Assembly: GCF_022919135.1 (NCBI RefSeq)
Contig: NZ_CP095049.1
Coordinates: forward strand, 5,775,001-5,839,000
Direction of reading: 5' to 3'
From: Hymenobacter cellulosivorans
Lineage (GTDB): Bacteria > Bacteroidota > Bacteroidia > Cytophagales > Hymenobacteraceae
DNA: 64,000 bases
In this document: positions 1 through 64,000 of the stretch, in pieces
Numbering within the stretch: the first letter of the stretch is position 1
Layout: every line of letters begins with the position of its first letter
The notes under the pieces: generated by a model
The model's database searches: none
Told to the model about the DNA's origin: nothing
What the model saw: only the letters and a program-made list of their open reading frames with translations
Program-made: the position numbers and the translations under genes

Positions 1-897
1 TTCGGGCCACTTCTTGTCCTTGGCCCGCTGGCGCAGCTTGTCGATTTCCTGGTCGGGCCCGTCGAAGCCGAGTTCATCCTGCAGCACCTTGATTTGCTGA
101 CGCAGGAAATAGTCGCGCTGCTGCTGGTCGATATCGGTGTGAACCTTGGTCTGGATTTCGTGCTTGATTTCCAGGAGCTGAATCTCCTTCATCATCATCT
201 CCAGCAGCATGGTGCCACGCTCCACACCGTCGTTGATTTCGAGCAGCTTCTGCTTGAGGCCCACTTCCACGTTGATGTTGGACGAGAGAAAGTGGGTGAG
301 GAAGGCCGGCGACTCAATATTATCCAAGGCGACCTGGGCTTCCTGCGGAATCTCGGGGTTGAGCTTGAGCATCTTGGCCGCCGCGTCTTTCAGCGACGAC
401 ACCAGGCCCTTCACCTCCTTGGAGCTCTTATTGGGAAACGTTTCGGGGAAGTAGCTCACGCGGGCCGTGAGGTAGGGCGTGTCCTGGGTTTGCTCCTCAA
501 TGCGGAAGCGGCTCTGGCCCTGAATGATAATGGTCGTGTTGCCGTCGGGCAGCACCAACAGCTTCAGGATGCGGGCCATGGTGCCGACTTCAAACAGGTC
601 GGTGAGGGCAGGGTCGTCGCTCTGGGTGTTCTTCTGGGCCACAACGCCCACAATCTTGTTGCCGCGGTAGGCCTTACGTACCAGCCGGATGCTTTTCTTG
701 CGCGTGACGGTGACAGGTAGCACCACGCCGGGAAACAGGACGGTGTTGCGCACGGGCAGCAGCGGCAGCTGCTCCGGCGACTCCTGCTCCGACAGGGGCT
801 GGTCGGGGTCGGAGGCGACAATGGACACCATTTCGGCCGGGTCTTCGGTCATCAGCAACAGGTTAGGTTTGGGCTTGCGCGAATCGTATGAACTCAT
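1..897 (-). CDS. lon: Lon protease, N-terminal part (cut by window edge)
   Basis: ATP-dependent serine protease of the cytoplasm that degrades misfolded and regulatory proteins. Only the first 299 residues are inside the window; the reading frame runs off the left edge. What is visible is the substrate-binding LON N-terminal domain (from about residue 40, LPLLPVRNTVLFPGVVLPV) followed by the helical segment with RDYFLRQQIKVLQDELG, which is highly typical of LonA just before the AAA+ module. The ATPase and Ser-Lys protease domains lie outside. The ATG at 897 gives the usual short acidic N-terminus (MSSYDSRKPK). It is divergent from the PorE-like gene across a 269-nt gap. Confidence 0.93.
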   Translation of the reverse strand, partial: MSSYDSRKPKPNLLLMTEDPAEMVSIVASDPDQPLSEQESPEQLPLLPVRNTVLFPGVVLPVTVTRKKSIRLVRKAYRGNKIVGVVAQKNTQSDDPALTDLFEVGTMARILKLLVLPDGNTTIIIQGQSRFRIEEQTQDTPYLTARVSYFPETFPNKSSKEVKGLVSSLKDAAAKMLKLNPEIPQEAQVALDNIESPAFLTHFLSSNINVEVGLKQKLLEINDGVERGTMLLEMMMKEIQLLEIKHEIQTKVHTDIDQQQRDYFLRQQIKVLQDELGFDGPDQEIDKLRQRAKDKKWPE

Positions 898-1112
898 AAG
901 GCGGGGGTCGGGAGAAAGAAGGCGGTGCCAGAATGACAGCAAAAGCCGGCACCGCGCAGGGCGGAAACAAGTGGGCTTCCGAATATACGGCTTTGTCAAG
1001 TGCTATGCCACGGCCGGCAGCAGGTAATTTAGGGGAGCTGAACCGGTCAAGGCGGCACACAGTTCAGCCAGTCCGGCAGCAAATGGCCGTACGGTTTAGA
1101 TGAGAAAATCCC

Positions 1113-1120
1113 TATTTTTG
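1113..1120 (+). promoter_or_regulatory. Candidate -7 promoter element (TATTTTTG)
   Basis: The octamer fits the Bacteroidota -7 consensus TAnnTTTG exactly. It lies 46 nt upstream of the ATG of the PorE-like gene. No convincing -33 TTTG is seen at the normal spacing; a GTTTAG at 1094 is slightly too close. Confidence 0.4.
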
Positions 1121-1166
1121 ACCCTGTGCCGCGCCGTTTGGGCTGGCCCTTGTGCTTTATTGATTT

Positions 1167-3194
1167 ATGCCCCGCTCTCTACGCCCGCTTCTCACCCTTT
1201 TGCTCTTTTTCAGCTTCCTTGGAACCGGGCATTCCCAGCAGAAAAATACGGCGCCCGCCACGCGCAAGCTCACTGGCAAAGTGACGCGGCAGCTGCGGGT
1301 GCGCCCCGACGGCACGCCCGACTTTATCAACATCAACAAGCTGGCCTACTTCCAGGACAAGAAAGCCCTGAAGGCCATTCAGAAGGCCGAGAAGCGCCGC
1401 AACTACAACCAGGCCCGCAGCCTGCTCGAAGCCTACGTGTCGTTGTTTGGCATTCAGAACTTCGCCAAGGACACGCCCATGCTCTGGCGCTTGGCTCAGC
1501 TCTGGGAGAAGGCCGGCAACGAGGAAAAAGCTAAAGCCTACTACCGCCTGGCCCTGAAGCACCACCGCCAGGACATTCGCAAGATTCAGCTCTACTACGA
1601 TTCGCTGGAGCGCAAGGAAGCCGACCTTTACGTGCCACTCAAGGTGTATTACGACATCGTGGAGTATCGCAAGAGCATTGCCACGTTTCACCCGCCCAAA
1701 GGGGTATACACCAGCATGGGCGACGCCATCAACTCGAAGCGGGAAGACTACGGCCCCACGCTGAACGCCGGCGCCGACCAGCTGATTTTCTCGTCGAAGC
1801 GCAAAACCCGCGGCATTCAGGATGCCGTGGACGAGGATTTGTACACGTCGCACAAGGAGGGCGTGTCGTGGACCGATGCCGAGCCCCTGCCCAAGCCGAT
1901 TAACTCCCAGTACAACGAAGGCTCGGCCTGCATCAGCAAGGATGGTAAGACGCTCTACTTCGCCCGGTGCGAGTGCCCTACCTGCCACGGCAACTGCGAC
2001 CTGTATGTGTCCACGTTCAAGGACGGACAGTGGACCACGCCCAAAACGCTGGGTACGACGGTCAACTCCCCGGCCTGGGACTCGCAGCCGACCTTGTCGC
2101 GCAACGAGGACACGCTCTACTTCGCCTCCGACCGGCTCGGCGGCTTCGGCTTGTCCGACATCTGGTTTACGGCCAAAAACAAGGCCGGGCAGTGGACCAA
2201 GGCCCAGAACCTGGGCCCGGTGGTGAACACCCGGGAAAGTGAGGTGAGCCCCTACTACCACCCGCTCTACAACGTGCTGTACTTTTCCTCGCGTGGGCAG
2301 CTACTCAACTACGGCGACTTCGATATCTACAAAACCTACCGGGTGCGGGGCCGCTGGCAGGAACCACGCAACATTGGGCCGCTGGTAAATGGCAAGGGCT
2401 CGGAGTACTATTTCACGATTGACTCGGAGTCGACTAATCTGTTTTATGCCCGCTCAGAGGCCAAGGACATGAAAAACCTGGACCTCTATTCTTTCCCCCT
2501 GCCGATGGAAGCCCAGCCCTTGGCTACTACGCACATCGAAGGCTCATTGGTGGATTCGGTAAGTAGTAAGCCGCTCAACGGCATCGTCAGCGTAATTGAT
2601 ACCGACAACGGTATTGAGGTAGCCAGCAAGTACGTGCGCCCCGACGGCACCTTCGACTTCGACCTGATTGAGGGCTCCCACTACGTAATTCTGATTCAGA
2701 GCCCAGACTACTTCACCGTGGAAAAGCAGTTGGAGCTCAAAGGCGACACGGTGATGAAGCTCGTAACCAACTCCATTGACTATGGCCTGCCGCTGATTTT
2801 TAAGAACATCGAGTTTGACCAGGATAAGGCCAACATCCGGCCGACTATGCACCCGGTTCTGGACCGTATTGCCCTGTTCATGGTCGACCACCCCACATTC
2901 CGCCTCAGCATCAAGGGCCACACCGACTCCAAGGGCGACCCGGATTTCAACGAAAACCTGTCGAAGGACCGGGCCGAGGCCATCCGACGCTATATTGAAA
3001 CGAAGGGCAAGCTCAAGCCCAACCGGATTGAAAGTATGGGCTACGGCAGTACCCAGCCGCTCAAGGAGGAAGTAACCGAGGAAGATGCCCGTATCAACCG
3101 GAGGGTAGAATTCCGCCTCATCCGCCCCGACGAGGACAAGCCCAAGCCCGGCGACGACAAGAAGCCCGCTGATGGCACGTTGGATTGGAAATAA
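1167..3194 (+). CDS. PorE-like TPR/PD40/CarboxypepD_reg/OmpA envelope protein
   Basis: Predicted periplasmic or outer-membrane-associated protein of 675 residues. Domains in order: signal peptide (1-23, ending GTGHSQ), TPR-like helices (about 45-150), PD40 propeller blades (about 170-450, e.g. DTLYFASDRLGGFGLSDIW), a carboxypeptidase-regulatory-like fold (about 455-540) and a C-terminal OmpA peptidoglycan-binding domain (about 545-655; IKGHTDSKGD and NRRVEFRLI). This architecture is that of PorE, the T9SS component that anchors the machine to peptidoglycan. Many Bacteroidota carry several paralogues with the same layout, so assignment to PorE itself is an inference. The tail after OmpA is short and charged. 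It stands alone, divergent from lon. Confidence 0.8.
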   Translation: MPRSLRPLLTLLLFFSFLGTGHSQQKNTAPATRKLTGKVTRQLRVRPDGTPDFININKLAYFQDKKALKAIQKAEKRRNYNQARSLLEAYVSLFGIQNFAKDTPMLWRLAQLWEKAGNEEKAKAYYRLALKHHRQDIRKIQLYYDSLERKEADLYVPLKVYYDIVEYRKSIATFHPPKGVYTSMGDAINSKREDYGPTLNAGADQLIFSSKRKTRGIQDAVDEDLYTSHKEGVSWTDAEPLPKPINSQYNEGSACISKDGKTLYFARCECPTCHGNCDLYVSTFKDGQWTTPKTLGTTVNSPAWDSQPTLSRNEDTLYFASDRLGGFGLSDIWFTAKNKAGQWTKAQNLGPVVNTRESEVSPYYHPLYNVLYFSSRGQLLNYGDFDIYKTYRVRGRWQEPRNIGPLVNGKGSEYYFTIDSESTNLFYARSEAKDMKNLDLYSFPLPMEAQPLATTHIEGSLVDSVSSKPLNGIVSVIDTDNGIEVASKYVRPDGTFDFDLIEGSHYVILIQSPDYFTVEKQLELKGDTVMKLVTNSIDYGLPLIFKNIEFDQDKANIRPTMHPVLDRIALFMVDHPTFRLSIKGHTDSKGDPDFNENLSKDRAEAIRRYIETKGKLKPNRIESMGYGSTQPLKEEVTEEDARINRRVEFRLIRPDEDKPKPGDDKKPADGTLDWK

Positions 3195-3240
3195 TTTCTA
3201 ATGTGGAAAATGTGGAGCAATGTGCTGAACGCGGAAAAAT

Positions 3241-3401
3241 TTGTCCTTGCGAGCAGATCGACGCAATCCGTCCTCTGCTGGTGACAAACGTTCTTTTATC
3301 AGAAAGCCCTTTCCTGCACGCGGCAGGAAAGGGCTTTTCGCATTAGAACACTCGGCACATTTTAGAGGACGGATTGCTTTGGCTCACGCCTCGCAAGGAC
3401 A
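3241..3401. repeat. REP-like inverted repeat enclosing a terminator hairpin
   Basis: The left arm (3241-3276, TTGTCCTTGCGAG then GCAATCCGTCCTCT) is matched in inverted orientation by the right arm (3364-3401). The arms resemble bacterial REP sequences of the CTTGCGAG...GCAATCC kind. Between them, 3303-3338 is a strong hairpin (AAAGCCCTTTCCTGC, 5-nt loop, its complement, then TTTT) that would terminate transcription of the PorE-like gene and, read backwards, of the DUF6702 gene side. Confidence 0.7.
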
Positions 3402-3427
3402 CGAAGCGGCACTAGCACTACGTCCCA

Positions 3428-3946
3428 TTAGAAACTCAGCTTTTGTTCCTCATTACCGTCCCGGAACAGGGCGCTTTGCTTTTTGCCACCGGCGTCGAGG
3501 TTGACGATGTTCATTTGGTCGCTAAACGTATCTACCAGCAGCCGGTGCCGCAGCACGATGGTATTGGTGGGCTTGGGCAGCTTCACGGTCAGGTAGAGCC
3601 AGTGGGCTTCGTGGTCTTTTTCGAAGCCGAGAAGCTGCAGCGGCAACGTCTCACCGGGCCGGGTGCCGAAAGTCAGGGATTTGCGCAGCAGCTCAGTCGT
3701 AAGCTGAGTTACCTGGGGCCGCGGCGTCTGCTCGAAGCTAATAGCCTTAGGCTGTCCCACCGACAGGGCCTTTTCGAAGTCGTCGGTGAAGACTTTCAGG
3801 CTTATTTCGAGCTGCTGCTTGGGCGCGTTATAGCGCACTTCCATGATGCTGGCGTGGTAGGCGTGGGCCAGGGCCGGCAGGCGGAGCAGCACCAGCAGGG
3901 CTGCCAGCAATGCCCAGCGGCCCACGGAATTCAGTAGTCGGTTCAT
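3428..3946 (-). CDS. DUF6702 family secreted protein
   Basis: A 172-residue protein with an N-terminal signal peptide (RWALLAALLVLLRLPALAHA) and a compact beta-rich domain starting HAYHASIMEVRYN. This start pattern (H-x-[YF]-H-x-S-x-[MT]-E-[VI]) and the overall length fit the DUF6702 family of Bacteroidota, whose function is unknown. The ATG at 3946 was chosen because it puts the signal peptide at the N-terminus; an upstream in-frame extension to 4027 reads through a poorly protein-like stretch. It lies downstream of rseP on the opposite side of a REP-like repeat and may share its transcript. Confidence 0.75.
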   Translation of the reverse strand: MNRLLNSVGRWALLAALLVLLRLPALAHAYHASIMEVRYNAPKQQLEISLKVFTDDFEKALSVGQPKAISFEQTPRPQVTQLTTELLRKSLTFGTRPGETLPLQLLGFEKDHEAHWLYLTVKLPKPTNTIVLRHRLLVDTFSDQMNIVNLDAGGKKQSALFRDGNEEQKLSF

Positions 3947-4041
3947 TGGTTTGGAAATCACGCCTGGGGTGGAAAGGAAAAGCCGTGCCACTTTGCAGAA
4001 GCACGGCTTTGCGCGAAAAAATTCCAAGGTAGCAGCGCCTC

Positions 4042-5382
4042 CTACAGGAACTTGAGGACCTGCTTAATAACCAGCACGTAGGCCATTAGCCCCAAAATCA
4101 GGACCATACCCACTTTCTGGGCGTTTTCCATGAAGGTATCGGAGGGCTTGCGGCCGGCAATCATTTCGTATAGCAAGAACACGACGTGGCCGCCGTCGAG
4201 AGCTGGAATAGGCAACAGGTTCATAAAGGCCAGCACCATGGACAGCATGCCGGTCAGGGTCCAGAACCGTTGCCAGTCCCACTGCCCGCCGTACTGCTGG
4301 GCAATTTCTACCGGGCCGCCAATCGACTTGCTGAACGACGCGTTGCCGCTGAAGATCTTCCCAAACGCCTTCATCTGGGTTGTGATTACGCCAAATGCTT
4401 TCTTGGTTCCCACGGGCAACGACTCGGCCAGGCCGTAGGTGCGGGTTGCTTCTTTCAGCAAGGATTTGGGCATGAAGCCGATATGGCCTTCTTCGTCGAC
4501 GGCAATCTGCAGAGTCACGGGCTGCCCGTTGCGGGTTACCTGCACCGGTACGGTTTTACCGGCATTGGCCTTTAGGGCTTCCTGGAGTTCGGGGAAAAAC
4601 TGGGTGGGCTTGCCCGCCACGGTGGCTATCTGGTCGTTGGTTTGCAAGCCCCCCTTGGCCGCTCCACTCCCTGATACCACTTGGCCCACCACAAAGGGGT
4701 TCAGGGGCAGCACGAAGGGCGTCTGGTCCTTGTCGGAGAGGCGGTCCATAAAGTTTTTCGGAATCGGAATATCCAGCAGCTGCCCGTTGCGGTCCACGGT
4801 ATAATAGCTGTTGTTGCCCAGCATCACGTCGGGGCTGTACACCTCGTCGAACTCGGTGAAAGGCCGGCCGTTGATTTTAACGATTTTGTCGCCGGTGCGG
4901 AAGCCCATTTCCTCACCCAGCTTGTTGGGCACCACGCCGTAGCGCACTTCGGAAGCGGGCAGGTAGCTTTCCCCGTAGTTAGCCGTCAGGGCCGTGAAGA
5001 TGATAATACCAGTGATGACGTTCATGATGATGCCACCCAGCATGACAATCAGGCGCTGCCAGGCGGGCTTGGCCCGGAACTCGTTGGGCTGGGGCTCGGC
5101 CGAAAGGCTTTCCGCGTCCTGGGTTTCGTCGATCATACCGTGGATGGCCACGTAGCCACCCAGCGGAAACCAGCCCAGGCCGTACTCCGTCTCCCCGATT
5201 TTCTTTTTGAACAGGGCGAAGTTCATCACGCCCGGCATCGGAAAGAGGAAGTCGAAGAAGATGTAAAACTTATCGACGCGAATCTTGAAGTACTTGGCGG
5301 CGGCGAAGTGCCCGAACTCGTGCAAACCCACCAGAATAGAAAGGCCCAGCAACATCTGGCCGGCCATGATTAATACTTCCAA
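4042..5382 (-). CDS. rseP: Site-2 intramembrane metalloprotease RseP
   Basis: Zinc metalloprotease (M50) of the inner membrane that cleaves membrane-embedded substrates such as anti-sigma factors. The 446 residues contain the zinc motif HEFGH (about residues 21-25), two PDZ regions in the middle (around GLQTNDQIATVAGKP), and the second conserved membrane motif NLLPIPALDGGH near the C-terminus, followed by final transmembrane helices. The reading frame starts at TTG 5382 (MEVLIMAGQ); an ATG five codons later, at 5367, is the alternative. I keep the longer one because homologues commonly begin MEVLIM. It sits between dxr and the DUF6702 gene, all on the minus strand; rseP next to dxr is a frequent arrangement. 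Confidence 0.93.
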   Translation of the reverse strand: MEVLIMAGQMLLGLSILVGLHEFGHFAAAKYFKIRVDKFYIFFDFLFPMPGVMNFALFKKKIGETEYGLGWFPLGGYVAIHGMIDETQDAESLSAEPQPNEFRAKPAWQRLIVMLGGIIMNVITGIIIFTALTANYGESYLPASEVRYGVVPNKLGEEMGFRTGDKIVKINGRPFTEFDEVYSPDVMLGNNSYYTVDRNGQLLDIPIPKNFMDRLSDKDQTPFVLPLNPFVVGQVVSGSGAAKGGLQTNDQIATVAGKPTQFFPELQEALKANAGKTVPVQVTRNGQPVTLQIAVDEEGHIGFMPKSLLKEATRTYGLAESLPVGTKKAFGVITTQMKAFGKIFSGNASFSKSIGGPVEIAQQYGGQWDWQRFWTLTGMLSMVLAFMNLLPIPALDGGHVVFLLYEMIAGRKPSDTFMENAQKVGMVLILGLMAYVLVIKQVLKFL

Positions 5383-5420
5383 AGCGAAACTTGGTATTGA
5401 GGAGAAAAGGGAAGATAAAC

Positions 5421-5519
5421 AGTCATGCAGGGGCGCAGCCGAAGCATCTCGCGTGCGATGGTAATCAAATTAGCTTGGCAACGTCAGCCCGCGAGATGCC
5501 TCGCTTGAGCTCGACTTGA
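5421..5519. repeat. REP-like imperfect inverted repeat
   Basis: The left part 5421-5454 (GTCATGC, GCGCAGCCGAAGCATCTCG) is repeated in inverted form at 5487-5519 (CGCGAGATGCC ... GACTTGAC). It lies in the rseP-dxr gap and is a second variant of the REP-like family seen elsewhere in the window. Confidence 0.6.
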
Positions 5520-5540
5520 CCCTTACCTGCCAGACAACAC

Positions 5541-6707
5541 TTATCGGCGGCCAACCAGTTCGTGCGCCACGCGGCGCGTTTCCTGATCGGTCTGCACGTA
5601 GTCGTCCAGCGACGGTTCGGCAAGGTACGAAACCTTCGTGAGGCAGCTTTCCACCAAGCTCGGCATTTCGAGAAACCCGATTTCGTCGCGCAGAAAAGCG
5701 GCTACGGCAATTTCATTGGCCGCGTTGAGCACGCAGGGTGCGTTGCCGCCCTGGCGCATAGCCTCAAACGCCAGGGGCAGGTTGCGGAAGGTGGCGCGGT
5801 CGGGCTGCTCGAAGGTGAGGTTGGGATAATCCAGGAAGGAGAAGCGGGGAAAATCGGACGGTAGTCGCTCGGGGTAGCCCAGGGCGTACTGAATCGGCAG
5901 CTTCATGTCGGGTAAGCCCAGCTGGGCCTTCAGGGAGCCATCCTGGAACTGAACCAGGGAATGAATGATACTTTGTGGATGCACCACCACGTCGATTTGG
6001 TCGTCGTTGAGCCCGAACAGCCACTTGGCCTCAATAACTTCCAGCCCCTTGTTCATGAGCGAAGCCGAGTCGATGGTGATTTTGGCGCCCATGTCCCAGT
6101 TGGGGTGCTTCAGGGCCTGGGCCTTGGTGACGGAAGCCAGCTGCTCGGCCGTGCGGCCTCGGAAGGGCCCTCCTGAAGCCGTCAGGATGATTTTCTCAAT
6201 CGGGTTGCGCTCCTCTCCCACCAGGCACTGAAAAATGGCCGAATGCTCGGAGTCGACCGGGTAGAGGCCCACGCCGTGCTCCTTGACCAAGCGCGTAATC
6301 AGCTGGCCCGCCACGACCAGGGTTTCCTTGTTGGCCAGGGCAATGTCCTTACCGGCCCGGATGGCAGCCACCGTGGGCAGCAAACCCGAGTAGCCCACCA
6401 TAGCCGTCAGCACGATGTCGGTGTCGGGGCGGCCGGCTACTTCGGTCAGGGCAGCAATGCCGGCCAGCACTTCGGTGGCTTGCCCGGCCAGAGCGGTTTT
6501 TACGGTCTCGTACTTTGCCTCGTCGCCGATGACTACCACGGCCGGCCGAAACTCCCGGGCCTGCTGAATCAGCAGCTCGGCATTGGAGTGGGCCGACAGC
6601 GCCGTGACCTGAAAGCGGCCGGGGTTTGCGCGGATAACGTCGAGGGCCTGGGTGCCGATGGAGCCGGTAGAGCCCAGCAGCGTGACGCGTTTCAAAGGAG
6701 AGGACAT
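5541..6707 (-). CDS. dxr: 1-deoxy-D-xylulose 5-phosphate reductoisomerase
   Basis: Second enzyme of the MEP isoprenoid pathway: it rearranges and reduces DXP to 2-C-methyl-D-erythritol 4-phosphate with NADPH. The protein is 388 residues, normal for the family. The Rossmann motif LLGSTGSIGTQALD is near the N-terminus. The catalytic and metal-binding stretch PVDSEHSAIFQCL and the flexible-loop region ASGGPFRGR are present, as is KHPNWDMGAKITIDSA. The start MSSPLKRVTLLGS at 6707 fits homologues; a longer upstream frame to 6920 overlaps the promoter region of the divergent gene and was rejected. A REP-like repeat separates it from rseP downstream. Confidence 0.95.
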   Translation of the reverse strand: MSSPLKRVTLLGSTGSIGTQALDVIRANPGRFQVTALSAHSNAELLIQQAREFRPAVVVIGDEAKYETVKTALAGQATEVLAGIAALTEVAGRPDTDIVLTAMVGYSGLLPTVAAIRAGKDIALANKETLVVAGQLITRLVKEHGVGLYPVDSEHSAIFQCLVGEERNPIEKIILTASGGPFRGRTAEQLASVTKAQALKHPNWDMGAKITIDSASLMNKGLEVIEAKWLFGLNDDQIDVVVHPQSIIHSLVQFQDGSLKAQLGLPDMKLPIQYALGYPERLPSDFPRFSFLDYPNLTFEQPDRATFRNLPLAFEAMRQGGNAPCVLNAANEIAVAAFLRDEIGFLEMPSLVESCLTKVSYLAEPSLDDYVQTDQETRRVAHELVGRR

Positions 6708-6748
6708 GGAGAGTGCAAGGCTACGGGCATGGTGGGGTTGCCCTAGGA

Positions 6749-6756
6749 CAAAAGTA
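6749..6756 (-). promoter_or_regulatory. Candidate -7 promoter element of dxr
   Basis: Read on the minus strand this is TACTTTTG, a perfect TAnnTTTG match, 41 nt upstream of the dxr ATG. A TTTG lies at 6781-6784 on the same strand, 24 nt away, which is slightly long for a -33 box. Confidence 0.4.
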
Positions 6757-6811
6757 AGCCGAACTTTGGGTTCGTGGGTACAAAGCCGCGGCGAAGCGGC
6801 GCGGAACGGCG

Positions 6812-6819
6812 TACTTTTG
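6812..6819 (+). promoter_or_regulatory. Candidate -7 promoter element (TACTTTTG)
   Basis: This is a perfect match to the Bacteroidota TAnnTTTG -7 box, 23 nt upstream of the ATG at 6843. It forms a divergent pair with the dxr element. Confidence 0.4.
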
Positions 6820-6842
6820 CCTTTACCGTATTCTATAGCCCG

Positions 6843-7325
6843 ATGAACACCCCCACTCCTGCCCCGCTTTCCGCCTTCGACAAAGCCCGCAACGGCCTCT
6901 GGACCAGCCTGCAAAAGCACCTCGAAACCGTGTACGAAGCGGAAAGAAGCTTCCGCGCCGCTACCGCCTTTACCACTTCCTTCCCCTTCTCAGCCGCCCA
7001 AACCGAGCCCGAGCAGCTAGCCGACTACCAGCAGCAGCGCCTGTTTCTGCGCGACCTGTTCATTGACGAAACCAACCAGCTCGACAGCCTGGTGAAGGCC
7101 GTGCGCACCAAAAGCTACCAGGAAGACGAGAAAAAGCTGCTGCTGCTCATGATTCTGGGCTATATCGATATTGCCGACAGCATCTTTGGTTTGCTCGACA
7201 CCCACCGCCCCAGCAAGCTCGACAAAGATGAGGAGCTGGAAGAAACCACCGCCAAGTTTGAGCGGGTTAAGAACTTTGTGCGGCTTAATATTAAGGGCAT
7301 TTCGGGGCTGCTGCCCAAGCTGTAA
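6843..7325 (+). CDS. Hypothetical protein, 160 residues
   Basis: I do not recognise this family. The product is soluble and mostly helical by composition, with a charged C-terminal third (KLDKDEELEETTAKFERVKNF) and no signal peptide or membrane segment. The start at 6843 is an ATG directly after a well-placed TAnnTTTG element; an earlier in-frame start would run into the dxr promoter. Codon use resembles the neighbours. It is divergent from dxr and convergent with the GH92 gene. Confidence 0.7.
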   Translation: MNTPTPAPLSAFDKARNGLWTSLQKHLETVYEAERSFRAATAFTTSFPFSAAQTEPEQLADYQQQRLFLRDLFIDETNQLDSLVKAVRTKSYQEDEKKLLLLMILGYIDIADSIFGLLDTHRPSKLDKDEELEETTAKFERVKNFVRLNIKGISGLLPKL

Positions 7326-7352
7326 GGCTGTTTAGAGCAGCCTGCTTAACAC

Positions 7353-9641
7353 TTACTTTTTAGCTGGCGAAAAAGAGTAGGGCGCGGCGGCGGCCTGCGT
7401 GCCGCGGCTCTGGTTGGGCGTAGGGCTCATGTCGAAGTTGAGAACCGCGCCTTGCAGGAGTTCCTCGTGGCTAAGCCAGTTATTGTCGTATTCCCGGCCG
7501 TTGAGCGTGAGCTTGTTCACATACCGGTTTTCGGCCGAGTTCCGGGGCGCGCTCAGCACCACGTCCTTGCCCGAAGGCAGGTGTAGCGTGGCCTTAGGGA
7601 AAAGCGGGGCGCCAAGCACGTACTGATTGGTAGCCGGGCACACGGGGTAAAAGCCCAGGGCCGAAAACACGTACCAGGCCGAGGTTTGCCCGTTGTCCTC
7701 GTCGCCGCAGTAGCCGTCGGCTGTGGGCAGGTAGAGACGGTTAAGGGCCTCGCGCACCCAATACTGGGTTTTCCAGGGCTGGCCGGCGTAGTTGTACAGG
7801 TAAGGCATGTGCTGAATGGGCTGGTTGCCGTGAGCGTAGTTGCCCATATTGGCAATCTGCATTTCCCGGATTTCGTGGATGACCTCGCCGTAGTACGACT
7901 CGTCAAACACCGGCGGCAGGGTAAAGACGGTGTCCAGAGTAGCCACAAACTTTTGCTTGCCGCCCATCAAATCAATCAGGCCCTGCACGTCGTGAAATAC
8001 CGACCAGGTGTAGTGCCAGCTGTTGCCTTCGGTGAAAGCGTCGCCCCATTTGAAGGGGTTAAACGGCGTCTGGAAAGTGCCGTCCTGGTTACGGCCCCGC
8101 ATCAGGCCGGTTTGCTTGTCGAAAAGGTTGCGGTAGTTCTGGCTGCGCTTGGCGTAGAGGTTAATTTCCTTTTTCGGCCGGTTCAGCGCCTTGGCCAGCT
8201 GATAAATGGTAAAGTCGTCGTAGGCGTATTCGAGGGTACGGGCCGCGTTTTCGTTGATTTTAACGTCGTAGGGCACATAACCGAGCTTGTTGTAATAGTC
8301 GACGCCGGCGCGGCCCACGGCCGTCAGCGGGCCGGCGTTGTTAGCCCCGTGGGTCAGGGCTTCGTAGAGCACGTTCATGTCTTGCCCCCGAATGCCTTTC
8401 AGGTAGGCATCGGCCACCACCGAGGCTGAGTTGTTGCCCACCATCACGTTGCGCAGGCCCGGACTGGCCCATTCCGGCAGCCAGCCGCTTTCCCGATAAT
8501 CGTTGACCAAGCCCTGCTGAACTTCGGTGCTTACTTCCGGATACAGCAGGTTCAGAAAGGGAAACAGGGCCCGGAAGGTGTCCCAAAAGCCGGTATCGGT
8601 ATACATATACCCCGGCAGCACCTGCCCGTTGAAGGGGCTGTAGTGCATCACCTTACCGTTGGCGTCCAGTTCGTAAAGCTTGCGCGGAAACAACAACGAG
8701 CGGTACAGGCAGGAGTAGAACGTACGGCGCTGGTCGGTGGTACCGCCTTCCAACTCAATGCGGCCTAACACCTTATTCCAAGCGGCCCGGCCCTGCTGGC
8801 GCACCGTTTCGAAGTCTCGGTCGCCAATTTCGCGCAGGTTGAGCTCAGCCTGCTCGGGGCTGATAAACGAGGAAGCCACCCGAGCATTCACCTTTTCTCC
8901 CTTGCGGGTCTTGAAGCCGACGACAGCACCAGCGTGGACGGCGGTTACTTCCAGCACTCCACTAGCCAACTTTTTGTCCTGATAGAGGGCCGTGCTGGTG
9001 AAATCGTGGTCGAATTCCAGCACGAAGTAGTTTTTGAAGTTCTTGGGCACCCCGCCTCGGTTGCGGGTAGTATAGCCAACGACTTTGCGCTGCTGGGGTA
9101 GAACCTTCACGAAGGAGCCCTTATCGAGGGCATCAATTACGACGTAGGCGCTGTCGGTTTGGGGGAAAGTGAAGCGGAAGCGGGCGGCGCGCTCCGTCGG
9201 TGCTATTTCGGTTACCACGTCGTGGTCGGCCAAATACACGCGGTAGTAGTTGGGCTCGGCCACCTCGGCTTTGTGCGAAAACCAGCTAGCCCGGGCATCC
9301 TCATCAAATACGCGCTGCCCGGTAATAGGCATCAGGGCAAACTGCCCGTAGTCGTTCATCCAGGGTGAGGGCTGGTGAGTTTGCTTGAAGCCCCGCAGCT
9401 TGTCGGCCGAATACTGGTAAGCCCAGCCATTGCCCATTTTGCCGGTTTGCGGCATCCAGAAGTTCATGCCCCAGGGCAAGGCAATGGCCGGGTAGGTGTT
9501 GCCATTCGATAGTTCGGGCTTGGAATCGGTTCCCATTAGCGGGTTAATCCACTGCGCCAGGTCGGAGCTCACCGATTGGGCGCGGGCTGGGCTAGTCACG
9601 GCCAGCCAAGCTGCTGCCAGCACGAAAAACGTTTTTTGCAT
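7353..9641 (-). CDS. Secreted GH92 family alpha-mannosidase
   Basis: Exo-acting alpha-mannosidase of glycoside hydrolase family 92, a calcium-dependent family prominent in Bacteroidota. The 762-residue protein starts with a signal peptide (ending SPARAQ). The N-terminal beta-sandwich contains INPLMGTDSKPELSNGNTYP. The (alpha/alpha)6 domain carries TEGNSWHYTW, which holds the general-acid glutamate, and CGDEDNGQTSAWYVFSALG, which holds the conserved aspartate. All hallmark residues I can check are present. The linkage it cuts cannot be read from sequence. No SusC/SusD genes are nearby, so it is not in an obvious polysaccharide-utilisation locus. Confidence 0.93.
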   Translation of the reverse strand: MQKTFFVLAAAWLAVTSPARAQSVSSDLAQWINPLMGTDSKPELSNGNTYPAIALPWGMNFWMPQTGKMGNGWAYQYSADKLRGFKQTHQPSPWMNDYGQFALMPITGQRVFDEDARASWFSHKAEVAEPNYYRVYLADHDVVTEIAPTERAARFRFTFPQTDSAYVVIDALDKGSFVKVLPQQRKVVGYTTRNRGGVPKNFKNYFVLEFDHDFTSTALYQDKKLASGVLEVTAVHAGAVVGFKTRKGEKVNARVASSFISPEQAELNLREIGDRDFETVRQQGRAAWNKVLGRIELEGGTTDQRRTFYSCLYRSLLFPRKLYELDANGKVMHYSPFNGQVLPGYMYTDTGFWDTFRALFPFLNLLYPEVSTEVQQGLVNDYRESGWLPEWASPGLRNVMVGNNSASVVADAYLKGIRGQDMNVLYEALTHGANNAGPLTAVGRAGVDYYNKLGYVPYDVKINENAARTLEYAYDDFTIYQLAKALNRPKKEINLYAKRSQNYRNLFDKQTGLMRGRNQDGTFQTPFNPFKWGDAFTEGNSWHYTWSVFHDVQGLIDLMGGKQKFVATLDTVFTLPPVFDESYYGEVIHEIREMQIANMGNYAHGNQPIQHMPYLYNYAGQPWKTQYWVREALNRLYLPTADGYCGDEDNGQTSAWYVFSALGFYPVCPATNQYVLGAPLFPKATLHLPSGKDVVLSAPRNSAENRYVNKLTLNGREYDNNWLSHEELLQGAVLNFDMSPTPNQSRGTQAAAAPYSFSPAKK

Positions 9642-9771
9642 GTGCGCAGAGGTAAGGATACGGGTAAACGCAAAGCTGTAAGCGGCCAGTACAGCCGCTC
9701 ATAGAGCAGCAATATCCGGATTTATCGGACCTCCCCAAGCTTGCTTAAACATTTTAGCAACTCTACATCGG

Positions 9772-9817
9772 GAGCCCCTTGTGTTGCCAGTAGTTAGCGG
9801 CTACTGGCCAAGGGGCT
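9772..9817 (-). terminator. Hairpin terminator overlapping the end of the lipoprotein gene
   Basis: AGCCCCTTG...CCAGTAG pairs with CTACTGG..CAAGGGGCT. The TAG stop of the lipoprotein gene lies inside the right arm, so the hairpin is partly coding. Confidence 0.5.
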
Positions 9818-10487
9818 TTGTTTTATGCCGTTGGTAGCGGCTGCGGCCCACCTGCCGAAACTTGTCAGCCTCCACCGCATAGAGCGTCACCACCGAATCA
9901 ATTTCGGACTGGGTGGCTACACTGTCCTCACCCGTTACGCCTTCGTGCAGGGCAGTCAGGCGAAACTGGGTGGGCGTTTCAAACACGCCATAAGCCCGGG
10001 TCAGCTCACCACCATCGGCCCCGAAGTGAGCCACAGTTTCCCGACTGATGAGCTGGTGACGGGCGTCGTACACCAGGCGCAGCAGCTCAAACAAGAACTC
10101 CCCGTCGTCGTGGAGAATGGTTATTTCCTGGCGCTGGGGCGTATTTTGCTGCAAGGAGTAAAAATAGTAGGGTGCTATTTCGCGCTGGGCTCGGGGCCGG
10201 GTCTTGCCCTGTAAATACCGCTTTTCCTGGCTGGCCGTGAGCTTTATCAGCTTCCCCGTACCCAGGTCAAAGCCGCCTTCCGGTCCCGTGCGCGTCGTCA
10301 CGCGGAACGTATCCTGCCGGGCCATCTTAAACCAGGCCGGGTTCAGGAAATCGTCGACGGGGGCCGGGGCGGGCGGCGCTACGGCGGCCACAGAGTCGGT
10401 GCCGGCCGGTGAAGCGGGATTTTCCGGCGGCTGGGCCGGGCCACAGGCGGCGCACACTCCGAGTAAAAGCCAGCTGGGAGTTTTCAT
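9801..10487 (-). CDS. Putative lipoprotein, unknown function
   Basis: A 228-residue protein starting MKTPSWLLLGVCAACGP. The cysteine after CAA makes a weak lipobox, followed by a Pro/Ala-rich linker (PAQPPENPASP) typical of exported lipoproteins. The rest is a beta-rich domain I cannot assign; it contains DTFRVTTRTGPEGGFD and a repeated theme of tyrosine and threonine. Its ATG lies 4 nt after the stop of the GreA/B-like gene, so the two are almost certainly co-transcribed. A terminator hairpin overlaps its 3' end. Confidence 0.7.
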   Translation of the reverse strand: MKTPSWLLLGVCAACGPAQPPENPASPAGTDSVAAVAPPAPAPVDDFLNPAWFKMARQDTFRVTTRTGPEGGFDLGTGKLIKLTASQEKRYLQGKTRPRAQREIAPYYFYSLQQNTPQRQEITILHDDGEFLFELLRLVYDARHQLISRETVAHFGADGGELTRAYGVFETPTQFRLTALHEGVTGEDSVATQSEIDSVVTLYAVEADKFRQVGRSRYQRHKTKPLGQ

Positions 10488-10491
10488 CAGG

Positions 10492-10953
10492 CTAGGCAAC
10501 GGAAAGGATACGCACAGGCTTGCCATTAAACCCGGCCTCCTCCCCTGTCCGCTTGCCGCTCAGGGCCGCCGCTACCGGTGCCGCCGCCGATACAGCAAAG
10601 TAGTCGGTGCCGCCGGCCGTAAGCTTGCCGGCGCTGATGCTGATAAAAAACCAGCCCATGCTCGTCTGCACCAGGGCACCGGGCCGCACCGTGTCGCAGG
10701 ACTTGGTGGGGTCGATGCGCTGGAGTTCGGCTTGCAGTTGCCGGGCCTGCTGGAGCTGCACCAGGTTTCGGTCCCGCTCGTTCTGGGCCATGGCGCGGCC
10801 GGTTTCGTACTTGTCGCCGGCGCTGCTCTTGGTTTCACTGTTGGCCGATTCCTGGGCGGCCTGTACGGCGGCCTGCACCGCGCTGAGACGGTCCTGAACG
10901 TACTGCTCGCAGAGCGTATAGAGTTGGAGTTTGATGAGGGAAGTATCGTTCAT
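10492..10953 (-). CDS. GreA/GreB-like protein
   Basis: A 153-residue protein with an N-terminal helical hairpin (SAVQAAVQAAQESANSETKS then SAGDKYETGRAMAQNERDRN) and a C-terminal small beta domain (FFISISAGKLTAGGTDYFAVS, ending GKRTGEEAGFNGKPVRI). This layout is that of the Gre-factor fold: coiled coil plus an FKBP-like domain. Bacteroidota encode a divergent Gre-like family with the SSAGDKYETGRAM motif whose role is not established; it is sometimes mislabelled as a 3-oxoacyl-ACP synthase. Whether it binds RNA polymerase is an inference. It forms an operon with the following lipoprotein. Confidence 0.7.
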   Translation of the reverse strand: MNDTSLIKLQLYTLCEQYVQDRLSAVQAAVQAAQESANSETKSSAGDKYETGRAMAQNERDRNLVQLQQARQLQAELQRIDPTKSCDTVRPGALVQTSMGWFFISISAGKLTAGGTDYFAVSAAAPVAAALSGKRTGEEAGFNGKPVRILSVA

Positions 10954-11007
10954 TACGTTTAATAATTACCTGGCCCATGAGTGGACCAGCACCTTCTGTT
11001 TGCCTAT

Positions 11008-11373
11008 TCAGGTCAGAAGCCTGGCCCAGAAGCTTTGCTTGAGTTCGGGAAGATAAAATAGCTTCTGTTGGTACACTACAATTTCAACTTCCTGGTCAAT
11101 CCACAGCAGTCGGCCACGGCTGGAGGCATATTTCAGCCGCCCACACTTTACTTCACCCGCTTCGCTGATATAGGTTAAGTAGGGGTACTCTAACGAGGTC
11201 CAGCTACCCGCTACTCGTACCACATCTTCCCGATACGCCGTAACAACTGCCTCGGTATGGTAGCCGTGTTTGAGAATATCGGCCACCAAGGCCCTGCTAT
11301 ACCGATAGTGCAAAAAGAACAAGGCACTGCCAATAAGGGAGAAAATAGTAAGGACTATTGTTTCTTCAGACAT
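11008..11373 (-). CDS. Small membrane protein, DUF3592-like
   Basis: A 121-residue protein with one N-terminal membrane helix (TIVLTIFSLIGSALFFLHY) followed by a soluble beta-rich domain. The middle, HTEAVVTAYRED...YPYLTYISEAGEVK, resembles the DUF3592 pattern (a conversion or variation element followed by a Y-P-x-[VL]-x-[FY] strand), but I am not certain. It lies in a co-oriented row of small genes. Confidence 0.6.
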   Translation of the reverse strand: MSEETIVLTIFSLIGSALFFLHYRYSRALVADILKHGYHTEAVVTAYREDVVRVAGSWTSLEYPYLTYISEAGEVKCGRLKYASSRGRLLWIDQEVEIVVYQQKLFYLPELKQSFWARLLT

Positions 11374-11425
11374 ACAGCAGCCGGCTTACCAACTCCAGTC
11401 CGGAGTTGCACTTTTATAACTTCCT

Positions 11426-12043
11426 TTACTGCCTAGCCCCATTTTTTATAGCCTGATAAGCCGCCAGATGGGCCTGCACCAGCTCAGCAAACGAACGGTA
11501 GCGCACGGCGCCGGGAATCCAGTTGGCAAAATGCCAGGCTTCCCATTCGCCCTGGTGGTGGACATCGGGGTTGAGGGCCAGAAAACCGGCGTCGCCCCAG
11601 TCCGAGACGAGCAGCAGGCCTCGGAAATACTCCCCGCGCACCTGCACGCTGTTTTGCTTCTTGCCGTAAATGAAATACTCCTCGTCCGGCACGCTCGGCA
11701 CGGTTTCGACGTCAACTTCCCACATTTCTACCAGTTCAGCCTCGGTTTTTACCAGCCAATCGACTTCCGCGCAGGGCTTGAGTCGCCAGATAAACCGGTT
11801 GAGCGGGCCGAAACCGTTAGAAGCTTGCAAAAACGCCCGGTACGAAGGCGGCAGCGTGATGTGCAGCCGCTCTTCCATGGCGTCCAACTCGGCTTCCGTA
11901 GCGCCCGGGGCCCCAAGCCACTGACTTTGGCGCTGCTCCGCCGTCAGCCGGTCGGCCAGACTCCCACTGCTAAAGGCCGGATCAGCTAGAATTTCCCGGC
12001 TGATTTGGTGCAGCATATCCGGCCAGTTTAAGGCATTTGACAT
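11426..12043 (-). CDS. SMI1/KNR4 (SUKH) family protein
   Basis: A 205-residue protein of the SUKH superfamily. The signature is clear: LGAPGATEAELDAMEERLHI then TLPPSYRAFLQASNGFGPL, followed by a strand-rich region and ILVSDWGDAGFLALNPD-like elements (LLVSDWGDAGFLALN is seen). SUKH proteins often act as immunity proteins against contact-dependent or polymorphic toxins, but stand-alone members may have other roles. No toxin gene is adjacent. It has no signal peptide. Confidence 0.85.
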   Translation of the reverse strand: MSNALNWPDMLHQISREILADPAFSSGSLADRLTAEQRQSQWLGAPGATEAELDAMEERLHITLPPSYRAFLQASNGFGPLNRFIWRLKPCAEVDWLVKTEAELVEMWEVDVETVPSVPDEEYFIYGKKQNSVQVRGEYFRGLLLVSDWGDAGFLALNPDVHHQGEWEAWHFANWIPGAVRYRSFAELVQAHLAAYQAIKNGARQ

Positions 12044-12134
12044 ATTGGTACTTGCTTAAACCTGCTATGCACTTCTCCCAGCTGATGGAGCTGGGCACCA
12101 GCCCCGCAATGGGCGCGGCTTGGGCACCACCGGC

Positions 12135-12578
12135 CTATTTTTCCAGCAGGGCCGCCTTTACTAAGTCGACCCAGTCATCGGCTTCGGGCGGAATAAGAAC
12201 GACCCGAAAGGTATGCCGCTGCGCTTCAATTCCCACGCCCGGCGCATCATCCACCAGCCAGTCGATGCCGAAGCTGGGCGGGTGCTTGGTGCAGCGTACC
12301 CTGACCTCGCGCTGGTGACGCTCTTGGTTCACGACGCCATCCAGCCGCAGGCCGTACCGCCAGAACAGCTTGCGGATATACCAGGAACGGCGGTACGAAG
12401 TGGTATACACCCATACTTCCCAACCCTGTTTCCGGCAAAAGTCGTGAAGCCCAATAATGCCCTGCCGGAGCGGCTCCCCGCCCAGCAGCCGGGCCCAGAC
12501 GGGGCATATGGGCCGCTCCAACGGGAAGTTATGGGCACAGCGGATGAGGGTGTTGTCGAGGTCGAAGGCAATGCGCAT
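12135..12578 (-). CDS. HAD-superfamily hydrolase-like protein
   Basis: A 147-residue single-domain protein. HAD motif I is intact (FDLDNTLIR, with the DxD nucleophile and acid), motif II is YTTSYR, and motif IV is LVDDAP. It is short for a HAD phosphatase and lacks a clear cap domain, like the small NIF/5'-nucleotidase-type members. The ATG at 12578 places FDLDNT at residue 4; the 15-residue upstream extension was dropped. Substrate unknown. Confidence 0.75.
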   Translation of the reverse strand: MRIAFDLDNTLIRCAHNFPLERPICPVWARLLGGEPLRQGIIGLHDFCRKQGWEVWVYTTSYRRSWYIRKLFWRYGLRLDGVVNQERHQREVRVRCTKHPPSFGIDWLVDDAPGVGIEAQRHTFRVVLIPPEADDWVDLVKAALLEK

Positions 12579-12659
12579 GGCTTCTAAACGAGAAAAAGCG
12601 CAGCGGCAATACGCCCGGCCCAAACGGGGCGTGTGGGCTTACCTTGCTCCGCCGCTTTC

Positions 12660-13178
12660 TTACTCGACCCGGAACAATACCCGGCGGCCGCTGTATTCGT
12701 CGCTCATTTCCTGATCCAGGTACTCAGCATCGTCATCTTCCGTTTCTGTTTCTGTTTCTGTTTCTGTTTCTGCTTCCGCTCCCGGCTCCGTTTCATCAGC
12801 TTCTTTGGGCGTGGGCCGGGTGTAGCCCATATCGGCCAAGTCCTCGTCGCTGAAGCCTTCCATCCAGGAGTCATCCTCATAGCTGTAGGCTTTCGACTCG
12901 TAGTCAAGAATGACTTCCGGACCCTGCTGGAAAATGCGGCCTGTACCACTCATTTGAAACTCGCCGGCGCTGGGAAGCTCCAGTAGCCCGGCCAGGTAGC
13001 GCTCCATGCCATACGCCAGGTCATTAGGCGCTTCGTAGTTGAACTCCTGCTCTTGGCCATTTACTTCCGTGTACACAAAACCTTCGTCGCCGCCGCAGTC
13101 CCAGCGCACGGTGAGGGTTTGCCCGCTTTGCAGGATAGATAAAATTTGGAGTTCTAGCGGCTTCAGGGTAGATGGCAT
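12660..13178 (-). CDS. Acidic hypothetical protein with Glu-Thr repeat
   Basis: A 172-residue soluble protein that I do not recognise. The N-terminal part (LELQILSILQSGQTLTVRWDCGGDEGFVYT) looks like a folded alpha/beta domain. The C-terminal third is strongly acidic and contains a (Glu-Thr)5-type run encoded by a hexanucleotide repeat (12742-12771), followed by DDDAEYLDQEMSDEYSGRRV. The ATG at 13178 (MPSTLKPLE) avoids overlap with the upstream gene. Confidence 0.65.
   Translation of the reverse strand: MPSTLKPLELQILSILQSGQTLTVRWDCGGDEGFVYTEVNGQEQEFNYEAPNDLAYGMERYLAGLLELPSAGEFQMSGTGRIFQQGPEVILDYESKAYSYEDDSWMEGFSDEDLADMGYTRPTPKEADETEPGAEAETETETETETEDDDAEYLDQEMSDEYSGRRVLFRVE
12742..12771. repeat. 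Hexanucleotide microsatellite, five GTTTCT units
   Basis: Five perfect tandem copies of GTTTCT inside the acidic protein gene encode alternating Glu and Thr. Because the unit is 6 nt, slippage would change protein length without shifting the frame. Confidence 0.9.
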
Positions 13179-13222
13179 AGATAATGGTTTTTTGCAAAGA
13201 AAAGGAAATAAGTGCCCGAGCT

Positions 13223-13849
13223 TCAGACGCGGCTTGCCGCCTGCTTTTCCTGTTCCTGCAGCCACGCCAGCGCCCTAGGATCGGGACGGTATTGCCAGGG
13301 CTGACGCAGCGTGACATACCCCAGCGGCTCAGCGACGGGCACTACCCGCGGCAGCTGCTGCAGGAGCGCTTCGGCCGCCGACAGCCCGAGAAGCTGCTCA
13401 GCCAGATAGAGGCCAAAGGTGGTAGTAGTCAGTAAGAAGGCCGCCGGCAGCCCGGTGCGCAGGTAAGGGCGCAGCACCAGGCTCCGCACAGACTCGGGCA
13501 AACCGGCCGAAAGTTGCTCCGGCGTGGTGACCGGCAACACGGCTACCACTTCGGGCTCTATGCCCAGCAGCCAGTCGTGCAGGGTCGGAACCCGGCCCGA
13601 CAGATCTTCCTGGCAGTGGGCTGCGGCCACGTCGCGCACCAGCACCTGCCGGTTATCGGCCGTAATCAGAACGTGGCCCAGCAGCTCGGTGGCCCACTCA
13701 ATGCCGGTGGTGTGATGCAGCAAAAGCCGGTGCCGGGGATGAAAGCAAAACAGCTTACTACTGTCCAGAAAGCGGTGAACTGGCAGGTAATCGGCGGGCA
13801 GGCCCCCAAACTTATGCGCCGAGAGCAGGCAGTGTTTCCAGATATTCAT
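13223..13849 (-). CDS. DUF6915 domain protein
   Basis: A 208-residue protein. The N-terminal half has the pattern H-x-x-x-S-x-x-K-x-GG-x-x-x-DYLPVH-x-[FW]-D-S-K (HKFGGLPADYLPVHRFLDSS) and RHRLLLHHTTGI, which fits the DUF6915 family of unknown function. The His-rich arrangement (FHPRHRLLLHH) suggests metal binding, as an inference. The C-terminal half is a separate leucine-rich stretch without a recognised domain. Confidence 0.65.
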   Translation of the reverse strand: MNIWKHCLLSAHKFGGLPADYLPVHRFLDSSKLFCFHPRHRLLLHHTTGIEWATELLGHVLITADNRQVLVRDVAAAHCQEDLSGRVPTLHDWLLGIEPEVVAVLPVTTPEQLSAGLPESVRSLVLRPYLRTGLPAAFLLTTTTFGLYLAEQLLGLSAAEALLQQLPRVVPVAEPLGYVTLRQPWQYRPDPRALAWLQEQEKQAASRV

Positions 13850-13865
13850 ACTCGTAAGTAAGCGG

Positions 13866-15362
13866 CTACCCGGCGGCCACCAAGCCTTCGGCTACCTTCC
13901 GGTCGTTGCTCAGGCGCGGCACTTTGTTTTGCCCACCGAGCTTGCCCAGACTTTTCATGTAGCGCTGAAACGCCCCGGCCGGCAGCTGGGTGAGCTGCAG
14001 CGGGGCCAGAATGCTGCCCGCCAGCAAGTCGTCGTAGTACACATTGCGGCGGCGCAACCCGGCGTCCAGGGCGGTGGCAAAGGCGGCAGCATCGTGGGGC
14101 GGGCGGGCAAACTCGACCAGCCACTCGTGCCGGCTGGGTTCCTGCGGGTCGGAGCTCACGCGCGGGGCCACGGTAAACTCGACCACTTCCACCTCGGGAA
14201 ACTGGTTCATGGCCGCGCGCAACGTCTGCTCTACTTCCTCGCCGATGACATGCTCGCCGAAAGCCGACAGGAAGTGCTTGATGCGCCCACTGACCACGAC
14301 GCGGTACGGACTTAGACTCACAAAGCGCACCGTGTCGCCGAGGCTGTAGCCCCATAGGCCGGCGTTGGAGTTGAGCACCAAAGCGTATTGCCGGTCCAGC
14401 TCCACTTCCCCGATGGTGAGGCGGGGCGGGTTGGGCTCGAAAAACTGCTCGGCAGGAATGAATTCGTAGAAAATACCCGCGTCGAGCAGGAGTAGCAGGC
14501 CAGAGTTACCGGGCTCGTCCTGGAAAGCGAGAAACCCTTCCGAGGCCGGAAACAGCTCGATACTGTCCACGGGCCGGCCGATGGTTTCAAACAGTTTGGC
14601 CCGGTAGGGCTCAAAGTTGACGCCGCCGTAGACGAACAAGTCAAACTGCGGAAAAATGTCCTTTACCGGCTTGCCCGTAATCTGCACCAGCTTGTCGAAG
14701 TACATCTGCACCCAGGGCGGAATCCCCGAAATCAACGTCATGTTTTCGGGCAAGGTTTCTTCCACAATATGGTCGAGCTTGGTCTCCCAGTCCTCGATAA
14801 TGTTGGTAGAATAGCTGGGCAGTTGGTTGCGGCGCAAATAGGCCGGCACGTGGTGGTTCACGATGCCTGACAGCCGCCCGGTATGAATGCCGCCCACCTT
14901 TTCCAGCTCCGGACTGCCCGACAAAAACATGAGCTTACCGTCTAGAAAGCGGCTTTTGCCCGTGGCGTGGATGTAGTGAAACAGCGCATCCCGGGCCCCA
15001 TTGATGTGGTTGGGGATGCTGTCCTTGGTCAGGGGAATGTACTTGGCGCCGGACGTGGTGCCCGAGGTTTTGGCCAGGTATTCGGGTTTGCCGGGCCAGA
15101 GTACATCGGCCTCGCCGGCTTTCACCCGCTCGAAGTACGGAGCCAGGGCTTCATAGTCGCGCACGGGCACCAGCCGGGCCAGGTCGGCGGGCGTCTGGAT
15201 GGCAGCAAAGTCATGGTCGCGCCCAAAGGCAGTATTCCGGCCTTTGGCAATCAGCTCCCGAAATACGCGCTGCTGGGTAGCGACGGGGTCTTGCTGCCAC
15301 TTGTGGTAACGGCTGGTAATAAAGGCGGCCAGCGGGCGGCTCAGGGCAGATTTTAGACCCAT
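13866..15362 (-). CDS. GH3 auxin-responsive-promoter family acyl-adenylating enzyme
   Basis: A 498-residue member of the GH3 family (ANL-like superfamily), enzymes that adenylate carboxylic acids and join them to amino acids or other nucleophiles. The nucleotide-binding motif is TSGTTSGAKYIPLT, with YGGVNFEPY and ASEGFLAFQD matching conserved family blocks, and a C-terminal lid domain from about residue 370 (YRVVVSGRIKHFLSAFGEHV). The bacterial substrates are unknown. The ATG at 15362 (MGLKSALSRP) fits homologues; the 16 residues further upstream come from a GGTGAAATGGTGAG direct repeat. Confidence 0.9.
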   Translation of the reverse strand: MGLKSALSRPLAAFITSRYHKWQQDPVATQQRVFRELIAKGRNTAFGRDHDFAAIQTPADLARLVPVRDYEALAPYFERVKAGEADVLWPGKPEYLAKTSGTTSGAKYIPLTKDSIPNHINGARDALFHYIHATGKSRFLDGKLMFLSGSPELEKVGGIHTGRLSGIVNHHVPAYLRRNQLPSYSTNIIEDWETKLDHIVEETLPENMTLISGIPPWVQMYFDKLVQITGKPVKDIFPQFDLFVYGGVNFEPYRAKLFETIGRPVDSIELFPASEGFLAFQDEPGNSGLLLLLDAGIFYEFIPAEQFFEPNPPRLTIGEVELDRQYALVLNSNAGLWGYSLGDTVRFVSLSPYRVVVSGRIKHFLSAFGEHVIGEEVEQTLRAAMNQFPEVEVVEFTVAPRVSSDPQEPSRHEWLVEFARPPHDAAAFATALDAGLRRRNVYYDDLLAGSILAPLQLTQLPAGAFQRYMKSLGKLGGQNKVPRLSNDRKVAEGLVAAG

Positions 15363-15529
15363 GCGGTGAAATGGTGAGGTGGTGAAATGGTGAGTTCTCA
15401 CCACTTGCACGGCAATTCAGGTTGCCAAAGGTACACTTCCCGCCAAATCGGTACTGCTTATCCTTTCCCTGGTTCCGCCGTACCTAATAGACGAGTTTAA
15501 CCAACTTCACCCCTTACAATCTCCTTATC

Positions 15530-15958
15530 ATGATTAATCAGCGCGGAAATGCCGTTTGGAACGGCGACATCAAAGGCAGCGGCGAAATCTCGACCCAGAG
15601 CGGCACGGTAAAAGCCCCGTATTCGGTCGGTGCCCGGTTTGAGGGCCAGAAAGGCACCAACCCCGAGGAGCTCATCGGGGCGGCCCACGCCGGCTGCTAC
15701 ACCATGTTCCTGACCGGGCAGCTGACCAAAGCCGGAGCCCAGGTCAAGCAAATACGGACCGAGTCGAAAGTGACGCTCGACACCTCTGGCGACGTGCCCA
15801 AAGTGGTTAAAATTACGCTGACCACCGAAGGCGAGGTGGAAGGCATTACCCAGGAGGAATTCCAGCAGCAGGCCGAAAATGCCAAGCTGCACTGCCCCAT
15901 TTCGCAGCTGCTGAGTGCCGTACCGGAAATGGAACTGGCCTCAGCCACGCTGAAGTAG
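15530..15958 (+). CDS. OsmC family peroxidase-like protein
   Basis: A thiol-dependent peroxidase family protein of 142 residues that detoxifies organic hydroperoxides. Both catalytic cysteines are present: HAGCYTM on the central helix and LHCPIS near the C-terminus. The N-terminal beta-sheet region (GNAVWNGDIKGSGEIS) and NPEELIGAAHAGC match the OsmC subgroup rather than Ohr. A large palindromic repeat follows the stop codon. Confidence 0.92.
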   Translation: MINQRGNAVWNGDIKGSGEISTQSGTVKAPYSVGARFEGQKGTNPEELIGAAHAGCYTMFLTGQLTKAGAQVKQIRTESKVTLDTSGDVPKVVKITLTTEGEVEGITQEEFQQQAENAKLHCPISQLLSAVPEMELASATLK

Positions 15959-16040
15959 GTTTCTAGTTGTCAGTTGGTCGCTGTCAGTTGTTAGCTCGTT
16001 GTTACGAACAACTGACAACGACCAACTGACAACTAGAAAC
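15959..16040. repeat. 82-nt palindromic intergenic repeat
   Basis: Arms of 22 nt at 15959-15980 (GTTTCTAGTTGTCAGTTGGT and two more bases) and 16019-16040 are perfect inverted copies. Between them a second, shorter inverted pair (GTCAGTTGTT / AACAACTGAC) repeats the same GTTGTCAGTT theme. The whole would form a long hairpin. It lies between osmC and the membrane-protein gene and could also stop transcription. Confidence 0.85.
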
Positions 16041-16100
16041 CGGCAGCGCCCCGTGCCTTGCCGGTTTTTCGTTTACTTTGTGGTCAGACCTCTACTCTCT

Positions 16101-16601
16101 ATGCCCCGCGCTACCAAAACCACCCGCATCCGGCTGCGGCCCGCCGACACGTCCAAGGTTCCGTTCTGGGGCCAGCTGCTCATCGGCTTCCTCTGGATTG
16201 CCTACACCGTTTTTCTGATTGTCGCCGGCCAGGGTGAGCAGGATTACCACTTCCTGCACTACGTGTTTCTGGTTTTCAGCCTGGTGTATATCGGCTACGT
16301 ACTGGTCCATAACGCGCCTATTTTCGGGACCCAGAGCTACCTGGAGTTTACCCCCGGCTATATCGTGCATAAGGGGGGCCTATTCCGGCCTAAGCAGGTA
16401 TTTGCCGCCGAAGAAATCGAAGCCATTGACTTGGCTCCCATGCAGCTGCGCATCCGCCTGCGTTCCAATGATCTGTACACCTTGAACCTGCGGGAAGTCA
16501 AAGGCCCTAAGCGCCGGGAAAACTTCCGCAACGAAATCCGGCAGTTTGCCGCCCAGTACAACATCCTGCTGCGCGAAACCGCCCCGGCTCCCCGGATTTA
16601 A
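16101..16601 (+). CDS. Two-helix membrane protein with PH-like C-terminal domain
   Basis: A 166-residue protein. A basic N-terminus is followed by two membrane helices (about 25-42 and 52-68, QLLIGFLWIAYTVFLIVAG and YVFLVFSLVYIGYVLV). The soluble part, FTPGYIVHKGGLFRPKQVFAAEEI...MQLRIRLRSNDLYTLNL, has the short-strand pattern of a bacterial PH-like domain; that assignment is an inference. Start ATG at 16101, just after a promoter-like TTTACTTTG. A strong terminator follows. Confidence 0.7.
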   Translation: MPRATKTTRIRLRPADTSKVPFWGQLLIGFLWIAYTVFLIVAGQGEQDYHFLHYVFLVFSLVYIGYVLVHNAPIFGTQSYLEFTPGYIVHKGGLFRPKQVFAAEEIEAIDLAPMQLRIRLRSNDLYTLNLREVKGPKRRENFRNEIRQFAAQYNILLRETAPAPRI

Positions 16602-16623
16602 TTGCTGCCCAAGTACAATGTAA

Positions 16624-16650
16624 AAAGCCCGCTTCGAGCGGGCTTTTTTT
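16624..16650 (+). terminator. Intrinsic terminator
   Basis: AAAGCCCGCT-TCG-AGCGGGCTTT followed by a T run. It lies in the convergent gap between the membrane-protein gene and dnaA and can serve both. Confidence 0.85.
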
Positions 16651-16673
16651 ATGACTTAGCAATAAGGGCGAGG

Positions 16674-18167
16674 TTACTTACCCGCAAACTTCTTGCGCAG
16701 GTCCACTATCGTGTTGCGGAAGTTTTTGTCGGAGTCAATCAGGTCTGAAACGGTCTGCACGGAATGGATGACGGTGCTATGGTCGCGGCCGCCGAAGTGG
16801 AAACCAATGCTTTTGAGCGAGTGGCTGGTGTGTTCCTTGGCGAAGTACATGGCCACCTGCCGCGCCGTCACGACTTCCTTCTTGCGGGTTTTGGCCTTGA
16901 GCAAATCCAGGGAAATCCCGAAGTACTCGGCCACGGTTTTCTGGATGAAGTCCAGGTTGACCTCGGCCTCTACCTCTTCGATGATGTGGCGCAAAGCCTG
17001 CTTGGCCATTTCCAGGTCAATTTCCCGGCGGTTCAGGCTACTCTGGGCCACGAGCGAAATCAGCACGCCTTCCAGCTCCCGCACGTTGGTATTCACCGAG
17101 TGGGCCAGGTACTCCACCACCTGCGGCGGAATGTCGATGCCATCCTGCTCCATCTTGTTCTGGATGATGGCCATACGGGTCTCGAAGTCGGGACTCTGCA
17201 AGTCGGCGGTCAAACCCCACTTAAAGCGCGACAGGAGTCGGTCTTCCAACCCGTTCAAATCGCGCGGCGGCCTATCGGAGGTCATCACGATTTGCTTGCC
17301 GGCCTGGTGCAGGTGGTTGAAGATGTGGAAGAACATCTCCTGGGTTTTGTCCTTGCCCGAAAGAAACTGCACGTCGTCCAGAATCAGAATATCGACCAGC
17401 AGGTAGAAGTTGGCAAAATCCTGCACCCCATTATTGCGCAGGCTCTCGATAAACTGGTTGGTGAACTTCTCGGCCGAGACGTAGAGCACAAACTTATCGG
17501 GCGAAGTGGCCTTGATGTGGTTGCCAATGGCCTGCACCAAATGCGTTTTGCCCAAGCCCACGCCGCCATAGATCATCAGCGGGTTAAAGCTGGTCGTGCC
17601 CGGCTTGTTGGCCACGGCAAGACCGGCCGAGCGGGCCAGGCGGTTGCAGTCCCCCTCCACGTAGTTCTCAAACGAGTACGTGTTGTTGAGCTGGGATTTA
17701 ACGTAGTTCCGGTCGATGGCCTTGGTGGCTTCGAACGGGTTGCGCAGCATATCGGGATTAGCCGGAGCCGCGGCGGCAGCAGCTACGTTACGGGCCGAGC
17801 CTGTCAGGGCACTGGCGGCAATGGCCGCGGCGGGTGTCGCGGCCTGGGTAGGCGCGGCTGCCTTGCGGGCCGTCGGGATATTGACCGTACGGGGCTTGTT
17901 CTGACTGTTGCCCTGGTCCACGACAATAGAGTACTCCAGCCGCCCTTCCGGCCCGAGTTCCTGGTAGATGCCTTTCTTTAATACATCGACATAGTGCTCC
18001 TCCAGCCATTCGTAGAAAAACTGGCTGGGCACCTGGATGATCAAAACGTTATTGTGGAGCTGCACCGGCACGATTGGCTCAAACCACGTGCGGAAGCTCT
18101 GCTCACCAATATTAGCCTTGATGACGCGAAGACAGTTGGCCCATACAGTTCGGCAATCCTTCAGCAT
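16674..18167 (-). CDS. dnaA: Chromosomal replication initiator DnaA
   Basis: AAA+ protein that binds DnaA boxes and opens the origin. 497 residues. Domain I is seen at the N-terminus (WANCLRVIKANIGEQSFRTWF), followed by an Ala/Pro-rich domain II linker (about 95-150), the AAA+ domain with Walker A GGVGLGKTHL and Walker B ILILDDVQF, and the C-terminal DNA-binding domain with GRDHSTVIHSVQTV. The ATG at 18167 is preferred to the TTG one codon earlier. One DnaA-box-like site lies in its upstream region. No dnaN or gyrB is next to it, so it is not in the classical dnaA-dnaN-recF arrangement. Confidence 0.97.
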   Translation of the reverse strand: MLKDCRTVWANCLRVIKANIGEQSFRTWFEPIVPVQLHNNVLIIQVPSQFFYEWLEEHYVDVLKKGIYQELGPEGRLEYSIVVDQGNSQNKPRTVNIPTARKAAAPTQAATPAAAIAASALTGSARNVAAAAAAPANPDMLRNPFEATKAIDRNYVKSQLNNTYSFENYVEGDCNRLARSAGLAVANKPGTTSFNPLMIYGGVGLGKTHLVQAIGNHIKATSPDKFVLYVSAEKFTNQFIESLRNNGVQDFANFYLLVDILILDDVQFLSGKDKTQEMFFHIFNHLHQAGKQIVMTSDRPPRDLNGLEDRLLSRFKWGLTADLQSPDFETRMAIIQNKMEQDGIDIPPQVVEYLAHSVNTNVRELEGVLISLVAQSSLNRREIDLEMAKQALRHIIEEVEAEVNLDFIQKTVAEYFGISLDLLKAKTRKKEVVTARQVAMYFAKEHTSHSLKSIGFHFGGRDHSTVIHSVQTVSDLIDSDKNFRNTIVDLRKKFAGK

Positions 18168-18264
18168 CAATTAGTTAAGACAAAAGCAACAAGTGCTTAG
18201 CGGGCGGACAATAGGGTCAGAAACGGTCCTTTTCAGAGCCGTTTTTTCTAGGGGGAGACAAAAA

Positions 18265-18273
18265 TGTGGAAAA
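18265..18273 (-). promoter_or_regulatory. DnaA-box-like site upstream of dnaA
   Basis: Read on the minus strand it is TTTTCCACA, which fits the relaxed box TTWTNCACA. It lies 98 nt upstream of the dnaA start. It may be for autoregulation; a single box is too little to call an origin. Confidence 0.35.
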
Positions 18274-18310
18274 GTCAGGACACAAAAAAACGCTGTTTTT
18301 CTTGCTTTTC

Positions 18311-19237
18311 TCACGCCACCGTCACAGGCACTACGGCTGAGTTGGCTACGGCCAGGCGTTTGGCCCCGTGCTCGAAGCTATAGTCGAGGCGGCCGAGGTG
18401 GATGCCCGACCAGCCCACCTGATTAATCAGGGTTTGGTGGCCACCGGAACCCAGGATTACGTCAGGCTTCTCCAAAAAGGTATGGGTGTGCCCGCCCAAA
18501 ATCAGGTCGATGCCGGGCACCTGGGCCGCCAGCTTGTGGTCGTCGATTTTGGCGCTTTCGTACTTGTAGCCCAGGTGGGAAAGGCAGATAACCATGTCGC
18601 ACCGCTCGGCGCCGCGCAGCGTAGCTACCATGGTCTGCGACACGGCCACGGGGTCGAGGTACTTGGTGCCACCGATGTTGCGGTCCGAAATCAGGCCCTG
18701 CATTTCGATGCCGATACCGAATACGCCGATGCGCATTCCGGCCTTTTCGAACACTTTGTAGGGCTTGAACTGCCCAGCCAGAATAGTCTGAGAAAAGTCG
18801 TAGTTGGCAATCAGGAAGGGAAAACCGGCGTTGGGCAACTGCTTTTTCAACCCTTCCAGGCCGTTGTCAAAGTCGTGGTTGCCCAGGGTGCTAGCGTCGT
18901 AGGCCATCTGGGTCATGAGCTTGTACTCCAGCTCCCCGTTGAAGAAGTTGAAGTAAGGCGTGCCCTGCCAGATGTCGCCCGAGTCGAGCAGCAGTACGTT
19001 GGGCTCCTGCTTGCGAATCTGCTCAATCAGGGTAGCACGCCGGGCCATGCCCCCCATACCGGCCCACTGCGCACTGCCTTCCGGAAACGGCTCGATGCGC
19101 GAATGCATGTCGTTGGTGTGCAGAATGGTCAGGCGCACGTTTTTGGTATCGCGGCCTACCGCGGGCAAACTCAGGCCCATCAGGCCCAGGCCCGCAGCCC
19201 CCAACGACGTATGCTTGAGAAAATCGCGACGATTCAT
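18311..19237 (-). CDS. 5'-nucleotidase-type metallophosphoesterase (N-terminal half gene)
   Basis: A 308-residue exported phosphoesterase. It starts with a twin-arginine signal (MNRRDFLKHTSLGAAGLGLM). The calcineurin-like metal motifs follow in order: ILHTNDMHSR, LLLDSGDIWQGTPYF, ALGNHDFDNG-type (STLGNHDFDNGLEGL), and LGGHTHTFLE. This is the catalytic domain of a UshA-like 5'-nucleotidase. The usual C-terminal substrate-binding domain is missing here and is encoded by the gene just upstream (19388-20146), so the enzyme is probably made as two polypeptides. Substrate: nucleotides or UDP-sugars by family. Confidence 0.9.
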   Translation of the reverse strand: MNRRDFLKHTSLGAAGLGLMGLSLPAVGRDTKNVRLTILHTNDMHSRIEPFPEGSAQWAGMGGMARRATLIEQIRKQEPNVLLLDSGDIWQGTPYFNFFNGELEYKLMTQMAYDASTLGNHDFDNGLEGLKKQLPNAGFPFLIANYDFSQTILAGQFKPYKVFEKAGMRIGVFGIGIEMQGLISDRNIGGTKYLDPVAVSQTMVATLRGAERCDMVICLSHLGYKYESAKIDDHKLAAQVPGIDLILGGHTHTFLEKPDVILGSGGHQTLINQVGWSGIHLGRLDYSFEHGAKRLAVANSAVVPVTVA

Positions 19238-19387
19238 GGTGTTAATGTGCTAGTTGTTAATGTGCTGCTGTGCTAACGTGGTTTGAATGTGAGAAATGTA
19301 AAAATGAGCTGGTGTCACCCTTTTAATGAGTATCGTGGGTGGTTTACGAACCTCCCATCAGCACATTTTCACATGGGCACATTAGCC
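19238..19387. repeat. Intergenic ATGTG-rich imperfect inverted repeat
   Basis: The stretch after 19238 contains several TTAATGTGCT-like words, and the stretch up to 19395 contains their complements (AGCACATT, GCACATTAG, CTCACATTA). It separates the two halves of the split 5'-nucleotidase. It holds no gene. Confidence 0.45.
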
Positions 19388-20146
19388 TCACATTACTTTC
19401 ACTCTGCCTTCGACTTTGGCTTCTACTGGTTTGCCGGCTTTAGTCAGGCTGCGGATATGGTCGACGATGGCCGTGCGCAGGAGCACACCGGTGCTGCGGG
19501 GCTTGATGGCTTTGAAGAACACCATCTGGTCGCCGCCGCCAGCCAAATAATCGGAAATGGCAATGGTGTAGGTGCGAGTCGGGTCGAAGGGCTTGCCGCC
19601 GATAAGCACGTTGGTGGGCTTGCCGTCGGCCACGGTATACGTCACGTTCGACAGCGCCATCTTGATACGGGCGGCGTAGTTGAGCATTTCCTGCATTACG
19701 GGGCCAGGCGTGTCGAGCACGACCAACTCGTTTTCAAACGGCATCAGCTCGAAGATAGAGCCCATGGTAATGGGGCCGGCGGGCAGGGCCGCGCGCAGGC
19801 CGCCGTTGGTCATCACGCCCGCGTCGATGGGTTGGCCCAGGGCCTGACTGGCCCGCTCCCGCTGCACATCGGCCACCAGGTTAGCCAGCGGCGACTCTCC
19901 ACCATTCTTGGTAATGGCCACCGGCGCCACGCCCAGCACTTCGGTCATCTGCTGGGTGACGCGCTGCTTGTAGGGCTCAATAGTGGCAGTAGCTTTGGGG
20001 TCTTCGGGCAGCGCTTTAGTGACGGGCTGGCCGGTGACGGGCGCCAGGGCGGGCGTGGCCTGGTAGGCGCCACGCTGGCAGCCGAAGGTAAGCGAGGCCG
20101 CCAGCAGAATGCTCAGAGCCGAGACGTTAGGGCGAGGAAAAGACAT
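19388..20146 (-). CDS. 5'-nucleotidase C-terminal domain lipoprotein
   Basis: A 252-residue protein with a lipoprotein signal (LLAASLTFGC) and then the substrate-binding 5_nucleotid_C domain: ESPLANLVADVQRERASQ, GVMTNGGLRAALPAGPI, FELMPFENELVVLDTPG and YTIAISDYLAGGGDQM are all recognisable. In standard 5'-nucleotidases this domain follows the metallophosphoesterase in one chain. Here it is a separate gene preceding the catalytic gene by 150 nt on the same strand. Together they likely reconstitute a periplasmic nucleotidase, anchored through this lipoprotein. Confidence 0.88.
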   Translation of the reverse strand: MSFPRPNVSALSILLAASLTFGCQRGAYQATPALAPVTGQPVTKALPEDPKATATIEPYKQRVTQQMTEVLGVAPVAITKNGGESPLANLVADVQRERASQALGQPIDAGVMTNGGLRAALPAGPITMGSIFELMPFENELVVLDTPGPVMQEMLNYAARIKMALSNVTYTVADGKPTNVLIGGKPFDPTRTYTIAISDYLAGGGDQMVFFKAIKPRSTGVLLRTAIVDHIRSLTKAGKPVEAKVEGRVKVM

Positions 20147-20188
20147 GCGGGTTGGAATATACGGAGGGCAAAGGTACGGCGGCGGCGC

Positions 20189-20437
20189 TTATTTGGTGAG
20201 GATAACGCCGAACATAACGGGGTAGTGCCAGCGGTTATAGTCAATTCTGGCAACGGCAAGAAAGCCGGGCAAGCGCCTCGGCATAGCATTGCGCACAGGG
20301 CAGCGGTTGTCGATTTGGTGCTGCAGGGTATCGTCGGAAAGCTGCATGAGGTAGCGGGAGTGGAAATCCGTTCGGACCTGGGCCCCAAATGAAATAGCGG
20401 CCAGCCACAGCTTCAGCCAGGCTAAAGACCTTGACAT
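20189..20437 (-). CDS. Small hypothetical protein, 82 residues
   Basis: The frame reads MSRSLAWLKLWLAAISFGAQ, which looks like a short signal sequence, followed by DTLQHQIDNRCPVRNAMPRR and WHYPVMFGVILTK. It looks protein-like but I cannot assign it. It lies 42 nt upstream of the nucleotidase lipoprotein gene on the same strand. An ATG-initiated extension to 20461 is possible. Confidence 0.45.
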   Translation of the reverse strand: MSRSLAWLKLWLAAISFGAQVRTDFHSRYLMQLSDDTLQHQIDNRCPVRNAMPRRLPGFLAVARIDYNRWHYPVMFGVILTK

Positions 20438-20615
20438 GAGCGCAAAAACCGGCAGATGCATACACCCTCAGGTATTGGAGTACTCCCAAGCTGGTAACGC
20501 TACGGCGAAAACAATGGCGGCCAATTCCGTTGCGTGGTGGCCGTTCTAAGCCCAATCCGGTATCTTTAACCCGTCCGATCCGCCAGCTCCTTTTTCTGGC
20601 AACATCACCCTTCCC

Positions 20616-22394
20616 ATGGCCGATACTCCGCACGCTACGCCCGTTTCCTTTCCCGAATTTGCCCCCATCAGCACCGCGGCCTGGCAGCAGCGCATCAGCC
20701 GTGACCTGAAGGGCGCCGACCCGGCGACGCTGGAATGGCACACGCCGGACGGCTTGGTGGTGCAGCCTTTTTATCACCGCGAAGCCCTGGAGGCGCTGCC
20801 GGCCCCCGGAGTTATTACCAGCACCAGCACCGATTGGCTAAATGTGCCCACTTACGCCGTAGGCGCTGCCGACAAGGGCCACGCGGCCATCGACCGGGCT
20901 GCCGACGCTTTGCAGCGTGGGGCCGACGGGGCTTATTTTGAACTAACCGACGCGGCGGCTTTCGATGTAACCTACCTGCACGATAAGCTGCCCCTGGCCA
21001 CTACCTACGTTGGCTATTCCATCCGGCTGGGCTCAGCCAGCTTTGTGGAACGCCTGTTGGCCACGGGCACGCCCACGCTACGCGGCTTCCTGCGCTTCGA
21101 CCCCGTGACGGACCACGCGCCTGACTTGCCCCACCAGTTGGCTGAGCTGCGCACGGTACTGGGACTCACCCAACACATGCCTGACTTTCGAGCTCTGACG
21201 CTCAACGGAGCCTTCTTTGCCAACCGTGGTGGTACTGTTACCCAGCAAATCGGGTTTGTGCTGGCCGCCGCTGCTACGTATCTGGAGCAGCTGCCATCGG
21301 CCGACGTGACGGCGGCGCAAGTAGCGGCAGCCCTACAGGTGCAGGTGGCCCTGAATCCGAATTACTTCTTTGAAATAGCGAAGTTGCGGGCCCTACGACG
21401 CCTGTGGGCCACGCTGCTGCACGCCTTTGAGCTGCCAGCCGACCTGGCTCCGGCCCTACCCATTTTCGCCGTTACTTCCACTTGGTCGCAGACCACGCTG
21501 GACCCGCACACCAATCTGCTGCGCGTCACGACCGAAACCATGGCCGCCGTACTGGGTGGCGCTACGGCCGTCAGTGTGGCGCCGTTTGACCGGCTGTACC
21601 AGGGACCCAATGAGTTTTCGAGTCGTTTGGCCCGCAACCTGCCCGTAATTCTGCGTGAAGAAGCCGGCCTGAACCGCGTGGCCGACCCGGCCGCCGGCTC
21701 GTATTATCTGGAAACGATTACCGACCAACTGGCCCGGGAGGCCTGGGCGTTGTTTCAGCGGGTAGAAGCTGCCGGTGGGCTACCTAGCGCCCTGGGCATG
21801 GTGCTGCAGGAGCTGCACTTGGTGGCCCAAAGCCAATTTCAGCGCATTGCCTCCGGGGAGCAGGTTATTGTGGGTACCAACCGGTTTCAGAACCCTCAGG
21901 AGCAGTTCGACTACAACCCCAAGCGCCTGCTGCGCAGCAAAGATTTCGACTCGACCCGGGCCGCGTATCCGTCGGAAGTGCTGCGGCTGGCTACGGCCCT
22001 GCACTTCCAGCGCCGGGAGAAAAAGCGCCGCCGCGCGGCCGTAGTGCTGCTGGGCACCCACACCAATCAGCACATTCTGGAGTCGTTTCTGCGCCTGCTG
22101 CCGCAGCAGGAACGGCTGGCATTGAAGGCCAGCCACCCCGAAGGCACGCTCTCGGTACTGTTCTCGACGCCCGAAGCCGCCACGCTCATGTACGCCACCC
22201 CCGACCAGTTTGGCCACTTTGCCCGGGTGGTATGCCGGGTGCCCGTAGATGAGCCCGACTTTATCCCTCCCACCCTGCTCACCGCCGATCTGGACACCAT
22301 GCAGGAAGCCGTGTCGCTGTTTGGGTTCAAGGAGTTCAACGTGGAGGGTTATAGTACCGAAGACGTTTTGGCCCGCTTGCAGGGCCGGCGCTAA
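20616..22394 (+). CDS. mutA: Methylmalonyl-CoA mutase, small subunit
   Basis: Non-catalytic partner of the B12-dependent enzyme that interconverts succinyl-CoA and methylmalonyl-CoA, used in propionate metabolism. The 592-residue chain has the TIM-barrel fold of the family (FEIAKLRALRRLW, VAPFDRLYQGPNEFSSRLARN, DPAAGSYYLETITDQLAREAW) and a degenerate C-terminal domain without the B12 histidine motif, as expected for the small subunit. Start ATG 20616; a TATCTTTA promoter-like element lies upstream. Its partner gene starts at 23875, unusually separated by an opposite-strand gene. Confidence 0.93.
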   Translation: MADTPHATPVSFPEFAPISTAAWQQRISRDLKGADPATLEWHTPDGLVVQPFYHREALEALPAPGVITSTSTDWLNVPTYAVGAADKGHAAIDRAADALQRGADGAYFELTDAAAFDVTYLHDKLPLATTYVGYSIRLGSASFVERLLATGTPTLRGFLRFDPVTDHAPDLPHQLAELRTVLGLTQHMPDFRALTLNGAFFANRGGTVTQQIGFVLAAAATYLEQLPSADVTAAQVAAALQVQVALNPNYFFEIAKLRALRRLWATLLHAFELPADLAPALPIFAVTSTWSQTTLDPHTNLLRVTTETMAAVLGGATAVSVAPFDRLYQGPNEFSSRLARNLPVILREEAGLNRVADPAAGSYYLETITDQLAREAWALFQRVEAAGGLPSALGMVLQELHLVAQSQFQRIASGEQVIVGTNRFQNPQEQFDYNPKRLLRSKDFDSTRAAYPSEVLRLATALHFQRREKKRRRAAVVLLGTHTNQHILESFLRLLPQQERLALKASHPEGTLSVLFSTPEAATLMYATPDQFGHFARVVCRVPVDEPDFIPPTLLTADLDTMQEAVSLFGFKEFNVEGYSTEDVLARLQGRR

Positions 22395-22396
22395 AC

Positions 22397-22436
22397 CCAA
22401 AAGGTCCGGTAGCAAGCTTGCTACCGGACCTTTTGG
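22397..22436. terminator. Perfect 40-nt palindrome, bidirectional terminator
   Basis: The sequence is a perfect palindrome centred on AAGCTT (CCAAAAGGTCCGGTAGCAAG and its complement). It lies in the convergent gap between mutA and the outer-membrane protein gene. T/A runs on both sides allow termination in both directions. Confidence 0.85.
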
Positions 22437-22452
22437 TAGGGACGAGGCCGGG

Positions 22453-23721
22453 TTACTTTGTGAAGATGTACTCCAGCACCACCACGGCGCTGCGTACCGA
22501 AGAGCCAGAAGTATAGGTTGAGGGGCCAAAAACATTCTCGGCCCGAATTCCCAGGCCAATCTGCTGCCCGTTGGGCAGGTGCATTTCTGCACCTAGCCCA
22601 CCACCTATGCCAAAGTTAAAGTTGTTGTACTCACCCAGTAAGGGACTGACAACAGGCAGCTGGGTGGAGCCCGAGCTTAGCGTATAGACCTTTTCGTCCT
22701 TGCCTACATGCAGCAAGAAACGGACAGAAGGGCCGACCTCGGCATAGGGGCGCACCACGCCGTGCCCGACCGAGTAGCGCACCATTGCTGGCACTACCAG
22801 ATAATTAAGCTGCAGCTCCGTTGACTGCTTGCTGGCTATTGTCGGGAAGAAATTATGATCAGAAGTGAACGTACGGCTCCGTTCATAGATCAGACCCGAG
22901 TGAATAGTAAACGGGGCTCCTTTGAAACCAGGCGTAAACACGGCTGCCAAGCCGGCGGAGATATAAGCATTGCCGCCATACTTCCAGTGTACTTCATCTT
23001 CTCCGGTGTTTTTTCCCAGTATTAACTGGTTAACCACTGACACTCCACCTACGACGCCCAGGGCGAGGTTGCCGTGCTGGGAATTGGCTTTAATGGCTGC
23101 TCCAGGCGCCACACAAGCATTGTACTTGAGCACAATCTTCCCCAGTTCATTGACCCCGAACCCAACATATTTGGCCTTGCGGGCTTGCTCCGGACAGCTC
23201 TGAAACGCCTTGGCTAGCGTGTCTTGGTAGAGGCGCTGAGTAACTACAAACTGCTGCTCTCCCCGTCGCACCGTGTTCGTGCGCTGAATTAGCTCGACCA
23301 TTTTGCCGGGTCGGTAGCCACTAATAAAGAACCGAGGCTTACCCTCGTAGCTCAGCGCATACAAAGTCAGCGGGCCCCGAGTAACCACCTCTAAGTAACG
23401 GGGCACCAGCACCGTGGCTGTATCTGCGGAGCGAGGCACCAGCTGGTTTTCATAGGTTAAAAACGGGGAGCCGTACCCCCGTAGCTCTCCAACCTTATAG
23501 GTTTTTGTTTCGGTTTGGCCGGTGGCTTTAAACTCGCACTGCAGAGCATTGCGCTGGGCCCGACCCAACACGATAGTGCCCCGTACCGTGTCGCCGACTA
23601 GGGGTACGATGTAGCCTTTCTGCGGGCCGCCTTGGGCCTGAACAGCATGCGGAGTAAGTACTGGGGCTGCTGCTAACAACAAGAAAGTACACGTATATTG
23701 AGAAAGTAGGGTTTTTATCAT
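22453..23721 (-). CDS. Outer-membrane beta-barrel protein, unknown function
   Basis: A 422-residue exported protein with a signal peptide (FLLLAAAPVLTPHAVQAQ). The first half has short strands including GYIVPLVGDTVRGTIVLGRA, common in a group of Bacteroidota proteins with an N-terminal stress-related fold. The second half looks like a PorT-type beta-barrel: alternating hydrophobic strands such as AVFTPGFKGAPFTIHSGLIY and GVVRPYAEVGPSVRFLLHV, ending SAVVVLEYIFTK with a terminal aromatic pair. It is antisense to, and placed between, the two mutase genes. Codon use is somewhat less GC-rich than mutA and mutB. Confidence 0.75.
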   Translation of the reverse strand: MIKTLLSQYTCTFLLLAAAPVLTPHAVQAQGGPQKGYIVPLVGDTVRGTIVLGRAQRNALQCEFKATGQTETKTYKVGELRGYGSPFLTYENQLVPRSADTATVLVPRYLEVVTRGPLTLYALSYEGKPRFFISGYRPGKMVELIQRTNTVRRGEQQFVVTQRLYQDTLAKAFQSCPEQARKAKYVGFGVNELGKIVLKYNACVAPGAAIKANSQHGNLALGVVGGVSVVNQLILGKNTGEDEVHWKYGGNAYISAGLAAVFTPGFKGAPFTIHSGLIYERSRTFTSDHNFFPTIASKQSTELQLNYLVVPAMVRYSVGHGVVRPYAEVGPSVRFLLHVGKDEKVYTLSSGSTQLPVVSPLLGEYNNFNFGIGGGLGAEMHLPNGQQIGLGIRAENVFGPSTYTSGSSVRSAVVVLEYIFTK

Positions 23722-23874
23722 TCAATTATTGAATAATATGTGAGTAATACCAATAGTCAAATATAGAATAAATTCCTGTGGTTGCTAATAGGATTGGAAA
23801 TATTCTTTCCGTCTAAACCCAGTATCTTTCCTGCCACATTTCGCTTCCGACCACCCGGCTTACCGCTTGCCCCG

Positions 23875-26031
23875 ATGAAACCCGACTTCGCCCACATTCC
23901 TTATAACGCCGCTCCCCTGCCCCCGTTGGCTTCCGCTACGGAAGGCACTCCTACGCCCGAGGGTATCACGGTGAAAAGTCACTACGCGGCCGAGGATGTG
24001 GCCGGCCTCGACCACCTGGGTTTCGGGGCGGGCACGGCGCCTTATCTGCGCGGCCCCTATGCCACGATGTACGTGCAGAACCCCTGGACCATCCGGCAGT
24101 ACGCGGGCTTCAGCACGGCCGAGGAATCCAACGCTTTCTACCGCCGCAACCTGGCCGGGGGCCAAAAGGGCCTGTCGGTAGCCTTTGACCTGGCTACCCA
24201 CCGGGGCTACGACTCCGACCACCCCCGCGTGGAAGGCGATGTGGGCAAGGCCGGCGTGGCCATCGACTCGGTGGAGGACATGAAGATCTTGTTCGACCAG
24301 ATTCCGCTGGACCAGATGTCGGTGTCGATGACCATGAACGGGGCGGTACTGCCGATTATGGCCTTTTACATTACCGCCGCTGAGGAGCAGGGCGTAACGC
24401 CCGACAAGCTGGCGGGCACCATTCAGAACGACATTCTGAAGGAGTTCATGGTGCGCAACACCTATATCTATCCGCCCGAGCCGAGCATGCGCATCATTGC
24501 CGACATCTTCGCCTACACGGCGAAGTACATGCCCAAGTTCAACTCCATCAGTATCTCGGGCTACCACATGCAGGAAGCTGGGGCCACGGCCGATATTGAG
24601 CTGGCCTACACCCTGGCCGACGGCCTAGAGTACGTGCGCGCCGGCCTGGCCGTGGGCATGGACGTGGACCAGTTTGCGCCCCGCCTCTCCTTCTTCTGGG
24701 CCATCGGCATGAATCACTTCATGGAAATTGCCAAGCTGCGGGCCGGCCGCCTGCTGTGGGCCAAGCTCATGCAGCAGTTCAACCCCCAGAACCCCAAAAG
24801 CCTGGCCCTGCGCACCCACTGCCAGACCTCGGGCTACTCGCTTACCGAGCAGGACCCCTTCAACAACGTGGCCCGCACCGCCATCGAGGCCCTGGCCGCG
24901 GCCCTGGGCGGCACCCAGAGCCTGCACACCAACGCCCTCGACGAGGCTATTGCCCTGCCCACCGACTTCTCGGCCCGCATTGCCCGCAACACCCAGCTCT
25001 ACCTCCAGCACGAAACCGACATTACCCGCGTCGTAGACCCCTGGGGCGGCTCCTACTACGTGGAAAGCCTGACCCACGAGCTGGCCGACAAAGCCTGGGC
25101 CCTGATTCAGGAAGTGGAAAGCCTGGGCGGCATGGCCAAGGCCATTGAAACCGGTTTGCCCAAGATGCGCATCGAGGAAGCCTCGGCCCGCAAGCAGGCC
25201 CGCATCGACTCGGGCAAGGAAGTAGTGGTGGGCGTGAACAAGTACCGCCTCACCGACCGGCAGCTGGGCGAGGAGCAGCAGATCGACGTGCTTGACATCG
25301 ATAACGCCGCCGTGCGCGAGTCCCAGATTGCCCGCCTCACCAAGATCAAAGCCGAGCGGGATAATGAGGCGGTAAAAGCTGCCCTGCAAGCCCTGACGGA
25401 TGCGGCCCGCCAGGGAACTAACAACGAACAACCAACAACTAGCAACTTACTGGAGCTAGCCGTAAATGCCGCCCGGCTGCGCGCCACGCTGGGCGAGATT
25501 TCCGACGCCCTGGAAGCCGTGTACGGCCGCCACCAGGCCACTATCCGGGCTATTTCGGGCGTGTACTCGGCCGAGATGAACTACGACGAGGAGTTTGCCA
25601 AGGCCCGGGCCGCCGCCGATGCCTTTGCCGCCGCCGAGGGCCGCCGCCCCCGCATGATGGTCGCCAAAATGGGCCAGGACGGCCACGACCGGGGTTCCAA
25701 GATCATTGCCACCTCCTTTGCCGACGTAGGCTTCGACGTGGACATCGCGCCCCTGTTCCAAACACCCGCCGAAGTAGCCCGCCAGGCCACCGAAAACGAC
25801 GTGCACGTAGTGGGCGTGAGCAGCCTCGCTGCCGGCCACAAAACCCTGATTCCCCAGCTGATTCAGGAGCTGCGGCAGCTCGGCCGCGAAGACATCCTCG
25901 TCATTGCCGGCGGCGTCATCCCCGCCCAGGACTACGACTTCCTCTACAATGCCGGCGTCGTCGGCGTCTATGGACCGGGAACGGTCATTGCCGTGGCGGC
26001 CCAGGAGATTCTGCGGAAGCTGGAGGAATAA
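23875..26031 (+). CDS. mutB: Methylmalonyl-CoA mutase, large catalytic subunit
   Basis: B12-dependent catalytic subunit, 718 residues. The TIM barrel carries [34 protein letters not shown] and [16 protein letters not shown]; the C-terminal cobalamin domain has the base-off motif GQDGHDRG, then [10 protein letters not shown] and VIAGGVIP. The ATG at 23875 ([10 protein letters not shown]) fits homologues; an upstream extension was rejected. The linker between the barrel and the B12 domain holds an unusual insert [11 protein letters not shown] encoded by a CAACAAC-rich repeat (25420-25449). A clear terminator follows the stop. Confidence 0.96.
25420..25449. repeat. CAACAAC-rich repeat insert inside mutB
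   Basis: The stretch AACTAACAACGAACAACCAA plus ACAACTAGCAAC shares its word set with one arm of the palindromic repeat at 15959-16040 (ACGAACAACTGACAAC ... ACAACTAGAAAC). It is in frame and encodes [10 protein letters not shown] in the interdomain linker. Confidence 0.6.
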
Positions 26032-26037
26032 AACAGA

Positions 26038-26072
26038 ATACAAAAGCCGGGTCTTTCACCTGGCTTTTGTAT
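26038..26072 (+). terminator. Terminator of mutB
   Basis: ATACAAAAGCC pairs perfectly with GGCTTTTGTAT across a 13-nt loop, just after the mutB stop. Confidence 0.75.
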
Positions 26073-26099
26073 TAAAGACAAGTTTAGCTATGTAAGGTC

Positions 26100-26675
26100 A
26101 TGGATAAGGAGGTAGCCGCGCAACGTATTGTTCAGGAAATTCTAACCGAGTTTAGACTGAATAGTAAAGGCGAAAGTGAGGCCAAGATTTACACCTCTCA
26201 GGGTGAAATGCCTAAGGAGGAAATGCTTTATGCTTATATAAAAAGCCTAGACTTAGGATTCTCTCCCACAGAGGAAAGCAGCAAACAGCAAATATCCGTT
26301 GATATCAATATCCCTCAAGAATATATTGATACTGTATTCCTGGAAGAGATTCTATCAAGCACTGAAAGATTTATGGATGCTTGTGGCTTTGAATATAAAG
26401 CCGAGGAAAAGCCAGTCTATGGATCTTTTTTTCAGAGGCTATTTTTTTGGACGAAAAGTCCCAAAACACAGCAAGAAGTTCAAGAAGTATATGCTAAAGG
26501 CAAAGCTGCTTTAGAAGCTAACTACTTAGGAAAGCCAGTGGCAGAAGCCACCTCACAATTGTCAACTGCAGCGGCGCAACTGATAGCTGCCTGTCAGAAT
26601 GTAGACGAAATTGTTCTTCGTACAGGAGCTATCATCTTAGTTAAAACAAAAAAACCGGGGATAGAACTGTCATGA
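26100..26675 (+). CDS. Hypothetical protein in an AT-rich patch
   Basis: A 191-residue soluble protein that I do not recognise. It is rich in Glu, Lys and Gln, with likely helices (EVAAQRIVQEILTEFRLN) and a C-terminal segment EIVLRTGAIILVKTKKPGIE. Base composition and codon choice are clearly more AT-rich than in mutB or the genes after 27.9 kb (AAA, TTA, ATA codons are frequent), which suggests recent acquisition. Its TGA overlaps the ATG of the next short frame (ATGA), so the two are probably translationally coupled. Confidence 0.7.
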   Translation: MDKEVAAQRIVQEILTEFRLNSKGESEAKIYTSQGEMPKEEMLYAYIKSLDLGFSPTEESSKQQISVDINIPQEYIDTVFLEEILSSTERFMDACGFEYKAEEKPVYGSFFQRLFFWTKSPKTQQEVQEVYAKGKAALEANYLGKPVAEATSQLSTAAAQLIAACQNVDEIVLRTGAIILVKTKKPGIELS

Positions 26676-26824
26676 GCGTAGAAACCGTCTCCCCTAAACT
26701 AATGACGTATTTGGATGAAAACCCAGGCTTGCTGAAAGACCCCAGACTAGTCTATCATTTTCTAGAACAGTTACCCCTTTCTCTAAAAAAGGTGACTAGT
26801 AATACAGTCCAAGAAAATGGGTAG
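26672..26824 (+). CDS. Short coupled ORF, 50 residues, possibly truncated
   Basis: Starts in an ATGA overlap with the preceding gene and reads MSVETVSPKLMTYLDENPGL, then LKDPRLVYHFLEQLPLSLKK, ending at a TAG. After the TAG the same frame stays open and protein-like (NAAVVRFIPAAVRLNALGVL) for about 25 more codons before running antisense to the next gene. It may be a genuine small protein or the start of a longer gene broken by a nonsense change. The function is unknown. Confidence 0.4.
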   Translation: MSVETVSPKLMTYLDENPGLLKDPRLVYHFLEQLPLSLKKVTSNTVQENG

Positions 26825-26897
26825 AATGCCGCAGTAGTCAGATTTATCCCAGCAGCTGTAAGACTTAATGCTCTTGGTGTTTTAAAAAAGACTTACT

Positions 26898-27389
26898 CTA
26901 TCGAGAGTAGTAATATTTACTCACACGAATACATCCATCGGGATCAGCAGCACTATCTCGCAGAATCATTTGGTGCGGAGTCAGTAGCCTTACATCCATT
27001 TTATTAGGATAACCAGATGGCTTTCCAAGGCTTTCCGGCTTGGCATAACCTATTTTAATCAGCTGAGGGTCAATAATACGCCGAATAACTAATTGATTGT
27101 TTGTCCAAGTGTAATCGTGTATTTCACGTACACTGCCTGAATACACCCAGCTTTTTTCGCCAATGGTAAGGAATGCTCCTGCTTTCATTGGTTCAGTACC
27201 ACCGCTTATGAACTTATGGTTAGAATTATAAAAGTCGCCGCCCGTTGAGTCATAGTGCCATAAACCTATCAAATCTGAAGGTTGCGGCTTGATAATTTGC
27301 AGAGAAGACTCTTTTGACTCGCACGCCGCAATAAATAAGAAAATAGCGCAAGAGAAGCTCAAGTTCTGTAGTAACTGTGACGCATTCAT
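26898..27389 (-). CDS. Putative lipoprotein, 163 residues
   Basis: The N-terminus MNASQLLQNLSFSCAIFLFI followed by AACESKESS is a good lipoprotein signal with lipobox IAAC. The mature part begins IIKPQPSDLIGLWHYDSTGG, a lipocalin-like or DUF-type opening (a G-x-W motif near the start), and contains several short strands. Substrate or partner unknown. The frame is open much further upstream, through a tandem repeat, but that part is not believable protein; the ATG at 27389 is chosen for the signal peptide. It is AT-rich like its neighbours. Confidence 0.7.
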   Translation of the reverse strand: MNASQLLQNLSFSCAIFLFIAACESKESSLQIIKPQPSDLIGLWHYDSTGGDFYNSNHKFISGGTEPMKAGAFLTIGEKSWVYSGSVREIHDYTWTNNQLVIRRIIDPQLIKIGYAKPESLGKPSGYPNKMDVRLLTPHQMILRDSAADPDGCIRVSKYYYSR

Positions 27390-27893
27390 AAAAACCTCTT
27401 TATCGAGTAATAACTGTGTAGGTAAAGCTAAACCAAAACTTCCTTGATGGAATACGGCTCTGGTTACGCAAACGACACATTGTCTTTGCCCCAGCCCGCC
27501 CACCAGCGGGCCGGTTTCATTTCTACCCTCGCCCCCGCCGCTTCGTACGCCACTCACGCTGCTTTGAAGCTGCTTCACACTGCTTAGAAGATCATTCACG
27601 GTCCTTAGAACGTGCTTCACGGGTCTTAGAAGGTCGTTCACACCGCTTAGAACGTGATTCACGCCTGTTAGAAGGTCGTTCACACCGCTTAGTAAGGCCT
27701 TTGCGCTGCTTAGAAGATCGTTCACGGCCCTTAGTAGATCATTCACGCTGCCGTGCAGAGGATTTGTACCGGCGTTGCTCCTGTTTGTCGTGGCAATAGG
27801 CCGCTACATACCGTGTTGGCTTATAGACTATTGACGACGCGTCAGGCTTTATTTACTATTACGTGCAGTATCCATTTTCACTATTCTAATCAT
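27390..27893. other. Gene-free interval holding a tandem repeat array
   Basis: About 500 nt without a credible gene. 27390-27540 is AT-rich then GC-rich, with a small hairpin (GCCCGCccaccaGCGGGC). 27541-27750 is the 21-bp array described separately. 27751-27893 is a plain leader of the following plus-strand gene. Confidence 0.7.
27541..27750. repeat. 21-bp degenerate tandem repeat, ten units
   Basis: Ten consecutive 21-nt units fit exactly into 210 nt; the consensus is near CTTAGAAGRTCNTTCACRCY followed by G. Units 1 and 2 (27541, 27562) are more divergent; the best match is between 27583 and 27750. The 21-nt period keeps frames open and yields a Leu-Leu-Ser-Gly-Val-Asn-Asp pattern on the minus strand, but the variation is not synonymous-biased, so it is more likely non-coding. 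Confidence 0.85.
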
Positions 27894-28607
27894 ATGAGCA
27901 AGAAGAAGCCCGAGGTGCGGCAGTACCTCAGCACCGACAGCAAAATGCGCCAGGATATGCGCACCATGCACGGGCATTATCTTACCGATCTGGCGGCCTT
28001 CACCGCCTTCAATCCCACCTTTACCGCCGCCTTCGGGCAGCAGTGGCTCGCGGCCCTGGAAGCGGCCGAGCAAGCCACCTCCGGCACCACCCTGCGCGGC
28101 GACCTGAAAGAAGACACCCAGACCGTGGAAAGCCTCATGGAACAGGCCCGAACCCAGGTGCAGGCCCTGTTTTACTACGTGGAGCAGGCCTTTCCCAAGA
28201 ACCCCGGCCGCCTCGACCAGTACGGCAAAAAGCAATACACCCAGGCCCGGCAAAAGCACGACAAGATGCGGGCCCTGCTGCCCACCGCCCTCAGCGCCGC
28301 CACCCGCGACCTGACCGAGCTGAGCAAGCACGGTTTCACGGCCGCCAAGCTCGAAGCCCTGGAACAGCTCACCAAAGACCTCGACCGCGCCGACACGGCC
28401 CAGGAAATCCGCAAGGGCGCGAATACGGAAGGCTCGAACGACTACGTGCGCCTGCAAAACCACGCCTACAGCTTCGGCCAGCAGCTCAGCAAAGCCGCCA
28501 AACGCGCCTTCGAGTCCGACCCACTCAAGCAGAAGCGCTACCGCCTGGCCGAAGCCGAGGTAGCAGTCGGCAGCGCCGGCCCCAAGCCGGGTGTGACCGC
28601 CAAGTAG
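27894..28607 (+). CDS. Hypothetical helical protein, 237 residues
   Basis: I do not recognise a named family. The protein is soluble, almost entirely helical by sequence (AALEAAEQATSGTTLRGDLK; EALEQLTKDLDRADTAQEIR) and Ala/Gln-rich, with a basic start MSKKKPEVRQYLSTDSKMRQ. The composition returns to the high-GC style of the chromosome. A similar four-helix layout is seen in phage- and mobilisation-related proteins, but I have no motif to support that. The 3' side leads into REP-like repeats and a GIY-YIG gene. Confidence 0.7.
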   Translation: MSKKKPEVRQYLSTDSKMRQDMRTMHGHYLTDLAAFTAFNPTFTAAFGQQWLAALEAAEQATSGTTLRGDLKEDTQTVESLMEQARTQVQALFYYVEQAFPKNPGRLDQYGKKQYTQARQKHDKMRALLPTALSAATRDLTELSKHGFTAAKLEALEQLTKDLDRADTAQEIRKGANTEGSNDYVRLQNHAYSFGQQLSKAAKRAFESDPLKQKRYRLAEAEVAVGSAGPKPGVTAK

Positions 28608-28673
28608 CCCGGCCATACTATCTACTATTTTCCCCGGCTTCTCTGGCTTTCTTTTCCCGTCTGCTTTTTTCGT

Positions 28674-28738
28674 CTGTCTTCCTGGGGCGCAGCCGAAGGA
28701 CCTTCCTCCCATACCCCACTAAGGCCACTGCCAACGTG
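28674..28738 (+). repeat. REP-like repeat copy 1, before the GIY-YIG gene
   Basis: Contains GGGGCGCAGCCGAAGGACCT and then the tail TACCCCACTAAGGCCACTGC plus CAACGTG. The last GTG is the likely start codon of the GIY-YIG gene. Copies at 29166 and 63602 have the same order of core and tail. Confidence 0.75.
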
Positions 28739-29038
28739 CTAAACGCCCACGGCTACTACGTCTACATCGTCACGAATCCGGCCAAGACCTCGGTCTACAC
28801 CGGCGTGACGAATGATGTGCGCCGCCGGATGCAGGAGCACTTCGACAACCGGGGCAACCCGAGCACGTTTGCCGGGCGCTATTTCTGCTACAACCTAGTG
28901 TATGTGGAGTTTTGCGAGCACGTCGAGGGTGCTATTGCCCGGCAGAAGGAGATTAAAGGCTGGACGCGGGCGAAGAAGGATGCGCTGATTGCGGTGGCGA
29001 ATCCGCAGTGGCTGACGCTGAATTATGCGGAGCTGTGA
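28736..29038 (+). CDS. GIY-YIG family nuclease, 100 residues
   Basis: Single-domain GIY-YIG nuclease of the short YhbQ/UvrC-N-terminal type. Catalytic signatures are present: GYYVYIVTNPAKTSVYTGVT (the GIY-YIG pair), an arginine in VRRRMQEH, and the downstream glutamate in EGAIARQKEIKGW. The start is taken as GTG 28736, which is the last codon of a REP-like repeat; no ATG lies between it and the domain. The gene sits between an inverted pair of these repeats (28674-28738 and 29075-29107). Such short GIY-YIG genes occur in multiple copies in Bacteroidota genomes; their substrate is not known. Confidence 0.85.
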   Translation: MLNAHGYYVYIVTNPAKTSVYTGVTNDVRRRMQEHFDNRGNPSTFAGRYFCYNLVYVEFCEHVEGAIARQKEIKGWTRAKKDALIAVANPQWLTLNYAEL

Positions 29039-29074
29039 GCTTTTTGCGCGTTGAATGGGCCTTGTCACTTAGAG

Positions 29075-29107
29075 GAGGAAGGTCCTTCGCTGCGCTCAGG
29101 ATGACAG
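29075..29107 (-). repeat. REP-like repeat copy 2, inverted
   Basis: A 33-nt core GAGGAAGGTCCTTCGCTGCG and 13 more bases, the exact inverted complement of 29166-29198. Confidence 0.85.
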
Positions 29108-29165
29108 ACGAGGGAGGGACCTTTGTGATTCACTACCAAGGGCTTTTTTATATCAAAATAATCTT

Positions 29166-29264
29166 CTGTCATCCTGAGCGCAGCGAAGGACCTTCCTCGC
29201 CTACCCCACTAAGGCTACTGCCAACGTGAAAAAGCCCTTTACCAGCAGATGGTGAAGGGCTTTT
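29166..29264 (+). repeat. REP-like repeat copy 3 with terminator hairpin
   Basis: Core 29166-29198 (CTGTCATCCTGAGCGCAGCG and on), tail to 29228 (TACCCCACTAAGGCTACTGC..), then the hairpin AAAAGCCCTTTACC/GGTGAAGGGCTTTT (29229-29264). The same three-part unit is at 63602-63705. Confidence 0.85.
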
Positions 29265-29281
29265 GTACATTGATAACAGGG

Positions 29282-30043
29282 CTATACCGTCAGCCACTCG
29301 CCATCATTGGGCACGTGGGCTTGGGCGGTGAGGCCCTGCTGGGCCAGGTAGGCGCGGGTGGTAGCGCGGTCTTCGGCGCAGTGGTTCACGGCTTCCAGGT
29401 GTACGGCGTACACGGTGGCTTGCGGGGCGTGGCGGGCCACCTGGGCTACGTCGGCGGCGGTCATGACGATGGGGCCGCCTTGCAGGAACTGGGCGGCGCC
29501 GGCGTTGACGATGATAGAATTGGGGTGGTAGAGGTCGAGGGCCTGCTGCACTTCTTCGCACCAGATGGTGTCGCCGGCGATGTAGAGGCGCTGCCCCTGG
29601 GCTTCCACCACGAAGCCCGACACGGTGCCCATCATCTTGCCAATTTCGCCGGTGCCGTGCTGGCCGCCGGTGCGGAAGAAGCGGATGCCTTCCCAGTCGA
29701 GCTGGGTGTCGATGTGCCGCACCTGGGTAAAGCCTGCCGCTTGCAGGGTTTCCACGTCGGCGGGCTGGCAGAGGATGGGCAGGTCCTTGGGCAGCAGCTG
29801 TTGGGCTACCGTGTCCCAGTGGTCGAGGTGGGTATGGGTGAGCAGCACCGCGTCGAGGGAAGCCAGCAGGGCGGGCAGCTCAGTGGCGGCAAAGGGCAGG
29901 TCGGCGGTGGGGTTGCGCACGGCGTTGGCCGTCTGCGGTATCGGGTCGTACTGGGCGCGGGGCGCCAGCAGCGGGTCGACGAGCAGGGTTTTGCCGGCTA
30001 CTTGGAGCAGCAGCGTGGCATTGCGAATTAATTGAACTTGCAT
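29282..30043 (-). CDS. MBL-fold metal-dependent hydrolase
   Basis: A 253-residue cytosolic metallo-beta-lactamase-fold protein. The metal motif is THTHLDHWD (residues about 71-79). A further conserved stretch is GTVSGFVVEAQGQRLYIAGDT, and a late histidine lies in VYAVHLEAVNHC. It resembles the L-ascorbate-6-phosphate lactonase-like / UlaG-like branch without a defined substrate. It is divergent from an HxlR regulator across 149 nt that contain a perfect inverted-repeat operator candidate, so it is probably the regulator's target. Confidence 0.85.
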   Translation of the reverse strand: MQVQLIRNATLLLQVAGKTLLVDPLLAPRAQYDPIPQTANAVRNPTADLPFAATELPALLASLDAVLLTHTHLDHWDTVAQQLLPKDLPILCQPADVETLQAAGFTQVRHIDTQLDWEGIRFFRTGGQHGTGEIGKMMGTVSGFVVEAQGQRLYIAGDTIWCEEVQQALDLYHPNSIIVNAGAAQFLQGGPIVMTAADVAQVARHAPQATVYAVHLEAVNHCAEDRATTRAYLAQQGLTAQAHVPNDGEWLTV

Positions 30044-30138
30044 GTGAAAAGCGGGTTAAGTTGCAGTTACGGGACCAGTCGGAACCAGCTTCTTCCGAAC
30101 AAGTCAAAAGTACCCGGCCCCGGCCCGCCGCCCAAGAA

Positions 30139-30156
30139 GGTTACCTGCTGGTAACC
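30139..30156. promoter_or_regulatory. Candidate HxlR operator (GGTTACC-N4-GGTAACC)
   Basis: Perfect 7-nt inverted repeat with a TGCT spacer, 37 nt upstream of the HxlR start and in the shared promoter region of the divergent MBL-fold gene. Winged-helix dimers of this family bind such repeats. Confidence 0.6.
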
Positions 30157-30192
30157 TGTTCACCTTTTTGTTTCCTACTTCCTTTGCCAGCC

Positions 30193-30531
30193 ATGCGCCA
30201 TACCTACCACGACGTCGAATTTTGCGCCACCCGCGTGGCCCTGGGTATGCTGGCGGGCAAATGGAAGCCCATCCTCTTCTTCCACCTGTTTGCCGGCCCG
30301 CGGCGCTTTACCGAGCTGTGGCGCGACATCCCAAGGGTGTCGAAGAAAGTGCTGCTGGAGCAGCTGCGGCAGCTGGAAGCGGCGGGCCTGGTGGAGCGAA
30401 CCGTGCACAACGGCTTCCCGCCCGAAGTCAGCTACCAGCTCTCGGCCAAGGGCGCTGAGCTGGGCCCCATTCTGCACCGCCTCGACCAGTGGGCCGTCAA
30501 GCACATCGAGGGAGTGGTGCAGATTTCGTAA
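30193..30531 (+). CDS. HxlR family winged-helix regulator
   Basis: A 112-residue MarR-like regulator of the HxlR family. The signature is clear: CATRVALGMLAGKWKPILFF, then RRFTELWRDIPRVSKKVLLE and QLRQLEAAGLVERTVH with PPEVSYQLSAKG. One cysteine near the N-terminus (EFCATR) may sense redox or electrophiles, as in YodB-type members. The ATG at 30193 gives the canonical start. It likely controls itself and the divergent MBL-fold gene. Confidence 0.92.
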   Translation: MRHTYHDVEFCATRVALGMLAGKWKPILFFHLFAGPRRFTELWRDIPRVSKKVLLEQLRQLEAAGLVERTVHNGFPPEVSYQLSAKGAELGPILHRLDQWAVKHIEGVVQIS

Positions 30532-30578
30532 GCGCCACGACCCTGCGCCGAACCAGCCCCGCGGCCAAATTTTCGGGC

Positions 30579-30586
30579 TACTTTTG
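30579..30586 (+). promoter_or_regulatory. Candidate -7 element (TACTTTTG)
   Basis: Perfect TAnnTTTG match 27 nt upstream of the ATG at 30613. Confidence 0.4.
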
Positions 30587-30612
30587 CTCGCTCAACTACC
30601 CTTCTGCTCCCT

Positions 30613-31056
30613 ATGCGCATCGACGAACTAGATCAGGAAGACGCCGACATTGATTGGTTTGCTGTGGACGGCCAGGGCCACATCCTGCACGTGGCCTCGG
30701 GAGGTGGCATCCTGCCCGAATCGGTGGCGGCGTCCCAGGAGGTGCTGCTGGAGCTGCACCAGTACTTCCTGACGTTGCCCAACGCTACCACGGCTGAGGC
30801 CGCTGAAGTGGAAGACGGGGCCGAGGAAGCAGGCGGCTACCAGAGTTTTGCCCGCTACGCCCAGCGTGGCCTATTTTCATTCGAGAAAACCCGCCTGCAC
30901 GAGCGGGCCGACACGCGCTACCATCTGGTTGCCCGGCCCCTGCTGCCCCTTACCATACAACAGCTGCCCAAACGCCTGGCGCAGCTGCTGGCCCGCACCC
31001 AGCTGCCGGGCAGCGTGGCCATGCTGCGCACCCTCGACGCCGCAGCCCTGCTATAA
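30613..31056 (+). CDS. Hypothetical protein, 147 residues
   Basis: Unrecognised soluble protein. The N-terminal half reads DADIDWFAVDGQGHILHVAS with GGGILPESVAAS, a pattern seen in small immunity-like or regulatory proteins, but with no firm family. A Glu-rich linker (AAEVEDGAEEAGG) separates it from a basic C-terminal half. The start follows a consensus promoter element. Confidence 0.65.
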   Translation: MRIDELDQEDADIDWFAVDGQGHILHVASGGGILPESVAASQEVLLELHQYFLTLPNATTAEAAEVEDGAEEAGGYQSFARYAQRGLFSFEKTRLHERADTRYHLVARPLLPLTIQQLPKRLAQLLARTQLPGSVAMLRTLDAAALL

Positions 31057-31134
31057 CCAGTCGACCCGCCTAGCTCCAACCCTTTTCAGGAGTTGCAGGT
31101 AGGCGGGCCGGGCCAGAGTTAGGTAAGGGTCGTC

Positions 31135-32802
31135 TTAGCGAACCAGCAGCGGGGCCGTAGCCATGGTGCCGTTGCCGAGCGTGGCGCGCAGCTGATAAAC
31201 GCCGGGCGCAAGCCCGTCGAGGGCGACGGGGCAGGTGCCGGCTACGGCGGGCAGCACCTGCTCGCGCACGGGGCGGCCCAGCGCGTCGCTGAGCACGAGG
31301 TGGCCGCCACCAACAGGCAGCGTGAGGGTAGTCGTGCCTGTGGCCGGGTTGGGATACAAGGCCAGGCTGGTGCGCGCGGCGGCCGTACGGCTTAGGATGC
31401 TGCCAGCCGTGAGGCGGGCCAGAAAGACGTTGGTGCCGGTGTTGGGCGAGCTGATGGGGCCGAACGTCACGTTGCCGCCCACCGCGCCGGTTAGGAAGAC
31501 GTTGCCGGCCGCGTCGGTTGCCACGTCGGAGCCGCTGCCGCCATCGTTGAAGGTGGGACCAGTTACGCTGCCGGCCCAGGCCACGCTGGCCTGCTGGTCG
31601 TAGCGCACCAGAAACAGGTTGTAGGCCCCAGAAGGTGCCGTCAGGGTCGTGGTACCGAAGCGGATGGACGACTGGAACGTACCCGTAACGTAGAGGCCAC
31701 CCCGGTTATCGAAGGCTACGCCGCTGCCCATGAGGAAGGTCGGGCCGACGGGCTCTACGAACCGCTCCCACAGTAAAGTACCCTGGACATCGAAGCGCAG
31801 CAGGTACATACTGGACGCTTGCTGCTGGCTGATGCCCACGACGGCAATGTTACCGGCCGCATCGAGGGCCACGTCGGCCCCGGATTCGGCGCCGGCGCCA
31901 CCGGCCGAGCGGGCCCATAGCGGGGTGCCCTGGGGGCTGTACTTCACCAGGTAGAGATTGTCGTTGGGCGTGGCGCCGGAGTTTAGCGTGAACGTGCCAA
32001 AGGTGCTGATGCCCCGTTGGGTACCCGTTACGAAGGCGTTGCCGGCCGCATCGACGCTGATGCCCCGTCCGTTGGCGCCGCCACTGTCGTTGCCGCCGTC
32101 CTGGCGCAGCCACTGCAAGGTGCCGGCCGCATCAAACTTGGCCAGGTAAGCACTCGACGCAAAGGCCCGGACAACGGTGGTCGAGCCAAAGTTCAGGCTG
32201 CCCCCGGAGAAGCCACCGGACAGGTAAACGTTGCCGGCGGCATCGGTGCCGGTGTTCACTTCCATTAGCACGCTGCCGGTTTGCATGCCACCGCGGCGAA
32301 TCCAGAGCAGGGTGCCCTGGGGGTCGTACTTCACCAGGTAGGCATCGGTGACGTCGGCGGGTGCGGTCAGGGTGGTGGTACCAAACTGCAGCTGGTTGCT
32401 GAAGCTGCCACTGAGGTACACGTTGCCGGCGGCATCCACCGAGGTATAAGCCCGCTGGTTGGCCTGGCTGGAATTGCTGGTGCCCTGCCGAACCCAGGCC
32501 ACCGAGCCATCGGGGTTAAACTTGGCCACAAATACGTTTACGGCATTGGCCACGGCGGAGCCAACCAGCGTGACACCCCCCAGCGTGAAGTCGCCGCGGA
32601 AATAGCCGCTGACAATCTGGCTGCCGTCGGGGGCCACGACTACCTTGGCTCCCTGGCTGCCCAGGCTAGGGCTGGCGCTCGGCGCTACGGCGCGCACCAC
32701 GCTGCTCCAGGCTGGGGCTACCTGGGCCTGCACGGCCTGCGGGGCCAGGCTCAGCGCGGCGAGGGATGCTAGAAAAATGGAGGGAACAGTAGAAAAACGC
32801 AT
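31135..32802 (-). CDS. T9SS-secreted SBBP beta-propeller protein (paralogue 1)
   Basis: A 555-residue secreted protein. It has a signal peptide (ending APQAVQAQ), then about seven SBBP-type blades, each with the phrase VDAAGNVYLSGSF or DAAGNVFLTGAVGG and 'LVKYDPQGTLLWIRRGG'-like strand pairs. The C-terminal type A sorting domain begins at LALYPNPATGTTTLTLPVGG and ends with QLRATLGNGTMATAPLLVR, the signal for the Por secretion system. Function unknown; many Hymenobacter-type genomes hold families of such proteins. A close paralogue lies at 34904-36580 and a related one at 38019-39647. Confidence 0.85.
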   Translation of the reverse strand: MRFSTVPSIFLASLAALSLAPQAVQAQVAPAWSSVVRAVAPSASPSLGSQGAKVVVAPDGSQIVSGYFRGDFTLGGVTLVGSAVANAVNVFVAKFNPDGSVAWVRQGTSNSSQANQRAYTSVDAAGNVYLSGSFSNQLQFGTTTLTAPADVTDAYLVKYDPQGTLLWIRRGGMQTGSVLMEVNTGTDAAGNVYLSGGFSGGSLNFGSTTVVRAFASSAYLAKFDAAGTLQWLRQDGGNDSGGANGRGISVDAAGNAFVTGTQRGISTFGTFTLNSGATPNDNLYLVKYSPQGTPLWARSAGGAGAESGADVALDAAGNIAVVGISQQQASSMYLLRFDVQGTLLWERFVEPVGPTFLMGSGVAFDNRGGLYVTGTFQSSIRFGTTTLTAPSGAYNLFLVRYDQQASVAWAGSVTGPTFNDGGSGSDVATDAAGNVFLTGAVGGNVTFGPISSPNTGTNVFLARLTAGSILSRTAAARTSLALYPNPATGTTTLTLPVGGGHLVLSDALGRPVREQVLPAVAGTCPVALDGLAPGVYQLRATLGNGTMATAPLLVR

Positions 32803-32980
32803 AGTCGCGAAGCTAGAGGTACAAAGAGGGCTGTAAAGGTAAGGGTCCGCGCAGGGCTTTTTCGTTGCATCAGGCTACCCCTTTTTCCTTGTGGGTGGGA
32901 GCAGACGGAATCAATCCGGCCACGCCGGGCCGGTTCTGCGTACGGGAGTCTACTAGTTACTTCTTTTCGAACCACTCGCA

Positions 32981-33268
32981 ATGGAACCCAACCCTATTAT
33001 TCCGGCCGGCGTGTTTGCCCGTATCGAGCACCAAGGCCAGCACCTGACCGTAGTCAAAATACAGGAAGCCTACCCGGGCGATGTTGCGCACTTGCAGCAG
33101 GAGCTCAGCTCGGCCCTGCAGCTCGGTCCCGAGGCAGCGCTGCTGGTGCTGCCCATCGAAGGCCCACCCATCATCAGCCAAGGCCGGGCCGAGCAGCTCT
33201 ACAACGACTACCTCTCTACTAACACTGCCGCCGTGGCCGAGCAAACCTGGCAGCCTATCTGGGACTAG
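32981..33268 (+). CDS. Small hypothetical protein, 95 residues
   Basis: Short cytosolic protein starting MEPNPIIPAGVFARIEHQGQ. No recognised family and no signal peptide. An overlapping frame on the other strand is longer but looks less protein-like, so this strand is preferred. A terminator follows 47 nt downstream. Confidence 0.55.
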   Translation: MEPNPIIPAGVFARIEHQGQHLTVVKIQEAYPGDVAHLQQELSSALQLGPEAALLVLPIEGPPIISQGRAEQLYNDYLSTNTAAVAEQTWQPIWD

Positions 33269-33315
33269 CAGGGCCACATTATTTTACTGTTACGTATTTC
33301 CTTCTTCCACACTCC

Positions 33316-33350
33316 TAAAAAGGCCTGGCTGCTTAGCTAGGCCTTTTTTT
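33316..33350 (+). terminator. Intrinsic terminator
   Basis: AAAAAGGCCT / AGGCCTTTTT stem with an inner GCT/AGC pairing, followed by T. Confidence 0.75.
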
Positions 33351-33464
33351 AGCGCCAGCAACCAGCACCAGCAGCCAAGCAACCTTTGGGGGCGCATTAG
33401 GCTCCCACCAGCACCACCGAATGGTGGTACCTTGCCCCACTTTCCTTTTTCACTTATTCTTTTT

Positions 33465-34793
33465 ATGCGCCTTATTACTCTTCTTACCGGGCTATTCCTC
33501 AGCGCCGCTTTCGAATCGGCAGCCCAAACGTCGTGGTCTGCTTCGCCCGCCGGCCCGGCCCGTCACCATACGTACCCGCAGCCTGGCCAGCCCGCTGCCC
33601 CGGCAGTAGCCCGCCGCCCGACCAGCGCCTCGAAGGCAGGCCGGGCCGTGCACCACACCTGGGACTCAAGCTCCAACAGCTGGACCAAGGCTACCGTAGA
33701 AACCTACGGCTACGACACCCAGGGCCACCTGACCCAGGAAACAGTGGCTGACTCCGCCACCCAGACTCCCCTGTACCGCAGCCTTTACAGCTATGACGCC
33801 CAGGGCCTGAACACCGAGGAAGTGTACCAGAGCTGGAGCGGCACCGGCTGGGTTAATACCGGCCGCTTCGCGGCTACTTACGACGCCTACGGCAATATCA
33901 CCGAGCGTCTGTACCAGGACTGGCTCGGCTCGGCCTGGGCTACCAACGACGGACACCGCTACCTGCTGACGTATAACTCGGCGGGCGTGCTCCTTACTGA
34001 AGTGGTGCAGGACTTCGACACGGGAAATTTTGTCAACTCCCAGAAGCTGACGTACACCGTATCGGCTACGACCAATGAGTGGACCTCGATGGTACGGCAG
34101 GACTGGGAGCAAGGCGCGTGGCAGGATGCAGCCCGCTACACCTACACTTGGTACGACTGGAGCAAGCGCCTGTACGCTACGCTCCTTGTGGAGTATAAGT
34201 CACAGAGCCAATGGGAGCCAGAGGCACGCTACACCTACGTATTCGGAGCCAATGGCAGCTTCGTCGCAACGGGCGAAGAGGCGCTTGCGTCGGGGAACTG
34301 GCAGAACTCCGTCCGCGAAAAGCACACTTTCGACGCCCAGGGCAACAACACGGAATACCTCTCCGAGGAGTGGCGCAACAATGCCTGGAGCCTGGAATAT
34401 GGCCAACGTTCGATGCTGCGCTACGCGGCCACGGGCGAAGTGCTGCGCCTGCTAACGCAGGTATATGAGCCCAGCCGCGCCACTACCTACGTCAACTCCA
34501 ACCTGTACACCTACTCGGCCTTCGTGCTACTGAGCAATAAGCGCCAAACGGCTAAGGCCCTAGTTGCCGAGGCTTACCCCAACCCCACCACCGGCTCGGT
34601 GACGCTACGCTGGGACGGAGCGGCCCGCACCGCGGCCGTGCTCAACCCAATGGGCCAGACGGTGCGCACCGTACAGCTGCCCGCTAGCACCACGACCCAC
34701 ACCTTCGATATGAGTGCGCTGCCCGCCGGCGTTTACTCGATTCGTCTGCAAACTGCGGCCGGTACCGCCACCCAGCGCCTGGTTAAGCAATAA
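33465..34793 (+). CDS. T9SS-secreted YD-repeat-like protein
   Basis: A 442-residue secreted protein with signal peptide (ending FESAAQ). The central part has about seven degenerate repeats of the type YDAQGLNTEEVYQSW..TGWVN, each with a Y-[DT]-x-x-G turn and a following tryptophan; they recall YD/Rhs-like or toxin-fold repeats but lack the strict YD motif. The C-terminus is a type A sorting domain (AYPNPTTGSVTLRWDGAART ... GVYSIRLQTAAGTATQRLVKQ is cut at about 20 residues here). The ATG at 33465 was chosen for the signal peptide. A terminator follows. Confidence 0.8.
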   Translation: MRLITLLTGLFLSAAFESAAQTSWSASPAGPARHHTYPQPGQPAAPAVARRPTSASKAGRAVHHTWDSSSNSWTKATVETYGYDTQGHLTQETVADSATQTPLYRSLYSYDAQGLNTEEVYQSWSGTGWVNTGRFAATYDAYGNITERLYQDWLGSAWATNDGHRYLLTYNSAGVLLTEVVQDFDTGNFVNSQKLTYTVSATTNEWTSMVRQDWEQGAWQDAARYTYTWYDWSKRLYATLLVEYKSQSQWEPEARYTYVFGANGSFVATGEEALASGNWQNSVREKHTFDAQGNNTEYLSEEWRNNAWSLEYGQRSMLRYAATGEVLRLLTQVYEPSRATTYVNSNLYTYSAFVLLSNKRQTAKALVAEAYPNPTTGSVTLRWDGAARTAAVLNPMGQTVRTVQLPASTTTHTFDMSALPAGVYSIRLQTAAGTATQRLVKQ

Positions 34794-34845
34794 GCAACCT
34801 CGGTCTTGGTCAGCAGCCTTTTGGTCCGACTACTTCCTTAGCAAC

Positions 34846-34877
34846 AAAAGAGCCCGGCTGTGTAGCCGGGCTCTTTT
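34846..34877. terminator. Bidirectional terminator
   Basis: AAAAGAGCCCGGCT pairs with AGCCGGGCTCTTTT. It lies between two convergent T9SS cargo genes. Confidence 0.85.
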
Positions 34878-34903
34878 CTTACCATCAACCTTGCGAGCCG
34901 TGA

Positions 34904-36580
34904 CTAGCGGACCGTGAGGGCCGCCTGGGCTACTTCGCCGGTGGTGAGCGTGGCGCGCACCTGGTATAGCCCCGGCGTGAGACCTGCTACCGATAATAAC
35001 TGAGGCTGGGTAGTGGCAGCAAAGGTTTGCTCGCGCACCTGTCGGCCCAGGGCATCGGTTATCGTTACCTGCGCGCCGGCGGGCAGCACTAGTTGCGTGT
35101 ATGCAGAAGCGGGATTAGGGTATAAGGCTAGCGCAGCGCCGACGAAGCGGGCAGTACTCAGAGGCACACCAGCTGTAAGTCGGGCCACGTACGGAACCAT
35201 AGGACTCCCATTGAACGTGCCTTGCCGGACGGAGGTAATGCCTCCAAAGCTAACGGTACCGCCCACGGCTCCGGTCACGAAAATATTGCCAGCAGCGTCT
35301 GTGGCGACATCCGAGCTATTGCTGGCAGCATCCTCAGCAGGGCCCCCTACCTGGTCGGCCCACAGCACGTTACCGGCCGCATCAAACTGCGCCAAAAACA
35401 AGTTCGTACTATTGCGGCCGGTGCTCAGAGTGGTAGGGCCCACTACAAGCCCCTTTTTGAAAGTACCCGTCACGAAGAGGTGGCCCCGGCTATTAAAAGC
35501 CACGGCCTGGCCTACCCCCGTGCCGGTAGCGACAGGAACCATTTTTCGCTCCCAGAGCCGGTTGCCTTGCCCATCGAAGCGCGCGAGGTAGGCACTCTCA
35601 TTGTCGGTGGCACCACTAATGGCTATTTGGCCATCACCGGTCACGGCAATACCACGGCCTGCGTCGACGAAGAGGCCTCCCGCTTGCTTAGCCCACAGTA
35701 CAGTGCCTTGGGGGCTGTATTTGACGACGAAAATATCCTGGGCCATGAAGCTTGCTCCTTCAAGCGGAGTTAGCGTAACGCTCCCGAAAGTACTATGGCT
35801 AAAGAAGTCGCCGACCATAACCGTGTTGCCTGCCGCATCGGTACCAAGGTCCCACACGTACGCTCCACCCCGGTTATTGCCTCCATCCTGGCGTAGCCAC
35901 TGCAAGGTGCCCGCCGAGTTGAATTTGGCCAGGAACACAGCTTGGTCAGGGCTGGAAATCTTGGTAGTCGAGCCAAAGCTCAGGTCGGTGCCGCTGTAAG
36001 TTCCCGTCACCAGGACATTGCCACTGGCATCAACGGCAGTGGCAATATTGCCCAAAACTCCTCCGGTAGTTAGCCCTCCGGTGCGCGACCACAGCAAGTT
36101 GCCCTGGGCATCATACTTACGCACGAATACTTCCGACAATGCGGCGGGCGCCGACGTGAGGGCTGTAGTGCCAAACCCAAGCCGCCCCCGGAAGTTGCCG
36201 CTGAAGAAGCTGTTGCCCGCCGCATCAACACTGACATGGGTACGCTGGTCGTCCTGGCTGGAGCTGCTGCTTCCCTGCTGGCTCCAGGCTAGAGTGCCGT
36301 CGGGATTGAGGCGGACCAGAAACATCTGGACGCCCTGGCTGCCACCAGGCGTGGAGAGGGTGACGCCGCCAATAGTGAGGTGCCCCACAAAGGTGCCACT
36401 GGCCAGCGGGTTACCATCGGGAGCCACGGCAACTCGTTGGGTCTGCCCGATACTGCTTGAGTTAAGGGGGTAGGCCCGCAGCAAAGCATTCCAGGTTGGA
36501 GCCACTTGGGCCTGGGCAGGTAGAGCAGCCAGGCCCAGGATAGCCAAGGCTATGCGGGACGAAGAGAACAACGGAAACAT
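34904..36580 (-). CDS. T9SS-secreted SBBP beta-propeller protein (paralogue 2)
   Basis: A 558-residue close paralogue of the protein at 31135-32802: the same signal peptide style (AALPAQAQVAPTWNALLRAY), the same propeller phrases (VDAAGNSFFSGNFRG, TDAAGNIFVTGAVGG) and the same type A sorting domain (LALYPNPASAYTQLVLPAGA ... QVRATLTTGEVAQAALTVR is the tail). The ATG at 36580 (MFPLFSSSRIALA) is preferred to the longer frame. The pair suggests a gene duplication on either side of the YD-repeat gene. Confidence 0.85.
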   Translation of the reverse strand: MFPLFSSSRIALAILGLAALPAQAQVAPTWNALLRAYPLNSSSIGQTQRVAVAPDGNPLASGTFVGHLTIGGVTLSTPGGSQGVQMFLVRLNPDGTLAWSQQGSSSSSQDDQRTHVSVDAAGNSFFSGNFRGRLGFGTTALTSAPAALSEVFVRKYDAQGNLLWSRTGGLTTGGVLGNIATAVDASGNVLVTGTYSGTDLSFGSTTKISSPDQAVFLAKFNSAGTLQWLRQDGGNNRGGAYVWDLGTDAAGNTVMVGDFFSHSTFGSVTLTPLEGASFMAQDIFVVKYSPQGTVLWAKQAGGLFVDAGRGIAVTGDGQIAISGATDNESAYLARFDGQGNRLWERKMVPVATGTGVGQAVAFNSRGHLFVTGTFKKGLVVGPTTLSTGRNSTNLFLAQFDAAGNVLWADQVGGPAEDAASNSSDVATDAAGNIFVTGAVGGTVSFGGITSVRQGTFNGSPMVPYVARLTAGVPLSTARFVGAALALYPNPASAYTQLVLPAGAQVTITDALGRQVREQTFAATTQPQLLSVAGLTPGLYQVRATLTTGEVAQAALTVR

Positions 36581-36764
36581 AACCGCGGCAAGTAACAAGG
36601 TGAACCACAAAGGTGGTACAATATATTGCATCCCCCTAGCCACAAACCCGGCAGAAAACGGCTAGCGGATTTCACTAGTCACCCTTTCTTTTCCTCCTCA
36701 CTGCCACCAAACGGCTTGCTTCCGGGCTCAGCTCACCTAGTTTTAGGCTCCAAACCGAACCCGT

Positions 36765-37496
36765 ATGCTTACTTATTCGCAGTTGCAACTGCTGGGACAC
36801 GCCAGCTTCCGCATCACCACGCCCGAGGGCCGTATCATTCTGCTCGACCCGTGGCTGACTGGCAACCCCTACGTGCCGGCCGAGCTGCGGGCACCCGAGC
36901 GCGCCGACCTGGTGCTCATCACCCACGGCCACGACGACCATTTCGACCCCGAGCTGCCGGCGCTGCTGGCCCGCACCGGGGCCCGGATCGTCGCGCCGGC
37001 GCCGGTGCGCTTCTACCTCTATGAGCAGGGAGTGCCCGCCGAGCAGTTTGAGCCCATGAACGTGGGCGGCGGCATTAGCCTGCTGGATGTACGCCTGACG
37101 ATGACCGTGGCTCACCACGCGGCTCACGTCGATTTGCCGGGTAACAAAACCGGCTTTCAGCACGAGGCTGTGGGCTACATCCTGGCCTTGTCGGACAATA
37201 CGGTAATCTACGCCGCCGGCGACACGGCCCTGTTCGGCGACATGGGCCTCTTGGCCGAGCTTTACCAGCCCACGGTGGCCCTGCTGCCCATCGGCGACCG
37301 GTACACGATGGGTCCGCGGGAGGCAGCGGTGGCAGCCCGGCTACTGCAGGTGCGCCACGTGGTGCCTTTTCACTACGGCACCTTTGCTTCGCTGGTCGGC
37401 ACGCCCGAGCAGTTGCAGCAGCACCTAAAGCCCACCGATGCCGTGACCATTCACGCGCTGCAAGCCGGACAAACGCTGGACGTGGGTCGGTTGTAG
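36765..37496 (+). CDS. UPF0173-type MBL-fold metal-dependent hydrolase
   Basis: A 243-residue member of the UPF0173/YtkL group of MBL-fold hydrolases. It has GHASFRITTPEGRIILLDPW near the N-terminus, the metal motif THGHDDHFD, HHAAHVDLPG, YAAGDTALFGDM and a C-terminal HVVPFHYGTF. The physiological substrate is not known. It is unrelated in sequence to the MBL protein at 29282 except for the fold. Start ATG 36765; about 460 nt of gene-free DNA follows. Confidence 0.88.
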   Translation: MLTYSQLQLLGHASFRITTPEGRIILLDPWLTGNPYVPAELRAPERADLVLITHGHDDHFDPELPALLARTGARIVAPAPVRFYLYEQGVPAEQFEPMNVGGGISLLDVRLTMTVAHHAAHVDLPGNKTGFQHEAVGYILALSDNTVIYAAGDTALFGDMGLLAELYQPTVALLPIGDRYTMGPREAAVAARLLQVRHVVPFHYGTFASLVGTPEQLQQHLKPTDAVTIHALQAGQTLDVGRL

Positions 37497-38018
37497 CTGA
37501 ATTAGCGCAAGAGTAATTATACCTAAGGGCTGGGTACGCAGAAGAGCCCTGGACCAGACCTGGAATATAGAAGAGCCACCTACGGGCAACGAAGCTCAAG
37601 CAAAAATTCTTTTCTATTGAACAATACCAATTATTAATAAGATTTAATAACTTCCATTTTAAGAACAAGCCGTTGGATCGTAGTACCAAGCTCCGGGAAG
37701 TTAAAATCGGAAGGTTGGTCGACAGGTAGCAAGAGCCGTGTTACCTGCAATTGAGTAGAGAGCAGATTGTTAACGCTTTATCAGATAATTCACCCGCTAC
37801 TGGAGCGGGTATGCACCTTATTTTGGGTTAGCGCCGGGCAGCCCTATCCTTTTCTGCCACATACCTTCTAGCCGGACCACCAGTGGGTTTTCGCCCCCGG
37901 TCCCTTCCCTTTCTTCAGCCAAGTCTGCGGGCGGCCGGTTGCGGCCCTGCTTTCCGCTTTGCCTTTACCCTTTCATTTCCTACCCATTTCTCTCATTTCC
38001 CATCCGCTTCGCGCTGCT
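37497..38018. other. Gene-free interval
   Basis: About 520 nt. 37600-37700 is unusually AT-rich (AATACCAATTATTAATAAGA). 37791-37812 can form a small hairpin (ACCCGCTactgGAGCGGGT). No frame with protein-like content; longer frames read antisense into the hydrolase gene. Confidence 0.6.
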
Positions 38019-39647
38019 ATGAAACAACTCTTTCTCGCCCTCACCTTTTTCCTGCTGACTGCCCCCGCTGGCCTTGCCCAAACTCCAACCTGGAGCTGGC
38101 TGCGTACCGTGGAAGGCGTCAATTCCGTGGTTGACCTAGCTGGTTCCTCTACCAGCCAGATCTACGTAACTGGCTTGTTTGACAACCGGCTGCAGCTCGG
38201 CAACCGCCTGCTGACCAGCCCCGGCCGCTGCCTTTATGTTGCCCGCCTCAACCCCAACGGCCAGGTAACGCAAACCACCCAGCTCAACGTCAGCGACGAT
38301 GTGCTGCCCACCAGCCTGGCCGTTGACCGCAGCGGCAACTGCTTCGTAACGGGCTCTTTCCGGGGTACGCTCAGCTACGGTCGCAACAGTCAACTCACGT
38401 CGCAAAGCCCGGATACCGACGACGTGCTGCTACTCAAAATCAACCCGGCAGGTGCGGTAAGCTGGGTGCAGCAGGTCAGTGGTACGGCTCCCGACCGAAA
38501 TACCGTCCCGAGCCGGGGCTGGTCGGTGGCCGTGGACCAGGGCGGCAACAGCTTCGTGACGGGCTCCGTGAGTGGAACTACCGTGCGCTTTGGCAACCGC
38601 AGCTTCAGCAACCGGCAGAATAAGGCATTTCTGGCCAGCTACAGCCCCCAGGGCACGGTGCGCTGGGCCAAAGTATGGGACGCCCCCGCCGATACCTACG
38701 CCCCCAGCACGGGCCGGGCTACCGCCGTCGATGGGGCTGGCAACTGCTACGTCAGCGGCAGTTTTTTCTCCACACTCACCGTCGACGGCACCACGCTGCA
38801 ACCCGCCAACTCGGACAGCAACCTGTTTTTGCTACGCTTCGATGCGGCCCAAGGGCAGCTGCGGTGGGCCCTGGCCCCGGCCGGCTCCGGGGACGGGCGC
38901 AGCCTGGGCACCGATGCCGCCGGCAAAGTGTACCTGGCCGACAGCTTTAGTGGCAGCACCACCTTCGGAGCCACCACCCTGACCAGCACCGGCAGCGCCG
39001 ACATTTTCGTTACGCGCTATACCCGGCAGGGCCAGGTAGAGTGGGCTACGGCTCTGGGCGGCCCCAACTACGACTTCCCAACCGATATTGCCGTCGACAA
39101 GGCGGCAGGCCGGGCCTACCTGACCGGCTCCCAAGCCAACGGACAGGCGTTTATTACCCAGCTGCAAGCCAATGGGCAAGTGGCGCGCACCACGCTCGTT
39201 GGCGGCCCCGGCAGCAGCACCGGCAGCAGCCTGGTTCTGGACGAGCGCAACACGGTATACACGGCCGGCATTGCCACCGGTAGTTGTCAGTTTGGGCCCT
39301 ACACAACTAACAATCCGGCCACGGCCTGCTACCTGGCCCGCCTCGACAATGCCGACGGTCGGCCTTCCTGCCAGGTCAGCTCACCTACCGCGCTGGTGAC
39401 GAGCGTATTCCCCAATCCGGTGCAAGGCCGCTTTACGCTCCGCATTCAGGCTCCGGCCGCCGACCAAAACTGGAAAGCCACGCTGCTGAACCCGTTCGGG
39501 CGCATCGTGGCCCAACAAACCCTGCGCAGCACGGCTGGCACCACCACCGACGCGACATTCGATACTGCCGGCCTGCCCAGCGGCCTGTACGTGCTCAACC
39601 TGGAGCACAACCAGCAGGTTACGACCCAGCTCGTGACCGTGCGCTAA
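38019..39647 (+). CDS. T9SS-secreted SBBP propeller protein (paralogue 3)
   Basis: A 542-residue secreted protein with signal peptide (FLLTAPAGLAQ), SBBP-like blades (VDRSGNCFVTGSFRG, VDQGGNSFVTGSVSG, VDGAGNCYVSGSFFS) and a type A sorting domain at the C-terminus (SVFPNPVQGRFTLRIQAPAA). It is more divergent from the two paralogues upstream than they are from each other. Expected to be exported to the cell surface. It is on the plus strand; the other two are on the minus strand. Confidence 0.85.
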   Translation: MKQLFLALTFFLLTAPAGLAQTPTWSWLRTVEGVNSVVDLAGSSTSQIYVTGLFDNRLQLGNRLLTSPGRCLYVARLNPNGQVTQTTQLNVSDDVLPTSLAVDRSGNCFVTGSFRGTLSYGRNSQLTSQSPDTDDVLLLKINPAGAVSWVQQVSGTAPDRNTVPSRGWSVAVDQGGNSFVTGSVSGTTVRFGNRSFSNRQNKAFLASYSPQGTVRWAKVWDAPADTYAPSTGRATAVDGAGNCYVSGSFFSTLTVDGTTLQPANSDSNLFLLRFDAAQGQLRWALAPAGSGDGRSLGTDAAGKVYLADSFSGSTTFGATTLTSTGSADIFVTRYTRQGQVEWATALGGPNYDFPTDIAVDKAAGRAYLTGSQANGQAFITQLQANGQVARTTLVGGPGSSTGSSLVLDERNTVYTAGIATGSCQFGPYTTNNPATACYLARLDNADGRPSCQVSSPTALVTSVFPNPVQGRFTLRIQAPAADQNWKATLLNPFGRIVAQQTLRSTAGTTTDATFDTAGLPSGLYVLNLEHNQQVTTQLVTVR

Positions 39648-39821
39648 CGGGCTACTAGCCGGCCCAGGTTGGAGCCGTGCGGCGAGTTGCCGACTCCGCC
39701 GCACGGCTTCTGATTTTTGGGCTGAAGCCGTAATACTTCTGCCCGAGCGGGTTGCGCGGCAAAGACAAAACCGGTTCTGGCTGGTTAAGGAGGGAATTTA
39801 GCCTGCTACTTTTCTTCTGAC

Positions 39822-40613
39822 ATGGATTTACAACTCACCAATAAACTGGCGCTGGTTACCGGCTCCACGGCCGGCATCGGGCTGGCAATTGCGCAGCGGC
39901 TGGCCGCCGAGGGCGCCGAAGTCATCCTGACTGGGCGCACCACAGCCCGTATCGAGGAGGCCCGGGCCGCTATTCTGGCCGCTACGCCTCAGGCCCGGGT
40001 GCGGGGCGTCGCCGTCGACTTTGGCAAGGCCGAAGAAATCCAGAACCTGCTGCGGGAAGTGCCCACGGTGGATATCCTGGTCAACAACGTAGGCATTTTC
40101 GAGCCCCGGCCCTTCGCCAACATCACCGACGAGGAATGGCTACGCTTTTTCGAGGTCAACGTGCTGAGCGGCGTACGGCTTTCCCGCCAGTATTTCCCCT
40201 TGATGCTGGCCCAGAACTGGGGCCGGATTCTGTTCATTTCCAGCGAATCAGGCCTGCAGATTCCAGAGGAAATGATTCACTACGGTACCACCAAAACGGC
40301 GCAACTGGGTGTGGCCCGCGGCCTGGCCGAGCTAACCAAAGGCACCAACGTCACCGTCAACTCGGTACTGCCCGGCCCCACGGCTTCGGAAGGCGTGCAG
40401 GAGTTTCTGGCCAAGCTCTCGGCCGCGGGCAAAACCAAGGAGGAAGCAGAGCACGACTTTTTCCAGAATGCCCGCCCATCGTCGTTGCTGCAACGTTTTG
40501 CTACCCCCGACGAAGTTGCTACGATGGTGGCCTATTTGGCCAGCCCCCTGGCCGCCGCTACCAACGGCGCCTCCGTGCGGGTCGACGGCGGCGTGATTCG
40601 CAGCATTGCCTAA
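39822..40613 (+). CDS. SDR family oxidoreductase
   Basis: A classical short-chain dehydrogenase/reductase of 263 residues. Cofactor motif TGSTAGIG, the DF acidic switch around VAVDFGKAEE, NNVG, and the catalytic Ser (ISSESG) and YGTTK. Arg in LTGRTTARIEE suggests NADP(H) preference. Substrate unknown. A TACTTTTC promoter-like element is upstream and a strong terminator follows. Confidence 0.9.
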   Translation: MDLQLTNKLALVTGSTAGIGLAIAQRLAAEGAEVILTGRTTARIEEARAAILAATPQARVRGVAVDFGKAEEIQNLLREVPTVDILVNNVGIFEPRPFANITDEEWLRFFEVNVLSGVRLSRQYFPLMLAQNWGRILFISSESGLQIPEEMIHYGTTKTAQLGVARGLAELTKGTNVTVNSVLPGPTASEGVQEFLAKLSAAGKTKEEAEHDFFQNARPSSLLQRFATPDEVATMVAYLASPLAAATNGASVRVDGGVIRSIA

Positions 40614-40633
40614 CTGTGGAGCTCGTTACTACA

Positions 40634-40670
40634 TAAAAAAGGCCTCCCAGCAACAGGAGGCCTTTTTTAT
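40634..40670. terminator. Intrinsic terminator
   Basis: AAAAAAGGCCTCC / GGAGGCCTTTTTT with a 9-nt loop, between convergent genes. Confidence 0.85.
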
Positions 40671-40694
40671 GGGACTGGCCATCCTGCACTTCTT

Positions 40695-41438
40695 CTAAAA
40701 CCAGATCAGCACGACCAGGGCTACTACGGCCAGCAAAAAGCCCACCACTGCCGTATTGACGCGCATTTCGGGGGAGCGGCCCGGCAGCACACCCAGCGTG
40801 GCTACTACCAGCAGCACCCCAAGCAGCGGGCTAAACGAGCCGTAGATATTGCCGCCCGAGGCTTTAAAAATGGCAGGCTCGCCCGGTGCGGTGGGCGGAG
40901 CGCTGATGCGGCGCACTACCCCCAGCAGTGGCGTTTGGCTGACTGTTACCCGCATACCCTTCCGGACGCGGTGGCCGTAGCGGCTGGGCACCCGGAACGC
41001 GGTGCGGGGCGTAGTTACGTCGTAGGCCATCTGCGGGTCGGAAGCCGCCGCCGATACCGACACAATCTGGCGGATCAGCACCGTTTCGCCGGCAAACTCT
41101 TGCCCGGGTAATGCCCAGTCGAGGGCCAGCAGCAAGCAGAAGGCCACCAGAGCTGCGTTGAGCCAGCGGGCCGCGGGGGCGTAGCGCGCCATCAGCTGGG
41201 CCATGGGGTCGGGCGGCAGCTCGGGCAGGGGCTCCTGGGCCAGCAGCACGTTGTAAGCGAGGCGCCGGCCCGGGTGGGCCAGAATTTCGTAGCCGGTATG
41301 CACCTCCCGCAGCCGGGCCTGCATGGCCGGGTCGGCGGTGCGGCGGCTCAGGCGGTTTTTCTGGCGCTGGTAGGCTTGCTCAATTTCGGCCGCCGAAGCG
41401 GTAACGTCCACTCCCAGAAGGCGGTAATAATCCTGCAT
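40695..41438 (-). CDS. J-like domain membrane protein without HPD
   Basis: A 247-residue protein starting MQDYYRLLGVDVTASAAEIE, a clear J-domain opening, followed by a second helix (YQRQKNRLSRRTADPAMQAR) where the HPD tripeptide that activates Hsp70 should be; here it is missing. After the J-like part come a Pro-rich linker, two or three membrane helices (WLNAALVAFCLLLALDW; LLGVLLVVATLGVLP; AVVGFLLAVVALVVLIW) and a soluble loop. It may be a Hsp70-independent adaptor. Unrelated to its neighbours by function. Confidence 0.75.
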   Translation of the reverse strand: MQDYYRLLGVDVTASAAEIEQAYQRQKNRLSRRTADPAMQARLREVHTGYEILAHPGRRLAYNVLLAQEPLPELPPDPMAQLMARYAPAARWLNAALVAFCLLLALDWALPGQEFAGETVLIRQIVSVSAAASDPQMAYDVTTPRTAFRVPSRYGHRVRKGMRVTVSQTPLLGVVRRISAPPTAPGEPAIFKASGGNIYGSFSPLLGVLLVVATLGVLPGRSPEMRVNTAVVGFLLAVVALVVLIWF

Positions 41439-41542
41439 ACCTGGATTCGTTCAAGAAAAGCCTTAAAATAACGAACCCCACCGGATGGCGCTATAGCCCA
41501 GCCATTTAATTTCTGGTGCCCCGAACAGCTTTCCGCCTTCTG

Positions 41543-41740
41543 CTAGCGGAATAGCGCCAGTAGGCCGCCGCGGTGACGAACCGGCCCCTGATACTGCTTG
41601 TAGACGGGCCGGTGCACGTAGCGGCGGCCCCGCTGCCGGGCGCGCTGGTAAGGCGTATCGGCCAGGGCGCTCAGCGACATACACAGCAGCAGCAACACGG
41701 CTACGAAAGAAGAAATCCGGCGGAACACAGAAGTGCGCAT
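41543..41740 (-). CDS. Small exported basic protein, 65 residues
   Basis: Signal peptide MRTSVFRRISSFVAVLLLLC with cleavage after SALA, then a short Arg/Tyr/His-rich mature part (YQRARQRGRRYVHRPVYKQY). No family recognised. The ATG at 41740 places the signal peptide first; longer upstream frames are rejected. Confidence 0.5.
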   Translation of the reverse strand: MRTSVFRRISSFVAVLLLLCMSLSALADTPYQRARQRGRRYVHRPVYKQYQGPVRHRGGLLALFR

Positions 41741-41973
41741 AGCAAAAGGCGGTAGAGAACGAGAGGAGAACGGATGTAGCGCTGACTGCCAGCGCCTTAT
41801 TACTCTCCAAAGAGACACCTATTAGAGTTCTATTGCCGAGCTTTTAGCTGAGCGGCTTCTTTTCATCTGCCAAGGTCTATATTCTCTATCTGGTGCAATC
41901 TGCTAGCTCCGGTAAAGGCCCGTAAATGGAAGGAACAGAATAAAAATTGGGGCTGATAATACCACTTTCAAAC

Positions 41974-41995
41974 TATGTCGTATATTTACGTCATA
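41974..41995. promoter_or_regulatory. Candidate ArsR operator
   Basis: An imperfect 22-bp palindrome TATGtCGTAtATtTACGtCATA, symmetric at all but four positions, 14 nt before the arsR ATG. It overlaps the expected -7 region, so binding would block transcription. Confidence 0.55.
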
Positions 41996-42009
41996 CTTCA
42001 TAGCTTAAC

Positions 42010-42360
42010 ATGACTTACTCGAAAGCCGCCGACTTCACCGCCGACCAGCAGCAGCTGGCCCGTATGGCCAAAGCCTTGGCTCACCCGGCGCGGGTGGCTA
42101 TTATTCAACTGTTGGCGGCCAAGCAAACCTGCATTTCCGGCGACATTGCCGCCGAGCTACCCTTGTCGCGCACTACCGTGTCGCAGCACCTGCAGGAGCT
42201 TAAGGCGCTGAACCTAATTCAGGGCGAAATCGACGGGCTGACCGTGTGCTACTGCCTCAACACGGAGCTACTCGGGCAAGTCCGGCAGCAGTTCGCGGCC
42301 TTTTTCGAGGTGGCTACGGCCAACCCGGCCTGCGGCCCGGCCGATGCCTGCGCCTGCTAG
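42010..42360 (+). CDS. arsR: ArsR family transcriptional repressor
   Basis: A 116-residue winged-helix regulator. The fold is clear (ARMAKALAHPARVAIIQLLA, ELPLSRTTVSQHLQELKALN, GEIDGLTVCYCLN). Cysteines in the effector region (TCISGD near the recognition helix, CYC after the wing, and a C-terminal CGPADACAC) suggest thiolate binding of As(III) or a similar ion. It heads a four-gene plus-strand group and is preceded by a palindromic operator candidate. Confidence 0.88.
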   Translation: MTYSKAADFTADQQQLARMAKALAHPARVAIIQLLAAKQTCISGDIAAELPLSRTTVSQHLQELKALNLIQGEIDGLTVCYCLNTELLGQVRQQFAAFFEVATANPACGPADACAC

Positions 42361-42411
42361 TCGGCTACTACTCCAGCACTTTCCCATCCTTCACTCCACT
42401 TCTTCAAGACT

Positions 42412-42870
42412 ATGAAAATCTCCGAAATGAAGCAGCACCTGGCCGGGCTTGACGCCGTCAATTTCCGGTTGCCTAGCGGCGACTACCTGCCCTCTCACTT
42501 TCACGTGACGGAAGTAGGCCTGGTGAGCAAGCATTTTATTGACTGCGGCGGAACCGAGCGGCAGGAAACGGTGGCCAACTTCCAGCTCTGGGAAGCCGGC
42601 GACTACGACCACCGCCTGGCACCCCAGAAGTTTCTGCACATTCTGAACCTGTCGGAGAAAATTCTGGGCTCAGAAGACCTCGACATCGAGGTAGAGTACC
42701 AGCAGGCCACCATCGGCAAGTTTGGCCTGGCCTTCGACGGCAAGGATTTCATCCTGACTGCCAAGCAAACGGCCTGCCTGGCCCAGGATGCCTGCGGTAT
42801 TCCGACCGAGTTGCAGGCCCTGCCCCAGCTACAGGTAGCTGGCTGCGCCCCGGGCGGCGGGTGCTGCTAG
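42412..42870 (+). CDS. DUF6428 family protein
   Basis: A 152-residue protein with the DUF6428 pattern: F-R-L-x-S-G-x-x-x-P-x-H-x-H-x-T-E-V (FRLPSGDYLPSHFHVTEVGL), then a strand pair and DIEVEYQQATIGKFGLAFDG. The C-terminus is Cys-rich (TACLAQDACG and CAPGGGCC), an addition that could bind metalloid. The family is usually found beside ArsR in Bacteroidota arsenic clusters; its role is unknown. 51 nt after arsR. Confidence 0.8.
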   Translation: MKISEMKQHLAGLDAVNFRLPSGDYLPSHFHVTEVGLVSKHFIDCGGTERQETVANFQLWEAGDYDHRLAPQKFLHILNLSEKILGSEDLDIEVEYQQATIGKFGLAFDGKDFILTAKQTACLAQDACGIPTELQALPQLQVAGCAPGGGCC

Positions 42871-42880
42871 AACGAGCTGA

Positions 42881-42916
42881 CCCGGTGGGGCGGTCCGCTA
42901 AAAGCCGCCCCACCGG
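42881..42916 (+). terminator. Strong hairpin between DUF6428 and the phosphoesterase gene
   Basis: CCCGGTGGGGCGG pairs with CCGCCCCACCGGG across a short loop. There is no T run, so it may act as a transcript-end stabiliser or attenuator, not a full terminator. Confidence 0.6.
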
Positions 42917-42946
42917 GCTTATCAACCTTCCCTTACTCTGCTGCTC

Positions 42947-43720
42947 ATGACCCTGGCTTTTTTCTCGGACGTACACGGCAATCTTCCGGCCCTGGAAGCC
43001 GTGCTGGCCGACCTCGACCAGCGCCGCCCCGATATGGTTTTCTGCCTCGGCGACCTGGTGGGCTACGCGCCCTGGCCCAACGAAGTGGTGAATGAAGTCC
43101 GCCGCCGCGGTATTCCCACCCTGGCCGGCAACTACGACCAGGGCATTGGTTTGGGCAGCGACAACTGCGGATGCGCCTACAAAACCGACGCCGAAAAGGC
43201 CCTGGGCGCGCAAAGCATTGCCTTTACCAACGCCGTAGTGGGCCCTACTGAGCGGCGCTACCTGTGCCACCTGCCCAAGCACATCCGCCTGGATTTCGAC
43301 CAGGAGCCTTGCACGCTCAGTCTGCTGCTGGTACATGGCTCGCCGCGCAAAATCAATGAGTATCTGTTTGAGGACCGGCCCGAGAACAGCTTTTTGCGGG
43401 TTTTGGAGGATGCTTCGGCCGATATTCTGCTCTTTGGTCACACCCACAAGCCTTTTCACCGCACGTTTGCCTACCAGCACAAGGGTGAAACGCGGTACCG
43501 CCACGCCCTGAACATTGGCTCGGTGGGCAAGCCCAAGGACGGCGACCCGCGTGCGGCCTACCAACTGCTGCACCTCGACGAGCATACTTCCCTCACCGAC
43601 CCGCACAATATCCGCTCGGAGCTGGTGCGCGTGGCCTACGACGTGGAAAAAGCCGCGCAAGCCGTGGAAAACTCTGCTTTACCTAACGAATATGCCGACA
43701 TGCTGCGGCGAGCTTATTAG
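42947..43720 (+). CDS. Metallophosphoesterase family protein
   Basis: A 257-residue calcineurin-like phosphoesterase. Metal motifs: FFSDVHGN, LGDLVGYAPWPNE, GNYDQG, VHGSPRKINEY and FGHTHKPFH. Two cysteines (NCGCAYKTD) are next to the third motif. Such YfcE/diadenosine-tetraphosphatase-like enzymes are repeatedly found in ArsR/DUF6428 clusters; the substrate there is not known. It lies 76 nt after DUF6428. Confidence 0.88.
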   Translation: MTLAFFSDVHGNLPALEAVLADLDQRRPDMVFCLGDLVGYAPWPNEVVNEVRRRGIPTLAGNYDQGIGLGSDNCGCAYKTDAEKALGAQSIAFTNAVVGPTERRYLCHLPKHIRLDFDQEPCTLSLLLVHGSPRKINEYLFEDRPENSFLRVLEDASADILLFGHTHKPFHRTFAYQHKGETRYRHALNIGSVGKPKDGDPRAAYQLLHLDEHTSLTDPHNIRSELVRVAYDVEKAAQAVENSALPNEYADMLRRAY

Positions 43721-43758
43721 ATTTCTTGTTCCAATCTGCCAACCGCTTCTCTCCTGCC

Positions 43759-44285
43759 ATGACCCTTGTACCCTTTACCGCCGCTCACTGGCCCGAGGCC
43801 AAAGCTATTTATGAAGCTGGTCTGGCCACGGGCAACGCTACGTTTCAAACCGCGGCGCCGGGCTGGGACGAATGGGACCAGGGCCATCTGAATCACTGCC
43901 GTCTGGTAGCACTGGATGGTGCCGGGCGGGTGCTGGGCTGGGCGGCCCTGTCGCCGGTATCGGGGCGCTGCGTGTACGGCGGCGTGGGCGAAGTAAGCGT
44001 GTATATAGCCGCCGAAGCTCGGGGCAGGGCCTGGGTCGGCAGTTGCTGGCGGCCTTGATAGCCGAGTCAGAAGCCCAGGGCATGTGGACGCTGCAGGCGG
44101 GTATTTTCCCCGAAAATACGGCCAGCCTCCGCTTACACGAGGCGGCGGGCTTTCGGCTGGTAGGCCGCCGGGAGAAAATCGGGCAGTTGCGCGGCATCTG
44201 GCGCGACACGGTGCTGCTGGAGCGGCGCAGCCGCGTAGTCGGCGCTACCCCGGCCGCTGCTACCGATGCTATAAGTGCAGGCTGA
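43759..44285 (+). pseudogene. ArsN1-like GNAT acetyltransferase, frameshifted
   Basis: A GNAT acetyltransferase split by a frameshift. The first part reads MTLVPFTAAHWPEAKAIYEA up to VSVYIAAEARG; the second, in another frame, reads GQGLGRQLLAALIAESEAQG and then MWTLQAGIFPENTASLRLHE and ends ERRSRVVGATP. Joining them needs one extra G at the GGGG run 44021-44024. The whole would be about 175 residues and match the phosphinothricin/arsinothricin N-acetyltransferase (ArsN1) family, whose signature QAGIFPEN and WRDTVLLERRS is present. Either a real recent loss or a sequencing slip. Confidence 0.8.
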
Positions 44286-44363
44286 GCCGCCACTGGCGAA
44301 GAGCAGGTCTGTGGATTCTCAGGGTTGGTTATACTGAGCAAAGTTGAAGCATGGCATACCGTG

Positions 44364-45338
44364 CTACCCGGCTTGGCCTGGATCGGGCAGCACGGTGGCC
44401 AGCCACTCAAACAGCACCTGATACACCTGAGCCCGCACGGCCGGGCGCGAAAGAACTAGGTCGTGGATGCCGCCCGGAATGGCCTGCACCGTTACGCGTG
44501 GGCCCAGCTGTGGGCTCAGCTCCCGGATATGGCGCACGTTGAGCACGCCGTCGGCCTGGAAATACTGCTCACTCCAGCCCGGTTGGGTCACGGTCTTATC
44601 GGAGTGCAAGACCAGGATGGGCTGCGGAACGCTCAAGCCCCGGGCCACGCGACGGTGCCCGGCATGAATGGCTCGCAACCAGCCCAGCTTCACGGGAAAT
44701 ACCTCTATCGGCTTCCAGGCCAGGTTATACTCCCACTCGCCCAGGTACTGCCGGTGCAGACTGCGCCCGTACTCGGTAGGCAGGTTGGCTGGCAACTGAA
44801 TATCGGGGGCCACGCGCCCCAGCCGCGCCGCCAGCGGGACTCCTACGTTGCGGTTAAGCCAGTTTTGGTGCATGTCCAGAAACGGGCTGTTCAAAAACAG
44901 TGCGGCTAACTGGGTGCGGGGCGCTCTGTCGTGGGCGTAAAGGGCCGCAATCAGGCCGCCGGTGGAGTGGCCGCTAAGCACGACAGTGGTGCTGCCTTCG
45001 GCCCGCATAATGGCCAGCGCCGCGTCGAGGTCGGCGTAATATTCTGCCAAGTCGCGCACGTTGTTGGCCGTTTGGTGAGGCAGCCAGGAACGGCCGTATT
45101 TGCGCAAATCCAGTGCGTAGAAGCGGAAACCGTGGCGACGAAACTCCAAAGCCATGTCGCGCTGGAAGAAGTAGTCGGTAAAGCCGTGCACGTAGAGCAC
45201 CGCCCGCGGACTCGGGACCTGCTCGCGCAGCCGCACCAGCGTGCAGACGACCGGACCTTCGTAGTCGGAAGCCTGGCTGATGCGGTGCTGTTCAAAATCG
45301 GGGCCCAGTACGTCGGGCTGGTACGGAAAAGAAGCCAT
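44364..45338 (-). CDS. Alpha/beta hydrolase (S33-type)
   Basis: A 324-residue serine hydrolase. Oxyanion loop VLYVHGFTDYFFQR, nucleophile elbow SGHSTGGL, and the late catalytic His in GGIHDLV with Asp in HSDKTV. Arg/Lys-rich LRKYGRSWLP is typical of the monoglyceride-lipase-like family. Substrate unknown. The ATG at 45338 (MASFPYQPDVLG) is preferred over a longer frame that adds an unlikely 40-residue N-terminus. Confidence 0.85.
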   Translation of the reverse strand: MASFPYQPDVLGPDFEQHRISQASDYEGPVVCTLVRLREQVPSPRAVLYVHGFTDYFFQRDMALEFRRHGFRFYALDLRKYGRSWLPHQTANNVRDLAEYYADLDAALAIMRAEGSTTVVLSGHSTGGLIAALYAHDRAPRTQLAALFLNSPFLDMHQNWLNRNVGVPLAARLGRVAPDIQLPANLPTEYGRSLHRQYLGEWEYNLAWKPIEVFPVKLGWLRAIHAGHRRVARGLSVPQPILVLHSDKTVTQPGWSEQYFQADGVLNVRHIRELSPQLGPRVTVQAIPGGIHDLVLSRPAVRAQVYQVLFEWLATVLPDPGQAG

Positions 45339-45538
45339 ACAAGAGAAGCAAGGTGAGCCAAGCTGCATACGCACCCGGCCCGAAAGCAGCGCAGCCAGTC
45401 TGGTTTTGCGTCGCTGCGGATGGTGGCGAAAGCCCGGAAAATTTCTTCTATATAGCATACTTTCTATAACTGGGCCGTCGTTCTTCCAGCCCAGCTTGCC
45501 CCGGCTTTATCCTATTCGGCCAGCTGGGCTCCTCCCCT

Positions 45539-46270
45539 ATGCGAACCTTGCTTTTGGCGGCCTGCTTTCTGCTGCTGGCCGCGGCGTACCCGCCTAAATC
45601 GGCCCTGCGCGAGTACCAGCTCACCTATCCCCGCGTGCAACTGGCCTACGCCACTAAGTGGCCCCAACTGCAACTACTGCTGCGCAGCCGCAAAATTGAC
45701 CCCACCCGACTGGAGGTATTCTTCCGGGTATTCAAATCGGGGCGGCGCTTTGAGGCCTGGGCGCGCAACCAGGGCGAGGGTACGTTTCAGTTGCTGCGCA
45801 CCTACCGCGTGGCCGGCACCTCGGGCACCCTGGGCCCCAAACGCGCCGAGGGCGACAACCAGGTACCCGAAGGCTTCTACCGCATCGACCGGTTCAACCC
45901 CATCAGCACCTACTACATGTCGTTGGGTCTGGATTACCCCAACGCCTCCGACCGGGCCCTGGGTGGCCCCAAGCCAGGCAGCCATATCTTCGTGCACGGC
46001 TCCAACGTGACAGTTGGCTGCCTTCCCATCACCGACGACTGTATTCAGGAAGTGTACCTACTGGCCCTGGAAGCCCGTTGCGCCGGCCAGCAGGACATGC
46101 AGATTCACATTTTCCCCTTCGAGCTGACCACCCAGAACCTGGAGCGGGCCCTGGGCAGCAAGCACTACGCGTTCTGGCAAAGCCTGCGGCCCGGTTTCGC
46201 CCAGTTCGATGAGCATCTGACGTTGCCCAACGTGGCAGTAGAAGCTACCGGCCAGTACGTGGTGCGGTAG
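45539..46270 (+). CDS. L,D-transpeptidase (YkuD) family protein
   Basis: A 243-residue exported protein with signal peptide (LLLAACFLLLAAAYP) and the catalytic YkuD motif IFVHGSNVTVGCLPITDD (His and Cys), close to the YafK type. It likely forms or edits L,D-crosslinks in peptidoglycan. FRVFKSGRRFEAWARNQGEG and EGFYRIDRFNPISTYYMSLG are typical of the YafK subgroup. Start ATG at 45539, right after a plain leader. Confidence 0.88.
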   Translation: MRTLLLAACFLLLAAAYPPKSALREYQLTYPRVQLAYATKWPQLQLLLRSRKIDPTRLEVFFRVFKSGRRFEAWARNQGEGTFQLLRTYRVAGTSGTLGPKRAEGDNQVPEGFYRIDRFNPISTYYMSLGLDYPNASDRALGGPKPGSHIFVHGSNVTVGCLPITDDCIQEVYLLALEARCAGQQDMQIHIFPFELTTQNLERALGSKHYAFWQSLRPGFAQFDEHLTLPNVAVEATGQYVVR

Positions 46271-46376
46271 TCAAGTCTACTGGCTATAAGCATTTTACTT
46301 CTGAAATAAGCTTACATTTATTCCACTACCTGCCTTCTACTTCCTGCCAGACTCTCTATTTTACTGCTTGTTCACT

Positions 46377-46922
46377 ATGCAAACTCACCTGTTCCGGCTG
46401 CTGCTTATTAGTTGCTTGCACGCTTGCGCCCTGGTAAGCTACGGGCAAGCTGCATCCGCTAGTAACGCTCCAAAACGCATTCCGGAACCTTTATGCATCG
46501 TAAACTCAACCATCATTGCCAACGGGGGGATGTCGGGCCTCGACGTTACCAAGCTTAAAAGTGTGGTCGTCTACAAAAGTAATGACGACCAGGACACCCC
46601 CGCCTTACTCAGAGGTTTAGCTTCCACTGGTATTATTGCAATAACCTACGACGGAAAGGTCGGCAGCACGTCCTTTGCCCGGCTAGGGCGTCAGCACGGT
46701 GCCAAGTCTCCGTTTCGGGTGGTAATCAACGGCCAGCTACTCGACGGGGCACAGCAGAAAACCTTGCGCATTATCCCCGAAGCAGTTGGGCAGCTACAAG
46801 TCATTCCGGCATCAGCCACTACGTCCCAGGCCCTGGTAACTATCCAGCTGGCAAAAGCTAAACTGGATACCACGAAAAGGCCTCCGGGCACCATCATGAT
46901 TCGGGGAGTCGCGCAAAAGTAG
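46377..46922 (+). CDS. Secreted hypothetical protein, 181 residues
   Basis: Signal peptide MQTHLFRLLLISCLHACALV (cleavage near YGQA), then a domain with KLKSVVVYKSNDDQDTPALL and ITYDGKVGS and a final strand pattern (PGTIMIRGVAQK) that resembles the plug-like repeats found in proteins of TonB-linked systems, but I cannot assign a family. The ATG at 46377 is used; a TTG three codons earlier is possible. A terminator follows. Confidence 0.65.
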   Translation: MQTHLFRLLLISCLHACALVSYGQAASASNAPKRIPEPLCIVNSTIIANGGMSGLDVTKLKSVVVYKSNDDQDTPALLRGLASTGIIAITYDGKVGSTSFARLGRQHGAKSPFRVVINGQLLDGAQQKTLRIIPEAVGQLQVIPASATTSQALVTIQLAKAKLDTTKRPPGTIMIRGVAQK

Positions 46923-46941
46923 CTCAGCCTATGAGCTCACC

Positions 46942-46973
46942 AAAAAGGCCCGTGCGAATCGCACGGGCCTTTT
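46942..46973 (+). terminator. Intrinsic terminator
   Basis: AAAAAGGCCCGTGC - GAATC - GCACGGGCCTTTT, a strong stem with a T run. Confidence 0.85.
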
Positions 46974-47024
46974 ATTACTTTCACAGGTGTTAAGTACTTA
47001 CCGAAATACTACTAATCGAGCGTC

Positions 47025-47477
47025 TCAAGCCCCAAATTGCCGCAGATGGTGGTCGAAGTGTTTCCACTGCATGATGGCCCACTCCTGGGGCGTCATCGGG
47101 CCGAAAAAGACCTGGGGCTGGGTGGTGCACCGGGCCGGACCACCAGCCGAAAAAGCCTTGATTCGTTCGATAACCAAAGCCTTTTCTTGGTCAAAGTTGC
47201 GGGCGTCGGTAATGATGTAGAGCTTGTCGGTGGGGCTGTTTTTGGGCATGGGCTTGCTGCTTACGATGCCGGATTTCATCATCGAGCCCATGAGGCGCAT
47301 CAGGAAGGATACCTTTTTCGGAGAATTCAGGCCCATGGCTGTTTCGAGGGAGGCGGTGCAGTGAGCCAGCATCTGAGCCACCTGCATGGTGCCCCATTGC
47401 CGCTGGGCCGTACCCGGCAGGGCTTCAAGACGGGTAATGATGCCGGCCGCGTCGGCGGAATTAAAGAGGTTATTCAT
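47025..47477 (-). CDS. DUF1569 (DinB-like) protein
   Basis: A 150-residue protein of the DinB/YfiT-like four-helix fold, DUF1569 group: WGTMQVAQMLAHCTASLETA early and WAIMQWKHFDHHLRQFG at the end. The three metal-binding His typical of the fold are recognisable in H-x-x-H positions near the C-terminus. It is 30 nt downstream of the epoxide hydrolase gene on the same strand and may share a transcript. The frame is open far upstream but the ATG at 47477 (MNNLFNSADAAG) gives the usual length. Confidence 0.85.
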   Translation of the reverse strand: MNNLFNSADAAGIITRLEALPGTAQRQWGTMQVAQMLAHCTASLETAMGLNSPKKVSFLMRLMGSMMKSGIVSSKPMPKNSPTDKLYIITDARNFDQEKALVIERIKAFSAGGPARCTTQPQVFFGPMTPQEWAIMQWKHFDHHLRQFGA

Positions 47478-47506
47478 CGGAAAAAGCAGTATTTGAGTAA
47501 GCAGAA

Positions 47507-48643
47507 TTAGCGCAGGGGGCGGAAAAAGGTGCGCAGGCTTTCGGCCAGGGCTTCTGGCTGTTCGAGGGCTGCGAAGTGGCCACCGTGGGGGTACTCGGTC
47601 CAGTGCTGCACGTTGTAGAAGCGCTCGGCAAAGGCCCGGGGCGCCGGCAGCAGGTCTTGGGCAAACAGCACAAAGCCGGTAGGCACCTCGATGCGGGGCG
47701 CACCCAGGCCCTGGGGTACCGCGTCGGCCTGGTGGTAGGGCACGAACGACGAGCCGATGGTTTCGGTAGCCCAGTAGATGGTCAGGTTGGTCAGCAGCTC
47801 GTCCTTGGTGAAGCAGGTTTCCAGGTTGCCGCAACAGTCGCTCCAGGTCCGGAACTTCTCCACTATCCAGGCGGCCAGGCCGGTGGGCGAGTCCTGCAGG
47901 GCCGGGGCCAGGGTATCGGGCTTGCCGCCTTGCACCATGCTGTAGGCCGCTTCCTGCATCATCCACTGCTGACTAGCCCCGAGGAAGGCTTGTTCCTCGG
48001 CCGAGGGGTCGGTGGGCGGCACAAATAAGCGCATGTAAGGCACCCCAGTCATGTGCAGCCCCAGCAGGTCGTGGGGAAAATCCAGGGCCAGGCGCTCGGC
48101 TACTCCGCTCCCAACGTCGCTGCCATGGACGGCGTAGCGCGGGTAGCCCAGCGTGTCGGTCATGAGCTGCCGGAACCGAGCCGCCGTTTGGCCCATAAAG
48201 GAGCCCGTGGGCGGCAGTGGGGCCGAAAATCCGAAGCCGGGGAGGCTGGGCACCACCACGTCGAAGGCGTCTTCGGCCCGGCCCCCGTGGGCGGCGGGGT
48301 CAGTGAGCAGCGGAATCAGCTTGGCAAAAGAGGCAAACGAGTCGGGCCAGCCATGGCCCAGCAGTAAGGGCAGCGGCCGGGGCCCACGGCCCCGCTCGTG
48401 GATGAAGTGCAGCTCGGTGCCGTCAATGCTCGTGCGGAAGTGGGCAAACTGGTTGAGCCGGGCTTCCTGCTGCCGCCAGTCGAAGCGGTGCAGCCAATAG
48501 TCGGCTAGCTCGCGCAGGTAGGCGGGACTGGTGCCGAGTTGCCAGTCAGTACGGGCAGAGTCGGCGGGCCAGCGGGTGTTGGCTAGGCGGGACTTTAGGT
48601 CGTCGAGGGTGGCTTGGGGAATGTTCAGCGAAAAAGGCTGCAT
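47507..48643 (-). CDS. Epoxide hydrolase (EHN plus alpha/beta hydrolase)
   Basis: A 378-residue enzyme with the N-terminal EHN domain (FSLNIPQATLDDLKSRLANT then RWP, about 3-110) and a hydrolase domain with HGWPDSF, the nucleophile aspartate in HGSDVGSG, and the catalytic His in PHGGHFAALEQP. It opens epoxides to diols. The gene lies downstream of a WYL regulator (86 nt) and upstream of the DUF1569 gene. Confidence 0.9.
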   Translation of the reverse strand: MQPFSLNIPQATLDDLKSRLANTRWPADSARTDWQLGTSPAYLRELADYWLHRFDWRQQEARLNQFAHFRTSIDGTELHFIHERGRGPRPLPLLLGHGWPDSFASFAKLIPLLTDPAAHGGRAEDAFDVVVPSLPGFGFSAPLPPTGSFMGQTAARFRQLMTDTLGYPRYAVHGSDVGSGVAERLALDFPHDLLGLHMTGVPYMRLFVPPTDPSAEEQAFLGASQQWMMQEAAYSMVQGGKPDTLAPALQDSPTGLAAWIVEKFRTWSDCCGNLETCFTKDELLTNLTIYWATETIGSSFVPYHQADAVPQGLGAPRIEVPTGFVLFAQDLLPAPRAFAERFYNVQHWTEYPHGGHFAALEQPEALAESLRTFFRPLR

Positions 48644-48729
48644 ACGGTAACAATTGAGGGTTTAACAAGCACAATTGCTGCTTGACTCCACAAAAGTTGC
48701 CGCCCTCTCTGACAGCCTTATGTCAGCAT

Positions 48730-49692
48730 TTATTCAGGCGCTCCAAAAAAATGCTGGGCTTTTTGGGCCAGCTCGCGCAGCTCCTGCCGCAGCGCCGCGG
48801 GCTCCACGATGGTCACTGCCCCGGCGTAGGGTAGCAGCCAGGCCGCCACGTAGGGCAACGAGCCCACGAGGAAGGTCATTTCCAGGCTGCCATCGGGCAG
48901 AGGCTGCTCGTGGGCCCAGCCGTACTGCCGCTTGGTATCGTGTAGCTGCTGCACCGCGGCGGGCATGCTGGCTGCCGCCCGCAGGCGCACCACCACCTTT
49001 TCCCGGGGGCGGCGGGTGGCCTCGGCGGCCCAGTAGTGTTGCAAGGTTTCGGGGCGGGCCGCAAACATCTCCCCCGTCAGGCCCAGGTCCTGCACCCGGT
49101 CGAGGCGAAAGTCGCGGAACGCCTGCCGCAGCCGGCAATACGCCACCACGTGCCACTGCCGGCCCAGGTACAGACCGATGGGCTCGATGTCGCGGGTGGT
49201 GGGCGCGTCGGTGTCGCCGGCCTGGTAGCGCAGGCGCACCACGCCTTGTGTCGTCACGGCCAGCACCAGCTGTTGGTACATGTTCAGCTGACTGCCTGGC
49301 CCGGCCGGACCCAGCACCTGAATGTGGGGGCTGAGTGTGGCGAGGTGGTCCCGGTCGGGACGGCGGAGCACGGCCCGCACCTTGTCCATAGCTGCCCCGC
49401 TGAGTTGGGCGGTGGGCGTGTCGGTGAGGCGGGCGGCCAGCTTTTCGGCTGTGAGCAGGGCCGTGGCTTCTTCGCGCGAAAACATGACGGGAGGCAGGCG
49501 GTAGCCCTCGGCCAGGGAATAGCCCACCCGAGGCTCCCCAAACAGCGGCACACCGGCCTGCTCCAGGGTGCGCAGGTCCCGGTAAATTGTGCGCAGACTC
49601 ACGCCAAATTGCTCGGCCATACTAGGCCCGGTCACGATGCGCTTGGCTTGCAGCTGGATCAGGATGGCAGTAATCCGGTCGAAACGGTTCAT
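48730..49692 (-). CDS. HTH-WYL transcriptional regulator
   Basis: A 320-residue YafY-type regulator: N-terminal HTH (MNRFDRITAILIQLQAKRIV with VSLRTIYRDLRTLEQAGVP) and a WYL domain (about 140-230; GLYLGRQWHVVAYCRLRQAF, with the family's W-x-V-A-Y pattern) followed by the WCX extension. WYL domains bind nucleic acid or nucleotide ligands. It may regulate the epoxide hydrolase downstream. ATG 49692 is chosen; another at 49710 would add six residues. Confidence 0.9.
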   Translation of the reverse strand: MNRFDRITAILIQLQAKRIVTGPSMAEQFGVSLRTIYRDLRTLEQAGVPLFGEPRVGYSLAEGYRLPPVMFSREEATALLTAEKLAARLTDTPTAQLSGAAMDKVRAVLRRPDRDHLATLSPHIQVLGPAGPGSQLNMYQQLVLAVTTQGVVRLRYQAGDTDAPTTRDIEPIGLYLGRQWHVVAYCRLRQAFRDFRLDRVQDLGLTGEMFAARPETLQHYWAAEATRRPREKVVVRLRAAASMPAAVQQLHDTKRQYGWAHEQPLPDGSLEMTFLVGSLPYVAAWLLPYAGAVTIVEPAALRQELRELAQKAQHFFGAPE

Positions 49693-49911
49693 GGCGGGCG
49701 GGGCCTTCATCTGGTAAAGAGGTAAAATTACGCTGAACTGCGTTCCGGCTGCATTAGGGAACCCAAAAACAACGGGCCTATGCTCACTAGCATAGCCCCG
49801 TTGACGCAAGTCAAAATACAGTGTCTGTTTACTGCGGGTGCACTTCTTAACAGGCACCATCCAAGCAGCCGCCTTAGCTGAGTTTGTCAATCAAGCTCTG
49901 TATTTTGCCTT

Positions 49912-50454
49912 ATGAACATCCGTTGGTTTTTGCTTTGCTTGCTCCCTTTTCTGCTGATCTTGCTTCCGGCGACAGGCTCCGCGCAGCAAACACCCGCCTG
50001 GCCCCGCCACCCAACCACCGGCCGGGTAGAGTTTACCGGGGTACTACCCTGGCCTACGCCCAGGCCGACCTTACCGCAGCAACAAGCCTTGGTCAAACGG
50101 TGGTATCTGGCGAAGCTGACTGCAGGAAACTCAGGCCGACTCGGTAAGCCTGATACCTTAGCCGCTACTTTTGCCGGGCAGCCTACTATAGCCTACCTGG
50201 GCTCTTTAACGTACACCCCCGACCACACCGGCGTAGTGGACTCAGTGTATGACTTGCTTATCTGGAGCGTGTGGTACACGGTTCGCCTAACTCCCACGGC
50301 GGCAGGATTGACCTACCACCTCTCAGAGTTTGAGTTTGCAGAAACCGTGTACGATGCCGCCAGTTCGGATTCTTTGGAAAAAATGCTTCCCCAGTATTCG
50401 GGGCAGCTGGCGGTGTTTCATCGGCGCCTGCGCAAAGCACTAGCTGGCTGGTAG
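49912..50454 (+). CDS. DUF4468-like exported protein
   Basis: A 180-residue protein with signal peptide (LLPFLLILLPATGSAQQ), then RVEFTGVLPWPTPRPTLPQQ and YDLLIWSVWYTVRLTPTAAG with YHLSEFEF, a strand arrangement like the DUF4468 domain (an N-terminal beta sheet followed by helix). Probably periplasmic; function unknown. It stands alone between a minus-strand regulator and a minus-strand oxidoreductase. Confidence 0.65.
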   Translation: MNIRWFLLCLLPFLLILLPATGSAQQTPAWPRHPTTGRVEFTGVLPWPTPRPTLPQQQALVKRWYLAKLTAGNSGRLGKPDTLAATFAGQPTIAYLGSLTYTPDHTGVVDSVYDLLIWSVWYTVRLTPTAAGLTYHLSEFEFAETVYDAASSDSLEKMLPQYSGQLAVFHRRLRKALAGW

Positions 50455-50488
50455 GACGACAGTAGAAACCCGTATTCCGTTCTACCCA

Positions 50489-51439
50489 CTACTCAAACAG
50501 CAGTACCACTTTGCCTTGGGTCCGGCGGGCTTCCAGGTCGCGGTGCGCGGCCGGCGCCTTGGTCACCGGGTAGGTTTGCACGGGTAGCTGCAACTGACCG
50601 GCCCGGAAGTAGTCTAGCAGCTCTTGGGTATACTCCCCTAACCTGCCCAACTCGCCAAACACTGTATAGCCCCGCACCACCTGCATTTGCCCGATGAGCT
50701 GTTGCGCATCGAGTTTAGTTGGCTCGCCCGAGGCCGCTCCGTAGATAACGGCAGTTCCTCCGGCACCCAAGACTTGCAGGGCCTCTGTGCCCACCTGCCC
50801 GCCAACGGCATCGAATACAGCCGCTACCCCTTGCCCAGCCGTAACAGCACGCACCTGCTGCACCCAGTCGGCCTCGGCGTAGCTCACCACGGCCTCGGCC
50901 CCGAGGGCCTGTACCCAAGCCTTCTTTGCTTCGCTGCCTACGGCGGCAATTACTTGCTGGCCCCGGTTTTTGGCTACCTGCACCAGCATAGAGCCCACGC
51001 CTCCGGCGGCGGCCAGCACCAGCACCGAGGCATACAAACCGGTATTGAGCAGCCCTACAGCCGTGGGCCCCTGGGCCAGCAGGGCTGTGGCCTCGGCATA
51101 ACCCAGCTCTGCGGGCAAAGGAATAACCTGGGCGGCGGAAGCTACGGCATACTCGGCGTAGCCCCCGCTAGGCAGCATCGCCATGACCCGCTGGCCTACT
51201 TGCACGTTGGTTACTCCTTCTGCCAAGGCTTCAATCGTGCCCGCCACCTCGTAACCGGCCACGTAGGGCAGCGGCAGGGGCTTGGGGCTGAGGCCTTGGC
51301 GCTGCCAGATGTCGGCGTAGTTTACCCCGCTGGCAGCGACTTTAATCAGCACCTGGCCCGCGCCCGGCTGGGGCGTGGGCAAGTCGACCAGCTGCAGCAC
51401 CTCGGCGGCACCGTGCTCGGAAAATTGGACTGCTTTCAT
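50489..51439 (-). CDS. NADPH:quinone oxidoreductase-like enzyme
   Basis: A 316-residue medium-chain reductase of the zeta-crystallin/quinone-reductase type: GroES-like N-terminal domain (SGVNYADIWQRQGLSPKPLP), Rossmann motif AAAGGVGSMLVQVAKNRG, and GAGGTAVIYGAASGEP. No structural or catalytic zinc ligands. It is the last gene of a three-gene minus-strand row (AraC, SDR, this) with 23 nt to the SDR. Confidence 0.92.
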   Translation of the reverse strand: MKAVQFSEHGAAEVLQLVDLPTPQPGAGQVLIKVAASGVNYADIWQRQGLSPKPLPLPYVAGYEVAGTIEALAEGVTNVQVGQRVMAMLPSGGYAEYAVASAAQVIPLPAELGYAEATALLAQGPTAVGLLNTGLYASVLVLAAAGGVGSMLVQVAKNRGQQVIAAVGSEAKKAWVQALGAEAVVSYAEADWVQQVRAVTAGQGVAAVFDAVGGQVGTEALQVLGAGGTAVIYGAASGEPTKLDAQQLIGQMQVVRGYTVFGELGRLGEYTQELLDYFRAGQLQLPVQTYPVTKAPAAHRDLEARRTQGKVVLLFE

Positions 51440-51462
51440 AGTCTTCAGTAGTGGCCTCGGGT

Positions 51463-52200
51463 TTACCAGGCTATTTCGCCGGTTTCCGGGTTGGTTTCCT
51501 CACTAAAGAACTTGCCGGTCGGGCCGTCGGGGCCCAGCAGGGCGAGCCTGGCAACCCGGGCCCCGGCTTCCTGCACGGTGCCGGTGCCGCGGTGGTGGTT
51601 GAAGTCGGTAGCGACAAAACCCGGGTCCACGGCATTCACTTTGAAGGGCGTGTCGCGCAGCTCATAGGCCAGCGTGAGCGTGTACATGTTCAGGGCCGAC
51701 TTGGAGGGCGAGTACACGGCCCCTTTGTGGGCGTAGTACTTCCAGCTAGGGTCGCTTTGCAGGGTGAGCGAGCCGGCGCTGGAGCTGACGTTGACGATGT
51801 TGGGCGCGGGTGACTGTCGCAGCAGGTCGATAAAGGCCTGGGTGACGGCAATGACGCCGAAGTAGTTGGTGTCGAAGACCCGCTTAAAGGAGCTGAGTTC
51901 GGCTACCAGGGCACCCTGGGGCATTCCGCCATTGATGCCGGCATTGTTGATGAGCACGTCGAGCACGTCGGTTTTTTTCCCAATGGTCTGGCGGGCGGCA
52001 CTGACGGAGGCCACATCGGCCACGTCGAGCTGTACGGGCTCTACCTGGGTGAGTCCTTCGGCGTGCAGCTGGGCCACGGCCTGCTGGCCGTTGGCCAGGT
52101 CGCGGCTGCCGAGGTACACATAATAGCCGGCGCGTAGCAGTTGCCGGGCAGTTTCGAAGCCAATGCTTTTATTGGCGCCGGTAATGAGGGCTTTTTTCAT
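51463..52200 (-). CDS. SDR family oxidoreductase
   Basis: A 245-residue classical SDR: TGANKSIGFETARQLLRAGY, SRDLANGQQAVAQ (Arg-type NADP preference), NNAGINGG, and catalytic Ser (NVSSSAG) with YSPSKSAL. Its gene ends 23 nt before the quinone reductase start. Likely co-regulated by the AraC protein upstream. Confidence 0.92.
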   Translation of the reverse strand: MKKALITGANKSIGFETARQLLRAGYYVYLGSRDLANGQQAVAQLHAEGLTQVEPVQLDVADVASVSAARQTIGKKTDVLDVLINNAGINGGMPQGALVAELSSFKRVFDTNYFGVIAVTQAFIDLLRQSPAPNIVNVSSSAGSLTLQSDPSWKYYAHKGAVYSPSKSALNMYTLTLAYELRDTPFKVNAVDPGFVATDFNHHRGTGTVQEAGARVARLALLGPDGPTGKFFSEETNPETGEIAW

Positions 52201-52251
52201 GTCACAAAGCTACCGGGCCCTCTGACCGGCATTGCAGGACAGGCTGCGGTA

Positions 52252-53139
52252 TCACGGGTACATTTCCCGGCTGCTGCGGAACTCGGCCGGGGTATGGCCG
52301 GTCTGGTGCTTGAAGAAGCGGCTGAAGTAGGATGCATCGGCAAAGCCCAGCTCGAAGGCAATTTCCTTGACCGACTGCGGAGTGTGAAACAGCAGGCGGC
52401 GGGCTTCGAGCACCAGCCGCTCCTGGATATGGGCACTGGCCGGCTTGCCGCTTTGCGCCTTGATGACCTCGCTCAGGTGGCCGGCCGAAATATGGAGCAG
52501 ACGGGCATAGGCGCCTACCTCGTGCAGCTCGCGGAAGTTCTCCTCAATCCGGGCCCGGTACTGTTGCAGCAGCAGCCGGTCGGCCGTGGGCTCCCCGCCG
52601 GGAAACTGCTGGGTATAGAGCCGGCTGAGGTAGGTCAGTAGTACCGTCAGGTGGGCCGTCAGCATGGGGTGCTGCCACTCGCCGGGAGTGTTGTACTCAG
52701 CTTCGAGTTTGGCCAGCGTATCTTCCACAAAGGCGACATCGGCCGCAGTAAGCAACAGCTCATGGCCTTGCTGAGGATTGAGCAGCAGAGGAAGCTGCGC
52801 CAGGGAAGCGGGCTGCAAAGCCAGAAATTCCCGGGTAAATACCAGGCTGGTTCCCCACATGGGGCGCGGCTCCTCTTTCACCATTACCTGGCCCGGCACG
52901 GTGAAGTAAAAGGCATTATTCTTTAGCAGGTAGGGCGTCATATCCACCCAGTGCCGGCAGCCCCCGCGCTGCACGAACACCAGCACGTAATAGTCCTTGC
53001 GGTGGGGCCGCAGCATATCGGACCGGTAGGCCAGGGCGCCTGCCGAGCGAATCAGCTGAAATGACTGGCTCCCGCTGGCTACCGGCTGCGGCGCGAAAGA
53101 ATACACGGGTACTGGTTGCTCCAGTGGAAGCGTTGTCAT
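52252..53139 (-). CDS. AraC family transcriptional regulator
   Basis: A 295-residue regulator: cupin-like sensor half (about 30-170, containing HRKDYYVLVFVQRGGCRHWV) and a C-terminal double HTH (HISAGHLSEVIKAQSGKPAS ... FADASYFSRFFKHQTGHTPA). It precedes the SDR by 51 nt on the same strand and is the likely regulator of the SDR/quinone-reductase pair. The AraC-SDR-reductase group is common in Bacteroidota as a carbonyl or quinone stress response. Confidence 0.92.
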   Translation of the reverse strand: MTTLPLEQPVPVYSFAPQPVASGSQSFQLIRSAGALAYRSDMLRPHRKDYYVLVFVQRGGCRHWVDMTPYLLKNNAFYFTVPGQVMVKEEPRPMWGTSLVFTREFLALQPASLAQLPLLLNPQQGHELLLTAADVAFVEDTLAKLEAEYNTPGEWQHPMLTAHLTVLLTYLSRLYTQQFPGGEPTADRLLLQQYRARIEENFRELHEVGAYARLLHISAGHLSEVIKAQSGKPASAHIQERLVLEARRLLFHTPQSVKEIAFELGFADASYFSRFFKHQTGHTPAEFRSSREMYP

Positions 53140-53234
53140 TGCCCTGGTTAGGTTTTATGGAAAGTACAACTGCGGCCCGGTGGTAGTGTTTAGCAGCAGT
53201 ACAAAGGACTGCCAGTGCGGCTACTAACTCAGCG

Positions 53235-53819
53235 TTACTGCGGGCGCTTCAGCGGCTTTGGCCGTAGTGTAAGCAGATAGTCCCGTAGCGCATAGCTGGC
53301 CGGGCTTTCTTCCTGGTAGCCCGTGCATTCGTAGGTTGGACCGCTATACCAGGTTGGCCGCAGCCTCACCACCAGGTAAGGGTCGGTATCGTGCATCTGG
53401 TAAAATCTTGGCGGCGGCAGACTGTCGCGCAGGGCGGGCTGCTGGGGCGGGGCAAACACCCGGCGAGCCAGATAATAGATAGTATCGGTTTGGTGCCGGT
53501 TTAAGACGACAGCCAGCGTATCCTGGGGCACCATCCGCACCCGGGGGTATTCATTCGCGCTTTTGGCCTCCACCGGATAAATCTGCGAGTAGATAAACAG
53601 GTACGCGTGGGCCTGGCCCCAGTAGTACTTATTCGACACAGACTCCCCGGTCTCGACGGTTAGAATTGTCTGCGGTTGCGACATGGCCGTTTCTTCCACG
53701 CTGACCGAGTAGTCATATACCTGCGGGCGTTTCGACTCTGTGGTACCAGGTTGGCAGCCGAAGGCCAGCAGTAGCAACCCGCAATTTGCCAGAACGGTAC
53801 GGCTCGTCCTTACGGTCAT
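53235..53819 (-). CDS. Putative lipoprotein, 194 residues
   Basis: Lipoprotein signal NCGLLLLAFGCQPGTTES with lipobox AFGC. The mature part is beta-rich with many Tyr (KYYWGQAHAYLFIYSQIYPV) and is not assignable. It lies downstream of the tRNA-like pair, on the same strand, with a 131-nt gap that contains no visible terminator. Confidence 0.65.
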   Translation of the reverse strand: MTVRTSRTVLANCGLLLLAFGCQPGTTESKRPQVYDYSVSVEETAMSQPQTILTVETGESVSNKYYWGQAHAYLFIYSQIYPVEAKSANEYPRVRMVPQDTLAVVLNRHQTDTIYYLARRVFAPPQQPALRDSLPPPRFYQMHDTDPYLVVRLRPTWYSGPTYECTGYQEESPASYALRDYLLTLRPKPLKRPQ

Positions 53820-53950
53820 AAAGAAGCAGGAAGTGGCTTTTTAATACTGCTGAAGGTGCCCAGCTCATCCGAAACAGAAAGCAGCAAATAACTTACAGCC
53901 TCGGGCGCGGTACCGCCTCCGATGAAAGTAGCGGGAGGTATCTGTTCAGG

Positions 53951-54023
53951 CTCTGGCAGCAGGGCTCGAACCTGCGGCCACCCGGACCGAGAGCCGGGCG
54001 CTCTTCCACTGAGCTATACCAGA
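53951..54023 (-). tRNA. tRNA-like gene 1, 8-nt anticodon loop, isotype undetermined
   Basis: Acceptor arm TCTGGTA/TGCCAGA, TA, D-arm GCTC-AGTGGAA-GAGC, G, anticodon stem CCCGG/CCGGG with loop CTCTCGGT, variable TGGCC, T-arm GCAGG-TTCGAGC-CCTGC, discriminator G. All four stems pair. The anticodon loop has eight bases instead of seven, so the anticodon is ambiguous (CTC would be Glu, CGG would be Pro). No CCA is encoded. It may be a real tRNA, a frameshift-type tRNA or a tRNA-like regulatory RNA. Confidence 0.75.
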
Positions 54024-54028
54024 GTGTG

Positions 54029-54100
54029 GGATGAGGACAGGATTCGAACCTGCGGCCAACCGGGTAGAGCCGGATGTTCTTCCACTGAACTACCTCATCC
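54029..54100 (-). tRNA. tRNA-like gene 2, 6-nt anticodon loop, isotype undetermined
   Basis: Acceptor GATGAGG/CCTCATC with an extra G-1:C73 pair, TA, D-arm GTTC-AGTGGAA-GAAC, A, anticodon stem TCCGG/CCGGT (outer U-U mismatch) with a 6-nt loop CTCTAC, variable TGGCC, T-arm GCAGG-TTCGAAT-CCTGT. The loop is one base short, so no standard anticodon can be placed. It ends 5 nt before tRNA-like gene 1 and shares with it the D-loop, the variable region and the 5' half of the T-arm. No encoded CCA. Confidence 0.75.
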
Positions 54101-54118
54101 TTTTGCGCGACCGGTCCG

Positions 54119-55510
54119 CTAGGAGTTGCCGGCAGCTTCCGGGCCGAGGGGCCGGGTGGGCTTACCGGAAAAATAGCGGTGGCGCTTCAAGACGGTGGCA
54201 AGATACGGATTGGCCACGCTCACACCATGCACCAGCTCGGGGGTGGGCCGAAAAGGCACTACCCCGTGCGGGCGCGGCGCCAGCCACCCCGATTTCAGCG
54301 GGTCTAATCCGGCTTGCTGACAAGCCAGCTCCACCTGCGCCCGGGTGCAGCGGGCAGTACCGGCAAACACTTCCCAGGGCAGTGGCAAAGTGGCCCACAC
54401 CTGGGTGTTGGGGTCCAGCTTCTGCCCCGCGCTGTAGTGCCAGGCCACTACGTCGGCGGCCATCAGGCGCAGGGCCTTGCCAAAGCACATTTCTTCCAGC
54501 ACAAACTCCATTCCTAGGGCGTAGAGCAGGTTCATCCATGCATCCCGGGCCTTGTTCCAGGAGCCGGCCGCCGCATTCCAGGTCGAGGAATCATCCCCCT
54601 GCTTCACTACCATCGTTTCGCGCGCAAAGGTGTTCCGGGCCCAGATGTGGCCTAAGTAGGTAGCCATTTCGTGGAGCAGGGTTGTCCAGCGCCCGAGCAG
54701 CTCGCCCTGCTGCTGACTGTTCAGGGCGGCCAGCACTTCTGGTGCGGGGTACACGTGCGCAATGGCCCACCAGTTGGCTGAAGGACTCGCCGGAACCGCG
54801 GCGGCGCCGAGCCACCCGGCAATAGCAGACGGCTTACGGCCGGCACAGCGGCGAAACAGCATGTCGGCTACCTGGTCGTAGGGCCGCTGCTGGCCACTGA
54901 TGGTAAACTCGCTGCGCAGGTTGCAGCGGGCGGTGTAGTAGGCTATAAAAGCGGCGCTATCCACGTCTTGCGCAAACTCCTCGTAGCTGAGCGTGTGGGC
55001 CAAGCCACTTTTGGCTATCTGCTCGAATTGCACCTTGCGCTGCTCGGCCAGCATGGTCAGCAGCTTTTCCTCCAGGTGCCGCACCGCGCGGAAGCGCTTG
55101 TTGTACTGCCGCTTCGACAAATCAAGGCCCTGGGCCTCCCGCGCAGCCCGGTCCAGGCGGTCGGTGCGGTAGTTGTTGCGCCCCACGGTTTTGCCGATCA
55201 GCGGATTTACTTCCTGTAAGAAAGCCTCTACCTCCCCGGCCTCTTCGTAGCGCAGGGCCGGGGCCGGTACCATGTCGAATAGCTCGGCGGCCGTCTGCAC
55301 TTGCCGGCTGGCCCCCACCGGCTGCCGGAAGGTTTGCAGCATGGCGGTGTACTGCCACACGCCGCGCCGCAGGGAGTGGGCAGCGGCCTGGCGCAAGGTC
55401 GTCAGTTCGGCGGGCGAGAGTCGGCCTTCCAACACGGGCAGTAGCAGCTCGGCCACGTCCTCAGGACGGCGGCGCTGCCGCAAGGTTCCATATAACGGCT
55501 GTACGTCCAT
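54119..55510 (-). CDS. Unrecognised 463-residue protein upstream of the tRNA-like pair
   Basis: A cytosolic protein, largely helical by sequence, that I cannot place in a named family. Conserved-looking blocks are: NNYRTDRLDRAAREAQGLDL then SKRQYNKRFRAVRHLEEKLL (about 110-155), EEFAQDVDSAAFIAYYTARC (about 180-200), GDDSSTWNAAAGSWNKARDA (about 305-325), and RLMAADVVAWHYSAGQKLDP with ATLPLPWEVFAGTARCTRAQ (about 350-395). It is rich in Arg and Trp in these blocks, as expected for an RNA- or nucleotide-binding protein; this is an inference. The stop is 18 nt before tRNA-like gene 2, and the three appear to be one unit. Confidence 0.75.
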   Translation of the reverse strand: MDVQPLYGTLRQRRRPEDVAELLLPVLEGRLSPAELTTLRQAAAHSLRRGVWQYTAMLQTFRQPVGASRQVQTAAELFDMVPAPALRYEEAGEVEAFLQEVNPLIGKTVGRNNYRTDRLDRAAREAQGLDLSKRQYNKRFRAVRHLEEKLLTMLAEQRKVQFEQIAKSGLAHTLSYEEFAQDVDSAAFIAYYTARCNLRSEFTISGQQRPYDQVADMLFRRCAGRKPSAIAGWLGAAAVPASPSANWWAIAHVYPAPEVLAALNSQQQGELLGRWTTLLHEMATYLGHIWARNTFARETMVVKQGDDSSTWNAAAGSWNKARDAWMNLLYALGMEFVLEEMCFGKALRLMAADVVAWHYSAGQKLDPNTQVWATLPLPWEVFAGTARCTRAQVELACQQAGLDPLKSGWLAPRPHGVVPFRPTPELVHGVSVANPYLATVLKRHRYFSGKPTRPLGPEAAGNS

Positions 55511-55572
55511 TTCCGAAGGGCTGAAAGATTGGCGAAGATTGGCAAGCTACCAAGGCTCAACGATACGGTTGG

Positions 55573-56328
55573 CTATTTTGGGAAGGCTGCGTTACTTCCC
55601 GTTAGAAAGCGCAGAACCGTCTCGTTGAACAAAGCAGCCTTCTGCTGGGGGGCGTAATGCGTGGCACCGGGTAGAATTACGGTTTGCGCCCCCGGAATGT
55701 GGGACCCGATGGCCAAGGTATGGGCTTGCTTGATGATGTCCTTTTCCCCGGCCAGGACCAGAGTAGGCGCCTGAATAGCCTTTAACTGCTCATAGCTCAG
55801 GTGGGGCTCGGTGAGCACCAGCGTCAGCAGGCGGGCGTTGGCCGCGTCGCCCTTTTTCAGCAGCATCTGCCGGGCCTGTTCCGATTGGCGGAGCATTTTG
55901 GCATCTACAGCTTCGGTGGTCGGGAACAGGTTGGCTGCCATCGTGACGAGCTTGTGCACGTAGCTCGGGTAGCGCAGCGCCATTATAAGGCCCGTGTTGC
56001 CTCCGTCGCTCCAGCCCAGCACATGGGCCTTGGGCAGGTGCAGACTGTCGAGCAGGGCTTTCATATCGGCGGCAAACAGCTCGTAGGTTAGCACCTTCGT
56101 CAGGGTATCCACGCTTTTGCCCTGGGCCCGGGTATCGACGGCAATAACCCGAAAGTGGGCGGACAGGGCCTCAATCTGGCTCCGGAAGGAATTGATGGAC
56201 TCGCCGTTGCCGTGCAGCAGCAAGAGCGGCTCCCCGCTCCCGTAGGTTTCGTAGTAGAGCTTCACGCCCGGCACTTGGCAGTACTTGCCGGCGGCAGCGT
56301 TGCGGCCGTACTGCGGGGGCACTTTCAC
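55573..56328 (-). CDS. Alpha/beta hydrolase, 3' part of a frameshifted gene
   Basis: A 251-residue hydrolase domain: PLLLLHGNGESINSF, nucleophile LGWSDGGNTG, catalytic His in ATHYAPQQ. It starts at a GTG (56328) inside the previous ORF's stop (GTGA), has no signal peptide of its own, and in the same frame reads upstream as protein-like (DWGTLVKVPPQYGRNAAAGK). Adding one base to the CCCC run 56336-56339 (GGGG on the coding strand) would fuse it with the upstream exported domain into one protein of about 442 residues, which fits the usual exported hydrolases. Confidence 0.8.
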   Translation of the reverse strand: MKVPPQYGRNAAAGKYCQVPGVKLYYETYGSGEPLLLLHGNGESINSFRSQIEALSAHFRVIAVDTRAQGKSVDTLTKVLTYELFAADMKALLDSLHLPKAHVLGWSDGGNTGLIMALRYPSYVHKLVTMAANLFPTTEAVDAKMLRQSEQARQMLLKKGDAANARLLTLVLTEPHLSYEQLKAIQAPTLVLAGEKDIIKQAHTLAIGSHIPGAQTVILPGATHYAPQQKAALFNETVLRFLTGSNAAFPK

Positions 56329-56900
56329 CAGCGTGCCCCAGTCATGGTGATGCGCAGGGCCTGACTCTGGTCGGGGCCCTGCCCGGGAGCCAGGGCCGCC
56401 ACAACGCCTGCGGGCAAGACTTTATCGGCCATTTCGTAGCCCGCCAGCGGGGTGGCCGAGTGCTCAAAATCTCCGTTTTTAATGGGCACCGGCTGCCAAG
56501 TGCCATTGGGCTGCTGCACTTGCAGGGTGAGGTTATCAAACCAGAAAGTGCCGTTACCGGCCAAAGTCGAGTAAAACCACAGCCGCCGCACCCCAGGCCT
56601 AATCTGGCCCTGAATCGTGTTGGTCTGCCACTCGTTTGGGCGAATGGTTTGGGTCGGGTAGTCACGCTGCTTGAAATCGTACTCATTCTTGCCTACCTGC
56701 ATGGCCCACACGCCTACTTTGGCCGTGGTATCGGCGGGCTGGTAGCGTACGCTGACCTGGTAGCGGTAGGGCCGGCCCTGAAACTGAGCCACGTCAACTT
56801 CAGGCAGAAAAAAGAAGCCATTGGAGCTCTGGTAGGCTTGGCCCAAGCTGGTCAGCGGAAGTGCCAGCAGCAATACCACGCATAAGATTCTAGACAACAT
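56325..56900 (-). CDS. Exported sandwich-like domain, 5' part of the frameshifted gene
   Basis: Signal peptide MLSRILCVVLLLALPLTSLG, then a carbohydrate-binding-like beta sandwich (QGRPYRYQVSVRYQPADTTA, FYSTLAGNGTFWFDNLTLQV, NGDFEHSATPLAGYEMAD). The frame ends at LRITMTGARW. The last residues before the stop lead directly into the hydrolase frame after a single base shift at GGGG (56336-56339). On its own it would be a 191-residue exported binding domain. Confidence 0.75.
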   Translation of the reverse strand: MLSRILCVVLLLALPLTSLGQAYQSSNGFFFLPEVDVAQFQGRPYRYQVSVRYQPADTTAKVGVWAMQVGKNEYDFKQRDYPTQTIRPNEWQTNTIQGQIRPGVRRLWFYSTLAGNGTFWFDNLTLQVQQPNGTWQPVPIKNGDFEHSATPLAGYEMADKVLPAGVVAALAPGQGPDQSQALRITMTGARW

Positions 56901-57154
56901 TGATGAAAGTATAGTCGATTAATAGGGTAGAATTGACCGGTAACGTGGTTAGGGCCGCTGGCTCCGGGAGAGGCATTGGCGTAGCAGTAGCCCCTGCAAG
57001 AGTCCATAGAACGGCTAGTGAATACTCTTTTAGTGTTGCAGAGCTAGTTTCGATGGTTCTCACATTCGCCCTAAGCAGTTCGTGGAGCCGCTTTCTGCCT
57101 TCCCCAGGGTTACATTGGGGCCGGTAGAAAGCAGTAGGTATACCCACAAGTCAC

Positions 57155-59041
57155 TTATAAAGCCCAGACCCGAAGGCCGATCCAGCCGTGGACCAGGAAC
57201 ATGATGGTCAAATAAACCAGAAAAAAGCTAGTAAAGGCCAGCACGCCCCGCAGCCAGGCTTGCGGGAGCTGCGACCATTGCCGGATCAGGAGCACCAAGC
57301 CGGCAATGGCCAGGACTCCAAAGCCTAAGGAAGCCCAAAAGATAGTGAGCGAGGTGAAGTTGATGGAATTGAAGGCTACCCGGTTTTCGTAGTCCGTAAC
57401 GGTTAGCACCCGAAACGCCAGCAGGCCGGCGCTAACTGCCAGCCCAGGCAGTAGGCCCAGCAGCAATAGATTCCGACCAACCCGTTTGAACCCAACTAAC
57501 AATGGCCAACCCGCGAGTCCAACCACAGCCAGCCCCATGGCCAGCCCCGACAAACCCAGCAAGATTTGCTGCATCAGGATGGGCAGATACGATGTTTGCT
57601 CATAATACTGGTGGGTGTTGTGAGCCTGCAAAAAGGCAGTTCCATCATCAGTAGAGCCCAGAACAACCGAAGCTTGGTGCTCTTGCCGGGCTCTGAATAA
57701 GGTACCTTCCACCCACTCCAATGTATCTGCGGGTCCCAGCAGCGGCTTGAGCAGCAACTTACCCTGCCCCTGCGTAGTAAGCCGCAGCCCACCGGTAAGC
57801 CGCTGCAAAAAGCCCCATTGCTCACTCCAGACGTTCACAGGCGTGTAGTAACCCAGGTAAGCCTCGGGCACGGGTGGAGTGGTTTGCCGACCAGTTACGC
57901 CGGGGGCAATAGCAGGAAAATCCTTGGTCAGAAAATCTTCTATCAGCACCGAAATCCGCCACATGCCCCGGCCCCCGTTGTTGGCAATGGCATAGCCTAC
58001 GCCGCGGCGCCGGTCATAATTGACCAGGGAGGCAAATCCGTCTCCTAAACCAGTATGGCCCCGAAAATCGGCTTTAGGATGCCGGTAGAACGTCAGGTTG
58101 CCGAGGGCATAGCCCACCTGCAGGCCGGCTCTGGCGGCGGCGGTGCTATGTATGGTTTCCATCGTGTCGAGATACTTGGGAGCCAGCCAGGGCCTGCCGT
58201 TGGTTTGCCCGTGGTTGAGCAGAAACCGCAGGTAACGGGTCATGTCATTGGCGCAGGTATGCAAGGCCCCGGCCGCGCCGTTGCCGGCCGGCACAAAGAA
58301 GGGAAACGAAATATACGTCCCATCGGCGAAGCGGTATCCGCGGGCGTACGGCTGCTCATCTCTGATTCTTAGGTTTACATCCGAATGCTGCATACCCAGG
58401 GGGCTAAGTACCGCCTGATGCATGTACTGGCTCCAAGGCTGGCCCGAGTACTTTTCAAGCAGGTAGCCCAGAATGGTGTAGTTGGGACTGGCATAAGAGC
58501 TGGCTAGGCCGGGCTTCCAGCGGGTCGCGAGGCTGCTCCGGTACAGGTTGACTGCCGCTAGCCCCGTCAGGTCGGTAGCGGTGGCGTTGTAGACCTGGTT
58601 CAGGTGCACATCATCGAAACCCGTGGAGTGCTCTAGCAAATTCACGACCCGCACCGGGTGAGTAGCCTCCCAGGCATTTTGATAAGGTACTTCGGGGGCA
58701 AGGTCGCGGAGCTTATCCTGGAGGTGCAGCTTTTTCTCTTCGACCAGCTTGAGGATGCCTAAGGCGGTAAACATTTTGGTGATGGAGCTTACATGAAATA
58801 GTGTTTTGCCATCCACCTTTTTCCTGGTCTCCACCACGGATACTCCCAGCCCACCCGAAAACACGACCGAGTCTTTTACGACCATGGACAGCATTAGCCC
58901 TGGCATATGCTCCTGCTGCATCACTGTTTCAATCTCAGCCAGTAATTCAGTCAAAGTAGCCGACGGATGGTTTTGCTGCGCCGGGACTAAATGACTACAA
59001 AAAGTTAGCAGCAAAAGAATTAGGCAGACGCGTTTTCGCAT
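57155..59041 (-). CDS. Class C beta-lactamase-like serine hydrolase with membrane domain
   Basis: A 628-residue protein: signal peptide (MRKRVCLILLLLTFCSHLVP), then a serine beta-lactamase/DD-peptidase-like domain with SxxK in HVSSITKMFTALG, Tyr motif YASPNYTILGY and late HTG-type motif GHTGLGDGFASLV. After about residue 470 come membrane helices (GLSGLAMGLAVVGLAGWPLL; LLLLGLLPGLAVSAGLLAF; FFLVYLTIMFLVHGWIGL). The architecture is that of Bacteroidota serine hydrolases with a C-terminal membrane region; beta-lactam resistance is not implied. It is divergent from the AraC regulator at 59583. Confidence 0.88.
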   Translation of the reverse strand: MRKRVCLILLLLTFCSHLVPAQQNHPSATLTELLAEIETVMQQEHMPGLMLSMVVKDSVVFSGGLGVSVVETRKKVDGKTLFHVSSITKMFTALGILKLVEEKKLHLQDKLRDLAPEVPYQNAWEATHPVRVVNLLEHSTGFDDVHLNQVYNATATDLTGLAAVNLYRSSLATRWKPGLASSYASPNYTILGYLLEKYSGQPWSQYMHQAVLSPLGMQHSDVNLRIRDEQPYARGYRFADGTYISFPFFVPAGNGAAGALHTCANDMTRYLRFLLNHGQTNGRPWLAPKYLDTMETIHSTAAARAGLQVGYALGNLTFYRHPKADFRGHTGLGDGFASLVNYDRRRGVGYAIANNGGRGMWRISVLIEDFLTKDFPAIAPGVTGRQTTPPVPEAYLGYYTPVNVWSEQWGFLQRLTGGLRLTTQGQGKLLLKPLLGPADTLEWVEGTLFRARQEHQASVVLGSTDDGTAFLQAHNTHQYYEQTSYLPILMQQILLGLSGLAMGLAVVGLAGWPLLVGFKRVGRNLLLLGLLPGLAVSAGLLAFRVLTVTDYENRVAFNSINFTSLTIFWASLGFGVLAIAGLVLLIRQWSQLPQAWLRGVLAFTSFFLVYLTIMFLVHGWIGLRVWAL

Positions 59042-59582
59042 GGAGGTAAAAGAATATAAATGGTGGATGAATTGCATTGGCCCGGCAAGAGCTGCTCAAA
59101 GCGCGAGAATAAATGTAGATAGCCTCGTTACCAACGTCGCTCGGCTCTATCCACCCACCCATCTTTCAAAACTCGGAGCGTTCGACTGTATCCATCCGAA
59201 CATGCGGCGGCAGCCTCACCCTTACCTTTGCCCTGGCACACAGCCTAACACCTCCCCTGAATAATGTCTGTTTATCAAATACTTAAGACAAGTAACGCCC
59301 TGAGCGCTATAAGTAGGCTTTGCGCAACCGCAGTAAGGCAAACCTTCGAACCCAGAGCCTTGCCGGCAGCGGCCCAACAGCTCCCTACCATTGCCGACAT
59401 CTTTCATTTCGGTTGGCACGCTTTGCCAGAGAGGATATACATAATTTACCACCGCGCAAAAAAGACCTATCCACTTATAATATTCTGAACGACCTGCGTT
59501 GCTTTATGTGCTCCGGTTCAGCAGGCAAAACCAATTGCGTTACTCGGCTATTTATTTCTAATCACCACTTAAATCACACTGC
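59042..59582. other. Divergent intergenic region
   Basis: About 540 nt between the serine hydrolase and the membrane AraC regulator. Somewhat AT-richer than average, with no frame of credible coding content. It should hold the promoters of both genes; I see no clear operator. Confidence 0.6.
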
Positions 59583-60752
59583 ATGAATTTTATTTACATA
59601 CTTACTGCTGGCAGCCTTTTTCTACTGGCTTTTCTAACGGCTACGAATGCTAGAAAAGTAAATACGCTGGCTAACCAGTGGCTTAGCTTTTTTCTCTTCT
59701 GCTTTGCCTGTCTGTTGTTGGATCGGGTGTTACCTGCCACCCGCATCTACCCGGCTTACCCGCATCTGCTCGGGCTTACTGAGCTAACCCGGCTGGCTAT
59801 GGCCCCGGCGCTCTACCTCAGTATTGTGCATTTCACTTCGCCCGACCGGAGAGGGCACCCGAAGGACCTGCTGCACCTTATTCCCGCCTTGCTGTTTCTA
59901 CTGTATATGCTGCCTTTCCTGCTGCAGACTGCCGAAGAAAAACGAGCTATTCTGCACGGGCACTTTCCTGCCCAAAGCGCCTTCTCTGCTGTGCTGGGTC
60001 AATTCATGTTTTATGCCGTCAAGCTCCAAATCCTGGGCTATTGGGTAGCTTCCTACCTCCACTTACTGCGTCATCAGCAGAACGTCCCGCGGTTTGCTTC
60101 CTCGCCCGACCGTATTGATCTGAACTGGATGAAATATTTTTTGTTGAGCCTGATTTTTATGGTAGGGCTCTGGCTCAATGAATTGTTCTTCCGCCTCCCC
60201 TTTATTCTGATGCTAACGCCCTGGTTATTTCTGGTGGCCGTGTACGGGCTGAGCTACTTCTCGCTTCGCCAGCCCGAAGTCTTCGATTTTCCAGAGCCAG
60301 AAGCTGCCGAACTCGACGACTTACTCCAGCAGCCGGCCACAGCCGAAAAAACGGCCCCACCCCGACTTCTTCCCCACCAAGTTAAATCCCTAAAAGAGAA
60401 GCTAGGGCAGTTGATGCAGCGCGAAAAGCTGTTTCTGGAGGCCAACCTGGGCTTACCCGATCTGGCCCGGCACTTGGAGCTTTCTTCCCATGAGCTGTCG
60501 TATCTGCTCAACCACGGGTTTGGTCAGAACTTCTTCCAGTTCATCAATGAGTACCGGGTTGAAGAAGCCAAACGCCTGCTTCTTTCTGATCAGCATCGGC
60601 ATTTGAACATGCTGGGCGTAGCTTATGAAGCCGGCTTTAGCTCTAAAACCACGTTTAATACCACCTTTAAGAAACTGGTCGGCCAGTCCCCCAGCCAGTT
60701 TGCCCGGGCCCATAGCACCCCACCGTTAAAAGAAGCGTCGGGAGCGGCCTGA
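59583..60752 (+). CDS. Membrane-bound AraC family regulator
   Basis: A 389-residue protein with seven hydrophobic segments in the first 230 residues (MNFIYILTAGSLFLLAFLTA; LLFLLYMLPFLLQT; YFLLSLIFMVGLWLN; MLTPWLFLVAVYGLSYF) and a C-terminal AraC-type double HTH (LPDLARHLELSSHELSYLLN, GVAYEAGFSSKTTFNTTFKK). It is the architecture of membrane AraC regulators that sense a signal in the membrane or periplasm. It is divergent from the serine hydrolase gene, which it probably controls. Confidence 0.9.
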   Translation: MNFIYILTAGSLFLLAFLTATNARKVNTLANQWLSFFLFCFACLLLDRVLPATRIYPAYPHLLGLTELTRLAMAPALYLSIVHFTSPDRRGHPKDLLHLIPALLFLLYMLPFLLQTAEEKRAILHGHFPAQSAFSAVLGQFMFYAVKLQILGYWVASYLHLLRHQQNVPRFASSPDRIDLNWMKYFLLSLIFMVGLWLNELFFRLPFILMLTPWLFLVAVYGLSYFSLRQPEVFDFPEPEAAELDDLLQQPATAEKTAPPRLLPHQVKSLKEKLGQLMQREKLFLEANLGLPDLARHLELSSHELSYLLNHGFGQNFFQFINEYRVEEAKRLLLSDQHRHLNMLGVAYEAGFSSKTTFNTTFKKLVGQSPSQFARAHSTPPLKEASGAA

Positions 60753-60937
60753 TGGACCAAGCCTCGCCCTCCTCGTTTCTGCCCTAAAGCCGCCCTGGGT
60801 AAAACCGCAAAGGAGCCGTAGTAAGATGAAGTCCTACCCAGGAAGAGCTGCTCAAATGCCTGCTTGGGAAGCGCGCTTACTGCTGCCCCAGGCCAGAGCC
60901 ACGAACCGGATGGCCGGCCGGCTGTTATCTTGCCGCC

Positions 60938-61474
60938 ATGAATCCTGCCCTGCCGCCCCTGCGTGAATCTGCCGTAATCGTGCCCGTGTACCGCGACGCG
61001 GCCGGGGAGCTGCAACTGGTGCTGGTACGGCGCGGGGAGCGGGGTATTCACGGCGGGCAGCTGGCGTTTCCCGGTGGCAAGCGCGACCCGGAAGATGAGT
61101 CCTTGCTGGCTACGGCCCTGCGCGAGGCCGAGGAGGAAGTGGGCCTCAAACCCGAGGACATCCGGGTGTTGCTGCCCTTACCGGCGCTGAGCACTTTCAC
61201 CGGCGGCTTCCACATTACGCCGTTTCTGGCCAGTATCCGCCGGCCCGCCACGTGGTGGTGCCAGCAGCCCGAAATTGCCGAGGTGCTCGAAATCAGCCTG
61301 CGTACCCTGGCCGACCCGGCTACCCACGCGCAGGAATGGTGGCAGCTGCCGGGCTGGGAGCAACGGATGCTGGTCGATTATTACCGGGTGGGGCCCTACC
61401 AGCTCTGGGGCGCCAGCTACCGGATTATTCACCCCCTGATTCCGCGGCTGCTGGCCGGGGAGTGGGATATTTAG
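60938..61474 (+). CDS. NUDIX hydrolase, CoA pyrophosphatase type
   Basis: A 178-residue NUDIX enzyme: the box GGKRDPEDESLLATALREAE with EEVGL fits GX5EX7REUXEEXGU, preceded by LAFPGGKRDPED, the extra sequence of the CoA pyrophosphatase subfamily (PROSITE UPF0035-like). It would cut CoA and derivatives to 4'-phosphopantetheine and 3',5'-ADP. Start ATG 60938. A terminator follows. Confidence 0.9.
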   Translation: MNPALPPLRESAVIVPVYRDAAGELQLVLVRRGERGIHGGQLAFPGGKRDPEDESLLATALREAEEEVGLKPEDIRVLLPLPALSTFTGGFHITPFLASIRRPATWWCQQPEIAEVLEISLRTLADPATHAQEWWQLPGWEQRMLVDYYRVGPYQLWGASYRIIHPLIPRLLAGEWDI

Positions 61475-61502
61475 GGAAGGTTAGGGCACTAGCGGTAAGC
61501 TA

Positions 61503-61539
61503 AAAACCCCACCCGGGCAGGCTGCTCAGGCGGGGTTTT
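61503..61539. terminator. Hairpin with AAAACCCC / GGGGTTTT arms
   Basis: Outer arms AAAACCCC and GGGGTTTT with an inner partly paired GC-rich stretch. It lies between the convergent NUDIX and lipoprotein genes. Confidence 0.6.
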
Positions 61540-61591
61540 CGCGGCGCGGTTCACGCGCGTTGGTGCAACAGGTAGTGCAGAAAGAGCGGCG

Positions 61592-62203
61592 CTACGGGCG
61601 CGTTTTGCGCAGGAGCTTAATTCGAAACTGGCCCTCGGTAAGGGTTTTCACTTGATTGGCGGAGTTGAGAACTGGCCCGCGGAAAGTGCCGACCAAAATA
61701 TCATTGTCTTTGCTGAGAATCTTCACGACCGGGCCGTCCTTGGTCAGGGTCGAGCCGCCGTACCGATTAGGGTCGGGGCCGGATACCGGGCCTTGGGTGC
61801 TGGAATAGTCGCCGAAGCCAATCGAAGCCCACTTGGTCCGATCGGCAGAGTTGAACTCGGTCGGAACCGTCAGCGCATCCAGGTCCACGTTGCCGAAGAT
61901 GAGCATAAAGTACTTCGAACTGGCTGTACCCCCGTTTTCCAGGCGCATAATGTCGATTTGCTGCAGCCGCTGGGTGCTGCTGATCCAGAAGTTCTGGTAG
62001 CCGTTGAACAAGGTATCCGGCACGGTACCGTTGCGGCGGTACACGTCCTGGCAGTCGACGTACTGGCCGTCGGCTTTGGCACTCACAAACTCGTCGGTGC
62101 GAGTCACGCCCCCCTCAGGCTGCGGCTCAGCGTCCTTGGAGCTGCAAGCGGCGGCCCCCAGCAGCAGGGAGCCCAGGGCATAGGTACATAAGGTCTTGAC
62201 CAT
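61592..62203 (-). CDS. Putative lipoprotein, 203 residues
   Basis: Lipoprotein signal LLLGAAACSSKD with lipobox AAAC. The mature part has DEFVSAKADGQYVDCQDVYR and WISSTQRLQQIDIMRLENGG, a pattern common to uncharacterised Bacteroidota lipoproteins (a repeated F-x-A-x-x-x-G motif). Function unknown. It is divergent from the propeller protein gene. Confidence 0.7.
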   Translation of the reverse strand: MVKTLCTYALGSLLLGAAACSSKDAEPQPEGGVTRTDEFVSAKADGQYVDCQDVYRRNGTVPDTLFNGYQNFWISSTQRLQQIDIMRLENGGTASSKYFMLIFGNVDLDALTVPTEFNSADRTKWASIGFGDYSSTQGPVSGPDPNRYGGSTLTKDGPVVKILSKDNDILVGTFRGPVLNSANQVKTLTEGQFRIKLLRKTRP

Positions 62204-62388
62204 AAAAAACGGGAGGTAGCAACATGAGAAATACGGGTGGGCGGTCCGGACTCAGCCCCTGCTTAGCACCCCGATGACCGGACTCGGGCCCCATAGGTTG
62301 CGTGGCTCTTACAAATTGGGTTGCGGCATATCTTGCGCCAAGACCACCGCTACCAGCTACGGCCCCTGCTAAGTTCAGGGCTGCATAC

Positions 62389-62416
62389 TTTGGCACGGAT
62401 TTCAATTCCTATTTTG
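62389..62416 (+). promoter_or_regulatory. Candidate promoter (-33 TTTG, -7 TATTTTG)
   Basis: TTTG at 62389-62392 and TATTTTG at 62410-62416 are separated by 17 nt, near the normal Bacteroidota spacing, 47 nt upstream of the ATG at 62463. Confidence 0.4.
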
Positions 62417-62462
62417 CCGGTGCGTAGCCCCTAACCTTTAGGCTGCGTACAGCTCCACGTCT

Positions 62463-63566
62463 ATGAAACGTCTGTCCTTTTTTCTACTTTTCCTGGCCTC
62501 TTTGGCCGCATCTGCTCCCGCCCGCGCTCAGGGTGAGCAGTCCATCTGGTACTTTGGCGGCCAAGCGGGCCTGAAGTTTTCCGGCACCGCTGCTCCTACC
62601 CCACTGCTCGACGGCAAAATGACTACCTACGAAGGCAGCGCAGTAGCCACCAACCAGCAAGGTCAGCTGCTGTTCTACACCGATGGCGAAGTGGTCTACA
62701 ACCGCAAGCACCAGGTCATGCTCAACGGCAAAGGGTTGATGGGCAGCAAATCCAGCGCCCAGAGCGCCCTCATCGTACCCGACCCCGGTAGCGGCAACGT
62801 GTTTTACATCTTCACCACCGCGCCCCAGGGTGGCAAGAATGGTATGCGCTACTCCGTGGTCGACATGACCCGGGAGGGCGGCTTCGGCGACGTGCCCCGG
62901 GCCAACATGCTGCTGATTTCGCCGGTGGCCGAGAAGCTGGCCGCCGTGAAGCACAAAAACGGCCGCGACATCTGGGTGGTCGGCCACCGCTGGAATTCCA
63001 ACGCCTTCGTCTCGTACCTGGTGACGCCCGAGGGCGTGGAAACCAAACCAATTCTGAGCAATGTGGGCAGCATGAATGCCGGCCCCGGCCGCAATGCTAT
63101 TGGCTGCATCAAGTTCTCGCCCGACGGCCGCAAAATTGCCTCGGCCCTGTGGCGGGAAAGCAACAAATTTGAGGTATTCGACTTCGACAACACCACGGGT
63201 AAGGTCAGTAACCCGCGGCAGTTTGGCACCTACGAGGAGGCCTACGGCGTGGAGTTCTCACCCGATGGCACCAAGCTCTACGGCACCTGCAACGGCAAGG
63301 GCGGCGGGCAGGCCGAAGTCTGGCAATTTGACCTTGCCACCAAAAGCAAGGATAACGCGGTGAAAGTGGGCACCTCGGCTAACCGCAAAATCGGCGCCCT
63401 GCAGCTCGGTATTGATGGCAAAATCTACGTGGCCCGCGAAGACAACCCGTTCCTGGGCGTTATCCAGGACCCCAACGCCGCTGGCAAAGCCTGCAACTAC
63501 GTAGATGACGGCCTGAAGCTGGGCGGCCGGCGCAGCAAGCTCGGCCTGCCCGTTTTCGTGCGGTAA
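62463..63566 (+). CDS. Secreted PD40/WD40-like propeller protein
   Basis: A 367-residue protein with signal peptide (SLAASAPARAQG) and a single propeller: IWYFGGQAGLKFSG, GQLLFYTDGEVVYNRKHQVM, IKFSPDGRKIASALWRESNK, YGVEFSPDGTKLYGTCNGKG. It matches the N-terminal propeller of gliding/T9SS cargo proteins but ends soon after the propeller with no sorting domain (GGRRSKLGLPVFVR). Perhaps periplasmic, or a shortened member of the family. It is followed by a REP-type repeat with a terminator hairpin. Confidence 0.8.
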   Translation: MKRLSFFLLFLASLAASAPARAQGEQSIWYFGGQAGLKFSGTAAPTPLLDGKMTTYEGSAVATNQQGQLLFYTDGEVVYNRKHQVMLNGKGLMGSKSSAQSALIVPDPGSGNVFYIFTTAPQGGKNGMRYSVVDMTREGGFGDVPRANMLLISPVAEKLAAVKHKNGRDIWVVGHRWNSNAFVSYLVTPEGVETKPILSNVGSMNAGPGRNAIGCIKFSPDGRKIASALWRESNKFEVFDFDNTTGKVSNPRQFGTYEEAYGVEFSPDGTKLYGTCNGKGGGQAEVWQFDLATKSKDNAVKVGTSANRKIGALQLGIDGKIYVAREDNPFLGVIQDPNAAGKACNYVDDGLKLGGRRSKLGLPVFVR

Positions 63567-63601
63567 AGCAGGTCCCATGTTACATGGCAGTTTACCATCG
63601 G

Positions 63602-63705
63602 CTGTCATCCTGAGGCGCAGCTAGAGGACCTGCCTCGCCTACCCCACTGAAGCAACTTATCAACGTAAAAAAGCCCTTTACCACCAGCGTGGTAAAGGGC
63701 TTTCT
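63602..63705 (+). repeat. REP-like repeat copy 4 with terminator hairpin
   Basis: Core 63602-63636 (CTGTCATCCTGAGGCGCAGC), tail TACCCCACTGAAGCAACTTA, then the hairpin AAAGCCCTTTACCA/TGGTAAAGGGCTTT. Same three-part order as 29166-29264. It terminates the propeller gene. Confidence 0.85.
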
Positions 63706-63789
63706 ACATTTAATAATTATTATCACTTAGACAGAGGAGAGATTAGAGCTGATGCAGCACGCCACCTTTCACCGTCCTACACTCAGCCG

Positions 63790-64000
63790 CTAGTCCTTGA
63801 TTTCGCCGAAGCGGAACCGCACGAAGCCGGCGGCCACCGAGGCGTAGGGGTTCTTATCGGCCAGCAGGCCGGGCAAGTCGCGGGTACTGACGCCGAACTC
63901 GTAGATATTGGTGGTAAACGCCACGCCCAGGGGCAAGGCAAACCCGTAGCCGGCACCGCCTGCCACGCCACTACTCAGGCGGATGTATTTATTGGGCTTG
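63790..64000 (-). CDS. Outer-membrane barrel protein, C-terminal end (cut by window edge)
   Basis: The last 70 residues of a protein that enters from the right edge: GYGFALPLGVAFTTNIYEFG, DLPGLLADKNPYASVAAGFV and the end RFRFGEIKD. The alternating strand pattern and the final aromatic-rich strand are typical of Bacteroidota outer-membrane barrels (porin-like, type IX-associated DUF5723 type). The family cannot be fixed from the fragment. Confidence 0.6.
   Translation of the reverse strand, partial: KPNKYIRLSSGVAGGAGYGFALPLGVAFTTNIYEFGVSTRDLPGLLADKNPYASVAAGFVRFRFGEIKD

Follow-up and report, generated by a model that had tools for sequence, protein, structure and literature searches.

Type III toxin-antitoxin systems lie on mobile DNA and combine a protein gene with small RNA genes, and in staphylococci some tRNAs are reserved for building the cell wall. 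RNA-repair operons (RtcB/RtcA with rsr-yrl) contain a protein gene that is adjoined by a tRNA-like RNA. The systems of Ro60 (Rsr, TROVE) with Y RNA or YrlA likewise join a dedicated protein to a small RNA with a tRNA-like part, and they are patchily distributed in bacteria (PMC7790460). Among non-canonical tRNAs, a yeast mitochondrial tRNA-Thr, a cloverleaf with an anticodon loop enlarged to 8 nt, does decode (PMC7609411). In this work, a stretch of 64,000 nucleotides of the Hymenobacter cellulosivorans genome (hereafter the window) was analysed, in which the gene of a protein without known family is followed by two tRNA-like RNAs. Such a module is not described in the open-licence PMC literature searched, nor in the passages taken from PMC7824862 (RNA repair), PMC7790460 and PMC7609411.

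The protein gene (54119..55510, minus strand) is an open reading frame for 463 aa, and its product is predicted to be almost all-helical. The first tRNA-like RNA (54028..54099, minus strand, by ARAGORN) matches the Rfam tRNA model RF00005 with 57.0 bits at 54029-54099, and the second (53949..54023, minus strand, by ARAGORN) with 56.9 bits at 53951-54023. Both values are above the gathering score of 29, and the tRNA model is the only one in Rfam whose gathering score these RNAs pass. ARAGORN reports exactly these two tRNA-like genes in the window, on the same strand, and gives both anticodons as undetermined. The reading frame, the ARAGORN genes and the Rfam scores bear out the preliminary description of a 463-residue protein with twin tRNA-like genes on its strand. 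Of the spacings given there, 5 nt between the RNAs holds for the Rfam ends (4 nt for the ARAGORN ends), but the gap from the stop codon to the first RNA is 19 nt and not 18. The anticodon loop of the first RNA (54064..54069, minus strand) has 6 nt, CUCUAC, with a constant CUC and a variable UAC, and that of the second (53986..53993, minus strand) has 8 nt, CUCUCGGU, with a constant CUC and a variable UCGGU. The first RNA has U-U at 27:43, so its anticodon stem keeps four standard pairs. Both loops are of unusual size, but the word "defective", used in the preliminary description, does not apply if it is taken to mean decayed; the start with CUC (rarely CAC) and the odd length recur across phyla. 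The genome is one 6.1-Mb contig, and the motif of the constant arm together with the T-arm is present there solely at the two RNAs of the window; together with the linkage in all 42 loci examined, this exceeds what chance would give.

The protein was also expected to belong to no recognised family, and Pfam, NCBIfam, PHROG and PADLOC gave no match that would change this. For the window protein, no Pfam, NCBIfam or PADLOC family was found at E up to 10, with defence families as in PADLOC-DB 2.0.0 of 2023. Among 32 diverse members, the best Pfam E value was 0.018, and there was no PHROG match at E up to 0.01. A sequence search of solved structures returned nothing under E 0.27. The homologues number at least 1439 at E up to 0.001 (a lower bound, with 7992 candidates scored), and the closest named ones to the window protein are from Hymenobacter. 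The alignment of the 32 members drew on Bacteroidota, Streptomyces and Miltoncostaea plasmids, and viral contigs, and it has 34 invariant residues, including R13, R118, R141, R199, D307, S308, W311, N312, R322, K345, R348, D353, and W379. The AlphaFold2 model of the protein has a mean pLDDT of 85.1 and a pTM of 0.84, and residues 243-452, modelled separately, have a mean pLDDT of 89.3. In Foldseek, the full model matched no solved structure better than E 0.35, and the model of residues 243-452 none in the PDB better than E 0.87; no nuclease or effector fold was recognised in the protein. The predicted folds of two uncharacterised proteins, of the giant viruses Edafosvirus and Yasminevirus, do match that of our protein strongly (E 9e-15 and 7e-12, query TM 0.62-0.63), although the identity is 17%, the overall rmsd is large (10-12 angstrom), and both proteins are longer (551-579 aa).

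One to four tRNA-like RNAs adjoin the protein gene in all 42 homologous loci examined, 25 of them chromosomal or plasmid and 17 on viral contigs. It had been proposed that the protein and the RNAs form one unit, a proposal that would have suffered if most homologues had no tRNA-like genes beside them; the opposite was found, and the adjacency in 42 of 42 loci supports the unit. In 38 loci, one to four RNAs lie within 900 nt of the gene and on its strand by ARAGORN and the arm motif, and in L020, L030, L064, and L075 one or two RNAs each, missed by ARAGORN, were found by motif search. The 42 loci exclude copies with the same set of RNAs (G088, which was read twice, G447, G458, G470, and G929) as well as the plasmid hits H4 and H6, and they are partly non-independent, as the RNAs of the three Streptomyces plasmids hardly differ and one RNA is common to L024 and L025. 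Viral arrays near the gene also contain 16 ordinary tRNAs without the arm, which were not counted. The RNAs are downstream of the gene in 24 of the 25 non-viral loci, the exception being the Miltoncostaea plasmid, and on the 17 viral contigs they are only upstream in seven and on both sides in one. In eight loci (L004, L005, L007, L010, L014, L015, L017, and L021) the 3' end of the protein gene and the first RNA overlap. Excision of the RNA from such a transcript would strip the stop codon off the mRNA, and the overlap may bear on regulation. On one viral contig (L016:5909-7673), four such RNAs surround one copy of the gene, and one of their loops is CUCAUAA, which we take to be the same letters as in the loop of the bacterial initiator tRNA. 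A 436-kb viral contig (L019:5813-5976) has twin RNAs upstream of the gene with the identical loop CUCUUGGGA and different acceptor stems.

In the reverse direction, a search of 101 Hymenobacter genomes for the arm motif with the T-arm gave 16 hits, two in each of the eight genomes that bear the protein gene (broken copies counted too); the 93 genomes that lack the gene gave no hit. The chance of a perfect overlap of two sets of eight among 101 is 5e-12 with genomes taken as independent, a value that is weakened by the relatedness of the genomes and by the origin of the motif. As the first loci, the eight positive Hymenobacter genomes among them, had been read before the motif was drawn up, the independent part of the result is the 93 negatives and the absence of stray copies. 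In the viral collection, eight stretches match the RNA motif and all eight encode the protein nearby; six are on already known contigs, and the two new ones both have the protein. With linkage and reverse co-occurrence supporting it from both directions, a partnership of the protein with these RNAs is near certain as judged from the sequences.

The anatomy of the RNAs was compared in a parsed set of 70 distinct RNAs, selected for the arm GGC[T/A]C; one RNA (of L064) is outside the set, and for two the loop could also be read as one nt longer. The constant anticodon arm is GGC[U/A]C ... CC. All 70 RNAs have G30, G31, C32, C34, C39, and C40, of which G30, G31, C32, and C34 are letters of the selection, and they have U33 in 68 and A33 in two cases, and G41 in 67. 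The constancy of GGC[T/A]C in this set is partly by construction, so the arm was checked independently in the 24 distinct non-viral loci, where each of the 42 tRNA genes that ARAGORN reports near the gene has it. The portion 3' of C34 is hypervariable, with 46 distinct sequences among the 70 RNAs. The most frequent loop length is 8 nt (36 RNAs), followed by 7 and 9 nt (13 each), 6 nt (six), and 10 and 14 nt (one each). When 12 Hymenobacteraceae loci are compared pairwise, the first RNAs have a mean identity of 0.85 and the second ones of 0.92 outside the variable part, but the variable part is common to only 17% and 15%, respectively, of the 66 pairs. The acceptor stem is fully paired in 62 of 66 RNAs, yet the 66 comprise 51 different stems, with diverse 1:72 pairs and each of the four bases as discriminator. 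The varied acceptor stems and the four discriminators argue against one acceptor identity. Most plausibly, a protein that serves all these RNAs would hold them by the body of the tRNA and the constant arm, and would grip neither the acceptor end nor the loop tip. The tRNA fold itself is also found elsewhere, as 18 RNAs of ten other loci score 49.9-68.7 bits on the tRNA model.

The protein was found in 2 of 395 genomes of the phylum sample, in 8 of 101 genomes of the genus, in 11 of 204 of the family, and in 3 of 397 of the family of G088. Furthermore, 7 of 72,556 plasmid records have it, and none of 50,697 cultured-phage records matched. The named carriers belong to Bacteroidota and Actinomycetota, and one homologue is labelled as coming from an Acidobacteria assembly; the viral carriers include large contigs rich in tRNA genes, such as L015 with 330 kb. 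The flanking genes vary among the loci looked at (flanking ORFs of 15 loci listed, 10 scanned with Pfam, and five of the seven plasmid hits read). A conserved operon partner was sought there, and none recurs except a YrhB-domain gene adjoining two of the three Streptomyces copies; no gene of these loci points to a specific enemy. On a viral contig (L014:4217-4930), a Thg1-like tRNA guanylyltransferase is encoded two genes upstream of the protein (Pfam E 3.6e-23). By annotation, the gene on the Miltoncostaea plasmid (L030:10196-17134) is near two genes for peptidyl-tRNA hydrolase, one for an RNA ligase family protein, and one for threonine--tRNA ligase, and the tRNA-like RNA there has a 14-nt loop. 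In two of the eight Hymenobacter genomes, the protein gene is broken and both RNAs are intact. It is frameshifted in G431 (L036/L057), possibly by an assembly error, and in G487 (L037/L038) it is interrupted and split between contigs, with a sequence after the first part that is transposase-like by eye. Decoding of broken frames by the RNAs was considered, and no link was seen; the "internal stops" of G396 and G510 are the normal gene end.

By comparing the locus with Ro60, a hidden member of the TROVE/Y-RNA systems could be supposed, since a helical protein with tRNA-like partners recalls the general plan of Ro60-YrlA and a YrlA covariance match covers parts of both window RNAs. However, this match reaches 19.4 bits against a gathering score of 69, no Pfam TROVE match was found in the 32 members at E up to 1, and a profile comparison with 29 Hymenobacter TROVE proteins gave a probability of 0.2-0.4%, so that membership is rejected by sequence. 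No TROVE structure is among the matches listed for either model, and a missing match does not exclude the fold. Separate TROVE genes occur in 42 of 61 Hymenobacter genomes, and the motif is in none of 30 such loci; two of the 30 have a nearby ARAGORN tRNA hit (one tRNA-Lys, one with undetermined anticodon), neither of them with the motif. The own genome of the window has such a true TROVE (Ro60) gene outside it, at G000:C1:5019945-5020682 (L048). A hidden TROVE protein is very improbable on these grounds, and the expectation of a kind distinct from Ro60/Y-RNA is supported: there is no sequence relation, and our RNAs form full cloverleaves whose loop is hypervariable. As for the RNA-repair operons, neither RtcB nor RtcA was seen in the ten Pfam-scanned flanking proteins and five annotated plasmid regions, and an RNA ligase family gene is present, about 4.5 kb away, near the Miltoncostaea copy only. 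Another explanation is that the RNAs are genuine tRNAs with 6- to 9-nt loops that decode in an unusual way (as frameshift, suppressor, or codon-specific tRNAs), and that the protein charges or modifies them. The cloverleaves are complete and reach tRNA model scores, CCA is encoded in 10 of 66 RNAs, in all nine distinct forms of the 7-nt loops the anticodon is followed by a purine, as in decoding tRNAs, and the yeast mitochondrial tRNA-Thr (PMC7609411) is a precedent. On the other hand, the window RNAs do not have the ordinary 7-nt loop, and a purine follows the possible anticodon in merely 8 or 10 of 21 distinct 8-nt forms, depending on the register. Loops of 10 and 14 nt, the four discriminators and the many 1:72 pairs also speak against it, as does a loop that differs between close relatives with a hardly changed body. 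The yeast tRNA differs in that our RNAs are tied to one protein family and vary in loop length and sequence among close relatives. Suppressor reading was dropped, as triplets complementary to stop codons occur in 18 of 46 distinct loops versus 14 expected by shuffling (p 0.07), and so was quadruplet decoding, as a purine follows a 34-37 anticodon in only 8 of the 21 8-nt forms. An excess of GG in the loops (15 of 46, p 0.0005) was noticed post hoc and not used as evidence. We consider unusual decoding as the general role unlikely, and the preliminary view that these are not ordinary decoding tRNAs is supported, with the qualification that 13 of 70 RNAs have 7-nt, potentially decoding loops; judging by their sequence, a minority of the RNAs could decode.

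In a toxin-antitoxin system resembling type III, the protein would be a toxin acting on tRNA, and the tRNA-like RNA would neutralise it by mimicry. The small RNA genes paired with a protein gene on mobile DNA, the patchy distribution, the absence of any protein without RNA among the 42 loci, and the two Hymenobacter genomes that keep both RNAs beside a frameshifted or interrupted gene are consistent with it. However, the one to four separate tRNA-like RNAs are downstream in 24 of the 25 non-viral loci and do not form an upstream array of tandem short repeats, PADLOC has no match, the protein is strongly conserved across phyla, and the RNA motif does not occur in any of the 93 Hymenobacter genomes without the protein gene, so a toxin has a rather small chance of being the answer. 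Alternatively, the RNA may be a dedicated substrate or carrier, which the protein modifies, cuts, or loads for a product outside translation, with the cell-wall tRNAs of staphylococci as a parallel. Every locus examined has a dedicated RNA, and the invariant D307, S308, N312, R322, K345, R348, and D353 could resemble an active site. The RNAs have no common acceptor end or discriminator, though, no biosynthetic partner gene recurs in the neighbourhoods looked at, and the hypervariable loop would be left without a reason; a carrier role is doubtful in our opinion.

We tentatively hypothesize that the locus is a mobile two-component ribonucleoprotein module whose RNAs act as bait or sensor in a conflict over tRNA, a function that is quite possible but somewhat short of an even chance. 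Where the RNAs are downstream, the gene and the RNAs would be transcribed together, and the tRNA-processing enzymes of the host would cut out the RNAs. The protein would recognise the constant arm and the tRNA body rather than the acceptor end, and would be the holder or effector of RNAs that take no part in ordinary decoding. The hypervariable loop, being exposed, would do the work: in conflicts between phage and host or plasmid and host, it would bait or sense enzymes by which anticodon loops are attacked or read. An arm that stays constant beside a loop that changes fast fits a holder with a bait or specificity element, and the presence of the module on plasmids and on viral contigs rich in tRNA genes suggests a conflict over tRNA or translation. 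The bait or sensor module is favoured by the complete linkage and the reciprocal co-occurrence in Hymenobacter (eight of eight against none of 93), by the constant C39 and C40 versus the 46 sequences after C34, by the many invariant basic and polar residues of the protein, by the patchy distribution, and by carriers that include plasmids and viral contigs with tRNA arrays. Against it are the absence of a recognised nuclease or effector fold, of a PADLOC match, and of a recurring neighbour, the cultured-phage records without a match, which leave a role in known phages undocumented, and the ordinary 7-nt loops and encoded CCA of some RNAs. A bolder form of this idea, which we regard as speculative and improbable, is a new class of ribonucleoprotein in which the tRNA-like RNA is an exchangeable specificity cartridge, and the 3-11 nt after C34, evolving fast as a recognition sequence, choose the target RNA or enzyme. 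If true, the constant arm would be gripped by the protein, the class would be spread by plasmids and microbial viruses, and it would have distant structural relatives in giant viruses.

By sequence, the evidence points to an undescribed protein-RNA system common to bacteria, plasmids, and viruses of microbes. If so, it would add an obligate pair of a protein and tRNA-like RNAs, spanning at least two bacterial phyla and viral contigs, for which the protein and RNA libraries searched have no description. The pair is hidden by annotation, in which ARAGORN gives mostly undetermined anticodons and the proteins are labelled hypothetical. It would make the question of why mobile elements carry seemingly non-decoding tRNA genes a testable one, with a defined set of genes and a variable element.
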